A stretch of DNA of 64,000 nucleotides from Dastarcus helophoroides (Eukaryota; Arthropoda; Insecta; Coleoptera; Bothrideridae). Position numbers and translations under genes: made by a program. Location of the stretch: the NCBI GenBank assembly GCA_028583605.1, contig CM053329.1, positions 20,070,173-20,134,172 of the forward strand, written 5' to 3'. Below, piece after piece: positions 1 to 64,000 of the stretch (position 1 is the stretch's first letter; each line of letters begins with the position of its first letter). Under the pieces are notes generated by a model. That model worked only from the letters and a program-made list of their open reading frames with translations. It did no database searches and was not told the origin of the DNA.

Positions 1-370
1 AGTAATAAATAAATAAAAAGAAAAAAAATATTTTGCAACATTTTCTTTAAAAATTCATTAAAAATACAGAAACGCCCCAAAATCAAAACTACATTGCTTA
101 ATATATATCTGTCAACCCTGATTTTTCCCTGAAGGCTTTTGGGTTTTTATTCAGGTTAATGTTAACTAAGGATGGTATATTTAAGATAAACTCCAAATAA
201 ATTCAAATATTTTTTTGAATTTCAATTTGCAAATTTTAAATCATTTACCTAAACCCAAATTTTTCAGATAAAAAGAGGCATAAAAATTAAAATTTAAGGT
301 CGATAAGAAATATCAAGAGAAGATTAATTTCTGTCGGAATTTTGCGATAAAATTTCTTACGAGAAATTTT
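1..370. other. AT-rich DNA without recognisable feature
   Basis: A- and T-rich sequence with homopolymer runs. I see no gene, RNA or mobile element signature before the minisatellite begins near 371. Confidence 0.5.
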
Positions 371-483
371 GCCTCACGTTATCTTGTTTTTAAACGACCT
401 TGAGTTTACGTGACATTCCAGTTCATATGACCTTGAACTCACGCGACCTTGAGCTCACACGACCTTGAGCTCACGCGACATCT

Positions 484-983
484 AGCTCACATGACCTTGA
501 GCTAACATGACCTTCAAATGAAGTGACCATGAGTTTACCAGACGTTGAATTTGCTTGGCCTCGAGCTAATGTAACCTTGAACTTACGCAATATTGAGCTA
601 ACGTAATCTTGAACTCAAGTGATCTTGAGCTTACCTGATCTTGGACTAAAGCGACCTTGAGGGCACATGACTTTGAGTTTACGTGGCTTTACACCCAGGT
701 GACCTCGAGCTCACGTGACTCTGATATCCTTAAGCTCACATGACCTTGAGCTAACATGACCTTCAACTGAAGTGACCATGAGTTTACCAGACGTTGAATT
801 TGCTTGGCCTCGAGCTAATGTAACCTTGAACTTACGCAATATTGAGCTAACGTAATCTCGAACTCAAATGATCTTGAGCTTACCTGATCTTGGACTAAAG
901 CGACCTTGAGGGCACATGACTTTGAGTTTACGTGGCTTCACACCCAGGTGACCTCGAGCTCACGTGACTCTGATATTCTTAAG
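484..983. repeat. 250-bp tandem duplication inside the minisatellite
   Basis: The segment starting GCTCACATGACCTTGAGC at 484 recurs at 734 with an exact 250-bp offset and only a few substitutions. The minisatellite therefore has a higher-order repeat level, and this block was copied much more recently than the short units diverged. Confidence 0.85.
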
Positions 984-1285
984 CTCACAGGACTTTTAAG
1001 TTAGTGTCTACTTGAGCTCATTTAGCTTGGGATCAAGTGACCTTGAACTAACGTGCCCAAAAGCTACCCTTGTACCTAACTGACCTTGACTTTACGCGAT
1101 CTTAAACTCACGTGGTATCGAGCTAATGTGAAATTGAATACACGCCCACCGAATCCTGAATTAATATGACCTTGAGGTCACGTGAATCTGATTTAAGCTA
1201 GTTTTGACCTCATGCCACCTTGACCTTACGTGACCTTGACTAATGTAACCTTGACTAAATATGACCTTGACTCCACGTGACCCTG

Positions 1286-1436
1286 AATGGCGAATAGGTA
1301 CCTTTAAAAGTCCAAATAGTGTCGCTTTCTGGAAATTCCTAATGAAGCACAGAACTCGGAAAAAAAGCATTTTACATAACTAGTCTACTTAACTCTAAGA
1401 AACTTCTGTTGAACTTTTTTGACTTGATTTTATTAG
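1286..1436. repeat. Dispersed repeat, copy 1 (partner at 2264-2414)
   Basis: About 150 bp beginning near GAATAGGTACCTTTAAAAGT and ending at TTGATTTTATTAG is nearly identical to 2264-2414, same orientation, offset 978 bp. It sits inside the minisatellite, so it is an insertion or a local duplication. No termini typical of a known transposon are visible. Confidence 0.8.
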
Positions 1437-2263
1437 TGACTCTGGCCTAAGGTAACCTTGACCTCACGTGTCTTGAATTGACATGACCTTAAGCTCAGGT
1501 GACCTCGAATTCACGTGACCTTAGAACGTGATCTTGAACCCACGTGACTTTGATATCATGTGATCTTGACTCACGTGATCTTAAACTCTAGTTATCTTAA
1601 CTTCGTATGATCTTTAATTTATCTGACCTTGTTCTAACGTGACAAATGAAATGATAAACAAAATTTCGCCTTTCTTTCAATATTGACTTCTATTTCATAT
1701 TTCGTATTTTTTTTTTTGTAAAGTTCGACTTTTTGATTTTGTTGATTTAAACTGGTTTTGGAAAATTCAACATTTATTAAAATGTTGAATTAATTATATT
1801 AAAAAAATTAAAAAATATTTGTAAAAAAATTTACCTTTTCGAAAATAAGAAACATTAAATTATACTTTTTTAAAAATTTTGGCCTTTTCTAGAAATTCTG
1901 AATAAAAATTTGTACGCACGGTTTGTCTTTAAATTGCTTCCTTTTAAACATTTTTTTATTAAAATTTTGCTTTTTTCAAAATTTCTATTTCTATCAAAAT
2001 TCAACTTTTTAAATTCGATTTTTGTCAAAATATTGGCATTTTCTAAAACAAAATTTGGTTTTCTTTTTAAATTTGAATTTTGAAATGAAATATGAATCTT
2101 TTTTTTTGGGAAATTTCAACTTTTTCGAATATTCAGGATATAATTCCCCCTAGAAAATGTAAGTTTAAAAGTAGAAAATTTTAAAACAAATTTTTAAATT
2201 TTTAAAGCACATTGTAAAATTTTAAAAATTTAAAGTTTTAATTTTTAAAATTGTGTGTTTTTA

Positions 2264-2414
2264 AATGACGAATAGGTACCTTTAAAAGTCCAAATAGTGT
2301 CGCTTTCTGGAAATTCCTAATGAAGCACAGAACTCAGAAAAAAAGCATTTTACATAACTAGTCTACTTAACTCTAAGAAACTTCTGTTGCACTTTTTTGA
2401 CTTGATTTTATTAG
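2264..2414. repeat. Dispersed repeat, copy 2 (partner at 1286-1436)
   Basis: Nearly identical to 1286-1436. The stretch 1661-2263 between the minisatellite and this copy is AT-rich low-complexity filler with no other recognisable content. Confidence 0.8.
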
Positions 2415-3110
2415 TTTTTAAATTGTTTTCTACTTGTTTAATCACAAAATCTAGTATAGCAGGACCTAGATCCTAATATCTTAGGTGTAATCTCATATGA
2501 TACTTCAAAATGTTTCATGATGTGAGTACTGAATCTATCTCGATCTTCAAGGTCTAATATTCGGTGTCATCCGGAAGCTGCGAACTTTTTAAAAGCAAAC
2601 GCCAGGATATTGAAGAAGTGGAAATACCACTTAAAAGTGTCAGAAAGCGACAATAGAGCCGTAAGGGCCCTAATGGCCGCCGCTATCGGTAAGCGATTAG
2701 TGGGTAAGGTAGGATTTGACCGTTGCCCAGTGTAAACGATGTCCTCGCCACGCCCCGAGCTCATTACAGGTAGGGAGCTACCATCAATTTAAAAACCAAT
2801 CAGAATCCGCGCTCGTCAGCCGAACGGCTAGCGTGCTCTCTTAATGACCGGTAATTTTATGTAGACCAAAAAGAAATCCTCGATTGTATCTGTGGAATAC
2901 GGCGCTGGTTTTTCACCCACCTTTTACATCTAATTCCACGTTTTTGTGCTCCATCATTTGCGATGAAAAAAAAAAGTCGGACGGTGCACAAGGTTCTGAT
3001 ACGGAGCTGGGGCCCAATTAAATTTAATTGGTTGCAGAAGCTGTAACAGGCTGCTGCATGCTGAAACATATGCGGTCGAAGCTAGTGGCGCATCCACCAT
3101 TTTTTATAGA
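2415..3110. other. Unique, GC-richer island; no gene recognised
   Basis: Non-repetitive sequence with GC-richer blocks (about 2570-2830 and 2900-3100). Short open frames on the minus strand (2567-2764, 2857-3069) have no recognisable domain. The island ends with GGCGCATCCACCAT at 3087-3100, a motif that recurs at several other unique/repeat borders in this window. Confidence 0.45.
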
Positions 3111-3137
3111 CGTTTGCGAATATTTTATGAAATATCT

Positions 3138-4011
3138 ATCTAAATTTCCATGAAAAGACAAATTTCAGAACAACATCGAAATTTTTGGTGAAACTTTTAT
3201 TCTTTTTAATAAAATTTTGATTTGATTTAAAATTTTAACAAAACGACGAAATTTGAGAAACAAATCGAAATTTCGAGACAAAAATAAGACAAATTCCAAA
3301 AACTGGAAATTTTAAATAAAAAACGTTGACCTATTTGATGACAAAGTTAAAGTTTCCAGAATAAAAAGGTGGAATTGTGAGAAAAATGACAAACTTGGAA
3401 TTTGGTGGAACGGACTAGTCCTTGGTTATCTTCAAAAATTAAAATTCAGAACTTGTCCCCTGGTACCAAGAAAGATTAAAAAATTGAAACACAGAACTTG
3501 CCCCCTGAAACCAACAAAAATTAAAAAACACAACAAAGGTTGCTCTAACGCGTTTCGACAGCCAAGCTGTCATCTTCAGAGAGAAAAAAAATCAAAAAAA
3601 AAGATTAAAAAACACAAAAAGGTTGCTCTAAAGCGTTTCGACAGTCAAATCAGCCAGTTTCTCTCCGAAGATGACAGCTTGGTTTCAGGGGACAAGTTCT
3701 GTATTTCAATTTTTGAAGATAACCAAGGACAAGTCCGTTCCACCAAATTCCAAGTTTGTCATTTTTCTCACAATTAGACCTTTTTATTCTGGAAACTTTA
3801 ACTTTGTCATCAAATAGGTCAACGTTTTTTTATTTAAAAATTCTAGTTTTTGGAATTTGTCTTATTTTTGTCTCGAAATTTCGATTTTTTTCTCAAATTA
3901 AGTCATTTTGTCAAAATTTTAAATTAGGTCAAAATTTTGTTAAAAAGAATAAAAGTTTCACCGAAAATTTCGATGTCGTTGTGAAATTCGACTTTTTATG
4001 GAAATTTAGAT
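3138..4011. repeat. Large imperfect palindrome (arms about 430 bp)
   Basis: The left arm from ATCTAAATTTCCATG (3138) is matched in reverse complement up to GAAATTTAGAT (4001-4011), with the centre near 3575. The arms stay alignable through the family A foldback in the middle and through its flanks (for example CAAATTCCAAAAACTGG against the right-arm TTTTTGGAATTTG). The palindrome is therefore larger than the foldback element itself, so a flank was copied along in inverted orientation. Confidence 0.85.
3403..3753. mobile_element. Family A foldback repeat (inverted dimer), copy A1
   Basis: Left arm TGGTGGAACGGACTAGTCC through the family A body. The centre has a GACAGCCAAGCTGTC hairpin, then an inverted right arm ending in AAGTCCGTTCCACCA. 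Family A recurs more than 20 times in this window. The right-arm sense strand carries, in order, CTGAAGATGACAGC, CGAAACGCGTTAGAGC, a pyrimidine-rich tract with TTTCAG, and a 3' end in CCACCAAAA. No protein is encoded; the recurrent short open frames here are by-products of the arms. Confidence 0.85.
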
Positions 4012-4125
4012 TTTTTTTTTCAATAACTAAGTTTGACCTTATCCTCACAATTCGACTTCTTTATTAGAACTTTGATTTTTATGAAAAATATTTGACGTCT
4101 TATCCAAAATTTTGAATTTTTTAGA
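3880..4125. repeat. Dispersed repeat E, copy 1 (partner at 14813-15065)
   Basis: About 245 bp with landmarks AAGTTTCACC, GATGTCGTT, CAATAACTAAGTTT and TTTGACGTCTTAT, homologous in the same order and orientation to 14813-15065. Here it forms the outer right flank of the palindrome; at 14.8 kb it lies between two pieces of a family A element. Confidence 0.75.
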
Positions 4126-4224
4126 ATTTGTTTTTTTTTTCTGCCTCGAAATTTTGATTTTTTCCCCTGAAAATCGTTATTTTATTAAAATATTGACTTT
4201 TTGGTTTTCAAATACAGTCAACAA

Positions 4225-6025
4225 CAGGGGGGTTATAGGGGGGCATGGTCGAATGGGGTATCATATGAAAGCGCTTCGTTTGTATATTCTAATACAATTT
4301 ATGCTTAAATTTTAACTCAAATATTTTTTGAGTTATAATAAGAAATATGCTATAAGTTACCCTTACGTCATTCTATCTCCAAAGTATATAAGTATAAAAA
4401 TCGGAAAATATTTATACTAATAAAAATTAATTAAACTTCACGTAAAAATTAACGAATTTTGTCAAAAATTAATGGGGGGTTATAGGGGGGCATGGTCGAA
4501 TGGGTTATCATATGAAAGCGCTTCGTTTGTATATTCTAATACAATTTATGCTTAAATTTTAACTCAAATATTTTTTAAGTTATAATAAGAAATATGCGAT
4601 AAGTTACCCTTACGTCACTCTATCTCCACAGTATATCAGTATAAAAATCGGAAAATATTTATACTAATAAAAATCACTTAAACTTCTAGTAAAAATTAAC
4701 GAATTTAGACAAAAATTAATGGGGGGTTGTAGGGGGGCATGGTCGAATGGGTTATCATATGAAAGCGCTTCGTTTGTATATTCTAATACAATTTATGCTT
4801 AAATTTTAACTCAAATATTTTTTAAGTTATAATAAGAAATATGCGATAAGTTACCCTTACGTCACTCTATCTCCACAGTATATCAGTATAAAAATCGGAA
4901 AATATTTATACTAATAAAAATCACTTAAACTTCTAGTAAAAATTAACGAATTTAGACAAAAATTAATGGGGGGTTGTAGGGGGGCATAGTCGAATGGGTT
5001 ATCATATGAAAGCGCTTCGTTTGTATATTCTAATACAATTTATGCTTAAATTTTAACTCAAATATTTTTTAAGTTATAATAAGAAATATGTTATAAGTTA
5101 CCCTTACGTCATTCTATCTCCAAAGTATATAAGTATAAAAATCGGAAAATATTTATACTAATAGAAAATTAATTAAACTTCACGTAAAAATTAACGAATT
5201 TAGACAAAAATTAATGGGGTGTTATAGGGGGGCATGGTCGAATGGGTTATCATATGAAAGCGCTTCGTTTGTATATTCTAATACAATTTATGCTTAAATT
5301 TTAACTCAAATATTTCTTAAGTTATAATAAGAAATATGCGATAAGTTACCCTTACGTCACTCTATCTCCACAGTATATCAGTATAAAAATCGGAAAATAT
5401 TTATACTAATAAAAATCACTTAAACTTCTAGTAAAAATTAACGAATTTAGACAAAAATTAATGGGGGGTTGTAGGGGGGCATGGTCGAATGGGTTATCAT
5501 ATGAAAGCGCTTCGTTTGTATATTCTAATACAATTTATGCTTAAATTTTAACTCAAATATTTTTTAAGTTATAATAAGAAATATGCTATAAGTTACCCTT
5601 ACGTCTTTCTATCTCCAAAGTATATAAATATAAAAATCGGAAAATATTTATACTAATAAAAATTAATTAAACTTCACGTAAAAATTAACGAATTTTGTCA
5701 AAAATTAATGGGGGGTTGTAGGGGGGCATGGTCGAATGGGTTATCATATGAAAGCGCTTCGTTTGTATATTCTAATACAATTTATGCTTAAATTTTAACT
5801 CAAATATTTTTTAAGTTATAATAAGAAATATGCGATAAGTTACCCTTACGTCACTCTATCTCCACAGTATATCAGTATAAAAATCGGAAAATATTTATAC
5901 TAATAAAAATCAGTTGAACTTCAAGTAAAAATTAACGAATTTAGACAAAAATTAATGGGGGGTTGTAGGGGGGCATGGTCGAATGGGGTATCATATGAAA
6001 GCGCTTCGTTAGTACATTCTAATAC
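4225..6025. repeat. 247-bp satellite array, about 7.3 units
   Basis: CATGGTCGAATGGG (or CATAGTCG) recurs at 4244, 4491, 4738, 4985, 5233, 5480, 5727 and 5974, spacing 247-248 bp. Each unit opens with a G-rich box (GGGGGGTTATAGGGGGGC or GTTGTAGG variant) followed by AT-rich sequence. Two monomer classes can be told apart: class 1 (CATTCTATCTCCAAAG, AATTAATTAAACTTCACG) and class 2 (CACTCTATCTCCACAG, AATCACTTAAACTTCTAG), in the order 1-2-2-1-2-1-2 plus a partial unit. The array stops abruptly at a family A fragment. Confidence 0.93.
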
Positions 6026-6026
6026 T

Positions 6027-6112
6027 GACTGACTGTACAGCCAAGTCAGCCAGTTTCTCTCCGAAGGTGACTGTTTGGCTTGTTTTCAGGGGACAAGTTC
6101 TGTATTTCAATT
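6027..6112 (+). mobile_element. Family A right-arm fragment A2
   Basis: CAGCCAGTTTCTCTCCGAAG, then TTTTCAGGGGACAAGTTCTG and TATTTCAATTT. This is a truncated family A end abutting the 247-bp satellite. It shares the variant CAGCCAGTTTCTCTCCGAAG with copy A1. Confidence 0.75.
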
Positions 6113-6609
6113 TAAACTTGAAATATTTTGGACATAAGTCGATATTTGGGTAAAAAGTCGAATTTTGTCGAAAAAATCGAAATTTTGACACAGAAAAGAA
6201 GATAAATGCTAACGAGGATAGAAATTTTATGTAAGAGATCCACTTTTTGAGAAACTAACGAATTCTCAACAGAAAAAAGTCAAATTATTAGAATAAAATC
6301 AATCTTAAAAAAAGAATATTCAAAATAACAGTCGACGTTTCAAAAAGAATAAGGAAAAGTCAAAATTTGCAGAAACTTAAAAATACAAATTCCAGAAAAG
6401 AGTTATTTTTTTAATTAGAGATAAATATTTGAGAATAAATTTTTTTTCAATAGAATATTAAATTTGTAGTCACAATTTTGATAAAAATTTATAGAAATAT
6501 AATTTTGAGAAAAAAGTCGACATTTCTCCCAAAAGCTGCATATTCGTAGAAAGCAATTGCAACGTGATTTTTGAGAAAACGTTATTAAAGCTTCAGAATC
6601 CTGGCGTAG
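6113..6609. other. A-rich low-complexity filler
   Basis: Degenerate repetition of phrases like AAAAAAGTCGAAATTTTGAG. No gene or structured element seen. Confidence 0.5.
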
Positions 6610-6720
6610 AGACACCCAAAAGCAACTTTTGTTGTGTTTTTTAATCTTTCTTGGTTTCAGGGGACAATATTTGTGTTTCAATTTTTGAAGATAACCAAGG
6701 ACCAGTCCTCTCCATCAAGA
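6610..6720 (+). mobile_element. Family A right-arm fragment A3
   Basis: Contains TGTTGTGTTTTTTAATC, TTTCTTGGTTTCAGGGGAC and AAGATAACCAAGGACCAGTC, ending near CTCCATCAAG. The hammerhead-like part is missing. Confidence 0.8.
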
Positions 6721-6834
6721 AAAAATAGAGATCTTTTAAAAAAAGATGTTTACAGACGGCGGTTATTACGTAATTATGAAAAATAGAGCAAGTCAAACAA
6801 TTTGCAATTTTTTCTTTCCAAATAATCTCTGTAT

Positions 6835-7655
6835 CTTCTTTTTTGCAAATTTGGGATAACTTGATACATATTTGATTGACATTGTCTTCGCCAGTGACTG
6901 AAAATCTTTCTTTGTCGAAGAACTAACTAGGGAAGAAGTAATTGGGGAGAAATAACCAATAAAAAATGAATCTATTTTTCTTTTTCACTTTTTTTCAGGC
7001 TTCAGCAACGAAATTTTTTTAAATTAAAGCAATGCAGTTTTCAGTTAGGTTTTTATTTAGCTTTAGCTTGTTTTTTATGCTTCTTTACAGTGATTTTTTT
7101 TGAAGCTTATTTTACTTGAAAATGGTTGAAAAACGAGCTCTTTGTCTTTAATAATCAATAACTCAATAACCAATCATCACAGAAAAATTTAGGTCATGTT
7201 TTAAAAATTTTATTCAATGCATGGGATCCCGGTAAGATATTTTGAAGAAAAAATATTCTTCTTTTATGCATATTTGGGTTAATTTGATATATATTTGATT
7301 GGCTTTGTCTTTGCCTAGTTTGTGGAAGAAGTAACTGGGGAAGAAATAACCAATAAAAAATAAATCAACTTTTTCTTTCCACTTTTTTCAGGCTTCAGCA
7401 ACGAATTTTTTTTAAATTAAAGCAAAGCAGTTTTCAGTTAGATTGTTTATTTAGCTTTAGCTTGTTTGTTTTTGCTTCTTTAGAGTGATTTTTTTTTGAA
7501 GCTTATTTTACTTGAAAATGGTTGAAAAACGAGCTCTTTGTCTTTAATAATCAATAACTCAATAACCAATCATCGCAGAAAAATTTAGGTCATGTTTTAA
7601 AAATTTCATTCAATGCATGGGATCCTGGCAAGATGTTTTGAAGAAAAAATATTTA
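6835..7655. repeat. 396-bp tandem duplication (2 copies)
   Basis: CCAATCATC[A/G]CAGAAAAATTTAGG occurs at 7170 and 7566 (offset 396). Surrounding landmarks such as CTTCAGCAACGAA and GGTTGAAAAACGAGCTC are repeated in the same order. The copies differ by small indels and substitutions. No coding content is evident. Confidence 0.85.
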
Positions 7656-10600
7656 CCCTTGCGAATTAGGAAGTTTCCATTTTTTTCAAAGTATGCTCAA
7701 TTATTGTCCTCAAAATTATAAAACAACCAATGAAATTTATTTTAAAATATGTTTAAAAATGGCTGACTTATGGTTCTTTGAAATTTAAATGTGTTACGTT
7801 CTCTCAATTTGACGCTGAAAACATCTGTGACGTCATAAAACATGATAGGAGCCTAGATCGCCTAAAGTCGCCTTGTCTTTGCCGTGCTCTTTCAGTTAAC
7901 ACTACTTCGCTGCACTTTGCAAATCTTATTCCTATTAAAAACAATCGTTATTTCGCCCTAAATAATAACCAGCAAAAAATGAGTACAAAAACTTGCTCAT
8001 ATTGTTCCTAAAAGTAGAAATACTGTTGTCTCTTGTTCTCTACGCGTGTGCTTCCTGATCTGCCACAAAACTATTTAATTTTACAAAGAAATAAATAATA
8101 GTTTTTATCGCCCTTAAACATAAATAATATTTTTTAAATAAATTGTTCTTACATAAAAGAAACCTTAAAACCAAACATTGATATCGACATACTGCAAAAC
8201 AGTTACATCACTATAACTCTAGCTAAATACATATAGTAATACTTTTGATAAGTGGAAACTTCCTAATTGTTTGAAGAAATACAAAAAAAAATACTTTTTA
8301 AGTAAAGTCATGGCTTATTTATAAATATATTAACGGGGAAGAAAAATTAACACCATTTTAAAATGTGAGAAAACTCAAACGAAAGTCGGTCCCTTTTAAA
8401 AATTTTGCCAGAAAAGTGTTGCTTAAATTCACTGAAACTGTTCCAGTTAAAATTTGCACCCTATATAATCAACCAGTGAACACTGTGGCAAAATGTTAGG
8501 TTGGTGTTGCTTATTCGAAAGTGAAAGTGGAAAAAACCTTCGCAATACGGTAGACATCAGGCTGAAAACCTCTAATTTAGGCTGAAAAAAACCCGGCGCA
8601 TCCACCATTTTCTACTTGTTTGGTTTCTGGCTTTTAAAAGTAAACAGTTAATACTTAATTGATCTGTAGAGTATGAGTTTTGCAAGTTCTGAGGAATCTC
8701 AACGGAATATGATTTTTTTAACTCAAGAATTTTTTATTGTTTAACTCAACAATATTTCTTAATAACTTCTTACTTTGGTCAATGCGATATGATCAACTGA
8801 CGCAGTACGAGTTACGTTTGGTCCCTAATAAGCGTTTAACGTGCGTACCTTGTTATACATTCTTCCTTTCGGTATGTCTCGTACGAATGTAGAAATTACA
8901 GGTTGCTTTAGTTGAAGTGTTTAAAAGTAAATTTATATAAAAGCTCGGAAACAAAAAGTTCCAAAATTACCTCTTTGTCCTTATTGCTGTGCCTCCAATA
9001 CACGCGAATCCTTCATTAGTGGAGTCGAACAAAACATACATTACGAAGAAAATAAATTAGTCCATTCAATATTGAAACCTGTAAATCGAGCTCGCTCGCT
9101 TTTTTGTTTTGTGTTTTTATTTTACTGATAAATATGGAATGATTTGCGGTTTAATGCCCTTCATTAAGCTTTTGTAGCATGTGAACGATTTTATTACTTC
9201 TAGAGTGGTTCACTAATTTTCTATTCCAAGTTCCGGAATCACAAAAAAAAAACGATTTAAATTGGAAAAAAAAATTTCATGTTTTTACAAAATGAGTTAT
9301 TTTGCCACCATACTTTTCAAACAACTTACTTTGGGACTGGCAGGTAATTTTACACAAAGAACAAGGACGTTTGTCTTTGTTTGCTGTGATCTCTTGTTTT
9401 TTGCATCAATTAAAATGGCCCCAAATTTCATCAATCACTTCGGTTGTATAATTAATGCCATTTTAGCATTCGACGTTTCTGGAACCCACAAGTTGACGAA
9501 GAAGTGATATTTAGACAGTTTAGGAGATCCCAGAAGCTTCGAAACACTCTAATGTTGCATTGCTAGTGGTTTGAAGTGTAGAAGTTGTATTATCATTAGT
9601 TTTCTGCTCTCATTTCAATTTTACAAGTTTGTGGATACCAAATGTGTTTCGAATGAAAATATTTTAAAGATTGAGTATCCCTCTCGTTAGATTCTACCTG
9701 GGATTATCATACATGGAATGGTGTTGCACAAATTAGGGAGATTGATGGAGGGAAAGGGAAAAAAATGCAATTTTTATACCGAGCTTGCTTCAAAGAAACA
9801 TTATTGTCTAAGATGTCGCTTTGCCGTGAAAAATATCAGCCATAAGTCCTTGTCGCTACGTACTGTTTGTACTGGAAAATGAAAGTTAGTGATAAATGCG
9901 TCGTTGTAATGTTTTGCATATATAAATATTATAGTTGAGGCAAGCAAAACCATCTTTCCTTGTAAGGCAGCGCCCCATTAATATCTCGATGTGGTATATG
10001 TTTCCATTTTATTTTTATTCGACGAAGGTTTTAATTTCGCCTTCTGCTATTTGTATTACTTATTAATTAGCTTAGCGCGTATTTTCTTGATTAATCGAGT
10101 CGATTATTGGGTAATTTATCGCCATTTCCTCTAAACAAATTATGATATATTGTGCTAAAATGTTTACTTAATAGTCCCATCGTTAACCAACTAAATGATA
10201 CCAACTTAACATATCGAAACATTACGATAATTATAAGCTTTTGTCTTCTTTAAATACATTGATAACAATTCATCCAATTAAGCATTATCTCGTATCAATC
10301 TGGAACACAAAATGTAATAACCCAAAAAAAAAACATTCATAAGCTTTGAGACTAATTGGTTAGGTAACTAAAATCGCATTATCCTCGAAAGTGGCGTGGT
10401 GCACATCTCCACCTCCTCCCCGAGTTTCAATCTAACGGCGCGGCCAACTTTGATAAATATACCGCCATTTTTCTTACTCTTCTTGCATCCTTTCTAACGC
10501 AAGAACGAAAATAGAATCTTAAACTTTTTTTTTGTTACGTTTCGGGTAAATGAACTTATGATTGAAGGCCAGTCTAATTGTAAATTTACCGCTTATATGA

Positions 10601-10755
10601 AAAGGAAATTTAGTCTCGGTTGGAAACTGGGGTATATGTGCAGCTTTTGAGCGTCGATTAGGAACAATTTTTATGAAAAATATACTCTAATTTGGTTATA
10701 GATAAAATGTGATACACAACGAATTCCAGGATCCCCCATCAGAGATTAAGCTTCT
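7656..10755. other. Mostly unique island without recognisable genes
   Basis: Non-repetitive DNA with GC-richer stretches, for example 10385-10500. Short plus-strand frames at 7778-8011 and 9262-9507 show no domain, codon bias or homology I recognise. The motif GGCGCATCCACCATTTT occurs at 8597. TAATTA-type homeodomain core sites are frequent around 10050-10280, but they are also expected in AT-rich DNA. It could be intergenic or intronic regulatory sequence; that is inference. Confidence 0.4.
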
Positions 10756-10759
10756 ATAA

Positions 10760-11102
10760 TGTTGTTGCGGGTTATCGGTTCGAAAGCGAAGACTTCTTGG
10801 ATTGTAGCACTTTATTTCAAAACTGATTTCAAAACACTACAATTTAAATTAACTATCAGGCTAACTAACTAACCTGATTAATTAACCGACTAACACTGTT
10901 TAATTAACTAACTGAGCGAAAAACGACTGTGTATTTATAGGCTTCCGGTTTTCTAGAACGGAATCCATACAGATAAGGTTTATCGCAAAAATATCTAGAG
11001 CGCTTATCTGCGGTATGATTCATTATCGCGGCCGCTTCCCATTATCAAATTTTTCCAGAGAATTCCTTACTAATACAATTTTTATAACTTCATTCTCTTA
11101 CA
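10760..11102 (-). mobile_element. Solo LTR, gypsy-like, copy 1
   Basis: Read on the minus strand the 343-bp unit starts TGTAAGAGAATGAAG and ends CCGCAACAACA. It has a TATA-like CTATAAATAC (10931-10940 complement) and a downstream AATAAAGTG polyadenylation signal near 10810. It aligns with the longer LTR at 58317-58686: shared GCGGCCGC, paired AGATAAG/CTTATCT motifs and terminal boxes. Flanks are ATAA and ATAT, a 3/4 match for a 4-bp target duplication. No internal retrotransposon sequence adjoins, so it is a solo LTR. Confidence 0.8.
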
Positions 11103-11140
11103 ATATGAAAGGTTATAATTTAAAGTCACTAGAAACTCTT

Positions 11141-11585
11141 TTAAAAATTGAAATACAAATCTTGTCTCCTGAAACCAAGAAAGATTAAAACACCGAACAA
11201 AGATTGCTCTAACGCGTTTTGACAGACAAGCTATCATCTTCAGAGAGATATAGTATCTCTGAAGATGATAGTTTGGCTATCGAAACGAGTTAGAGCAATC
11301 TTTGTTGTGTTTTTTAATCTTTCTTGGTTTCAGGGGACAAGATTTGTATTTCAAATCTTGTCCCCTGAAATCAAGAAAGATTAAAACACTTAACAAAGGT
11401 TGCTCTAACGCGTTTTGACAGCCATGCTATCATCTTCCGAGAGATACAATATCTCTGAAGATGATAGTTTGACTATCGAAACGAGTAAGAGCAACCTTTT
11501 GTTGTGTTTTTTAATCTTTCTTGGTTTCAGGGATAAGATTTGTATTTAAATTTTTGAGGATAACCAAGGACCAGTCCTTTCCACC
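11141..11585. mobile_element. Two family A foldbacks in tandem, A4
   Basis: Two consecutive palindromes, each an antisense arm (TTGAAATACAAATCTTGTC start) followed by a sense arm. The hinges are at about 11252 and 11451. The first ends at ACAAGATTTGTATTTC and the second starts without a spacer. Sense arms carry CTGAAGATGATAGTTTGGCT (near 11269 and 11455) and TATCGAAACGAG. The copy ends with GACCAGTCCTTTCCACCAAA. Both left arms begin at the TTGAAATAC position, not at the outer TGGTGGAACGG end. Confidence 0.85.
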
Positions 11586-12121
11586 AAAAAAAAAACTATT
11601 TAGAAAAATCATTTTTTTCTTATATTTGCTATTTATTCTTTCTCTTTGGTAATGAAACTCAAACTTCTATCAAAATTTACAAAATGGAACACTTATGTAT
11701 AGTCACAGTATCTGTACGTCTGTCAGAGATATCTTCCTCTGAGTGAGACTATTTGATCAGGACGTAAACGTCAAAATTTGAATTTTGACTTTGGAGCTTA
11801 TCTTAGCTGACAAAATAAAAATTTAAAAATATTTCTTTGAGGCTGTTGTATAAGCTGTTAAATTAAATGTTTTTAAAATGTAGATTGCGTTCCTCTATAT
11901 CTTCAGTGCCATAAATAATGAATAAAGGACCGGTGCTACTTATTAAATTTGACACCCATATTTTTCGAAATAAAATCGCATTCAAAATATGAGGCAAATA
12001 ATCTTTAAAATTAAAAAAAAAATGGACATTTTAGTGTCGGATTTTTCAACAAAAAAAATGTCAAAATAACGTCAAAATTCGTAATTCCAATTTAAATTCG
12101 AATACTTGACTAGACAGTATA
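11586..12121. other. AT-rich DNA, no feature seen
   Basis: A-rich and T-rich mixed filler with some unique stretches near 11680-11960. No gene recognised. Confidence 0.4.
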
Positions 12122-12282
12122 TAAAAATTGAAATACAAAACTTGTCTCCTGGAACCAAGAAAAATTAAAAAACACAACAAAGCTTGCTCTGTTTTCTAAT
12201 CTTCTTTGGTTTCAGGGGACAGGTTTTGTATTTCAATTTTTGAAGATAACCAAGGGTCAGTCCTTTCCGCCAGAAAAAAAAA
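12122..12282. mobile_element. Family A foldback lacking its centre, A5
   Basis: Antisense arm from AAAAATTGAAATACAAAACT to CAAAGCTTGCTCTG, fused directly to a sense arm (TTGGTTTCAGGGGACAGG) ending GTCCTTTCCGCCAG. The hammerhead-like centre has been deleted. Confidence 0.8.
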
Positions 12283-12504
12283 CCCTGTAAGATCTTTGGA
12301 AGGAAGATATTCAAAATTTAGAAAAAGTTAATTTAGTACAAAGCCAAAATTCTAAGAAAAAGGATATATACTGAAAATTAAAAAAAAAATGAGTTTATAA
12401 AGAATCATTTTGAAAATTCGATTGTGCAAATTACACAACACAACAAAAAAATAGTTTTTTCTTGTCCTTGAGTTACTTTTAAATTTTTTTTATTCATGAT
12501 TTCA

Positions 12505-12620
12505 GTTTCCCTCTGAAGATGACAGCTTGGCTGTCGAAACGCGTTAGAGCAACCTTTGTTGTGTTTTTTAATTTTTCTTGGTTTCAGGGGACAAGTTCTG
12601 TGTTTCAATTTTTTATTCAT
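12505..12620 (+). mobile_element. Family A sense arm with hammerhead-like core, A6
   Basis: CTGAAGATGACAGCTTGGCT at 12513, then GTCGAAACGCGTTAGAGC, the TTTCTTGGTTTCAGGGG block and TGTGTTTCAATTTTT. Stem II (GACAGC/GCTGTC) is intact. The expected stem I is weak because the upstream bases are CCCT instead of CTCT. Confidence 0.8.
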
Positions 12621-12774
12621 GATGTTTCAAAATAAAGAAAAAATATCCACATACCCTTCAAAGTGTGCTTTTATAGTAATAATATTATTAAAATTGATTT
12701 TTGAATTTTTCTATAAATACTACGTAACACAAGTAAAAAAAAGAAAACAAACATGAGCCTATATTTTAATGCAA

Positions 12775-12990
12775 GAAGAATGCAACCTAGACTACAAATT
12801 CATGCAGCCCTCCAGGCAGCGTGTATAGTGAATCATAGGTAGCTGAACTACCAACAGTTGAAACACTGCCACCTAGCGAAGCGGTTGCTCTCTAGGAGAG
12901 TTCCCAGAAGACAAGGATTTCATAATGCACAGACCAATAGGTTTGAATCTAATAAATGTTCAAACCTATTGGTCTGTGCATTATAGGACT
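12775..12990. repeat. Family C repeat, copy 1, with 24-bp hairpin end
   Basis: Shares GAATCATAGGTAGCTGAACT, CCAACAGTTGAAACACTGCC and CTCTCTAGGA with 43038-43281 and 47921-48123. It ends in a perfect inverted repeat: 12923-12946 (starting AATGCACAGACCAATAGG) pairs with 12959-12982 around a 12-base loop. No protein domain recognised. It may be the tail of a larger non-autonomous element. Confidence 0.8.
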
Positions 12991-13260
12991 ATATTTTAAT
13001 GATTAATTTTTTAATAGTTTACATCGAATAGTATCAAAAACAGTGGTTTATTTTCCAGCAAGTTTTTGCTGTTGTAACTTTTACAATGATTTTGTGTTTT
13101 TATATGAACGTTTAACGAAAAATGTGTTTTATTGAGTAAAAACCGGAAATACAGAAGGATAATAATTGAAATGGTATGAATGTGATTCATTAGTTAACGA
13201 GTGAATACGCATTGCAAGGAAACAATGGGTAGGAACAAAAATGGAGTCTAGAAGTTGTAA

Positions 13261-13298
13261 ATTCGATATAGTCTCATTAGAATGAGACTATATCGAAT
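13261..13298. repeat. Perfect 18-bp-arm hairpin
   Basis: ATTCGATATAGTCTCATT, a 2-base spacer AG, then the exact reverse complement. It is not part of any other repeat family recognised here. Confidence 0.9.
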
Positions 13299-14560
13299 TC
13301 GCGATATTCGCGGCAAATTTGTCAAAACAAAACAAAAGTCTTTGGTGACAAACTCCAAATTTTGTGAACCTTATCCAACTTATTTTTAATTGCTTAGCCT
13401 TATCACCATAACGTATTGTCATGTGGATCAAAATTGAGGTAAGAAAATATAATCTTCTGGATACAGTTGTAGAACATAAACACATAGCGATAAATACTTC
13501 CATTTAACTTAAAATTGGGCCACATAACGATTACTAACATCTCTTCAGAATTTATGAAAATTTAGAATGGTTTATGGTTATCTGGAAAAAAACAGACCCG
13601 AAAGTTATCAAGTTTAGATTACAGCTTCAGTACTTCAAACTGATGAGTTATAAAAATTCCTTAAAGTACTTATGATACATGATTATTGGGATTAATTTAA
13701 ACACAATAAGGGTATCTATTTAAAAGAACAAAATGAACCTCGTCATCGGGATCAATATAATGAGGAAATGATGAGAAACCATATTTGAAGAAGAAGTCCA
13801 TACAATCACAAAAAAATACAAAAAAAAATATTTTCAACCTGTTTTTATACATTCTGTTGCTATAGCTATTTATTTGAATTTGTTTTATAATAAATAAAAG
13901 AATTGAAATTAGCTGAAAAACCTATTTTTATTTTGACATCGAGTAAAGTGATGAAAATAGGAAATTTTCTTAAAATCAGTACATTTTTTTAGCAGCTACA
14001 AAAGCAAACTATTTCAGGCAAAACTATTTTTTCCTTAATTAGTAATGTGAGAAGTATAAGAGAAATATATCCAGAACATAAAGACAAAAATTGGGTTGAC
14101 CGGTGTTATGGGCTTGGTTCACGTTTTTTTTTTTTAATTTAAACATGCTGAGAGTAAAATTACCATCATCAAAAATAGGAACCCTAATTACAAAAACAAG
14201 AACAAACAAAATGTTTAGAAAATCTGAAAATTAAATAAAATATATCATGATTCCTAAAAGCATCGTCAGTTTTAATCATACAAAAATTGGAAATTTAAAT
14301 CTAAAATTATAAAAATTGTCGAAACTTTTTAGAAAACACTAATTCATAAAAAAAAGTTTAAGAACAAGTCAAAATTTCAAAAACCAATACTAGACGTTGA
14401 AATTTCTTGGGAGGATCAAAATTTCTAGTTTGAAATGCAAATTAAAAAAAAAGAGTATCAAAGGACTTAATATTTAACCTTTACGTAGAAATAATTTCTT
14501 AAAATTTTAGAAAAAGTTGAATTTCGGTAATATTAAAGTCTAAATTAAAAAAACATTTTT
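13299..14560. other. AT-rich intergenic-type DNA
   Basis: Mixed unique and A-rich sequence. The open frame at 13288-13503 (minus) starts inside the flanking hairpin and shows no domain. Nothing else supported. Confidence 0.4.
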
Positions 14561-14562
14561 TT

Positions 14563-15132
14563 TTTGGAACGGACTGGTTCCTGGTTATCTTCAAAAATTG
14601 AAATACAAATATTGTCCCCTGAAACCAAGAAAGATTAAATAACACAACAGAGGTTAACACGTTTCGATAGCCAAGCTATCATCTTCAGAGAGATACTAAA
14701 CAACAAACAATTAAGTAACTTGATTTTAGCTAGTTGTTTATTTGTTTAGTTGATTCTTTAACAATTTTATACTTGGCTTAGTTGCATAGTTGCATTCTCT
14801 GATTGTCTGATTGAAATTTCGATTTTTTTCTCAAATTTTGTCATTTTGTCAAAATTTTAAATTAAGTCAAAATTTTATTAAAAAGAATAGAAGTTTCACC
14901 AAAAATTTCGATGTTGTTCTGAAATTCGTCTTTTTATGGTAATTTAGATCTTTTTTTCAATAACTAAGTTTAACCTTTTCCTCACAATTCGACTTCTTTA
15001 TTGGAAACTTTGACTTTTATGAAAAAGATTTGACGTCTTATTCAAAATTTTGAATTTTTTCGAATTTCAGGGAACAAGTTCTGTATTTCAATTGTTGAAG
15101 ATAATCAAGCACCAGTCCGTTCCACCAAAACA
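14563..15132. mobile_element. Family A element interrupted by other repeats, A7
   Basis: Left arm 14563-14698 (GGAACGGACTGGTTCCTGG to ATCATCTTCAGAGAGATACT) carries the T-type stem II, GATAGC/GCTATC on the sense strand. After unrelated sequence and repeat E (14813-15065), the right end appears at 15064-15132 (GGGAACAAGTTCTGTATTTC to CAGTCCGTTCCACCAAAA). The separated arms imply an insertion into, or recombination with, repeat E. Confidence 0.75.
14813..15065. repeat. Dispersed repeat E, copy 2
   Basis: Homologous to 3880-4125 over its whole length, with shared landmarks AAGTTTCACC, TGTTGTTCTGAAATTC and TTTGACGTCTTATTC. Confidence 0.75.
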
Positions 15133-16534
15133 ATCGTAGTTTGATGAAAAAGACAAATATTCAGAGAAATGGCCGAATGTTAAAATAAATAAACAATTCT
15201 TGAATCAAGAGTCCAAAAAGTAGGCTTTTAAAAATTGAATCGAAATTTCGAAAAAGACGAATTTTAAGGACAAGGCGAAGTTTCGAAAAAGGAGTATTTT
15301 AGAAAAAGTGAAAATTTTGAGAAAGAGGACAAATTTAGCAGGAAAAGGTCAAAATTTCTAGAAGTGCATCGGACCATGGGATAAAAATCATATGAGCTTT
15401 AAGAAACTAATCAAAATTTCTGAAAAATCAAATCCTAAACTATTAAAATTTACAAAAAAGCGAAATCTTCAGAAAAATATCGATATTTGGAAAAAAATAA
15501 AATTCCGAAAGAATTTAAAAGGACGAAAAGTTAAAAATTTTCAAGAGAAAGTCAAAAGCCAAGAAAAAGGTCGATATTTTAAAACGACAGTCGAAATTCC
15601 GAGAAATAGACGGAATTATGAGAAAATTACCGAAATTTTGCAAAAAAATCTAATTTTGAGAAAAAGTGTTTAATCTTGGTAAAATTTAAAATTTTTTTGA
15701 AAGGGTCAGGATTTAACGAAATTATGAAAAATAGCCAATTTTAAGGGGATAAAACCAAATTTTAAGAGATGGAAATTTCCTGGATGAATATTTATTTCCT
15801 CTTGACTGCTCGACTCATAGGAAGACAGGTACCCTACTTTACGTCATGTGGCGTCAGAAAACGTCGAAATTTTGACAAATTGAAACTTCCAGAAATTTTT
15901 TTGTAAATTTCTTACAAAAATTGTAAATTTCAAAAAAATATATTTTTTTTTATCAGAAGACTGATCAAAATTTGAGAAAAAGGCCAATTTTAATAAACAA
16001 GCTGAAATCTGCCGGATTAGAAATAGTCGAAATTTTTAAAAAAAGTCAAATTTACAGAAATGGCAAAATTTCGAAAAAAAAAACGATGAACTTTTAATAA
16101 AAATTTAAAATTTTTATAAAGTCATGTTTAATAAAAGTAGTGGAATATTATGAATAAATGCAAAATTTCAAAAACGTAAAAAAATACGAAATTTGGGAAA
16201 AAGTCGAAATTTTGAAAAATTATTTTAAGGAAAGTAGGGATTTTGAAGCTGGAACGAAAATTTTTGGTCCTATAGTTAAATTCATAAAACTTCGAAATGG
16301 ACGAAAATTTGAAAATTTTCAAGAGAAAGTAAAGTGATGAGAAAATGTTCGAAATTTAAAAAAAAATAGTCGCAACTCCGAGAAATAGACGAAATTACGA
16401 GAAAATAATCGAAATTTTGCAAAAAAAATCTAATTTTAAGGAAAAGCGTTTAATCTTGGTAAAAATTTAAAATTTTTCAGAAAGAGTCAGGACTTATCGA
16501 TTAGAAAAAAAGCATATTTTATTAATTTATTTAA
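15133..16534. other. A-rich low-complexity filler
   Basis: Degenerate repetition of AAAAAGTCGAAATTTTGAGAA-like phrases. The 93-codon plus-strand frame at 15392-15673 is lysine-rich and follows this phrase; it is not a credible gene. A small GC-richer patch lies at about 15800-15860. Confidence 0.55.
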
Positions 16535-16645
16535 TTTTTGGTGAAACGGACTGGTCCTTGGTTATCTTCAAAAATTGAAATACAAATCTCGTTCTCTGAA
16601 GCCAAGAAAGATTAGGAAACACAACAAAAGTTGCTCTAATGCAAT
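16535..16645 (-). mobile_element. Family A left arm, A8
   Basis: TTGGTGAAACGGACTGGTCC to CAACAAAAGTTGCTCTAATG; truncated before the hammerhead-like centre. Confidence 0.8.
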
Positions 16646-16687
16646 AGCAAGTTAATTTTAAATAAATTTTAAGAAAAAATTCGTAAA

Positions 16688-16911
16688 CATACTGAGTTAC
16701 TGTGCTCTGATGTTTTGAAATTGGCTTTTTTTCATTTTTCAGTTTTCATTTTATATTTTCTTGTATTTTTTTTTATTGTTTCTTTGTTCATGAAGAAGCC
16801 TCCTACGATAGTGGACGAAACGTCGAACACTTTTAGTAGTTCTTTGACACGGTCCAATCCCGGAAGAAGTATATCCTGTACTGACTCTAGCCATGGAAGC
16901 CTTCGTTATAA
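16688..16911 (+). mobile_element. Family B repeat, copy B1
   Basis: ATACTGAGTTAC then GCTCTGATGTTTTGAAATTG, a T-rich tract, and a degenerate hammerhead-like core (TGTTC, ATGAAGAAGCC, GGACGAAACGTCGAACAC). It then runs AGTAGTTCTTTGACACGG to AGAAGTATATCCTGTACTG. The first core base is A instead of C and stem II is weakened compared with copy B2. In the frame EEASYDSGRNVEHF-stop the core could also be the end of an old coding region. Confidence 0.75.
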
Positions 16912-17090
16912 AATTCGAAATTCTAAGAAAAAAAAAGAATACTTATTTTCTCTTGACTGCTTGACTGCTCGAGTGAAAAGAAGGCACCTTGTCTCAATGT
17001 GGCGTCAAAAAATGTCCAATATTGTGATAGACGTCGAAATTTTCAAAAGCAAATTGCAATTTTCAGATTTTTGGATTAAAAAAATTGATT

Positions 17091-17270
17091 TTGGTGGAGC
17101 TGACTGGTCCTTGGTTATCTTCATAAATTGGAATACAAATATTGTCCCCTGAAACCAAGAAAAGCAGTATCTCTCTGAAGATTGGCTATCGAAACGCCTT
17201 AGAGTAAACTCTGTTGTGTTTGTTAATCTTTCTTGGTTTTAGGGGACAAGATTTGTATTTCAATTTTTTT
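17091..17270. mobile_element. Family A foldback, A9
   Basis: Left arm GGTGGAGCTGACTGGTCC, a shortened centre (CTCTGAAGATTGGCTATCG) and a right arm to GATTTGTATTTCAATTTT. The centre lost one side of stem II. Confidence 0.8.
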
Positions 17271-18119
17271 TTTAAATTGAAAGATACAAAGAAACTATTT
17301 TCGCAATTTTTGTCCTTTTACAAAATTATATATTTCCAAAAAATATACCTTTTTATCAGAAGATTTCATCAGATTTCTACAAAAAGACACAAATTTTAAT
17401 AAACATGGTGAAGTTTCCAGAATTAAAAATAGTCGAAATTTTCAGAAAATGTATTACTAGAAATGAAAAAAATTAAGAAAAACGACGAACTTTTAAATGA
17501 AAATACCAAATGTTGACAGTCAGGTTTGACACAAAAAGTTGAATTTTATAAATAAATACAAAATTTTAAAAGAAAAAGACAAACTTTGTTAAAAAATTCG
17601 ATTATTGCAAAAAAGTCGAAATTTTGAAAAAATATTTCAAGGAATGGATGAATTTTGAAGAAGAAATGAAAATATTTGGAAAAAGACTTCAGCTGAATAC
17701 ATATAAATTTTCAATTTACTGCATGAAACAGGGGGGCAAGCGCCCTAACCTGCCCTATTCTAGCTATACCCATGAAACTAATAAAAATCACTCAAGTCTG
17801 CGGACTTTTTAAAGGCAAGTAAACATTTTTTATTCTATGACTTTCTTATCGAATTCTGTAAAAATAAAAAAAAGGTTCAAAATCTGAAAACTAGAAACTT
17901 GGAGCTTTTATTTCTGTTTTTTTGTGACCATTTTTTTTTTCAAGTTATCCATTATCCATGAGATACTCCTCAGAATAAATTAAACATAAGCCCCTTTTTC
18001 TTTTATTTTTTTGTTGAAGAAATATGTACCTACCTCATAAAAAATAACTACTACCATAAGTATTAGATTTACACTAAATGAGGTGCTAATTGCACTAATT
18101 TTAATCAACCAGGGCCCCA
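17271..18119. other. A/T-rich filler
   Basis: Low-complexity filler up to about 17660, then AT-rich mixed sequence. No credible gene. Confidence 0.4.
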
Positions 18120-19140
18120 ATGCAATGATTCCGAACTAGGATTGCTGAAAACTCAAATTCGGTGGATGCGCCGGAACAGGGTATACGGTAAGCTACCTAT
18201 TTAATTATTTGTTTACACTATGATGTTGTTAATGGTTTAATACAATAAATATTACGTATTCTAAAGCAACAAATGCATTAACCAAGGATTTCAATTAAGG
18301 CTATTGAAATATTAACAAGCTTCAAAGACAAGATTTCCAAAACTAATCAGTTTTGTTATCGCTTCAGCGATCTATACAAATCGTTGCTGCTGTGTTATAT
18401 ATCTTTAAGCTACAATTTATTGTAAGCCAATTTAACGGTATTAAAGGCTTCACATAGACTTAAATCAAGTTTTTCAAACTTGGAATTCTTTATATTTCCC
18501 AAACTGTAAAGCGTAGTTTTCTGTAAGCTTCTTCTAGCAAATATTCCTTTAAAGAACTTTAGTTTATAGGTGATACTCATTAAGGCGATGGAAAAGTTTC
18601 TAAATGTCTCAAACGGCGATGTCCTGTTTAAAATAAGAAAGTTTCGATCTGGAAAAATCGATCCGTTGGGGAAGAAAAATGATTTTATTAGTAGAATCCG
18701 GAAAGGGCATTAATAAATCCACAAAAACCGTCAATTAAATCGCCAATTAGGCGTGCAGATTTCCAAGTGATTAACGTTTAGCATTATAAACATCCTGGTA
18801 ATTGGGAGGGATACCGCGAAACAAACCGAGTCTTGTCGCAGTTTTAATAGCCCTCGATTTTCTTAAACGGTTGAAAAGTTGTTAGCACTAGATATTACGA
18901 GAAAGATTAGAGCGATTATTAGTCTTAGAAATTTTCCCTGAATGCTCGTTATATAAGTCTCGTTACCGCCACTGAAAGCATCAATTTCAGCGAGTGCTTC
19001 AGATTCATATCGTCGTTAAAATTATCACCCCCTTTATAAATAGTTCTTCAGCGGCGAGATTAAAGCTGGAGGTGGAATGGTGGATTAATCGGCTTAATAG
19101 AATCAAAATTCGTTGGACATGTTACACATTGAAATATTTT
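18120..19140. other. Unique island, no gene recognised
   Basis: Begins next to CGGTGGATGCGCCGG (18161-18175) at the change from AT filler to unique DNA. Contains GC-richer stretches at about 18560-19080. No long open frame or RNA gene found. Confidence 0.4.
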
Positions 19141-19169
19141 GCCTCAAATTACCCTATCCACTGACACGT

Positions 19170-19570
19170 TATTTCTAGTGTTGGGCTATTCGAATACAAG
19201 TTGTGAGATGTATTCGATTCTGCCAAGATCTTGAATACATCCGATTCTCAACTGAAGTATTCGAATACTTCCAGACTCCGTGAGTTGAAGTGAGAATATG
19301 AATAGAATCGGTTCTCGCCTCGTGCAAGCAACATCTCATCATCGCACGATTCATAAGTTCTCGGGTACTTGCTTGCATTCGAATACAAAATATGTATTCG
19401 ATATTGAGGTAGTCTGATACAACAAACCATTGGAATGCTGAGTAGTGAATAGAATCGGTCTCTTAACTACGCTACATCTCCGATTCTTAACTTCTCCGAT
19501 GTTGAATACTGTACCCGATTCTTGTATTCGAGATCTTAGACATGCATTTTGAATGCGTATTTTATTCGAG
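19170..19570. repeat. Region dense in GTATTCGAATAC-like motifs
   Basis: Repeated ATTCGAATAC, GTATTCGA and GAATCGG words on both strands. It starts after TAGTGTTGGGCTATTCG and is followed at 19573 by CAGTGGCGGCTCGCG. The subterminal clustering of short motifs resembles hAT-type transposon ends, but no matching second terminus was found. Confidence 0.4.
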
Positions 19571-19572
19571 AC

Positions 19573-19620
19573 AGTGGCGGCTCGCGTATATGCACTGAGG
19601 AACTGCACCCCCAGTTCCGC
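19573..19620 (+). mobile_element. Single hAT-like terminus
   Basis: CAGTGGCGGCTCGCGTATAT closely resembles the CAGTGGCGGCTGGT terminus of the elements at 43800 and 54686. No matching right end is visible, so this is a truncated or solo end. Confidence 0.45.
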
Positions 19621-22140
19621 TTTCGAGTTTTTTCTTAAAAAGTTTGGTCTTTTTTGAAGACTTTTCCTTGAACACTTTTTTATAGAAATTTTAAATTTTT
19701 TCTGATTTTTTTTTTATAGAAACTTCACCTTTCTTTCATGTTATGATCTGCTAAAATCTATTTTATTTTTAATTTTGAGGAAAAAACGCATTTTTAAGAA
19801 CTAACTTTTGTAAAACTTTTGAAAAAGAAATCAGTATTTCAAGAAAGAATTGAATTTTGAAAGAAAAAGGTTAAATTTTACTGAAAGGGTCAAAATTTTG
19901 AGAAGATAATGAAAATTTCAAGAAACAATCTGTATCCAACTCTTCGCATTTTGATTTCCCTGAAAAAAAAATAATACCAAATCTTCAAGTTTTTACCTGA
20001 TTTCGCAATTTCTGCTGTATTGTGGAAAAATTTTTAGGTTTTTCTAATATTTTTACTTTTTTTTGTTGGGAAAATTTATATTTTTCTAAATATATTATAT
20101 AAACAAATTTTCTCGAAATTTCTACTCTTCCACCAAATTTGTTCTTAAAATTTTTTCTGAAAATTTCAACTTCTGATTTTTTATGTTCCTTTAATTTGCT
20201 TTAAAAATGTTAAAGTTCATTTTATAATTTTGACTAACAACTTTTAGAAAATAATCCTCACATTTCTATAAAAATGTCAAGATTTTGGAAACAAACAAAA
20301 AAGTGTTAGGAAAATTTTCCATTGCTTCCGCATTTTGCTTTATTTTTAAATGAAAGTAATAGCCGATGGATTATTTTCCTAAAATTTCGTTTTTTTTGTG
20401 CAGATATTTCAAATTTTTTCTCGAGTTTTCGATTTTCTTTCAACGAAAATTAGAATCTTTTAATATTTTGACCTTTTTCAGGATTTTGACTTCATTTGAA
20501 AATGACCACTTTTGTTAAGAATTTCATTCGTATGTTCCTAGAAATTTTGACTTTTTGTGAGAATTTCGCTTCTTCTGACATTTTTGATTTAATTGCAAAA
20601 TCTCAACCTCAAAAATGTCCGCATTTTGGTTTAAAATTTGACCGTTTTTAAAAAATTTGATCGTTCTCTCAATTTTAACTTTTTTTGAAAAGTTTGAAAT
20701 TTTCAAAAAATCGTACTGTTTTAAAAACTTACGGTTTTATGAAAATATTTACTTTTTTTAAACGTTGAATCTTTCAAAATTCTACTCTTCTTGAAAATTC
20801 GATTTTTATTTCAAATTTTTTCACGAATTTTAATATTTTTGTGTGTTAATATCGACTATTCTGATGTGGTGTTATTTTCCAAAATTTAGAAAATTTCGAT
20901 TTTCCAAAACTTGGAAAATTTCGATTTTTCAAAATTTGGAAAATTTTGATTTTTCAAAATTTGAAATATTTTGATTTTCGATGATTTTTATTTTTATTTG
21001 AAATTCCAATTATTTTTTAAATTTTCGATCTTTTCTCGAAGTTTTGACTTTTCATTTGAAATATACGAATTATTTTCGAAATTTCAGCTTTTCTTTTAAA
21101 TTTCGACTTCTACTTAAAACATTTTTTGAAAATTTCGATTTTTTTTTAAATTTGGACCTTTTTAATATTTTGTCTTGATTTCATTTGACCCTTTTTAAAA
21201 ATTTGGACTTTTTTAATACAGTTTTTCAAAAGGTTAATTAATGAAATTTTCAATTTTTGTGGAAACTTTCAACATTTCAAAATTTTGTCTTGTTGAGCCA
21301 AAATTGCAAACCTAATTTTTAGCTTATAAAAGAAAGTGATGACATTTTGTAATTGCCCCTTGCGTCTTGTTTTGAAAATTCTGTTTTTAAAAGTTGCCTT
21401 GTTCGAGCAAAATTGTTTTCCAAAACCCAATTTTTGGCTTGTAAAAGAAAATTTTAAATTTGAATGTTCAGTTAAATATCGTTTTTCACTCCGCTTGGGG
21501 TTCACATTTTTAAAATCGATTAAGTACGTGTTTAGTGATTGCTTTTATCTCTTCTTTATATACAAATTTTGACAAAAAATGTTTAAAAAAGAACCCTGAA
21601 ATTTCTCTAACAATGTCAACATTTTGGGAAAAAAACGAAGAAATTAAAAAAAGTTCAATTTTGTCATAAATGTTGAATTTCAAGAAAAAATGAACCTTTT
21701 AAATTTCAAGTTTTTTGTGATTTGATATTTCACTAAAAAAAATTTACCACTATTGTAGAACCGAAGAGAATTCTGAATCGACATTTCCAATTTTTCTAGA
21801 ACTGTTATTTTTATTTGTTAAATTTATTCTTGAAATTGTCAAGTCCTTCAAATTTCGATAAAAAATATATTGAAATTTAAAGATTAAGCTCAACATTTGG
21901 AGAAAAAGCAGACAACATTTCTAGAAATGTTTTATTGGTTTATAAAATTTTTGAAAAAATAATAAATAATAAGGAATAAATTAATTGTCAAAAATATTCT
22001 CAAAATTTCGACTTTTCAACTAAGACTTATTGAAGTTTTCAAAAATGAGTCAACATTTCTAGAAAAGTCGAAATTTCGAAATTAAAAATAGTCAAAATAT
22101 TAAATTAATTGACAATTTAATGTTCTAATTTAAATTTTTT
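19621..22140. repeat. T-rich low-complexity block
   Basis: Degenerate repetition of TTTTTCGAAATTTCGACTTT-type phrases, the reverse strand of the phrase seen at 6.1, 15.2 and 37 kb. Overlapping open frames at 21269-21572 on both strands are not credible. No other content seen. Confidence 0.6.
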
Positions 22141-22176
22141 CTAGTAATTTTGAAGTTACCAGAGAAACTTCAACTT

Positions 22177-22284
22177 GAATTTTAATCACAATCGACTTCA
22201 CGCTGAAATATTTGATCTTTGAAGTTCCCAGAGAAACTTCAAAGATCAAATATTTCAGCGTGAAGTCGATTGTGATTAAAATTC
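22177..22284. repeat. Perfect 50-bp-arm hairpin
   Basis: Arm 22177-22226 (GAATTTTAATCACAATCG to CTTTGAAGTT), an 8-base loop CCCAGAGA, and an exactly complementary arm 22235-22284. A partial extra copy of the loop region (TGAAGTTACCAGAGAAACTT) lies at 22151. This is either a very recent inverted duplication or a hairpin-RNA source. Confidence 0.92.
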
Positions 22285-24620
22285 ACATTTTGGGAATGTA
22301 TTTGTAATTGAACTGCAAATGATTATTCGAAATTTGTCTCACAACTTCGATCAATTTTAAAAATAGATACTATTTCTTAATTTTGAGTTTTAATTCGACA
22401 TTTTTTTTAAAAAGTTTGTTTAAAAAGAAAAAAAATATCCGTTTTTACAAAAAAACATATTTCAAGCTCAGGAAAGTTTCTAAAAAACAGATAAAATTCA
22501 TTATTTAATCACAAAATTCCAATTTTTCCCCGAATTTTGCCTTTTTTCCTAAAGTTGAGGTTTCTATTGGAGGTTCATTGAGAAGCAACAGAGCTGATTT
22601 GTTATTAATTTTCTGAACCCATTTGCTTTTACACATTTATTCCAACACTAGTTATTTCATTATCATAGGAACATTGCCTTCGACATTAGTCAAGTTTAAT
22701 TCATAACACTTTTTACATTTTGTTATAAAAAAACCTTAAAATATATACTTGTCCTGCCAGATGATGCATAGCCTACATTAGATATAATTTATATTGAATT
22801 GTACTTAGTTTTCGATAAAATTTGTCCTAATTTTTCGAATTCATTAAAAAAACATCCGCCGCATCCACCATAAAATAGCGTTTCTTTCAAACGTCCGCCA
22901 GCAGAGCGAAACCATTTCAAAAAAACAATCGAAACGTATACACGATTTCTGAAATTTTCGATTATATAATCTTGATTTTTTATCGAAATTTTGAGCCGGG
23001 CCGTGGGGTAAATTTTCTGGGAATAAGGCAACTCTTTAAAATGCCACCTCATAATTTTTTTAATTTAAAACAAACAAAAGAACTCTGTGATTTAAATAAT
23101 CGATAAAAAGTTAAGTGTAAGCAGAACTGTCAACATATGTGCAGCATTTATTTCAAAGTTTCGATTAAAATAGTCAATCATTGTAATATCGTGTAATACA
23201 AAATATTCAAATCTATATCGAAATTATGACCTCCTTGCGGCAACATCTTTACTTTTAACTTTAGACATTTTAACCCGAGTCTAATGCATATATTTTAGAT
23301 TTAATCTTAAAATTTTATTTTATCACCTCAGAATTTAAAATTTACATTTGACGTTCGATTGAAACTTTGAATTATAAAAAGCTTAAAGTTATTTAAATTG
23401 TAAAATTTCAAATCGTAATTTTTATTTCACTTTTCTTCAGAATTTCAAGTTTAAACTCGAATCTAGGTTTTAAAAAATGTATATTACAGTAATGCTATAA
23501 TATAATAATATATTACTAATAATATTGAATAAAACACCCCAAGAAATTATGTTTTCGTTTGTAAAACGAATGATGTTACCGTTATAAACGACAAGAAGAG
23601 ATTTATTTTAAAATCTACCCCGGATTGCCGCCCCGAGGGTGCCGGAAGTCGATAATACTATTATCTGAACGTATCGGCATCCCCTGAAGAATTCACCCTC
23701 GCTAGCTTGCGTCAGAATCGAATAGATGTCGCGCCTACTACAAATGTATCACATTAATCAAAAGAACGCCTCGAAGCTAAACATATGCAAATAGAAAAAC
23801 CTCTTACGACTGGAATTTCAATCTAATTAAATTATGGTGGAATCACCAAATTACACCTCGCTCTGACCAATATTCATTATCCTTTATTTTTAATACTGTC
23901 AATAATCCATGCAATATAAACACATTGAAATCGCCCGATTGTGAAAAAATATTCATCGTTTGGCGCTGAATTATTATTTTCAGCGATAAATATGTTGGCA
24001 CACGCCTCCTACTTTCTGCAAGTTGGCTAGCGCGCGTTAGTGAAGTATAATGCGGTTAGATGGCGGCCGTAGCGTGATAAATGGGACTTCATTATTTTCT
24101 CCATAGAGGGGGCGCCCTTGCCCGGATTATAAATTACCAGCACGATATCCACATTTAAATAATTTCAAACAGTAATTAATAAACATTTGGAATTTGATAT
24201 AATATTTAACGAACGAACCTTCGCTTTATCGTGGCGAAACTGGCTTTCGAGGTTAATAAACTTGATTATTACGTTTGGGAATAGGATTTAAACACATGTG
24301 ATGTGGTTTTTTTTGGTGGCTGCCTACTAATTTAATACGTTCTTCTCGTGCGCTCCACTCGAGATGACTTTGACACTTTTTCTGGAGCGAGTTTACATCC
24401 GTACCCCGTGAAATGATGAATGTGCCATCCTATGGTGCAACTCGAGCATTTTAATTTATGTTCGTCCCGTTTCGAAAAGCTCGACTACTTATAGCGCTTT
24501 TTATCTGCTTATATGGTCCAAGGAATTTGATAATTAACGTATAACGTAGTCATATAATGACATTTTAGTCCTTCTGTGATCTTGTGTCGATTAAATTCGA
24601 AATTAGTAACGAAGACGTAA
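22285..24620. other. AT-rich to unique, GC-richer island
   Basis: AT-rich to about 22560, then unique. GCCGCATCCACC (22857-22868) is a variant of the recurrent motif. 23600-24450 is the GC-richest long stretch of this part. A short minus-strand frame at 22789-23052 has no recognised domain. No gene called. Confidence 0.4.
24056..24118. promoter_or_regulatory. Candidate Pho/YY1-like and CTCF-like sites
   Basis: TTAGATGGCGGCCG resembles the YY1/Pho core ATGGCGGC, and about 45 bp downstream AGAGGGGGCGCCC resembles the CTCF core AGRKGGC. Both are word matches in an otherwise AT-rich island. Function is not shown. Confidence 0.25.
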
Positions 24621-25054
24621 AAATAATATAAATGAACAACAAATAGATTTTAATATAAATTTTATATATTTCAAATTAGTTGGTACATGTACCCATAATT
24701 AAAACTTTAATTTTTCGTATTTACACTTAATTTGCATTTTGTTTTTGAAATTTGGCAACCAATGTCGAAATTTTATTTAAAAAAACACAATTTCAAAAAT
24801 AAAAAAAAAAGTTGAGCACAAATTAGAAAAATATGGAAAATATTGACAGGAACAGAAATATTTTAAATAACAGAAAATTTCTATAAAGTGACAAATTCGG
24901 GACAAAGTTATATTTCAAAAAAAAATATTTTTTCTAAAAATTAATTCTATAGGTCTTTGTTTTTTCAACAGTTTTCAGTTTAAACTTTAGGCTCTTTGGT
25001 TAAGAGGGTGGTTCATCGCCATCTATCTTTGTTTCCGCGTCCTACTCGCAGTAC

Positions 25055-25105
25055 TTTGAAAGCATAATGGGATTACCCTTTGCGAGTGGATTAAACTTAA
25101 AAAAA
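25055..25105 (-). repeat. Short dispersed repeat (partner at 52640-52690)
   Basis: TTTGAAAGCATAATGGGATT and CCCTTTGCGAGTGGATTAA are the inverted counterpart of a segment at 52640-52690. That partner additionally forms a hairpin. Confidence 0.65.
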
Positions 25106-25318
25106 AAAGGCTTCTTGAAACGTGTTTGAATTTTTCACCAAATATCGACGACTGTTGTATAAGTTTGACATTTTGTTAATGATTTCAGTCTCCAAATTTT
25201 AATTTTTACCTCAAAAGTTTTTCTCGAATTATGAAATATAAATTTTAAGTTTTCATTCTTATTCAAAACTTTGAATTCTTCATGGTAGAACCTTATTGAC
25301 CGGAAATATTATGTTTTT

Positions 25319-25745
25319 TTCAATTTATTTAACATTTCTTCGGCCCAGTTTGGAAATATTTCAATTTTTTTATGGTTTGTTGAAAATTTTCTAAACAGTT
25401 TTTGAAATGCAACTACGTGATATTTAAATTTATTGAAAACGTCACTTCATGACAGTTCACAATTAAGAGGTTATTTTATTTTACATGGAATAGAAAAAAT
25501 GAAAAATAGGAGACCAAAAATTAGATATGCAAAAAATAAAAAATTTTTTTTTTTTGGTAAATAAAGAAAATATAAAAAAATACATAATAAATTGTGAACT
25601 GTCATGAAGTGACGTTTTCAATAAATTTAAATATCATGCAGCTGCATTTCAAAAACTGTTTAGAAAATTGTCAACAAACCATAAAAAGATTTAAATATTT
25701 CCAAACTGGGCCGAAGAAATGTTAAATAAATTGAAAAAAACAAAA
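25319..25745. mobile_element. Family D inverted dimer, copy D2
   Basis: The antisense arm (complement of AACTGGGCCGAAGAAATGTT near 25330) runs to about 25588, where a sense arm starts (AATTGTGAACTGTCATGAAG) and ends TTAAATAAATTGAAAAAAA near 25740. It is homologous to 48171-48460. The antisense part extends through the A/T-rich middle of family D but stops at AAATACAT, just short of where D1 has its hammerhead ribozyme. The ribozyme is therefore missing at the hinge. Confidence 0.8.
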
Positions 25746-26789
25746 CTTTGAAATCGAATTTCGTGATTTAATTCATTCAGAGAAAGAAATATCACCTAGT
25801 TTAAACGAAAAATCCAAAATTTAGAAAAAAAAACTTAAAATTTGTCCAGAACACTTTTGAAATTTTCAACAAAATTTAGAAAAGAGATTTCGACTTTTTT
25901 AAAAATATTCTTTGTTTGTATCAATATCCGGGATAAAATTTTAAAATATGTATTTCTTTATGAAAAGAAATCTGAATGTCGAGAGAAGTATGTCAATATT
26001 TTTAGAAAAAGTCCAAAGTTTCATTAAAAATGAATAGAAATAGAAATATAAAATTTCGATTTTCGAAAGTTCAACTTTCTTAAAATTTTTGAACGTTCCA
26101 CTCGGTCGCAGGGTTTAATTATTGTGAAATTTGTAAACTCTAAAATCTGAATTATTTTAATGAATCATCAATCGAATGTTCGTATTAAAATTCAAATTTT
26201 GTTTTTATAATTTGAGAGAAAAGTAGACCTAAATTGGAAAGTTTAAAAATAAAAGATTCTAAAAATGACTGAGTATTGGTTTTAAGAACAAGAGTAGACA
26301 GTATGTTTGAATTTTGGAATTGAATTTTCGAAGAAACCATAATGAACAAAAGAATGTCCCCGATTTTTTAAAAAAATAATTGACGATTCGAAATTAAATA
26401 AATAAAATTAATAAATAAATTAAAATTTCGAAAAAAACATCGAGTCTTTCAGTTTATATTAGTAGTATAAAGAAGGAAATCGAATTTTGTGGATTAAGAA
26501 CGTTTCGAAAAGAAATTAAAATCCTTACAAAACTCTAAGAGTTTTGAAACTCGAAATTTTGGACCAACAAGTAAAAGCTAATAGTTTGAATGTTAGGAAA
26601 AAATCGAAGTTTTGAGTAACATTTTGGAAAAAATAAACTTAAGTTGAAGGCATAATAAAGTTATCTTTTGCTAGTGGGATTGAACATATAAAAAACGCCA
26701 AATTAAAAATAAATGAAAATTTCGAGAGGGTATTTTAAATTTATAATTTTGAAATGCGATTTCTTGGGTTCAACACAAGAGTTTGATTT
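25746..26789. other. A-rich filler
   Basis: AT-rich low-complexity and mixed sequence. The frame at 25842-26027 is not credible. No gene seen. Confidence 0.45.
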
Positions 26790-29660
26790 TTTTTTGTGGC
26801 ACGGACTGGTCCTTGGTTATCTGCAAAAATTAAATTCAAATCTTGTTCCCTGAAACCAAAAAAGTTAAAAACACAACAGAGGTTTCTTTAACGCGTTTCG
26901 AAAGCCAAGCTATCATCTTCAGAGAGATACTGAAGATGATAGCCTTGCTGTCGAAACGCGTTAAAGCAACCTTTGTTGTATTTTTTAATCTTTCTTGGTT
27001 TCAGAGGACAAGATTTGTATTTCAAGGTTGATGTTGTCCTGGGGCAGCGGCCGGCGGACTCCGCCAGTATTCCCCCGGGCCGATCCGTTACTGGATTCGA
27101 TAGTTCTCGGTTTTATCTGAATTGAAATACTCGGGGAAATTATAAAACAATAACTTTAAGGGATCTGAGAGAACTAGAAACTTTATAGATCAAAATTAGT
27201 TTGATAAATTTTGGTGAATGCGCCGGACTTACCCGCACGAACGCTTTTTAAAAGATTATTTCAGTTTCATTCAATCAACTGTTTATGGAATACAAACATT
27301 ATTAAGCAAACATATCATTCAAAACCAGATTTTTGGAACATCGTACCTGCTGAGATTTTTTTTTTGTGGAATGAACTGATTCTTGGTTATCTGCAAAAAT
27401 TGGAATACAAATCTTGTCCCCTGAAACCAAAAAAGTTAAAAACACAACAGAGGTTGCTTTAACGCGTTTCGAGAGCCAAGCTATCATCTTCAGAGAGATA
27501 CTGAAGATGATAGCCTTGCTGTCGAAACGCGTTAAAGCAACCTTTGTTGTATTTTTTAATTTTTCTTGGTTTCAGAGGACAAGATTTGTATTTCAAGGTT
27601 GATGTTGTCCTGGGGCAGCGGCCGGCGGACTCCGCCAGTATTCCCCCGGGCCGATCCGTTACTGGATTCGATAGTTCTCGGTTTTATCTGAATTGAAATA
27701 CTCGGGGAAATTATAAAACAATAACTTTAAGGGATCTGAGAGAACTAGAAACTTTATAGATCAAAATTAGTTTGATAAAATTTGGTGGATGCGCCGGACT
27801 TGCCCGCACGAACGCTTTTTAAAAGATTGTTTCAGTTTCGTTCAATCAATTTTTTATTGAATACAAGCATTATTGAGCAAACATATCATTCAAAACTAGA
27901 TTTTTGGAACATCGTACTTGCTGAGATTTTTTTTTTTGGTGGAACGAACTGGTCCTTGCTTATCTGCAAAAACTGAAATACAAATCTTGACCCCTAAAAC
28001 CAAAAAAGTTAGAAAACACAACAGAGGTTGCTTTAACGCGTTTCGGCAGCCAAGCTATCATCTTTAGAGACATACTGAAGATAATAGCTTGGCTGTCGAA
28101 ACGCGTTAGAGCAACCTTTGTTGTATTTTTTAATCTTTCTTGGTTTCAGAGGACAAGATTTGTATTTCAAGGTTGATGTTGTCCTGGGACAGCGACCGAC
28201 GGACTGCGCCAGTATTCCCCCAGACCGGTCCGTTCCTGGATTCGATAGGTTTCGGTTTTATCTGAATTGAAAGACTCGGGGAATTTATAAAACAATAAAT
28301 TTAAGGGATCTGAGAGAACTAGAAACGTTATGGATCAAAATTAGTTTGATAAAATTTGGTGGATGCGCCGGACTTTCCCGCACGAACGCTTTTTGAAAGA
28401 TTGTTTCAGTTTCATTCAATCAATTTTTTATAGAATGCAAACATTATTAACCAAACATATCATTCAAAACTAGATTTTTGAAACATCGTACTTGCTGAGA
28501 TTTATCTTTTTTGTGGAACGAACTGGTTCTTGGTTATCTGCAAAAATTGAAATACAAATCTTGTCCCCTGAAACCAAAAAAGTTATAAAACACAACAGAG
28601 GTTGCTCTAACGCACTTCGATAGCCAAGCTATCATCTTCTCATCTTCAGAGACATACTGAAGATGATAACTTGGCTGTCGAAACGCGTTAGAGCAACCTT
28701 TGTTGTATTTTTAATCTCGCTTGGTTTCAGAGGACAAGATTTGTATTTCAAGGTTGATGTTGTCCTGGGACAGCGGCCGGCGGACTCCGCCAGTATTCCC
28801 ACGGGCCGGTCCGTTACTGGATTCGATAGTTTTCTGTTTTATCTGAATTGAAAGACTTCGGGAAATTATAAAACAATAACTTTAAGGGATCTGAGAGAAC
28901 TAGAAACTTTATGGATCAAAATTAGTTTGATAAATTTTGGTGGATGCGCCAGAGTTGCCCATACGCTTTTTAAAAGAATGTTTCAGTTTCATTCAATCAA
29001 TTTTTTATAAAATACAAACATTATTAAGCAAACATATCATTCAAAACTAGATTTTTGGAACATCGTACTTGCTGAGATTAATTTTTTTTGTGGAACGAAT
29101 TGGTTCTTGGTTATCTGTAAAAATTGAAATACAAATCTTGTCCCCTGAAACCAAAAAAGTTAAAAACACAACAGAGGTTGCTTTAACGCGTTTCGAGAGC
29201 CAAGCTATCATCTTCAGGGACATACTGAAGATGATAACTTAGCTGTCGAAACGTGTTAGAGCGACCTTTGTTGTATTTTTTAATCTTTCTTGGTTGCAGA
29301 GGACAAGATTTGTATTTCAAGGTTGATGTTGTCCTGGGACAGCGGCCGGCGGACTCCGCCAGTATTCCCCTGGGCCGGTCCGTTACTGGATTCGATAGTT
29401 TTCTGTTTTATCTGAATTGAAAGACTCCGGGAAATTATAAAACAATAACTTTAAGAGATCTGAGAGAACTAGAAACGTTATGGGTCAAAATTAGTTTGAT
29501 AAATTTTGGTGGATGCGCCGGACTTGCCCTCACGAACGCTTTTTAAAAGATTGTTTCAGTTTCATTCAATCAACTTTTTATAGAATACAAACATTATTAA
29601 GCAAACATATCATTCAAAAGTAGATTTTTAAAACATCGTACTTGCTCAGATTTATTTTTT
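26790..29660. repeat. Tandem satellite, 5 units of about 573 bp, each with a family A foldback
   Basis: GGTTGATGTTGTCCTGG occurs at 27026, 27597, 28171, 28752 and 29321 (spacing 571, 574, 581, 569). Each unit has a family A palindrome with a hammerhead-like core (CTGAAGATGATAGC, CTGTCGAAACGCGTTA), then a GC-rich block with GGCGGACTCCGCC. A GGTGGATGCGCCGGA box follows, with an AT-rich stretch ending CATCGTACTTGCTGAGAT. Copies are similar but not identical. A partial monomer sits at 34497-34722, so the unit also exists outside the array. Confidence 0.92.
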
Positions 29661-29663
29661 TAT

Positions 29664-29818
29664 TTTTTGGTGGAACGGATTGGTCCTTTGTTATTCTCAA
29701 AAACTGAAATAAGAATCTTGTTCCTTGAAACCAAGCAAGATTAGAAAACACAACAACCTTTGTTGTGTTTTTTAATCTTTCTTGGTTTCAGGGGACAAAA
29801 TGTGTAATTCAATTTATT
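29664..29818. mobile_element. Family A foldback with deleted centre, A11
   Basis: TTGGTGGAACGGATTGGTCC through AAACACAACA, fused directly to CCTTTGTTGTG through GGGGACAAAATGTG. This is the sixth, partial start of the 573-bp array, lacking the rest of the unit. Confidence 0.8.
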
Positions 29819-32250
29819 GAAATTTGTAATATTGTAACTTAACATCTGCGAAGAAGTCGATTATATGGCCAGATGACGCTAATGACAATATGAGGAGAGA
29901 AGAAAAGAAAACCTTTGCATAGCTCAGGTCAGATTAAATTGTAAAGTAAAATTAAATGATACTGAGTTATACTTTCCCTTTGATAAGTTGCTACCACTAT
30001 AAAACACCCTTAAGCCATCAGCATGTACATTTCAATCAAACATATCCCAGAATCAAAAAATTTTATATCAAAACTATTTAAATATTCATTTTATGCAAAT
30101 TAAACGCCAAAAATTCTGTCATATATTACATACAGTAGAACCCAGATGGTCTGACCTCAGATGGTTCGACTCTCTGGGTAATTAGACATTTATTTAAGTA
30201 CCACATAAAATTATATTTTTTTTAACCTGTAACTTGTAGATTTTGTTTTATGTAAACTTTAAAAAAAAATTCACAGATTTCGCAATCCTTGCAACCAACG
30301 GAGACATTGGAAATGATAACACCAAATAGAAACATAATTAACACTTTATTTAACATACAAGGTTATACAGGGTATTTACAAATTTCAAAGACAACGCTTG
30401 GCAGTTGATTCGGGATGATAAATAAATACGAATTACGAAAAAAAAAAAAATAATAAAAAATGTTTACTTTTCGAATCGCAGATTTTCAAAGTTGTTATAA
30501 AAAATAATTTAATTAATAATTTCATAACCTCTTTACCGATCCTGTTGAAATATGAAACCTTTATTTATTTAGATTATTAAGGCTAGAATCTTAGTGACGT
30601 CGACCCTTGTGTTATCCGACACCCCTTGAAATTCGCCACGACAATTATCTTTGTATCTTCAAAGTAGTAAATAATAATAATTACATAAAATATGTATTGA
30701 TTTACAACAATACGTATTACGTTTAGTTTATATTTTTTTATAACTGATTAAAATGTCGTTAAGGCTGACTGTGTTGAAAGTGTTTGCAGATATGTCTTAC
30801 ACCACATAAATTTTATGGCCCTTCACAGTTTGTTTGAACCCCCTGGTTGGATAAGTAGTACATTTCAGAAATTTGTCATTCGGACAAGTGGATCTTAGAT
30901 ATAAGTTTAAGAATCATTTTATTGACACTGAATGTGCCTTCTTTCCTTTTTGAAAGGCAACGTTACAATGAAGAGACCACAGGGTGCTCGTAAGTAGTAA
31001 TTGTCTTGAAAGTGTTATTCCTGGCCTTTTTTTCTTGGGATAAAAGTATTTTGTTTTCAGTTTCCTCTTGATCCTAACATTTATTGCTCCGGTCATGTAA
31101 TTGTTCTTCCTGACAAGAATTTATGGTCTTTGAATTGCATGTCATATTTTTGTTTCTTTGAATGGACTTTTAAATGACCAGCTGCATTCAACCCAATTTG
31201 GTTTCTTAAAAATGAAGTTAATTTTTTCTGATTTCAATGGAATTTTTAATTACTTCCAAAATAAACTTGTTTCAGTTAATAAATCTTATTTAGATTATTT
31301 CGCATTGAAATCAGGATCATCGAAAAAAACATTAGAGGGCAGTTGAATGGCAAATTTATCAATCTTAAAAATTGAGGTTGGTTCTGTGATTTTGTTTATC
31401 ATATTCCAGATCACACATGAATTCGTTTAGATGTGATTTGATTCATATGTTACATTACTTCAAAATCTTTTAAAGAAAACTACAATTTTTTAACTAATGC
31501 TAAAGTAATGATGTTCGCTTGACACCCTGGATTTAACAATGCTGGACATTGTTTAAAGTTACTGCACCTATTTCTAATTAAAACTAGAGCTGTAATGGTT
31601 GTACTGATTGACATTTTCGCTTTGCATGATCATTTAATTTTTCTGCTCTTATGGGAATAATAAATAAAAGTAATTCCCTTTTTTGCCGAAAGCTCGAAAA
31701 CCTTTATTACAGTTAATTAGTTGTCTTAGAGCGGGTTGTGTGGTTCTTCTAAATTAAAAAAAGTTTAGGAAAGTTGTGACCTGTTCTTTTATTTTAAAGC
31801 GGTCTTGCAGCAACTCTATTGCATAATTAATTAATAATAATAATTAAGTGATAATGACAATGATTCAATAACGTCACTTGAATCTCCTTCCACAGAATCG
31901 CAAAGATAATGAAATTTCTTAATATCAAAAATACGCTTGTCGTAATGAACTAACCACTTAAATGGGTCTAAAAACAAAAATGGGAAGCGATGGGGGCTTT
32001 AAATTAGCAACAGATATGGTATATAATTATCTCGAGCCGTTTAATAATGACAGAGTGAGTCTGATTGAATTAGTAAATTTCAATTTATGTCAGTTAAAAT
32101 TTTATCGGATGTTCAAATGAAAAAGTCATCAAGTGTGCTGTAAGTTTTTTAAAAGAGAACGTAGTGAACCCAGCATTCGATTACTTATTGACTATTTTGG
32201 TTGATCCGTCAAGGGTCATTTTGACGTCTTATTTATCCAGAGAGGTTAAA
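29819..32250. other. Unique island
   Basis: Mostly non-repetitive DNA. No gene recognised; the minus-strand frame at 30914-31096 and plus-strand frame at 31158-31346 have no domain. A pogo-like terminus at about 30133 is listed separately. Around 31830-32100 there is AT-rich unique sequence of possible regulatory type, which is speculative. Confidence 0.4.
30133..30188 (+). mobile_element. Possible pogo/Tigger-type terminus
   Basis: CAGTAGAACCCAGATGGTCT, with a partial internal repeat (CTCAGATGGTTCGACTCT), resembles CAGTA-type pogo termini. The matching right end was not found. Confidence 0.3.
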
Positions 32251-33680
32251 ATTTTCTAACCTAAAGAAAATCGTCTAGAAATCTATTTTACTCTTATTTT
32301 TATCTTCTTTACAAAATTATGCGCTTATGCTTTCAAAATAATTATAAACACAAATTTTGGGCTTTTCCGAAATTTAATAATTTCTTCCACAATTTCCAAT
32401 TTTTTAAATTTTTACTTTAAACTTGCAATTCTTGTGTTTGTTCTTAAAACTTCGGATTTCAAACGGATTCAAAATTTGAACATCAGTCTTGCGAGTCTAT
32501 CCCAAGATATTGCATTAAAAAAATAAATATAGAGTATTTTCTTGAAATTATGACTTTTTCACAAAATTCCTCAACCTTGCAAAATGTCATTTATTTTTCT
32601 TAAACTGTCAATAAATATTTACGTTTTGTTTAAAATTTTCATGTTAAATAATAAATTCTAAATATTTCTAAAGATTTGGACTTATTTTCGAAATTGTGAC
32701 AGCCTAAAAAATTCTTAAAATTATAAATATATCAATTCGAAAACTCAAGATTTTGTATCGAAATTTTGTAAGGTAAACTTTTTTTTCGAAATTTAAGATC
32801 CCCTTTGTCATTGAATTATGAGTGGTGGGTTTCCTCAAATTTTAAAATCCCAAAATTCAAACTTTACTTTCTACTTTTATTTCCAACACCAATTAAAGTT
32901 TCAACCAGTGTTAAAGCTTTAATTTTTTATTTTTAAGGTTTTAAATTTAATCTAGACTCTTTTTAAGAACACAAGTCATTTATTTAAAATCTTGACTTTA
33001 AATGAAATATTTTAATTTTATTTTAAATGATTTTGATTTAGTTGCAAAATTTTATCTTTAACCTCAAAATGTTGACATATGTTTTAAAATTTTAGAACAT
33101 TATGAATTTTTTGAAATCCTGGAATATTTTCCTAAAATTGTCTATTTTTTTAACTGTTTTTCTCGCAACTTTTCTGAATTCAAAATTTTGGCCTTATTTA
33201 GCTATTTTTTTTTTATTTTCGACCTTAATATCGAAGTATTCGACTTGAGATTTCGAGTGAAAACTTGAATATTCAAATATTTTTCTTTCGACTTTTTTCT
33301 ATTTTTAAGATTATTTCTGCAATGTTTATCTTTTCTAAATTTACAGTTTCCATTAGCCAAGTTTCTTCTGAAAGATTATTTTTTAAATTGAAATATACTC
33401 GTATAACCAAATAGACTACGAAATAATTTAAATCAAAATAATATTAAGGCACCTATGCTTATGGCTCTTGAAAGAAATATTTTAGTACAAATCGAAAACA
33501 ATGAAATATTAAAATATATTTAATCTACAAGCAAAAATTTGTCAACTTCATTGTAATTTACATTTATTTGAGCCCTAAAAATTATAAGTGCAGATATTTT
33601 ACCACATTCGTTTACTGAGTACTTCAAGGTTTTCAAGACAGTACGTGAATTGGATTTAGGGTAAGAGTTTACAGCATAAT
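32251..33680. other. T-rich low-complexity filler
   Basis: Degenerate TTTCGACTTTTTAAATTT-like sequence, more diverged than the 19.6-22.1 kb block. No gene seen. Confidence 0.45.
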
Positions 33681-34490
33681 AATGGAATTATAACCCCTCA
33701 GTTAAGGGCCGCTGACTTGGGTAGCCCGTGTAAACTTCAGAACCTTTAAGTTTGCGCATATTTACATGCTCACGATACCGCCTACTGTGTTCAGTTTTTG
33801 TTAGCGATGTTTTCGTACTTAACTCACTAGATTCTCTATTTTCAATCTCTCGTAAACGTTTTTTACGCTCTCAATATGTCTTACACTTTTCGCTATTTTT
33901 CATACTCTTAATATCCATAGCTGATAGCCTTATCCAATGAAACGTCACTGGATTAAACGAATATGGTGCTCTGCGGTGAACTGTGAACTTAACATTCTCC
34001 CATAGTTTTTATTCTGGCTTCTCGACGCCGAGAGCGCTCGACTGGCGATTCGAGTATGTCCGACCGACCGACACCTTGTTCTCTCAAGCTTGAACGAAAA
34101 CCCGAAACTTCACCCCATATCTCAACATAAACATTTCCAATGTTAAAATACTTTGGAAGTGTCTAAAGCACGTTGAAAGACATCCCTACTCCTCTCCTTT
34201 TGTTACATTTAAAAATATGGAGCAATAGAGTTGCAAAACTTGTCATTCAGGATACACTTCTTCCGGGTCATTCAAGTTTACAACAGAAAACAATGTTAGG
34301 TTTCCGTTAATGTTTCTATCAAAATATTACATACATTATGGATTAAAAATGGAATAAAATATAAGAAATTGTATGTATATAATTCAGAGAATACATTTTT
34401 AATTGACATTTACCTTAACTTTTCTATTCAAAGTCAAGTTGTCGAAAAACAGGACATCTTTTGGAAAAAAATTGAAATTTGAGAAAAATG
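33681..34490. other. Unique, GC-richer segment of unknown nature
   Basis: Contains AGGGCCGCTGACTTGG, CTCGACGCCGAGAGCGC and GACCGACCGACACC. Its compactness and flanking filler suggest an old insertion such as an LTR, but I could not find paired ends. The plus-strand frame at 33752-33940 is not recognised. Confidence 0.3.
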
Positions 34491-34496
34491 AGAATT

Positions 34497-34722
34497 TTGG
34501 CGGATGCGCCGGATTTGAGAGCACGAACGCTTTTTAAAAGCTTGTTTCAGTCCCATTAGATCAAATTTTTTTAGAATGCAAATATTATTAAGTAAACATA
34601 TCATGTTTTTAAAACATCGTACTTGCCGAGATGTTTTTTATGGTGGAACGGACTGGTCCTTGGTTATCTTCAAAAATTGAAATACAAATCTTGTCCCCTG
34701 AAACCAGAAAAGTTTGAAAAAC
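34497..34722 (+). repeat. Displaced partial monomer of the 573-bp satellite
   Basis: GGCGGATGCGCCGGAT, GCACGAACGCTTTTTAAAAG and ACATCGTACTTGCCGAGAT, followed by the family A left arm GGTGGAACGGACTGGTCC. The order is identical to the satellite at 26790-29660, 5 kb away. Confidence 0.85.
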
Positions 34723-34960
34723 AAATATTTTTATTTGTTTTAAGATTCAGTCTTTTTTAAAATACCTACTTTTTTGAAAAATATCACCTTGTTTGAATAT
34801 ATGTACTTATTTTAAATTTTAAAATGTATATAATTTAGAGAATATATTTTTACTTAAAAGTTTTCTTCATTTTTTTAATCAAATCAAAGTAAAATCATCG
34901 TAAAATAGGAAACCTTTTGCAAAAAATCGAAATTTTGGGAAAAATTTGAATACTGAAAGA

Positions 34961-35190
34961 AAGAGTTTCGCCTCTGGTATGGTGGACGTACTGAGTTACC
35001 GTGCTCTTCTGTCTAAACTTTCTTATCCTTCGTACCAAGTTTTAATTCAGAAGAGTTTCGCCTCTGGTATGGTGGACATACTGAGTTACCGTGCTCTTCT
35101 GTCTAAACTTTCTTATCCTTTGTACCAATTTTCAATTCAGAAGAGTTTCGCCTCTGGTATGGTGGACATACTGAGTTACCGTGCTCTGAT
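34961..35190 (+). repeat. 90-bp tandem repeat, 2.5 copies, open in one frame
   Basis: AAGAGTTTCGCCTCTGGTAT starts at 34961, 35051 and 35141 (exactly 90 bp). Because 90 is divisible by 3, one frame stays open (KSFASGMVD-type peptide repeated). The last copy runs into family B copy B2, so the repeat probably lies within the upstream part of that element. A protein is not supported. Confidence 0.8.
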
Positions 35191-35365
35191 ATTTTGAAAT
35201 TGGCCTTTTTCTGTTTTGCATATTCCCTCATATTCCTCTTTTCATCTATTTTTCTTTCTTTGTTCCTGAAGAAGCCCCCTACGATGGTGGGCGAAACGTC
35301 GAACACTTTTAGTAGTTCTTTGACACGGTCCAATCCCGGAAGAAGTATATCCTGTACTGAAAGAA
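35166..35365 (+). mobile_element. Family B repeat, copy B2
   Basis: ATACTGAGTTACCGTGCTCT, a T-rich tract, the hammerhead-like core at 35261-35305, then AGTAGTTCTTTGACACGG and AGAAGTATATCCTGTACTG followed by A-rich DNA. The frame EEAPYDGGRNVEHF-stop overlaps the core. B1 and B3 are the other copies. Confidence 0.8.
35261..35305 (+). ncRNA. Hammerhead-like ribozyme motif (family B)
   Basis: Stem I TGTTC/GAACA. Core CTGAAGA at 35266-35272 plus one extra A. Stem II GCCC (35274-35277) with GGGC (35289-35292), a longer imperfect top and loop. GAAA at 35293-35296, minimal stem III ACGT, cleavage triplet GTC ending 35300. The extra base before stem II departs from the hammerhead consensus, so activity is doubtful. 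Confidence 0.5.
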
Positions 35366-36437
35366 AATTTTGGAAATAAAGTTGAAGTAACAAAAAACTA
35401 GAAGACTAAAGTTATTAGACAGGTCAAAATTTTCAAAAAATTATATTTAAAAATGTCGAAATTTTTAGAAAAATATATTTTGCAGAATTTTGAGAAAAAT
35501 GAAAAATATTTGAAATAGAGTTGAAATATTTGGAAACGGGAACATTAAACGAAGTTCAACAGTCAAATAAAAATATTAGGAAAAAAGCCAAAATAATAAA
35601 CAAATGCAAATATTAAAAAACAAGTCGAATTTTTGAGAAATATGTAGCAAAACTTTGCAAAAACTGGAAAAATTTCAAGACGAAACAAATTTGAAAAAAG
35701 TCGAAATTTTTAGAAAAAAGCCAACACTGAAATAAAAATTGGCTTTTAAAATCAAAATACTAAAAAAAAAGATGAATACATAATGAATAACAAGTCAAAC
35801 TTTCGCAAATTTTATATTTGAGTCCACTGAAGCAAAACTGTGTATTTGGCTTCTAGGTAATTTTTTGTTGTATAAAAACCAGTATCTCTTGATTCAATGT
35901 AACTCTTTAAGTAGCCATATTATTACCTGATAGGCATATGGTATATATTATTTTCTTTAAAAATATAAAAAATTATTGCAAATACAAACCTTTGCAAATA
36001 AACAATGGAAAACAGATTATGTATTTTTTCAGCAAGTATAACTCCTTCCTTTTGAATTTTTATATAGATGGTTAGTATGATATTTACATGCAAAGCTCAG
36101 TTTTCGAAACTTTTGCAAATACAGTTTTGCTTCTGGTGTACTCATTATAAAAAAGTTTCTTGGAAAATTATATTTGGCGAAATTTGTGAAAAATAATAAA
36201 ATTTTGAAAAAGGGATCAATTTGAAGATAAAGTAGAAATTTCGAATAAATTTAAAAAAAATTGAAACCCAAAGACAGTCAAAATTTAAGAAAAAAAGGCG
36301 ATTTACAAAAATAAAATCAAAATTTTTGAAAAATTTGGAGGAAAAAAGTCGAAATTTTGAGAAAAACGGGAATGTTGAGACAAAATTTTGAAAGTAAAAT
36401 TGACGTGCAGAAAAAAAAAATAAATTCTAAAATAGGT
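35366..36437. other. A-rich filler with a mixed-sequence insert
   Basis: AAAAGTCGAAATTTTGAG-type filler. 35820-36140 is less repetitive. No gene seen. Confidence 0.45.
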
Positions 36438-36627
36438 TTGATGGAACGGACTGGTCCTTGGTTATCTTCAAAAATTGAAACATAGAACTTGTCCCCTGAA
36501 ACCAAGAAAGATCAAAAAACACAACAAAGGTTGCTCTAACACGTTTCGACAGCCAAGCTGTCATCTTCAGAGAGAAACTATATATATATATATATATATA
36601 TATGTGCTGACATCAGTTTCTGGTGGA

Positions 36628-36712
<85 letters not shown>

Positions 36713-36908
36713 CTGACATCAGTTTCTCTCTGAAGATGACAGCTTGGCTGTCGAAAGATTAAAAAACACAACAAAGGTTGCTCTAACACGTTTCGACAGC
36801 CAAGCTGTCATCTTCATGACAGCTTGGCTGTCGAAACGGGTTAGAGCAACCTTTGTTGTGTTTTTTAATCTTTCTTGGTTTCAGGGGACAAGTTCTGTGT
36901 TTCAATTT
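36438..36908. mobile_element. Family A foldback expanded by AT microsatellite, A13
   Basis: Left arm TGATGGAACGGACTGGTCC to TCATCTTCAGAGAGAAACT, then (TA)n runs at 36580-36602 and 36631-36708, each followed by TGTGCTGACATCAGTTTCT. Then come two more pieces of the hammerhead-like centre and the right arm to TCTGTGTTTCAATTTTT. Several inverted segments are stacked, so the copy was rearranged repeatedly. Confidence 0.85.
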
Positions 36909-37017
36909 TTATAAAATAGGAATTAAAATTTATAGAAAGTTACATTCCAAAATCTTCGATTTTTTTAAGATATCAGAATTTTTAGAAAATTGGAAAAATT
37001 TTAAAAATGGCAAATTT

Positions 37018-37190
37018 TCATAACTATTAAACTTTATTAACGATAAAAAAATGCAAAAAAATTAAATATTCCACAAGGTAGGACCGCCTATGATGCAGTA
37101 ATGCTAAACCTGGTCCGATGTTAGCAAACACTTATCAAAACCTTGAAATTTTGTTGCGTTTTTATCGTTAATAAAGTTTAATAGTTATGA
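37018..37190. mobile_element. MITE-like element with about 36-bp terminal inverted repeats
   Basis: TCATAACTATTAAACTTTAT at 37018 is matched by the complement of ATAAAGTTTAATAGTTATGA ending 37190, and TTAACGATAAAAA extends the match. The interior (37080-37140) is unique and GC-richer. There is no coding capacity. Confidence 0.8.
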
Positions 37191-37299
37191 ATATTAAAGA
37201 ATTCCACGAAGTAAGGGTTTGAAATGCCAATTATTTCAAAAGCAAATTTGTAAAAAATTTGACCATTCGTAAAAAATTCGTAATATTAAAGAAGAAATC

Positions 37300-38390
37300 A
37301 AAATTTTACAGAGAATGTTAAATTTTGAAAAAAAACGTCAAATTTTGAAAACAAAGTCAAAATTTTGGAAAAAAACATTTCGAAAAAAAGAAAAATGTTG
37401 GCGAAAGAATTGAAATTTCGAAAAAAAAGTCGAATGCTCAAATAACAGATTGAATTTTATGAGAGAATGTTAAATTTTGATAAAAAAGTCAAATTTTGGA
37501 AATAAAGCCAAAATTTTGGAAAAAACATTTCGAAAAAAGAAAAATGTTGGCGAAAGAATTGAAATTTCGAAAAAAAAGTCGAATGCTCAAATAACAGATT
37601 GAATTTTATGATAGAACTCCAAATTACAAACGACGTATATTGGGAATCAAGTAATGTCGACTGTCGAACTTTCCAAAAATGGAAATATTCGAAAAATGTT
37701 GAATTTTGAAAAATTTTGGTTTTTAAAAAAATAAAAGTATTTTGGAGGAAACGAAATTTACATAGATTGTTAAATCTTGAAAAAAAGTCAAATTTTGGAA
37801 ATAAAGCCAAAATTTTGGAAAAAACATTTCGAAAAAAAGAAAAATGTTGGCGAAAGAATTGAAATTTCGAAAAAAAGTCGAATGCTCAAATAACAGATTG
37901 AATTTTATGATAGAACTCCAAATTACAAACGACGTATATTGGGAATCAAGTAATGTCGACTGTCGAACTTTCCAAAAATGGAAATATTCGAAAAAAGTTG
38001 AATTTTGAAAAATTTTGGTTTTTAAAAAAATAAAAGTATTTTGGAGGAAACGAAATTTACATAGATTATTAAATCTTGAAAAAAAGTCAAATTTTGGAAA
38101 TAAAGCTAAAATTTTGGAACAAAACATTTCGACAAAAAGAAAAATGTTGGCGAAAAAATTGAAATTTCGAAAAAAAAGTCGAATGTTCAAATAACATATT
38201 GAATTATATGATAGAGAACTCCAAATTACAAATGACGTATATTGGGAATCAAGTAATGTCGACTGTCGAACTTTCCAAAAATGGAAATATTCAAAAAAAG
38301 ATGAATTTTGAAAAATATTGGTTTTTGAAAAAATAAAAGTATTTTGAAGGAAACGAAATTTTCAGAATATGATTGAAATTTTAAAAAAAT
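37300..38390. repeat. Tandem array of about 300-bp units
   Basis: GACGTATATTGGGAATCAAG recurs at 37632, 37931 and 38234 (spacing 299, 303), with a partial unit before. Units combine AAAAAGTCGAATGCTCAAAT with the unique-like block TAATGTCGACTGTCGAAC. Minus-strand frames of 117 and 155 codons here simply follow the repeat and are phenylalanine-rich; not genes. Confidence 0.85.
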
Positions 38391-38399
38391 ATTTCAAAT

Positions 38400-40100
38400 T
38401 TCAAATTTTAAAAAATTGTTTGAAATTTCAAAAAAAAATTGGAGTTTATTAAAAAAGTCTTATATTTCTCGAAAGATCAGAAAAAATTCGAATTTTCGAA
38501 ATATCGATAAAGGACGAATTTGAAAAATAAAATTTCCATACAGCCGGATTTCAAAGAGATTAAAATTTTGAATTTTAAGAAAAAATATTGACAAAAAAAG
38601 GTAAATTAGAAAAAAAGTTCACATTTTAGAAAAAAGATGTTAATATCTAAGAAAAATGATAAAGTTTTCAAACGAAGTCATATTTTAAGAAAAGTGAATT
38701 TTCAAAATAAAGCCGAAATTGTGAAGGGGCGAATTTTGGGGAAACGAGCCGAAAATTTGGAAAAAATAACATGAAAAGCGAAGCAAAAGTCAACATTTCG
38801 AGAAAACGTCCTTAGGTTGTTGAATATATTTTCGGTTAAGATTTATTTATTTATTGGATAATTCGTAAAAAAACCTTAATATCAAAAAAGAAGTCAAAAT
38901 TTCACAGAGAATGTCAAGTTTTGAAAAAAAGTCCAGTTTTGGAAATAAACCCAAAGTTGTGAAAAGAAGAAAAATTTTGGCGAAAAAAGCGAAATTTCGA
39001 AAAAAATTCGAATGCTCAAATAACAGACTGAATGTTATGATAGAACTCCAAATTGTCAAATTAAGTATATTGGGAATCAAATAATATCGAATTTCGAATG
39101 TGGAACTTAAAAAAAAATGGATATTTTCGAAAAAAGTTGAATGTTGGAAAACTTTGGTTTTCGTAAAAATAAAAGTATTTTTAAGGAAACGAAATTTCCA
39201 AAAATTTCCAGAAATTGTTTGAAATTTTCAGGAAATAATTGAAATTTAGAGAAAAAAATTGGAGTTTAGTTAAAAAGCCTTATGTTTCTCAACAGTTCAG
39301 AAAAAATTCGAATTTTTGAAATATCGATAAAGGACGAATTTAAAAAATAAAATTATCATACAGCCGGATTTCAAAGAAGCTAAAATTTAAAAAAAGGGTG
39401 AATTTCAAAAAGAAATATTGACAAAAAAATATAAATTAGAAAAAAAGTTCACATTTTGGAAAAAAGATTTTAATATCTAAGAAAAATGATAAAGTTTTCA
39501 AACGAAGACATATTTTAAAAAAAGTGAATTTTCAAAATAAAGCCGAAATTGTGAAGGGACGAATTTTGGGGAAACGAGCCGATAATTTGGAAAAAATAAC
39601 ATGAAAAGCGAAGCAAAAGTCAACATTTCGAGAAAACGTCCTGAGGCTGTTTAATATATTTTCGATTAAGATTTATTTATTTATCGGATAATTCGTAAAA
39701 AAACCATAATATCAAAAAAGAAGTCAAAATTTCACAGAGAATGTCAACTTTTGAAAAAAAGTCCAATTTTGGAGATAAACCCAAAGTTTTGAAAGAAAAA
39801 TTTTGGCGAAAAAGGAGAAATTTCGAGAAAAATTCGAATGCTCAAATAACAGATTGAATGTTATGATAGAACTCTAAATTGTCAAATTAAGTATATTGGG
39901 AATCAAATAATATCGAATGTTGAATGTGGAACCTAAAAAAAAATGGATATTTTCGGAAAAAGTTGAATGTTGAAAAACTTTGGTTTTTGTAAAAATAAAA
40001 GTATTTTGAAGGAAATGAAATTTCCAGAAATTGTTTGAAATTTCGAGAAATTGGAGTTTAGTAAAACAGTCTTATATTTTTCTAATGTTCAGAAAAAATT
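38400..40100. repeat. Tandem array of about 830-bp units
   Basis: GGATAATTCGTAAAAAAACC occurs at 38856 and 39686 (830 bp). CATACAGCCGGATTTCAAAG (38536) and CATACAGCCGGATTTCAAAG (near 39358) show a matching offset. The units include a derivative of the 300-bp repeat, giving a higher-order relationship. Confidence 0.8.
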
Positions 40101-41290
40101 CGAATTTTCGAAATATCGATAAAGGACAAATTTTAAAAATAAATTTTCCATAAATTCGGATTTAGAAAAATTAAAATTTTGAACAAGACTGAATTTTAAG
40201 ACAACTTAAGAAATATTGACAAAAGAGATAAATTAGAAAAACAAGCAGACATTTTGCAAAAAAAATGATAATATCCAAGAAAAAGTATACATTTTTCAAT
40301 TGAAGTCCTATTTTGAGAAAACTGAATTTTTAAAATAAAACCGAAATTGTGAGGGGACACATTTTGGGAAAACGACCCGAAAATTAAAAAAAAACACCCT
40401 TTTTATAAAAATAAAAGTATTTTGAAGCAAATGAAATTTCCAGAAATTGTTTGAAATTTCGAGAAATTGGAGTTTAGTAAAAGAGCCTTATATTTCTCTA
40501 CTGTTCAGAAAATATTTGAATTTTCGAAATATTGATAAAGGACAAATTTTAAAAATGAATTTGGATTTTAAAAAAATCACAATTTCGAACAAGGCTGAAT
40601 TTTAAGACAACTCAAGAAATATTAACAAAAGAGGTAAATTAGAAAAAACAAGTCGACATTTTGGAAAAAAAATGATAATATCCAAAAAAAAAGTATAATT
40701 TTTTCAATTGAAGTCCTATTTTGAAAAAACTGAATTTTTAAAATAAAACCGAAATTGTGAAGGGACACATTTTGGGAAAACGACTCGAAAATTAAAAAAA
40801 AAAACACGTTTTTGTAAAAATAAAAGTATTTTGAAGGAAATGAAATTTCCAGAAATTGTTTGAAATTTCGAGAAATTGGAGTTTAGTAAAAGAGCCTTAT
40901 ATTTCTCTACTGTTCAGAAAAAATTTGAATTTTCGAAATATCGATAAAGGACAAATTTAAAAAATAAATTTGGATTTAAAAAAAATTACAATTTTGAACA
41001 AGGCTGAATTTTAAGACAACTCAAGAAATATTGACAAAAGAGGTAAATTAGAAAAAAAAGTCGACATTTTGGAAAAAAAATGATAATATCCAAAAAAAAA
41101 GTATAAATTTTTCAATTGAAGTCCTATTTTGAAAAACTGAATTTTTAAAATAAAACCGAAATTGTGAAGGGACACATTTTGGGAAAACGACCCGAAAATT
41201 TAAAAAAAAAACACGAAAAGCGAAGCATAAGGCAAAGTGTCCTAAGACTGTTTAACATATTTTCCGTTAACATTTTTTATTTATCGGATA
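39990..41290. repeat. Tandem units of about 410 bp
   Basis: AAATAAAAGTATTTTGAAG recurs near 39993, 40410 and 40818, followed each time by GAAATTTCCAGAAATTGTTT and GAGAAATTGGAGTTTAGTAA. The last unit ends in the same GGATAATTCG word (41286) as the 830-bp units. Confidence 0.75.
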
Positions 41291-43030
41291 ATTCGATCTT
41301 TTTTGGGGTCCGACCCACCATCCTTGTCGTGGTCGGATTGGCGAAGTTCTTCTGTGCATCCTTTCATTAGAAACGAAATAAATTTGAGGTTAAACTGAAA
41401 CATATCAGATCAGAATTAAATTAATTCGTTATCACATAAAGCAACGAAATTGTGTTTCAAATATTGATTTATTTTGTATAATAACTTTATAAAATCATGC
41501 CCAAAGAAGGGATTATTTTATATTTTATTGGAGAATGCCAACAATGCCAAAACGAAGAGAGGAAATGCATGTAATGAGGACTTCGCGTGTCCTGAAATTC
41601 ATCAATACTTTAAGGGGTCTTGCATAAGCAAATTTTCGACTAGTGTGACTAACAGCTTTCAGTTTGGCATTAAAAAAAAAAGAGCGACCTGTTGAAAGAA
41701 TCCTAGAACGTTTAGCCACACAACGGCTTATAATGTTCCTTAGAATTTGTCGTACAGATTCCGAATACCAAATATATTTATAACTGAAACATCCAATTAT
41801 CACCTCAATTTCTGACATTAAACTTAATGAAGTGCAGAAAGACGTCCGCGGGCTCAAACCCTAGCCAAGTAACATTTTTATCTTTTGAAATAGTGAGTGC
41901 TGAACGGCGCAATATCATCGAGGTGTGTTTATCATTCGGACGTCTTGGGTTCGACTTTTCATGGAGAAATTAACACGTCGGTGGGAAAATCAATCCGCAC
42001 CGATGGCTAATAATAAATGACAAAAATCGTCCATCCATACCGGCGGGTTATTGTGGGCCGTCGACGATGGGGGCGAGAGGTGAGACGGGGGCGGCACACA
42101 GAAAACAACCCGACTGTTGACGTTGATGGATTGTATTTCGTACAAATGCCAAATTGTGAAAAGAAGAGTAGACGAGACGAACGATGGAGTTCTAGCAATG
42201 TAGGCACTTGTAGACTGTTCTAACTTCGATTTAATCAAAGTGTACGCCCGAATTTAACCGGATTTGACGCAAATTAGAAGACGGTTAAATAAAGCGAGTG
42301 GTGCACCCAAATTCAACTGAATAGTTTTATATGTAACGTGTATAGAGTCATCAATTTGTTCACTTTTTATTCTTCACCAAACTTCATTTAAGTATTCATT
42401 GATGAATAAACCAAGTGACGGGTATCTGCCTTTTCAAACGCCACTCACCGTTGATCAAGTTCCATTCAATGTCTATCAATACAGTACGAAATATGCAGTA
42501 GTACAAGACCACATTAATTCAGTGTTATCTCGTCTTAGGATCGTTATTAATAAGTATCTTAAATTGACGAGCAAAGGTAGGGAATAGAGCACGATCTTCG
42601 TATCAAAATGCGGAAAAAACGGCGCGTCTAATACAGTGTAACAATTTCGCAATTCAATTTGCATGTAGGCCGAGTTGTTGTACGCTGTCAGTCAGGTCGA
42701 AACTGAATTCTCGTCTGGAGCTCCGCCAGTCGTGGATACACATTTTCGCACTGAAAGCAATACCAATATAGAATGAAGCTTGAAGTTTCGACACAATAGA
42801 GAACACGCTTTCAAATAACTCGGAGCACGTATTTTGCATAGGAAATTCGCCTTCTAGGGGCTGAAATCGATCGTAAAAAATATTAAACGGATGAATGTAT
42901 ACAAGACGATAGTCACAGGATTGTTGAAGCTTGAAAACGAGTCTATGGTTTCTTCAGAATAGGACAATAATTTTATTTAGAAGATAATTAGAAATTGTCT
43001 AGCTACCACTTTCATTAAACTCTGTTGGTA
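41291..43030. other. Unique island
   Basis: Starts with GGTCCGACCCACCATCC and GTGGTCGGATTGG, a short inverted pair. GC-rich at 42010-42110. Overlapping short frames on both strands (41525-42839) show no recognised domain; frames overlap in opposite directions, as expected by chance in a GC-richer stretch. No gene called. Confidence 0.4.
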
Positions 43031-43037
43031 TGCAAGT

Positions 43038-43281
43038 GGAATGCAACCTAGACTACAAATTCATGCAGCCCCCCAGGCGTCTATAGTGAATCATAGGTAG
43101 CTGAACTACCAACAGTTGAAACGCTGCCAACTAGCGAAGCGGTTGCTCTCTAGGAAGGTTCCCAGAAGACAAGGTTTCTAATGCACAGGCCAATAGGTTT
43201 GAACATTTATTAGATTTCGAAGTATTTGGTTTCCAAACTTCGAATCTAATAAATGTTCAAACCTATTAGTTTGTGCATTAG
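43038..43281. repeat. Family C repeat, copy 2
   Basis: TGCAACCTAGACTACAAATT, GAATCATAGGTAGCTGAACT and the terminal hairpin (AGGTTTGAACATTTATTAGA paired with TCTAATAAATGTTCAAACCT). This hairpin arm is longer than in copy 1. Confidence 0.8.
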
Positions 43282-43773
43282 AATCTACTGGTATGGATGA
43301 AAAATGTCAATTAGTTACCTCTTTCACAAATAAATATGACACCATGAAAAATAATTTACTTTTCAACTAAGGCTCAGATTTTGTTGATCTTAATCGAAAC
43401 ATAACATTAGTATTTTGCTAGCAAGAAATTAATATCATTTCAGCGGCAAAATATTATCTTCAAGATGTTGACATGTTTTAGAAATTTTTTTCTGAAAATA
43501 AAAACAATCTTCTATAAAGTTAATACCAACCAGCTAAAATTAAAAGCAACCAAAACATTCTTTAAAAATATTAATAAAATTTTTTGATAACTGAAAGAAT
43601 CCTCAAAGACTTCCAAACAGTTTTCTAAACAAATTACAAGTTTATTCAAAAATCTTTAAAGATCTACAACAAAATTAAAACAATCTTCCAGAAACTGAAA
43701 CTAGCTTTTAAAAAACTAAGACAATTTTCTGAAATGTTCAGTAAAACCTTCTCTAAAACTGAAACAATCTTCT
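43282..43773. repeat. CTGAAACAATCTTCTAAG-type filler, first block
   Basis: Degenerate repetition of AAACTGAAACAATCTTCTAA phrases, the same phrase as 49.3-53.9 kb and different from the GTCGAAATTTTGAG phrase elsewhere. Confidence 0.6.
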
Positions 43774-43799
43774 AAGTATTGAAATACAAATCTTGTCCC

Positions 43800-46700
43800 C
43801 AGTGGCGGCTGGTCTTAAAGAGCGCAAGAGCGCGCGCTCCTCGTGAAATGAGCGATCTATTCTTTTCTATTTAATGTAAAAGTCTTGGATTTATCACATT
43901 TTTAAACACAAAATAATGATATACTAATTAACTAATAATACTTGTGAGTGACTTGGAATAAAGTACGCAAACTTTTATTCCATTATATTATATACTATGA
44001 GGAAATTGAAATACGTTGGTGCCCGCAGAATTATGCACCTAGAGTGGCTGCCATGGGATGCCTATCAACGGCCTTCACGGGATACGGAGAAATACGTTAA
44101 CGTTAAAGCTAGCCTGCGGTACGCCGCTCCGCGCTTATGCGATATTGCCAAATGGTGAGTACGAGCCAGAGTTTGAAGTGTGTATTTACGGTTTAGGATG
44201 CGTAGGTGCCGGCTGATTTGATTGCCATTGCTAATTATTCCGCTTACAATCCTAACTGCCAATAGTACGGCTATTCACAAAGAGATGGCAGTACCCATTC
44301 TAGGGTCTAATTATTAATTTGTAAATTTGGATTTAAACAGTTTTGCTGAGAAAGTAATGAACACTTTATTTCTTTAAAAGATCGTAGAGCGGATTTTGTT
44401 TGAAAAAAAATTTTTTTGTTGTGTTTTTGTTGAGTTTAATTGGAACTTTGTAATAAAATACATTTTATCTTCAAATGCAGTTTTCATGAAAAAGTGATGT
44501 AATTTTAATCCTATGAAAGCAAACAATTTTAATTAAGTAATCTAGAACCGTAACCAGGTGCAACTGCACAGTGTACTTTAAGGGGCTCAGAAATGTCGAT
44601 ACTGTTTTTTTTTTGTACTCGATGAAAATAATTTTGGAGGCTATAAGATGTTAATTAAATTTTATTCGTAAAAATACTACTGAATATCATAACTTTCGTA
44701 TCACTTTTGTTTCTCTAGAGGTTTTTTCCGGTTTTCGGTTCAGTTCCAGCTGACTCATTTTTTTATTTTTTTTGATTTAATTTGATTTTCTAACATAATT
44801 CACGAAATGTTCTCCTTATTTTTTGAATATTACAGCGTAAACCTACTGTGGTAATGCTTAAAATTTAAAGGAAATATTTCTCGAATTTTAGAATTTAAAA
44901 ATTTCAGGCTGAAACTCTGGATTCTGGGTTCATTTTGAGTTCAAACTTTAAAAAAACCTCCAACTTTATAAAAAAAAATTGGCTGATACCCGCATTCGCT
45001 TAAGTAAAAAAAAGAGAAAGGATCGTTTGGTTATATAATTTTTGAAAGTTTCGACTTTTCTGAAGAATTCAATTTTTATTGAAAATTTTGGCTTATTTCG
45101 AAAATTTCGACAATAAAAACCCACTTTTTCACAAAGTCGATCTTTTCTCGTTCGACTTCCAAATTTTCAAAATTTTAACTTGATTTCGAAAATTTCGACT
45201 TATTCGACTTATTTGATTGGTTTTGCTTTTTTTGAACATTTTACTGTTATAACTTTCGTTCTTGTTAAAAATTTTATTTATTTTTGTAAATATCAGAAAG
45301 GTCATGATAACGAAGGCTTCCATGGCCAGAGTCAGTACAGGATATACTTCTTCCGGGATTGGACCGTGTCAAAGAACTACTAAAATTTTTAGTAGTCCAC
45401 GATAGTGGACGAAACGTCGAACACTTCCAGTAGTTCTTTGACACGGTCCAATCTCGGAAGAAGTATATCCTATCAGAAAGGTCAGACTCGAAATTTCAAC
45501 TTTTTTTGCAAATATAACTAATTTTAAATTCGATTTTTTCAAAACATTTCAATTCTTTTTAAAAATTTGAATTTTTTCAAAGTTTCAACTTTTTGCAAAT
45601 ATCGACTCTCGAATGTTTGTTTTTTTTATTCAACTTTTTTTCAATTTTCATTTTTTCGCAAGATACTGACTTTCTAAAAATGATTACTTTTTAAAAAGTC
45701 TGCCTTCGATTTTTATTGAAAATTCTTAAACATTTTTCGATTTCCTTAAAGCATTTCGTCTTTATATTTTGAAAACTTTCAAATTCAAATGTCCTTTTTT
45801 TTAGCTTCCACTTTTTTCAAATGTTTATTTATTTTATTGATCGCCAAACTTTTTCAATTTGACCTTTCTCTAAGATTTTAATTTATTTTCCAAATTTTGA
45901 ATTTTTTGAAAATCTTTACACATAATTTCGATCTTTTCTCCAAATTGTTATTTTTTTTCAAAATTTAGATTTTTTCTGTAAATTTAATGATGTTAAAAAA
46001 CTGACTCTTAGAAACTTCTACCCTGTTTTTTTTTTTAATTTTTGACCTTGGTCAAATTTTTGACAATTTCTCAAAGCTTTGATCTTTTTTTGAAAACTGA
46101 GGGTTTTTTTTTTAAATTTCGACTTTTTCGCGAAGTTTCGGCTTTCATGTAGCAAACTAAACTTTTATTTGAAACATTAGATTTTCCTCTAATTTTTGTT
46201 TCTTGAAAAATTAAATGTATTTCAAAATTTCGACATTCTTAATATTTTCAAACCTTTTCCCAATTTAGAATTTTTTTGAAAACTTCGACCTTTTGTCATC
46301 GAAATTTCGACTTTTTCTCGAAGCTATTACTTTTTCAGAATTCGGTTTTTTTTTTTGGAAAATTTCCTCTTTTTTCAAAATTTTGGATTTTTTATAATAT
46401 GATAATGTTGAAATATTTTTTTTGAAAACATTTACCTTTTTTTTTGAAAATTTCCACTTTAGCTTAAAATTTTTACTATTTCTCGAAGTTTTCAGTTTTT
46501 TTTGATAACTTCGACTTTTTCCCGAAAATTTTCACTTTTTTCAAAATTACACATTTTCGAAATATTTCAATTTTTTCAGGATTTTAATCTTTTTTGAAAA
46601 GTATTACCTTTTATCATCAAAATTGGGACTTTTTTCGAAATTAAATATAACTTCTTCAAAATTTGAAGTTTTTTCAAAATCTTCATTTTTTTCAACAGTT

Positions 46701-47920
46701 CGAGTTTTTGTGATAACTTTAACATTTTTTAAAAATTCGCCTGTTCCAGAATTTTTTTAATTTTGGTGAAGAATCTAATTTTCCAAATTACCAATTTTTA
46801 AATTTTGAACGAATTCTACAAAAGTAATTCAAGATTTAACTAAATTTCGATTTTAAAGCTGCCTAAATTCAAAACAACCTAAAAAAATCGCAGCAAAGTA
46901 AAATATAGCGTAAACAAAACCAGATAAAAATTGAAAGTTTAAATTAGACATTTTCTAACATGTCATCGTTTCAAGTTTACCCTTAAAATTTCGACTTTAA
47001 TTTCAAGATCCCGGCTTTAAATTGGAATATAAATGTTGTATTTTTCTCTTAAAATTTTGATTAAAATTCCCAATTTCTAGGGAAAATTAAAAATAGCAAG
47101 ATTTTATCACAAATTTTGAGATTTTGGGAAGTTTTAAAAAGTCGACATAGTAAAAAATCATTAGAATTTGAAATATCGAGAAAAAAATTGGCATATTTAA
47201 ATTAAAGTGAAATTTGAAGGAAAAAATTCAAGACAACTCGAAATTTTTATTAATAACTTCAAAAAACCGGGGTATTATCTTATAAGAGGGAAAATCCAAG
47301 TTTGAGGGGAAAAAACAAAGTTTGAAGTTGACATTTTCGGAAAAATTCAAATTTACAAATAAAATTGCCAGGAAACAGGGCTTCAATGAAAAAGACTTTA
47401 CTTCTTGAGTCCACATTTACCATAGCACATAAAATTTGTCTTTTAAACCCGAAATTTTAGAAAAAGAAAAGAAATATTTTGAGAAAAAGGTCCAAATTAC
47501 AAAACAGCCAAAAATTTTGAAAAGAGAGTATTCAAGCCAAATTCAATTTGGCTTGAAATGTTGAGAATAAAATCAACATTTTCTTAGAAAGAGTGAAAAC
47601 TGTAGGTTTCTAATTGAACTTTCAAAAAAATGTTCTTTAAAGTCAACACATAATTTTGAAATGAAAATCGCATGAATTTGTGTCAAATTTTGAAAAGGAA
47701 ACTTTTTAAAAAAACCCCAAACTTTAGGGTAAAGTAAAAATTATTTTAAGAACATACAAATTCAACGAAATAAACCGTTATTTTTTTCCGATTCTGTCCC
47801 GGTTTTCGTTCCTAAAAAAATAACGGTTTTTTTCGGTTTCCTGTTTTCGGTTCAGTTTCGGTTCGAAGTCCTGTTTTTGCGTCTGCGCACCCCCTGTCAA
47901 AAAGTCACCAGCCGCCACTG
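43800..47920. mobile_element. hAT-like element 1, with a large T-rich insertion
   Basis: Starts CAGTGGCGGCTGGTCTTAAA and ends GTCACCAGCCGCCACTG. The sequence 43800-44730 aligns with 54686-55760 and the last 50 bp with 55790-55838, so the two are copies of one family. Between them lies about 3 kb of mostly T-rich filler (about 44750-47770), with family B copy B3 inside. The 8-bp flanks (CTTGTCCC and GTATATAG) do not match. The left flank is a family A fragment (ATTGAAATACAAATCTTGTC). No transposase: non-autonomous. Confidence 0.75.
45307..45476. mobile_element. Family B inverted dimer, copy B3
   Basis: Antisense arm 45307-45388 (complement of GGAAGAAGTATATCCTGTAC) meets a sense arm at about 45393 (AGTAGTCCACGATAGTGGAC) carrying CGAAACGTCGAACAC and ending AGAAGTATATCCT. 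The first half of the hammerhead-like core is lost at the hinge. Confidence 0.8.
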
Positions 47921-48123
47921 GTATATAGCGAATCATAGGTAGCTGAACTACCAACAGTTGAAACACTGCCACCTAGCGAAGAGGTTGCTCTCTAGGAAAG
48001 TTCCCAGAAGACAAGGATTCTAATGCACAGGCCAATAGGTTTGAACATTTATTAGATTTCGAAGTATTTGGTTTCCAAACTTCGAATCTAATAAATGTTC
48101 AAACCTATTAGTTTGTGCATTAT
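47921..48123. repeat. Family C repeat, copy 3
   Basis: GAATCATAGGTAGCTGAACT through the hairpin AGGTTTGAACATTTATTAGA/TCTAATAAATGTTCAAACCT. It ends at TTTGTGCATTA, directly abutting the hammerhead ribozyme. Copies 1 and 2 have other sequence at this border. Confidence 0.8.
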
Positions 48124-48170
48124 GCACTGCTGACGAGCTCAAATGAGAGCGAAACATCGATGTCCAGTGC
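48124..48170 (+). ncRNA. Hammerhead ribozyme, consensus type I layout
   Basis: Stem I GCACTG (48124-48129) pairs perfectly with CAGTGC (48165-48170). CTGACGA (48130-48136) is the invariant CUGANGA core. Stem II GCTC (48137-48140)/GAGC (48147-48150) has loop AAATGA. GAAA follows at 48151-48154. Stem III is the palindrome ACATCGATGT (48154-48163). The cleavage triplet is GTC with C17 at 48164. Every invariant position of the family is present. The ribozyme lies at the 5' edge of family D, where self-cleavage would define the RNA 5' end. The very short loop of stem III is typical of dimer-active retroelement hammerheads. Activity is inferred. Confidence 0.88.
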
Positions 48171-48460
48171 TACAACCTTTTTATGTATTTTTTTATATTT
48201 TCCTAATTTATCAAAAAAACAAATTTTTTATTTTTTCCATATCTAATTTTTTGTCTTCTATTTTTCATTATTCCTATTCTATGTAAAATAAACTAACTTC
48301 TTAATTTCTGAACTCTCATGAAGTGACGTTTTTAATAAATTTAAATATCACGTGGTCGCATTTCAAAAACTGTTTAGAAAATTGTCAACAAACCATAAAA
48401 ATTTAAATATTTTCAAACTGGGCCGAAGAAATGTTAAATAAATTGAAAAAAAAAACATTC
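48171..48460 (+). mobile_element. Family D repeat body, copy D1
   Basis: Starts TACAACCTTTTTATG after the ribozyme, passes AT-rich DNA and TCATGAAGTGACG, and ends AACTGGGCCGAAGAAATG then an A-rich tail (TTGAAAAAAAAAAC). Copy D2 (25319-25745) is homologous. The order ribozyme, body, A-rich end suits a retroposed RNA. Confidence 0.75.
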
Positions 48461-48536
48461 TTAGGCATGTTAGGTGGCACGTGACTTTCTGCGCTCACGC
48501 AAATTCCGTTCTCGACGTTTGTCAGTCGTAAATACA

Positions 48537-49200
48537 ATGGGTGACCAAGAGGTTCATCCGCACGTTGCGCGGCGCATTATCATTAAATTTCTTGCCGTTA
48601 AAGATATAAAACCCGCCGAAATCTTTCGTAGACTGTGGGATACTTGCTTGAAGAACACTCAAATGTATGAATGGCACAAAAAAATTCCGGAAGGACGAAT
48701 TCAAGTTGAAAATGAAACCCATACTTGTCGTCCTTGGACCAGTGTGACTGTGGACAAGATTAACGCTGTTCAATGGCTTTTCTGTACGTTAATCATCTGT
48801 ATGAACGTCGTAGGATTAATGCTGCCTACCACTGCCAGCCATTAGATGAAGCAAAACGTGCATATTGGCGCATAGAGACGCGAATTTTCGGTCCAAAATG
48901 TGATTCTGCTTTACGACAATGCCCGCCCCCACTCAGCCAATCAGACACATCAAAAATTAGAGGAAATGCATTGGGCAACATTAGAACACCCTCCTTACAG
49001 TCCCGACTTGTCACAATGCGATTATCATATGTTTGGGCCACTAAAAGAAGCTCTAGGAGGTGAGCGATTCCATGATGATGCTTCTGTTAAGACATTTGTG
49101 CGCAACTGGCTGCTCACCCACCTCTTATTTTTATGATGATGGCATTAAAAAACCCCGAATCCATTGGGAAAAGTGAACAACAAAATCCGGAGATTATGTA
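48537..49200 (+). pseudogene. Mariner-family transposase, decayed (DD34D)
   Basis: The start at 48537 (MGDQEVHPHVARRIIIKFL) opens the N-terminal helix-turn-helix part, up to about TVDKINAV (48776). After an internal deletion, fragments in two other frames follow (DEAKRAYWR near 48850). Then, from 48900, DNARPHS, the HPPYSPDLS region and CDYHMFGPLKEALGG. The DNARPH aspartate (48915) and CDYHMF aspartate are separated by 34 residues, the mariner DD34D hallmark; the first catalytic aspartate is in the deleted part. Mariner transposases are about 340-350 residues; roughly 195 remain. Frameshifts and the deletion make it inactive. The tail (YDDGIK, about 49131) is again in another frame. No terminal inverted repeats found. 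Confidence 0.9.
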
Positions 49201-49465
49201 GAAAAATAGTTAATAACTTTCATATATGTAGCTTGTAGCAATAAATTGTTAACAACAAATTCCGTTTCATATTTGATTTATCCTCGTATATTACGGACAG
49301 AGACAATTTTTAAGCAACTGAAATAATCTTCTAAGAAATATTCAGTGAAATTTTCTAAGAAATCGAAAAAATCTCCAATGAAAACCAAAACAGTTTTTTG
49401 AAAAACTAGTAACTCATACAAAAATCATTACAAGTCTACTGTGAAACTGAAGCAATCATCCAAAA

Positions 49466-49622
49466 ATTGAAATACAGAACTTGTCCCCTGAAACCAAGAA
49501 AGATTAAAAAACACAACAAAGGTTAAGCAACCTTTGTTGTGTTTTTTAATCTTTCTTGGTTTCAGGGGACAAGTTCTGTATTTCAGTTTTTGAAGATAAC
49601 CAAGGACCATTCGGTTCCATAA
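49466..49622. mobile_element. Family A foldback with deleted centre, A15
   Basis: AAAATTGAAATACAGAACTT to CAACAAAGGTT, then AAGCAACCTTTGTTGTG to ACCATTCGGTTCCAT. The hinge is a near-perfect palindrome; the hammerhead-like centre is absent. Confidence 0.85.
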
Positions 49623-50424
49623 AAAAAAAATCATCCAAAAAGTAAGAAATCTTTTAAAACACTAAAATAATCTTCTGAAGTTTTGATGCAATCTGCTTAG
49701 AAACTGCAACAATCTTCTAAGAAACTGAAGTGATTTTGTACAAAGTTTAGACAGTTTTTTAATACATTGAAACAATCGTTTTTTAAAGTAAAAATATCTG
49801 TCTTCGAAGAAACAATTTTTTAGGAAACTGATTTTATATGAATCAATCATTTGGGAAATTAAAGCAATCATCTAAGCAACTGAAAGAGTATATTAGATAA
49901 CTGAAACAATTTTTTTACAAAATATTTAATGAAATTTTCTAAGAAATTGAAAGAAACTTCAAAAAAACAGAAGCAAATTTCAAGGAAACTGAAAAACATG
50001 CTCAAAAAATCTTCAGAAACTAGCACTAAACTAAAGCAATCCTTTAAATTTCTAAAACAATCTTTTGAAATGTTTAATAAAATCTTCTAAAAAACTGAGA
50101 TAATCATTTAAGAAGTTTCTACAAAATTGAGACAATCCATATATTGAAATAATCTTTTAGGAAAATAAAAATATTTTCTCACAAACAATGTTTTAGAAAA
50201 AATTTAAATAATTGAAAAATCTTCAACGAAATAGTCTATAAAACTAAAAAATTCATACGAAAGCTTGTAAGGGATTAAAACAGTCATGAAACCACAAAAA
50301 GATTTTGGAAAACTCCAACAATCTTTGGCTTGAATGAGATCTGCTGAGAAACTAAAATAATCTACAAAAAAGTTGAAGAAATCTCCTAGAAAACTAAACC
50401 AATTTTCTGTAAAATTTTTTTTTT

Positions 50425-50668
50425 CTCTTTTTGGTGAAACGGATTAGTCTTTGGTCATCTTCGAAGTTGAAGTACAAATTAGGTTCCCTAAAATCTAGAA
50501 AGATTAAAAAACACAACAAAGGTTGCTCTAACGCGTTTCGACAGTCAAACTATCATCTACAGAGAGATACTGTCTGATCTCTCTGAAGATAATAGCTTGC
50601 TTTGTTGTGTTTTTTAATCTTTCTTGGTTTCAGGAGACAATTTTTGTATTTTAATTTTTGTAAAATCT
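50425..50668. mobile_element. Family A foldback, A16
   Basis: TTTTGGTGAAACGGATTAGTC through TCAAACTATCATCTACAG, then CTCTGAAGATAATAGCTTGC and TTTCAGGAGACAATTTTTG. The second arm lacks GAAACGCG and the outer end. Confidence 0.8.
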
Positions 50669-51194
50669 TCAGTGAAGTGTTTTAGAAAAATGAGATAGAA
50701 TGTCTAGGAAACTGATTCCAACTTGTGAAAAATTCATAAAATATAATTTTAAGAAACTGAAATAATCTTCAAGAATTTCTGAATAAAAGCCTGTAAAAAA
50801 TTGAAATGGGCATTTGGGAGACCGAGGCAATATTTTAAAAACCTGAAAACATCTTTGGCTTCATTGAAATATTCTCAGAAAGTGAAAAGATTTATAGAGA
50901 ACTTAAGTTCTGATGCAATCGAATTGGTTAGCTTGCTCTTACAATCTTTAATGAAATAGTTTATAAAATCGAAACAATTTTCTATGCACTTGAAAGAATC
51001 TTCTAAAAATTCTCCAGCAGAAATTCTTAAGAGATTAATACAATCATTTAAAAAGTTGAAAAAATATTACAGAAAATTTATTTATCCTGTTTGAAACTAA
51101 AACAATTTTTTAAGAAATTGATCCAAACTTCTGACAATTCATTAATCGAAGCTTGTAATAAATTGAAACAATCAAACTGAAAAAAATGTTCCTT

Positions 51195-52280
51195 TCAATG
51201 AAATTGTCTAAGAAACTAAAATAATCTTTTAAGAAACTGAAAAAATATTTCAGGAAACTGACTCAATCTTGGGCAAATATTTTAAGAAAGTCTTTTAAAA
51301 AAATGAAACGATTTTCTAACAAACTGAAACAATCTTCTAAAAATGCTTTAATGAATGTTTGTTAGAGATTTCAATCGAGGAGTGAAAGGATGGTAGCAAA
51401 GGAGATAAGGTGTAGGCAGTTCTTTTTTAGCCATCAAGTGACAAACTTCTTCAAAAAAAACGTTGTATATAAATACCCCTTAAATGTGCCTGCCCACTTT
51501 ATTAAGATTGGTTTTATCGCACACCAAGGGCTGTACTCTCCCGCATGAAAGAAGTACCTGGCACATAACTAATGAGAAACAAATTTGACCGCCCGCCCGC
51601 ATCTCCATCGCTACCATTCGATCACCTCGACCGTGAATAAATAACTAAACATATTAATTGTAATCCATAAATGACATCAAAATGCGCACCGTTACAATAT
51701 TATATTGTGAATCCCCGCACGCTTACTGAAATCTTTGCAATGAAATTGTCTAAGAAACTAAAATAATATTTTAAGAAACTGAAAAAATATTTCAGGAAAC
51801 TGACTCAATCATGCGCAAATATTTTAAGAAAGTCTTTTAAAAAAATGAAACGATTTTCTAACGAACTGAAACAATCTTCTAAAAATGCTTTAATGAATGT
51901 TTGTTAGAGATTTCAATCGAGGAGTGAAAGGATGGTAGCAAAGGAGATAAGGTGTAGGCAGTTCTTTTTTAGCCATCAAGTGACAAACTTCTTCAAAAAA
52001 AACGTTGTATATAAATACCCCTTAAATGTGCCTACCCACTTTATTAAGATTGGTATTATCGCACACCAAGGGCTGTACTCTCCCGCATGAAAGAGGTACC
52101 TGGCACATAACTAATGAGAAACAAATTCGACCGCCCGCCCGCATCTCCATCGCTACCATTCGATCACCTCGACCGTGAATAAATAACTAAACATATTAAT
52201 TGTAATCCATAAATGACATCAAAATGCGCACCGTTACAATATTATATTGTGAATCCCCGCACGCTTACTGAAATCTTTGC
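51195..52280. repeat. 542-bp tandem duplication
   Basis: GGGCTGTACTCTCCCGCATG recurs with a 542-bp offset (51528, 52070). Each unit has CTGAAACAATC filler plus a GC-richer core (51470-51735, 52012-52277) with TTGTATATAAATACCCCTTA, CACACCAAGGGCTGTACTC, CGCCCGCCCGCATCTCC and CAAAATGCGCACCGTTACAA. The units are almost identical. Confidence 0.92.
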
Positions 52281-52639
52281 AATGAAATTGTCTAAGAAAC
52301 TAAAATAATATTTTAAGAAACTGGAAAAATATTTCAGGAAACTGATACAATCTTGCGCAAATATTTTAAGAAAGTCTTTTAAAAAAATGAAACGATTTTC
52401 TAAGGAACTGAAAGAATCTTCCAAAAATGCCTCAATGAATGTTTGTTAGAGATTGACAGAATAATTCAAACTTCTGTAAATTCTGCAATGAAAGCTTGTA
52501 AAAAATTGAAAAAAAAATCATTAAAGAAGCTTAAACAATATTTTAGAAATAATTTTTCTTTTTAATCAAGTCTTTTAGAAAAATAAAAGAATATTCTAAG
52601 GAACTAAAATAATCTAAGAAACTAAAAAAATGTTCTAAT

Positions 52640-52712
52640 CTTAAGTTTAATCCACTCGCAAAGGGTAACCCCATTACGCTTTCAAAGCATAATGGGGTTA
52701 CAATTTCGGTAA
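52640..52712 (+). repeat. Short dispersed repeat with hairpin
   Basis: CCACTCGCAAAGGGTAACCC is the partner of 25055-25105. GTAACCCCATTACGCTTT and AAAGCATAATGGGGTTAC form an imperfect hairpin present only in this copy. Confidence 0.7.
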
Positions 52713-52814
52713 AATTTCCAGTGGAATTCTCTCTAAAAATTAAAAATCTTTTAAGATAATATCTTCTAAAAAATTTTCTGAAGTGTTTAGTGAAATGTTT
52801 TCGGAAATTCAAAT

Positions 52815-53085
52815 TATCCCCTTAAAGGTGCCTGCCTACTTTATTAAGATCGGTATTGGCGCACACCAAGGGCTATACTCTCTCGCAAGAAGAAGGTACT
52901 CGGCAAATAAACTAATAAGAAAGAAAGTCGACTATTCATTCCGCGGCCCCATTCCTACCATTTGATCACCTTGACCACCAATAAATAACTAAATATATAA
53001 AATATGATCCATAAATGACATCAAAATGCGCACCGTTACAATGTTATATTATATTGTGAATTCCCGCGCTCTTGCCGAAAAAATC
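52815..53085. repeat. Third, diverged copy of the GC-richer core
   Basis: Same order of landmarks as 51470-51735: CTTAAAGGTGCCTGCC, CACACCAAGGGCTATACTC, ACCATTTGATCACCTTGACC, and a fully conserved TGACATCAAAATGCGCACCG. Divergence is uneven along the block, conserved words alternating with variable ones. Confidence 0.85.
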
Positions 53086-53317
53086 TTCCAAAAATACTTC
53101 AATGAATACTTGTTAAAGATTGATACAATCATTAAAGAAACTGAAATTGTATTCTATAACAATGATCTTCTATAAAACCATGAAACAGTCTTTTAAGCAA
53201 CTTTTGCAAATTCCGCAATAAAAGCTTGTAAGAAATTTAAAAAAATCATTTAGGAAACTGAAACAATATTTAAAAAAACTGACAGAATGTTTTTTTTAAT
53301 GAAGTCTTCTAAGTAAC

Positions 53318-53625
53318 TAAGATTTTTTGTGGAACGGACTGGTCCTTGGTTATCTTCAAAAAAAAAAAAATAAAGTTGGTCTAAACATTTAGAAAGATTT
53401 GTGACCTTGACAATCTACCAAGAAGTAGTAGGAACATTTTCTGGCCTTGAATAGTTTCTCAAAACTTCTTTTCAACTTAGAAGTATGGTCAAAACACTTT
53501 AGAGGGTTTTGTAAAAATTGAAATACAAATCTTGTCCCCTGAAACCAAGAAAGATTAAAAAATACAACAGAAGTTGCTCTAACGCGTTACGATAGCCAAG
53601 CTATCATCTTCAGAGCGATACTGAA
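53318..53625. mobile_element. Family A fragments A17
   Basis: A left end (TGTGGAACGGACTGGTCC, 53328-53360) and, about 160 bp on, an antisense arm 53513-53625 (AAAATTGAAATACAAATCTT to ATCTTCAGAGCGATACTG) with the T-type stem II GATAGCCAAGCTATC. The right arm is missing. Confidence 0.8.
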
Positions 53626-54004
53626 TAAGAAAAATAAGAATATTCTAAGAAACTAAAACCATATTCTAAGGAATTAGAATAATCTTTTAAGAAATTTAAA
53701 AAAAAATGTTCAAGAAGCTGAAAATTTGTGTAAAATTTTCATTAGAATTTTCTTGAAAAATAAATAATCTTCTAAGAAACTGAAATAATTTTTTGGAAAT
53801 TGAATCCAATTGAAAAGTTTGCTACTTTTGATACCTTCAGTCGAAACTTGTTTCATCAGTTTTTGTTTAATCAAATGAGTCGACAATTTTATCAATTTTT
53901 ATTTATTTTTAAGTAGGTTAACACCCAGTGATCAAATAGGATCACTGGAGGATATTGATAAAGTCTTTTTGACCAATGTTTCCCAAAGTGTGATACCCCT
54001 AGGC

Positions 54005-54678
54005 CAGGGGTTCCCAACTTTTTGTAGCCTAGAGCACATTCTAAAATATCGGTAGAGGGGCGGGCACCACATATTTTTAATCTACAAACTCCTTCCATAA
54101 CTTCTCATTTTCCCATAACTTATTTTCTTACATAATTTGTAAATAAATAATAAACAAAAATGTTTCAAAATAATAAATTATTATTCAAATTTCATACACA
54201 CAGAGAAATGTATTTGCAAAACGTAAATAAAGTAAACAAAAAACAAATACAAAGAAAACGTTTTATAAAAAATATAATATCAATATGGCAAAGTGATCTT
54301 TGGCATTGCATGTTATTGACCAGTGCTTCATAATTAGGAGAGTATGACGATAATACTGTTAGCAAACAACATAAAGATGCTCATCGGTGAGTCGAGATCT
54401 ATATCTTAATTTTATTAAGTTCATGTTTGAAAACAATGATTCGCATAAATATGTCGAACCGAAAAATGATTCAATTTTATATAATATCGCAAACATACAA
54501 ACGTTTTTCATAAACCTAGGCACTCAAAAAAATTTAATCTCTAACAAATAAATAAAAATAATTCACATTTTTAATTAATGTTTATGAAAAAATTCTGTCT
54601 CTGTCGAATAGTGGCGGGCACATACGAATCGTTCCGCGGGCGCCATGGTGCCCGCGGGCACGAGGTTGGGAACCCCTG
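54005..54678. mobile_element. Inner hAT-like element, non-autonomous
   Basis: CAGGGGTTCCCAACTTTTTG at the left and GAGGTTGGGAACCCCTG at the right. Flanks CCCTAGGC (53997-54004) and CCATAGGC (54679-54686) are an 8-bp target duplication with one mismatch, as hAT elements make. The 674-bp interior encodes nothing recognisable. Confidence 0.85.
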
Positions 54679-54685
54679 CCATAGG

Positions 54686-55838
54686 CAGTGGTGGCTGGTC
54701 TTAAAGAGCGCAAGAGCGCGTGCTCTCTATGAAATGAGCGATCTATTCTTTTCTGTTTAATGTAAAAGACTTGGATTTATCACATTTTTAAACACAAAAT
54801 AATGATATACCAATTAACTAATAATACTTGTGAGTGACTTGGAATAATGTACGCAAACATTTGATTCCATTATATTAAATATTATAAGAAAATTTAAATT
54901 AGTTGGTTCGCGCAGAATAATGCACCTAGCGTGGTTGCCGTGCGATACCTAACAACGGCCTCCACGGGATACGGAGAAATAAACTACAGAACACCACGTT
55001 AGCTAGCCCGGGGTACGCCGCTCCGCGCTTATGCGATATTGCCAAATGGTGAGAGTCAGAGTTTGGAGTGTGTATTTACGGTTTATGATGCTAAATGTGT
55101 AGGAGCCGGCTGATCTGAGTGCGATTGCTAATTTTGCCGCTTACAGACCTAATGGTCTAAATATTAATTTGAAAAATTTGGATTTAAACAATTTTGATGA
55201 GAAAGTAATGAACACTTTATTTCTTTAAAAGATTGTAGAGCTGATTTTGTTTGACGAATATCATTTTTGTGTTTTTGTAGAGTTTGAAACACAGAACTTG
55301 TCCCCTGAAACCAAGAAAAATTAAAAAACACAACAAAGGTTGCTCTAGAGCAACCTTTGTTGTGTTTTTTAATTTTTCTTGGTTTCAGGGGACAAGTTCT
55401 GTGTTTCAATTTTTGAAGATAACCAAGGACCAGTCCGTTTCATCAAAAATTTGTAGAATTTAATTAGAACTTTATAATAAAATATATTCTTTTTTCTCAT
55501 GCAGTTTTCATGAAAAAGTGATATAATTTTATTCCTATAAAAGCAAACAATTTTAATTAAGTAACCCAGAGTCGTAACGACGTGCAACCGTACAGAGTAT
55601 TTTAAAGGGGCTCAGATATGTCGATAATGTTTTTTTTTTGTACTCGATGAAAATAATTTAGAGGTGACAACCCAAAAATATTTTGGAAGTTATAAGATGT
55701 AAAAATACGATTAAATATTACACCTTTTGTTTCTTTTAAATTTAATACCTTGCTATGGCACTGGAGTCACCTAAACTCTTAACTACTAACATTTTTGCAT
55801 CTGCGCACCCCCTGTTAAAAAATCACCAGCCGCCACTG
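54686..55838. mobile_element. hAT-like element 2 (relative of 43800-47920)
   Basis: CAGTGGTGGCTGGTCTTAAA to ATCACCAGCCGCCACTG. Flanks GCCATAGG and CCCCTAGG match at 6 of 8 positions. Relative to element 1 it lacks the 3-kb T-rich insertion but contains a family A insertion at 55286-55449. The subterminal part (GAGCGCAAGAGCGCG) is GC-rich. No transposase frame. Confidence 0.8.
55274..55461. mobile_element. Family A insertion with 12-nt target duplication, A18
   Basis: TTTGTAGAGTTT (55274-55285) and TTTGTAGAATTT (55450-55461) flank the foldback 55286-55449. The related element 1 has the empty site (TTTTGTTGAGTTTAATTGG, about 44426-44444). The insert starts GAAACACAGAACTTGTCCCC and ends AGTCCGTTTCATCAAAAA, with the centre collapsed to GCTCTAGAGC. 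Confidence 0.85.
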
Positions 55839-56182
55839 CCCCTAGGGGTTCCGGAAGAGTTTGGTAGGGGTACGCGCCGCATCGAGCGGCTTCAGATGAC
55901 AAAAATTAAAAATTAATGGTTTGGATAAACGTAACATAAATAATTAGCTTGCACATCCTTAAAGAGTTCATGCAGGTTGCAGAATGGTGTTTTGTTCAAA
56001 TTCGTTGAGATGTTCAGCAGACTAACAGAGAGATAAACACCCTTCCTTATTTATTATTAGCTAGTTAGTTGGTTAGTTAGTTAGCTAGTTAGGATATTAT
56101 TAGTTGGTTTTAACGAGGGATAATAAATATCACGAAAAATCACAGAAAGGGTACACAGATATCGAAAATTTGGGAAACACTA

Positions 56183-58312
56183 TTCTAGATAATATAAATA
56201 TCTTTAATTTGATTGATCTTCAAGTCCTTTAGGCAAATCTTTTGCTAAATTATCGTCATTCAAAATAAAGAATTTATTACGAGAAAGTTAATTGAAATGG
56301 AGGTAAAAAATTCGGTAATTGGCTTAACTTGATATATCTTTGTACAGACGAAGGAAGAAAAACAGAACTTTTTTAGAAAAATGATGTTAATAGTATTTAT
56401 ACAGCACAATTTCAATAAATTATCGACTGTTTTAAAATAACCTCATCAGAGAAGAGTAATTATTGAATATTATATTTTATGACTAGCTAATTTATCTTTA
56501 TGTTGTCTTACTACTAAATGATTAAGACATATTAGAAGTTTTAAACCCATTTGTATCGAATTTTATCGCAATTTTTAAATAATTTATCCAACAACATATG
56601 CATTCTTTATTAACGGTCGACTCGTAGAATTACTTAATGACCTCCGATACATTAAAAAAGCGTTACATCAATACATATCGATCTCCCGTGTAAAGAAATT
56701 TTCCGGAACGGATGCATTCCCTGTCTGTTTGAACAAGGCAGGTATTAAACGGCGAAAATGACAGGAAAGAATTTCGGGCGAAGGCGCAACGACGGAGGAA
56801 CAACTGTCGAAAAGAGTGATGTCCCGCCGATCGAACTGAGACTTTTAATTAGTTTCAGTTCACTTGCAGCATTCTCCGCCCGGCAAAAACTACAACTGGC
56901 CCAAAATTGTAACTCAAGCGTGGAAATACGACCGCAAGGAATTCTGCCAATCTATCCTGTACATGACGTGTCTAATTCGCAACATGCGTCTAATTCTAAT
57001 CGCGCGCCAAATTACGCCGCAGCCGAATAAAACTTGCAATTTGTTTGTCCGTCGAACTGCATTGGGAAACAAATCCTATTTGATTGAATTTCTGGGAATA
57101 GTGACGCAGAAAGTGGTCATTTAATATTCATAGTTAGTTCTGCTTTGGCATATTTTAATTGCGCCAAGTTGGTGGCAAAAACTCGTCCAATTGTTTGGAT
57201 TTTTATCGATGCTGGTTGTTGATATTGTTCGATTTATTCGAGTTAGACGTAATTAATTTGAGACGAGGAAAAAAGTTGAGACGTGTATCTCCTTAATTCA
57301 CTTTTGATGTAGATGAAAGTGATCGAGGATTGGAATCGGCGATCAGCTGCAAAAACTTCGATTGATCTTGTCCAGCGTTCCACGGAGCGATTCGTCTTCG
57401 TCATTCTGTGTATACGCGGGCGCCAGTCTTCAGCGTCGGGATAAGGCGGCGTCTATTAAAATATCATGAATTTATTTGACGCAGCCCCCGGGACAACAGC
57501 ATTTTAGGCCATAAGTAAATTAGAAAGTCCTAGATAATAGTTGAATTCAAATTTCTACTCGTTCAAAAGCGATCACATGTTATAATTTTTATACGAACTT
57601 TCAAGTTATTTCAAAATATTTGTTATAAAGAAAAATGACAGTGATACTGAAATATTGTGTCAAAAATTAAACTTTGAATATTAAATCCCGTCGATGCTAA
57701 ATCGGCTTGAAAATATTGCCAATAAATCACGAAAATTCTGATATTGTCCAAATATCTAAACAATATGAAAATTCTCAGGACTTTTTATGTTTTTTTCAGT
57801 TAGCTTCAGCCAGATAGGGTGTAAGAGTGCAATATTTCAGTTCCAACGGGAGGAAGTATAACGAGTCGTCGACTTTTTTTAATCTCGCATTAATTTGTTA
57901 AAACATTCGGATGACTTCTGTCCTAGATATTCACAAACAGAGCGGTACTTATGATGTCGACTGAAAAAAAGGAGCACCAGACCGGCGTTACGGGCCATAA
58001 ATATTTACTTATGTTTCTATTAAAACTACACACCACGGACGGCAGAGAGCGTAGATAAGTGCCAAAGATACCAAATCCGCTTGAATTAGACGCTGTCTTT
58101 GGGTATTCGACGCCAAACTAAACAAAGTTTAGGAAAAAATCGTAGTCGGCGTGATAGTGATTTCATCAGTGGCTCCTATACCCCTTTGTTTTAGCGGAAA
58201 GTCGTTTTATTTATGGTCGACAATAGGCGGCGAACGTCGCTAACCTTCACCTAGTTAAAAATAGGACTTTGGTGTTATTAGCACTTTCCTAGTCCTTGAT
58301 GTACCATTCTTA
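56183..58312. other. Unique island, GC-richer from 56650
   Basis: Non-repetitive DNA. The overlapping plus-strand frames at 56758-57030 (90 codons) and 56864-57124 show no domain I know and no splice context I can defend. This is a good place to look for an exon or conserved noncoding element. Confidence 0.4.
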
Positions 58313-58316
58313 ATAA

Positions 58317-58686
58317 TGTTCGGGCTTATCGGTTCGAATTGATTACACTTATCGAATAAGAACCCACTTTATTACTGAACTCAACTTGGATCACCACAAT
58401 TGACAATTAATTCACTTATTATTGACTTCTACTAACTCACTAATTACACTGACTCTAACTAACTCGAGGGAAAGCTGGCCGCCTTTTATAGTTTTAGCTC
58501 CCGGCTTCTAGAACTTTTCGGCAGATAAGGCTTATCGTTTGCCGAAATTTCTGGAACGCTTATCTGCCATTTGTTTCGTTATCGCGGCCGCTTTCCCCTT
58601 ACCAGATCCTTCTAGAAACTTTTTTTATTTACTAAATTCTACAATTCTATTCTAAATCCTATTTCATCTATTTATATTGCGTTACA
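58317..58686 (-). mobile_element. Solo LTR, gypsy-like, copy 2
   Basis: Read on the minus strand: TGTAACGCAATATAAATAG start, two GATA motifs (AGATAAG, CTTATCT), GCGGCCGC, the TATA box CTATAAAAGG (58482-58491 complement), AATAAAGTGGG near 58367, and the end GCCCGAACA. Flanked by a perfect 4-bp duplication ATAA (58313-58316, 58687-58690). The 4-bp target duplication suits gypsy-type integrase. No internal region is present. Confidence 0.88.
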
Positions 58687-58690
58687 ATAA

Positions 58691-59371
58691 TTTTTGGATA
58701 AATCTAATTTATATAGAATATTTAAGTCACTATCAGTGCCGGATGAAGCCAACGCGTGGTCTGTACTAAATAAGAACAGAAGGCACTTTGCTTTAAGTAT
58801 TATTTAATTGTGAATTTCTGATATTTAATTTCAATATCTCGACTTTATTTTCAAACTTACTACTTTTAGCAAAATTTCAAATTTAAACTTTAAAAATTTT
58901 TCTACGACTTTCAAACGTTTTTTCTGGATTTGTTCTCGAAAAGTTTACTTTTTTTTTGTCTCGTTCAGTTTAAATCTCAAAATTTGAAGTACATTATTTT
59001 ATAAATTTTAATTCTTTTTCGAAATCTCAATTTTTTATATGGTTTTTTCTAGAGATTTTAATTTTTATTTAGAAATTTCATCTCAAATTCCGATTTTTTC
59101 ACTGAAGTTTTCGATTTTTTTAAAATGCCTTGTTTAAACTGGCATTTCAATTTTTTAAAATTCGACTTTAAATTTGAAACATCGCGATCTTTATAAATTT
59201 CAATTTTTTTCTCTAAAATTCAACGTTAATCTTAAATTTTTCCTTAAAATTTTTTTTAGTTCCAACTTCAAAAAAGTAAGGTTTAAATTTTGGAAAATAA
59301 AGTTAAACTTTTTAAAAAAGGAGCCTATATTTCAAGTTTTAATTTAAAGAAGGTTTAAGATGAAACAAAAA
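58691..59371. other. T-rich filler
   Basis: TTTTTCGAAATTTCAATTTT-type low-complexity DNA. No feature seen. Confidence 0.5.
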
Positions 59372-59492
59372 TTATGGTGGAACGGACTGGTCCTTGGTTA
59401 TCTTCAAAAATTAAATACAAAACTTGTCCCCTGAAACCAAGAAAGATATCTTTCTTGGTTTCAAGGGACAAGTTCTGTATTTCAATTTTTAA
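59372..59492. mobile_element. Family A foldback collapsed to its arms, A19
   Basis: TGGTGGAACGGACTGGTCC to CCAAGAAAGAT joined at once to ATCTTTCTTGGTTTCAAGGG. The hinge GAAAGATATCTTTC is a perfect palindrome. Confidence 0.85.
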
Positions 59493-59959
59493 ACATTAAA
59501 ACTAAGTTATGGACGATGTAACTAAAGTTACAAACGTCACTTGTATTTGGATATCTTTGCTATTCTGGTTTGCATACCAAAATACATTGAATCGAAGAAA
59601 ACTACTATGTGACCCATAATAAAGGAAAGTTAACTTCACACTAGACACCTTTGTGACTTTAGTTATGTCGTACACAACCTGGTTGTAGTGGGTTTAATTC
59701 CTAAATTAGAAAAAAGCTGGAACATTTTGCAATTCTGAATTAAATATCAAAATCCATTTAATGCAAGACAGCTGTTATATAACTCATAATATAACAAAGT
59801 TAACTCAACAATAGAGACCTTTGTGACTTTAGTTATACCGTTGCTGTGGGTTTAAATTCGAAATTTTGAGAAGAAAACTGGAACCCATATTAGAAGAAAG
59901 TTATCTCTGTACTAATAACTAGTAAAAGATTAAAAAAAAATTAAATTTAAATTCAAATG
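59493..59959. repeat. Two imperfect tandem copies of about 165 bp
   Basis: AAAGTTAACTTCACACTAGA then ACCTTTGTGACTTTAGTTAT (59625-59668) recurs about 165 bp later (59790-59835) as AAAGTTAACTCAACAATAGA then the same words. Confidence 0.65.
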
Positions 59960-60003
59960 TAATCTTTCTTGGTTTCAGGGGACAAGTTTTATATTTCAAT
60001 TTA
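59960..60003 (+). mobile_element. Family A sense fragment, A20
   Basis: AATCTTTCTTGGTTTCAGGG followed by GACAAGTTTTATATTTCAAT only. Confidence 0.7.
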
Positions 60004-60552
60004 TGAAACTAAAAATTTAAAAAAACTTCAATTTGTAAAGGAAAGATATAATTTTTAAATAAATTATACTCTTTAAAATCTCCATCCAGAAACTTTAAGT
60101 TTGAATTAATAAAAAAAAATACGAATATTCCAATTTAGAAATTTTTGAAAATTTTTGAGAAAAAGTTTATACAGGGTGGACCATAAGTAGTGGTTCATAG
60201 AGCAAGAGTAGATTTTCCGCATAAAAATAACGTGTCGCATTAGGTTTCAAAATAAACCTAATAAAACTGACTCTAAAATAGTTTATATCAAATATTACTC
60301 TACTGACATTATTATTACACATATTTTTAAGTTTCTAAAGCAAATTTAACTAAACTACCAAAACAAAATTTATTTTAAAAATAAGTATGTGGGAAATGAC
60401 CTTTTTCATATAAAGGGATTGTAAAAAATTAAAAATCTGGCTGTTTTTCATTGAAATTCATCTCCAAATATCTGCTATGACCACCCTTGTGCGAACTCAG
60501 AGATCATATCTGACATCTCTATGTTAGAAAATAAATTATGTCTTAATTTTAT

Positions 60553-60655
60553 GGAGAGCAATCTTTGTTGTGTTTTTTAACTTTTCTTGGTTTCAGGGGA
60601 CAAGTTCTGTGTTTCAATTTTTGAAGATAACCAAGGATCAATCCGTTCCATCAAA
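60553..60655 (+). mobile_element. Family A sense arm, A21
   Basis: GAGCAATCTTTGTTGTG through TTGGTTTCAGGGGACAAG to CAATCCGTTCCATCAAAA, nested in the 1.4-kb TIR element. No hammerhead-like core. Confidence 0.8.
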
Positions 60656-61182
60656 AGATTTTCTTTATATTTGACATTTTCAAAATTTAGGTAATATTAT
60701 TATCAGCAAAGTAATATTTGACATAAATTGGTTTCAAAGATGTTTTATGATTACTTTTGTTTCAAGTCTACTTCGAAAATTTAATATCTTAGTAATTTAA
60801 AACCAAGGCACGTCAAGGTTTAAAGGCAAATATCTTGGAAACGGTTGCTCGTATCAACTTTCAGAAAGTACACCTTTTTTACGTAAAAAGGGTGGGGAAA
60901 TAAAATGACTAATTTAAAATTAATATACGTGGGTGCACAAAAAAGTTATGATCATTTAAAATTATGCAGAATAGCGCAGGTAGTGCCCCCTATCAGTTAT
61001 TGGTAATATGTTATCAAATTAGAGTTTGTCCACTTAAGAAACCTGCTTGTGCCAAATTTCGGGCCTATATTATAATTCACTCCATAGTTATACGAAAAAC
61101 TTAATTTTTTTTTTCAACTTTGACACCCTGTATCTCTGTTAATATCTACTTTTGGTATAAGGTAAATGTAGCTATTTTTGAT

Positions 61183-61520
61183 GTAACGGACTGGTCCTTG
61201 GTTGTCTTCAAAAATTGAAATACAGAACTTGTCCCGTTAAACCAAAAAAGGTTAAAAAACACAACAAAGGTTGCTCTAACGCATTTCGACAGCCAAGCTG
61301 TCATCTTCAGAGAGAAACTCCGAAAACTCTGAAAATCTCTGAAGATGACAGCTTGGCTCTAACGCATTTCGACAGCCAAGCTGTCATCTTCAGAGAGAAA
61401 CTCCGAAAACTCTGAAAATCTCTGAAGATGACAGCTTGGCTGTCGAAACGCGTTAGAGCAACCTTTGTTGTGTTTTTTAATCTTCCTTGGTTTCAGGGGA
61501 CAAGTTCTGTATTTCAAATG
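61183..61520. mobile_element. Family A foldback with duplicated centre, A22
   Basis: Left arm GTAACGGACTGGTCCTTGG. The centre GCATTTCGACAGCCAAGCTG to CTGAAGATGACAGCTTGGCT occurs twice (from about 61282 and 61362). The sense arm with GTCGAAACGCGTTAGAGC ends at TCTGTATTTC. Confidence 0.85.
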
Positions 61521-61805
61521 TAGCCAAATCACATTATTTTTATTCGAAAAATCCACCATTGCTCTATGTACCATTACTTATGATCCACCCTGTATATCTA
61601 GAGGTAACTCAAAATTTATTCAATTGAAATTCTAGCTTAATACAAAATTTTGAATAAAAAATCGAAGTTTCAAGAAAAACTTAAAATTTACAAAAAATTT
61701 GCAGAGATTATCGAATTTGAAAATGTCAAGTTTAAACTCTAAATTTTGGAATAGTACTCCACATTTGGCTTACAACTCTACTAGAGAATTTCAAATTTTA
61801 AAATT

Positions 61806-62075
61806 CGAAAATTGAAATACAGAATTTGTCCTTTGAAACCAGGAAAGATTAAAAAACAACCATCGTTGTTCTAACGCGTTTCGACAGCCAATCTGTCATC
61901 TTCAGAGAGATACTCAGTATCTCTTTCAGATCAGTATCTCTCTGAAGATGACAGCTTGACTGTCGAAACGCGTTAGAGCAACGTTAGTTGTGTTTTTAAT
62001 CTTTCTTGGTTTCAGTGGACAAGTTCTGTATTTCAATTTTTGAAAATAACCAAGGACCAGTCCGTTCCACCAAAT
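61806..62075. mobile_element. Family A foldback, A23, best-preserved core
   Basis: AAAATTGAAATACAGAATTT to TCATCTTCAGAGAGATACTC, a short hinge, then the sense arm with CTGAAGATGACAGCTTGACT and GTCGAAACGCG, ending CAGTCCGTTCCACCAAAT. The hammerhead-like core is annotated at 61938-61978. Confidence 0.85.
61938..61978 (+). ncRNA. Hammerhead-like ribozyme motif (family A)
   Basis: Stem I CTCT (61938-61941)/AGAG (61975-61978). Core CTGAAGA (61942-61948) plus one extra T. Stem II GACAG (61950-61954)/CTGTC (61960-61964). GAAA at 61965-61968. Stem III palindrome ACGCGT (61968-61973) and triplet GTT with the putative cleaved base at 61974. Departs from consensus by the inserted T and a GTT triplet. 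Other copies show covariation in stem II. Confidence 0.5.
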
Positions 62076-62510
62076 TTAAAATTCGAGTCGAAATTTTAAA
62101 TAAGCATTTACTTGGAAGAATTTTTGTTCTGGTCTTTTTCAGATTTTTTATTCTTGAATGTATTTTCAAATTCAATTGCAAAGTTTCGACTCTTACTAAG
62201 AATTGAATTTCCCTTTTAAAATAAATTTTGAGTTTTAGTTAAATTCCAAATTTTTATTTTAAAATCACTTCAAATTTGTAAGAAAGGAAACTCGATTTTT
62301 TTTGTAAAGAACATGCTACAAAAATCATATGAAAAATTTCAAAAAAGTTAAAATTTTGAAAAAAGTTCAAAATACTGGGAAGTCGAAATTTCAAGTCGAC
62401 ATTTTCAGAAATGTCAAGATAAAAATTTTCCAAATTTTGGAAAAACCGTTTTCTAAAAATCAAGGATTTGAAAAATGGAGAATTTTAAAAAAATCAAAAT
62501 TTTTATAATA
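62076..62510. other. A/T-rich filler
   Basis: Low-complexity DNA between two family A copies; open frames here follow the filler. Confidence 0.5.
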
Positions 62511-62830
62511 AAAATTAAAATACAAATGTTGTCCCCTGAAACCAAGAAAGATTAAAAAACAAAGCAGAGGTTGCTCTAACGCGTCTCAATAGCCAAGCTA
62601 TCATCTTCAGGGAGATAGTATCTCTCTTGGCTATCTCTCGCTTGGGCTATCGAAACGCGCCCAACCGAGAGATAGCCAAGAGAGATACTATCGCTCTGAA
62701 GATGATAGCTTGGCTATTGAAACGCGTTAGAGCAACCTTTGTTGTGTTTTTTAATCTGTCTTGGTTTCAGGGGACAGGATGTGTATATCAATTTTTGAAT
62801 ATAACCAAGGACAAGTTCGTACCAGCAAAA
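62511..62830. mobile_element. Family A foldback, A24
   Basis: AAAATTAAAATACAAATGTT to ATCATCTTCAGGGAGATAG, a rearranged hinge with several GAGATAGCCAAGAGAGATAC-like inversions. Then CTGAAGATGATAGCTTGGCT and ATTGAAACGCGTTAGAGC (62696-62732), ending GACAAGTTCGTACCAGCAAA. Confidence 0.85.
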
Positions 62831-64000
62831 AAAAATTATAATAGTTGAAACGTGTTTTAAAATTGCCAAAACCATCAAAATATATTACAAAAAAGGAGAG
62901 CTAAATTTAAAAAAAAAACCAAAATTATCAGAAAAATCGGAATTATTTAAAATGGTAGAAATATCGAAAATTTAAATTTCTGAAATTGTCTATAGTCCAA
63001 ATTTTGAACTGGACATTTAGAAAAAACCATTTTAAAAAAATGGCGAAATATACAAAAATATAATCTGTTCGAAACCTTGGCAAGTAAAAAGGTTATAATT
63101 ATCAAAAAAATTTTGGAAAAATTAAGAAATTTTTTGAATAAAATGTAATTTGTTCGAAACTTTGGCAAGTAAAAAAGTTATAAACATTAAAAGAAATTTT
63201 AAAACATGAAGAAACCTTTTGAAAAACTTAAAAATGTGGAAATTTTTGAATATAACCAAGGACAAGTTCGTACCAGCAAAAAAAAAATATAATAGTTGAA
63301 ACGTGTTTTAAAATTGCCAAAACCATCAAAATATATTACAAAAAAGTAGAGCTAAATTTAAAAAAAAAACCAAAATTATCAGAAAAATCGGAATTATTTA
63401 AAATGGTAGAAATATTGAAAATTTAAATTTCTGAAATTGTCTATAGTCCAAATTTTGAACTGGATATTTAGAAAAAACCATTTTGAAAAAATGGCGAAAT
63501 ATACAAAAATATAATCTGTTCGAAACCTTGGCAAGTAAAAAGGTTATAATTATCAAAAAAATTTTGGAAAAATTAAGAAATTTTTTGAATAAAATGTAAT
63601 TTGTTCGAAACTTTGGCAAGTAAAAAAGTTATAAACATTAAAAGAAATTTTAAAAAATGAAGAAACCTTTTGAAAAACCTAAAAATGTGGAAATTTTTGA
63701 ATATAATCAAGGACAAGTTCGTACCAGCAAAAAAAAATTATAATAGTTGAAACGTGTTTTAAAATTGCCAAAACCATCAAAATATATTACAAAAAAGTAG
63801 AGCTAAATTTTAAAAAAAAACCAAAATTATCAGAAAAATCGGAATTATTTAAAATGGTAGAAATATTGAAAATTTAAATTTCTGAAATTGTCTATAGTCC
63901 AAATTTTGAACTGGATATTTAGAAAAAACCATTTTGAAAAAATGGCAAAATATACAAAAATATAATCTGTTCGAAACCTTGGCAAGTAAAAAGGTTATAA
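62801..64000. repeat. 451-bp tandem array, open at the window end
   Basis: ATAACCAAGGACAAGTTCGT starts at 62801 and 63252, with ATAATCAAGG at 63703: exactly 451 bp each. Units are nearly identical. Each begins with the last about 35 bp of family A, so the array grew from the DNA at the 3' edge of copy A24. At least 2.7 units are visible. Confidence 0.93.

Follow-up and report, generated by a model that had tools for sequence, protein, structure and literature searches.

A non-coding repeat family with a predicted hammerhead ribozyme and Penelope-type insertions in Dastarcus helophoroides

Results

Features of the locus

The window, which is the whole stretch of 64,000 nucleotides analysed here from contig CM053329.1 of the beetle Dastarcus helophoroides, contains a type I hammerhead motif inside a truncated copy of a repeat that we call family A, and a second insertion of the same family in which neither arm contains the ribozyme (Table 1). 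The copy with the motif starts 4 nt upstream of stem I, and the flank shared around it is 4 bp only. An earlier note on this DNA had put the hammerhead exactly at the edge of its repeat, which did not hold up: the motif is internal to a unit of ~717 nt, and other copies reach up to ~350 nt farther upstream. Similarly, the A run at 48446-48455, which had been taken for an A-rich tail, is not a poly(A) end: family A has two possible 3' ends, this one and another ~41 nt farther on, to which tailed copies extend.

The upstream neighbour of this copy has a 96.5% identical copy at 43079-43280 (202 bp), and is one of three ribozyme-less relicts of family C in the window (12821-12984, 43079-43285 and 47921-48122). 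Directly downstream lie two broken frames (48474-49063), which we presume to resemble mariner transposase; a 78-aa piece of them had no match in Pfam.

Table 1. Positions of the main features in the window
Feature	Position	Strand	Basis
Type I hammerhead ribozyme motif, predicted cleavage after 48164	48124..48170	+	pattern, Rfam, descriptor, covariation, B/C model, genome count
Stem I GCACTG/CAGTGC	48124-48129/48165-48170	+	direct reading
Core CTGACGA	48130-48136	+	direct reading
Stem II GCTC/GAGC, loop AAATGA	48137-48140/48147-48150	+	direct reading
Core GAAA	48151-48154	+	direct reading
Stem III ACATCGATGT	48154-48163	+	direct reading
C17	48164	+	direct reading
Family A copy, 5'-truncated; corresponds to L048 unit positions 343-677, with the proximal 3' end	48120..48452	+	alignment
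Palindromic relict of family C that lacks the ribozyme core; adjoins the family A copy	47921..48122	.	sequence comparison
Second insertion of family A with two head-to-head arms, the left (-) tailed and the right (+) untailed	25276..25740	.	by eye
Left copy of the 12-bp shared flank CAAAACTTTGAA (target-site duplication)	25264..25275	+	by eye
Right copy of the 12-bp shared flank CAAAACTTTGAA	25741..25752	+	by eye
Family D	3399-62829, e.g. 12513, 36730, 61422, 61942		22 members in repeat family D3

The hammerhead motif

Every part of the complete hammerhead consensus that had been claimed for 48124-48170 was found again as described, with the invariant core CUGANGA...GAAA...NUH in order. The 47-nt motif is single in the window at up to three mismatches (expected, 0). 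The loose core pattern is common there (32 matches versus 6.6 expected), and 23 of the 32 look like family D. A descriptor with all stems found seven window sites versus none in each of 40 first-order Markov controls; the seven are the family A motif, the family E motif at 35266 and five family D motifs.

With regard to the databases, the best Rfam match was HH9 (RF02275), which we take to be the amniote intronic hammerhead, with 40.1 bits and an E value of 7.7e-9 (501 nt searched). The first outcome that the earlier note named as refuting, a model score below threshold, has literally occurred: the score is below the gathering threshold of 52, which no match anywhere in the window reached. RF00163 and RF00008 were absent from the Rfam matches listed, from which the tool omitted one lower-scoring clan match. 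The family A motif shares with HH9 the GCTC/GAGC stem II and a similar internal loop beside stem I (UUA/UAC in the alignment), and the window copy ends just outside stem I. The minimum free energy (MFE) fold of the 47-mer differs from the hammerhead fold (-12.9 versus -10.4 kcal/mol, 2.5 apart), with stems I and II common to both; the z value against shuffles is -1.33.

Genome copies and covariation

The genome searched was the 539-Mb assembly of 50 contigs. CTGACGA-N14-GAAA has 8448 matches there versus 350 for the reversed pattern, and the 26-mer of family A has 1144 copies (reversed control, 0). The full 47-mer has 784 perfect copies (reversed pattern, 0), so that a further part of the refutation set out in the earlier note, no other copies keeping the core, is false. 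The core is also kept in family B (stem II GGCC/GGCC, stem I ACCATG/TATGGT) and family C (stem II GATC/GATC, stem I ACCAAA/TTTGGT). In an alignment of seven hammerheads (two of A, two of B and three of C, that is three families and so few independent events), 7 of 13 pairs were altered on both sides and 96.5% of the cells were paired. Such changes affected 5 of 6 pairs in stem I, 2 of 4 in stem II and 0 of 3 in stem III; an eighth row, a family D motif, was misaligned and left out. The pair count was reached in 4 of 500 shuffles, and sliding the partners by 1-3 columns left at most 36% paired. The helices thus covary as those of a type I hammerhead. Moreover, a covariance model made from five B and C rows only found the window site with an E value of 1.1e-5, the next match having 0.83. 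No family B or C hammerhead was detected in the window by the descriptor or by the B/C covariance model. We regard 48124-48170 as confirmed, at the level of sequence, to be a genuine hammerhead motif with predicted self-cleavage.

Family B hammerheads are located in L020 at 3955 and 4421 (a 466-bp tandem), in L021 at 4093 and in L011 at 951/1196. This family carries a perfect hairpin, CTTGTATATATTCGTATATACAAG, and L011 holds, by eye, a head-to-head pair flanked by CCATATTTTTA. Family C hammerheads (L024 at 3223-4673, L012, L023 and L025) occur in tandem and in strongly palindromic units, with a spacing of 366-529 bp (L012, L023-L025). The centre of the window palindrome is near the family C cut; a cleavage signature in the family C palindromes was considered and dropped, because GTC or other remnants persist in related copies.

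The family A unit

The unit was defined on one locus, L048, where it is ~717 nt long. Its linker of ~115 nt is followed by an A+T-rich part; the hammerhead occupies 347-393, and ~290-330 nt come after the cut. The G+C content is 0.31. No coding frame is present, the longest stop-to-stop stretch being 70 aa when the unit end was also read across; family A is in this respect comparable to the animal retrozymes, which likewise combine a non-coding unit and a type I hammerhead. Three loci (L035, L043 and L048) run from the tail via the linker into the next unit, and two tandem neighbours at 701 and 712 bp agree with the unit length. ARAGORN found no tRNA-like linker in L048. When the best 40 of 1077 candidates for a 182-nt linker query were scored, 40 of 42 match rows were full length with 99-100% identity (eight at 100%, source locus included) and the other two were short pieces. 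Because the linker copies are so nearly identical, family A appears to have moved recently.

Thirty family A loci were fetched by the exact 26-mer, which selects for copies with an undamaged core. Since L048 and L049 belong to one insertion as its two arms, and L051 and L052 to another, the loci represent 28 insertions, or 29 with the window copy. The copy statistics were taken from list heads, mostly on contig C1, and do not represent a random sample. At these loci, the unselected ribozyme positions differ in 10 of 907 cases versus 490 of 10,327 in five flank stretches, with 31 of 1,509 in a sixth stretch. In seven ribozyme-spanning copies chosen by a 3' 36-mer, the ribozyme had 11 differences in 329 positions versus 26 in 562 and 32 in 888 for the flanks. 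We do not claim selection on the ribozyme, because the effect was absent in these seven copies, picked irrespective of it. Run-off at the cleavage site was rejected as well: none of 42 copies chosen by the 36-mer starts at the cut (387/388), the nearest starts being 371, 376 and 413. These 42 copies comprise 22 sequences from 20 loci around the 36-mer and 20 upstream pieces of 211 nt, 15 of which gave no meaningful alignment (scores of 30 or less) and were read as truncation below the piece.

Insertion structure of family A

Of 31 rows, 21 have their 3' end at 677-687, one at 699 and nine at 710-720; two insertions are represented there by both their arms, and the reference sequence is counted as well. 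Neighbours within 1.5 kb are oriented head to head in 10 of 10 cases among the 100 places listed for the 26-mer and in 18 of 21 among the 100 listed for the 36-mer, with a chance expectation of 0.3-0.4 for both. The remaining three of the 21 are the two tandem pairs mentioned above and one tail-to-tail pair at 880 bp. Head-to-head inverted repeats with partial tandems are characteristic of Penelope elements.

Of the 18 head-to-head insertions at loci chosen by exact 26-mer, nine have a tail on the left only and eight on the right only, so that 17 are tailed at exactly one end; the remaining one, L031, is tailed at both. This pattern corresponds to the optional 30-40-bp tail on one inverted repeat of Penelope elements; the probability of at least 17 such cases is 7e-5 if the ends are independent at one half. 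Among the 11 insertions without an inverted arm, three (L036, L039 and L040) have an 8-nt remnant of the inverted tail on the left, and eight, the window copy included, have neither this remnant nor a full tail. Target-site duplications, another Penelope trait, are suggested by a script run without a shuffled control, which found flanks of 9-15 bp shared in 19 of the 29 insertions; 16 of these 19 are head-to-head (of 18 such insertions). Three of the 19 are doubtful: the match is displaced by 10-11 nt from the left boundary in L032 and L045, the latter also being of low complexity, and that of L043 is part of a local repeat. The other ten of the 29 share just 4-7 bp.

The inner ends of the arms are more than 20 nt apart in 17 of 18 head-to-head insertions. 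The two arms, compared in five of the 18, are identical at 92.3 (L034), 97.2, 99.1, 99.7 and 100%, and the identity between insertions is 93.4% on average, with a range of 87.6-97.1 (40 comparisons).

Search for an autonomous partner

Family A lacks a frame with reverse transcriptase (RT) and GIY-YIG domains, and the long frames of L009-L058 (the first 30-odd listed, by eye) held no autonomous partner. At least 91 GIY-YIG matches exist in the genome (150 of 1070 candidates scored). Two of these places, L099 and L100, have no family A or D ends within 1 kb, and one 28-nt A+T-rich match to family A was found there. Their open frames are 417 and 416 aa long, and the sequences downstream diverge, by eye, after ~360 nt; they possibly represent a different GIY-YIG element.

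Discussion

Animal retrozymes are tandem non-coding repeats with units of 170-400 nt, and Penelope-like elements are put forward as a strong candidate for moving them on the grounds that both have type I hammerheads, both occur in tandem and both co-exist in the same animals (PMC7229834, in the parts drawn on here). Family A is similar in being non-coding, low in G+C and high in copy number, with a type I hammerhead, and its short palindromic stem III is as in the amphibian motifs described in the same parts of that paper. On the other hand, its unit is far longer than those lengths, its 3' end has two positions of the Penelope type, and its copies are mostly single or head to head and rarely tandem (two tandem neighbours among the 100 places listed for the 36-mer and none among the 100 for the 26-mer). 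The tandem arrangement at ~150-450 bp typical of retrozymes was not found in family A, whose unit is ~717 nt. The cave-cricket pDo500, mentioned in the part of PMC6155905 used here, is likewise a hammerhead in an insect repeat, but it belongs to satellite DNA and is likened to family A by description, not by sequence. The same part describes amniote intronic hammerheads, without the name HH9.

Typical Penelope structure includes pseudo-LTRs, with an inverted copy on the 5' side and, optionally, a 31-bp tail on one of them, and the examples given have duplications of 8-10 bp and mostly head-to-head inversions (PMC3846280, sections cited here). In the element from Anolis, the tail corresponds to two internal start sites that lie next to each other, both strands are cleaved and extended, the start site is alike on both strands in vitro, and the start codon is within the hammerhead (PMC11167929, sections cited here). 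Judged by the same sections, family A is like Anolis PAc and Adineta Pen in its optional tail of ~30-40 bp with two 3' positions, head-to-head copies, 5' truncation, short target duplications and a hammerhead upstream of the 3' end. It differs from them in having no coding frame, in the distance from the cut to the 3' end (~290-330 nt versus ~85-92 nt in PAc, computed from figures in the part of PMC11167929 used) and in the hammerhead itself: in family A, stem III is a palindrome of 10 nt and the internal loop is like that of HH9, whereas the Penelope hammerheads in those sections are minimal, without helix III or loop contacts. Family A therefore fits Penelope in insertion structure, not in coding content or hammerhead type. 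The phrase "non-autonomous Penelope" did not turn up in a limited search of the literature on Penelope-like elements and hammerheads, where it may still be in print.

Taken together, family A is probably a non-coding, non-autonomous retroelement with a predicted hammerhead, mobilised in trans by a Penelope-like RT-endonuclease. The suggestion in the earlier note of an element of the Penelope or retrozyme kind is supported by the 784 copies, the covariation and the Penelope-type insertions, but not by its argument from position, as the motif marks no repeat edge. The unit would be transcribed, and the hammerhead could cut after C17. The RNA, whether uncut, re-ligated or multi-unit, would be bound by the Penelope-like enzyme, which may make a staggered break of ~12 bp and start cDNA inside the RNA at two sites ~41 nt apart, one for each side of the break. 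We propose this step because two 3' ends, the one-tail pattern and shared flanks are seen. The two cDNAs, which stop at unequal 5' positions, would then be joined head to head; the resulting structure is observed. The window copy is best explained as one 5'-truncated product of such a Penelope-type insertion. Against this explanation stand the lack of a partner frame in the loci examined and of any start at the cut among 42 copies, the eight insertions without full tail, the two-tailed L031, the Rfam score below gathering and a ribozyme as changed as its flanks in seven copies. The ten insertions that share just 4-7 bp, the three doubtful flanks and a sample drawn largely from a single contig weigh on the same side.

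Other explanations have to be weighed against mobilisation by a Penelope-like enzyme. A chance motif in an A+T-rich repeat would agree with the missed gathering score and with an MFE fold other than the hammerhead, but is very improbable in view of the empty Markov controls (0 of 40), the covariation, the independent match of the B/C model and the number of perfect copies. We also consider it unlikely that family A is an animal retrozyme of the published type, its hammerhead-cut RNA being circularised by a host ligase and the circle reverse-transcribed by a LINE or another element, which would make the Penelope-like structure a product of chance or convergence. The non-coding unit with a G+C of 0.31 and a near-canonical type I hammerhead would suit such an origin, and so would the three loci that continue past their own end into the next unit, the tandem spacing of 701 and 712 bp, and the tandems of family B (466 bp) and family C (366-529 bp), which are as in retrozymes (PMC7229834, parts used here). 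These points are opposed by the unit length, by the absence, among the 100 places listed for the 26-mer, of intact ribozymes in tandem less than 1.5 kb apart, and by the one-tail head-to-head structure, which is described for Penelope and does not appear in those parts of the retrozyme account.

Family A could instead be the pseudo-LTR part of an autonomous Penelope-like element with coding copies outside our sample. The Penelope hallmarks tested are largely present, and copying that begins at the 3' end often stops short of where a distant frame would lie, yet we rate this possibility as low: in L035, L043 and L048 the tail is joined to the next unit by the ~115-nt linker, and no long frame intervenes, 40 of 42 linker rows cover all 182 nt (best 40 of 1077 candidates), and the tandem spacing is that of the short unit. 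Another question is whether the head-to-head structure arises from two starts across a break or from fold-back self-priming, which is offered as an explanation, on an antisense template, in the sections of PMC3846280 used here. As a single template would give, the arms are 97.2-100% identical in four of the five insertions compared, at or above the top value between insertions; the fifth, L034, stands beside them at 92.3%. Because simple fold-back should yield symmetric arms, the inner ends more than 20 nt apart in 17 of 18 insertions and the single tailed outer end in 17 of 18 make it an improbable source of these structures.

If family A is indeed moved by a Penelope-like enzyme, the question of who mobilises animal hammerhead retrozymes gains copy-level evidence that links them to Penelope-like elements. 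We tentatively raise the possibility that the enzyme works as a pair on one RNA, with the retrozyme-type hammerhead elements of this genome as its substrates. Each of the two start sites ~41 nt apart would serve one DNA end, so that a head-to-head insertion would receive exactly one tail and two nearly identical arms, and the enzyme would be supplied with unit-length RNA, released or trimmed by the hammerhead. Should the one-tail pattern hold over ~1000 copies, it would offer a test of the way in which Penelope-like enzymes begin at the two DNA ends.

The window also contains other repeats with hammerhead-like motifs. Family D is a Penelope-type repeat whose motif, CTGAAGATGACAGC..GCTGTCGAAACGCGTTAGAG, overlaps an ATG; the motif reads CTGAAG-ATG, and 4 of 17 such sites listed are open for 47 codons. 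Exactly one tail of ~30 bp was present in 13 of 13 head-to-head pairs picked by eye, a count that leaves out single pieces and those that are nested or on the same strand near 3400-3750 and 53325-53624, and takes the 573-bp array once; the copy at 61882-62116 is the query itself. Family D resembles the Anolis element in these one-tail pairs and in the overlap of motif and ATG (PMC11167929, sections cited here). Family E, at 35266-35310, has a minimal hammerhead-like motif, TGTTC-CTGAAGA-A-GCCC...GGGC-GAAACGTC-GAACA, with relatives in L009, L010, L017 and L028. The length of stem III is 10 nt in the family A palindrome, 6 nt in family D and 4 nt in family E. Finally, tandem arrays occupy 4227-6025, 26787-29447 and 62790-64000 with periods of 247, ~573 and 451 bp, and the ~573-bp array is built on a head-to-head insertion of family D.
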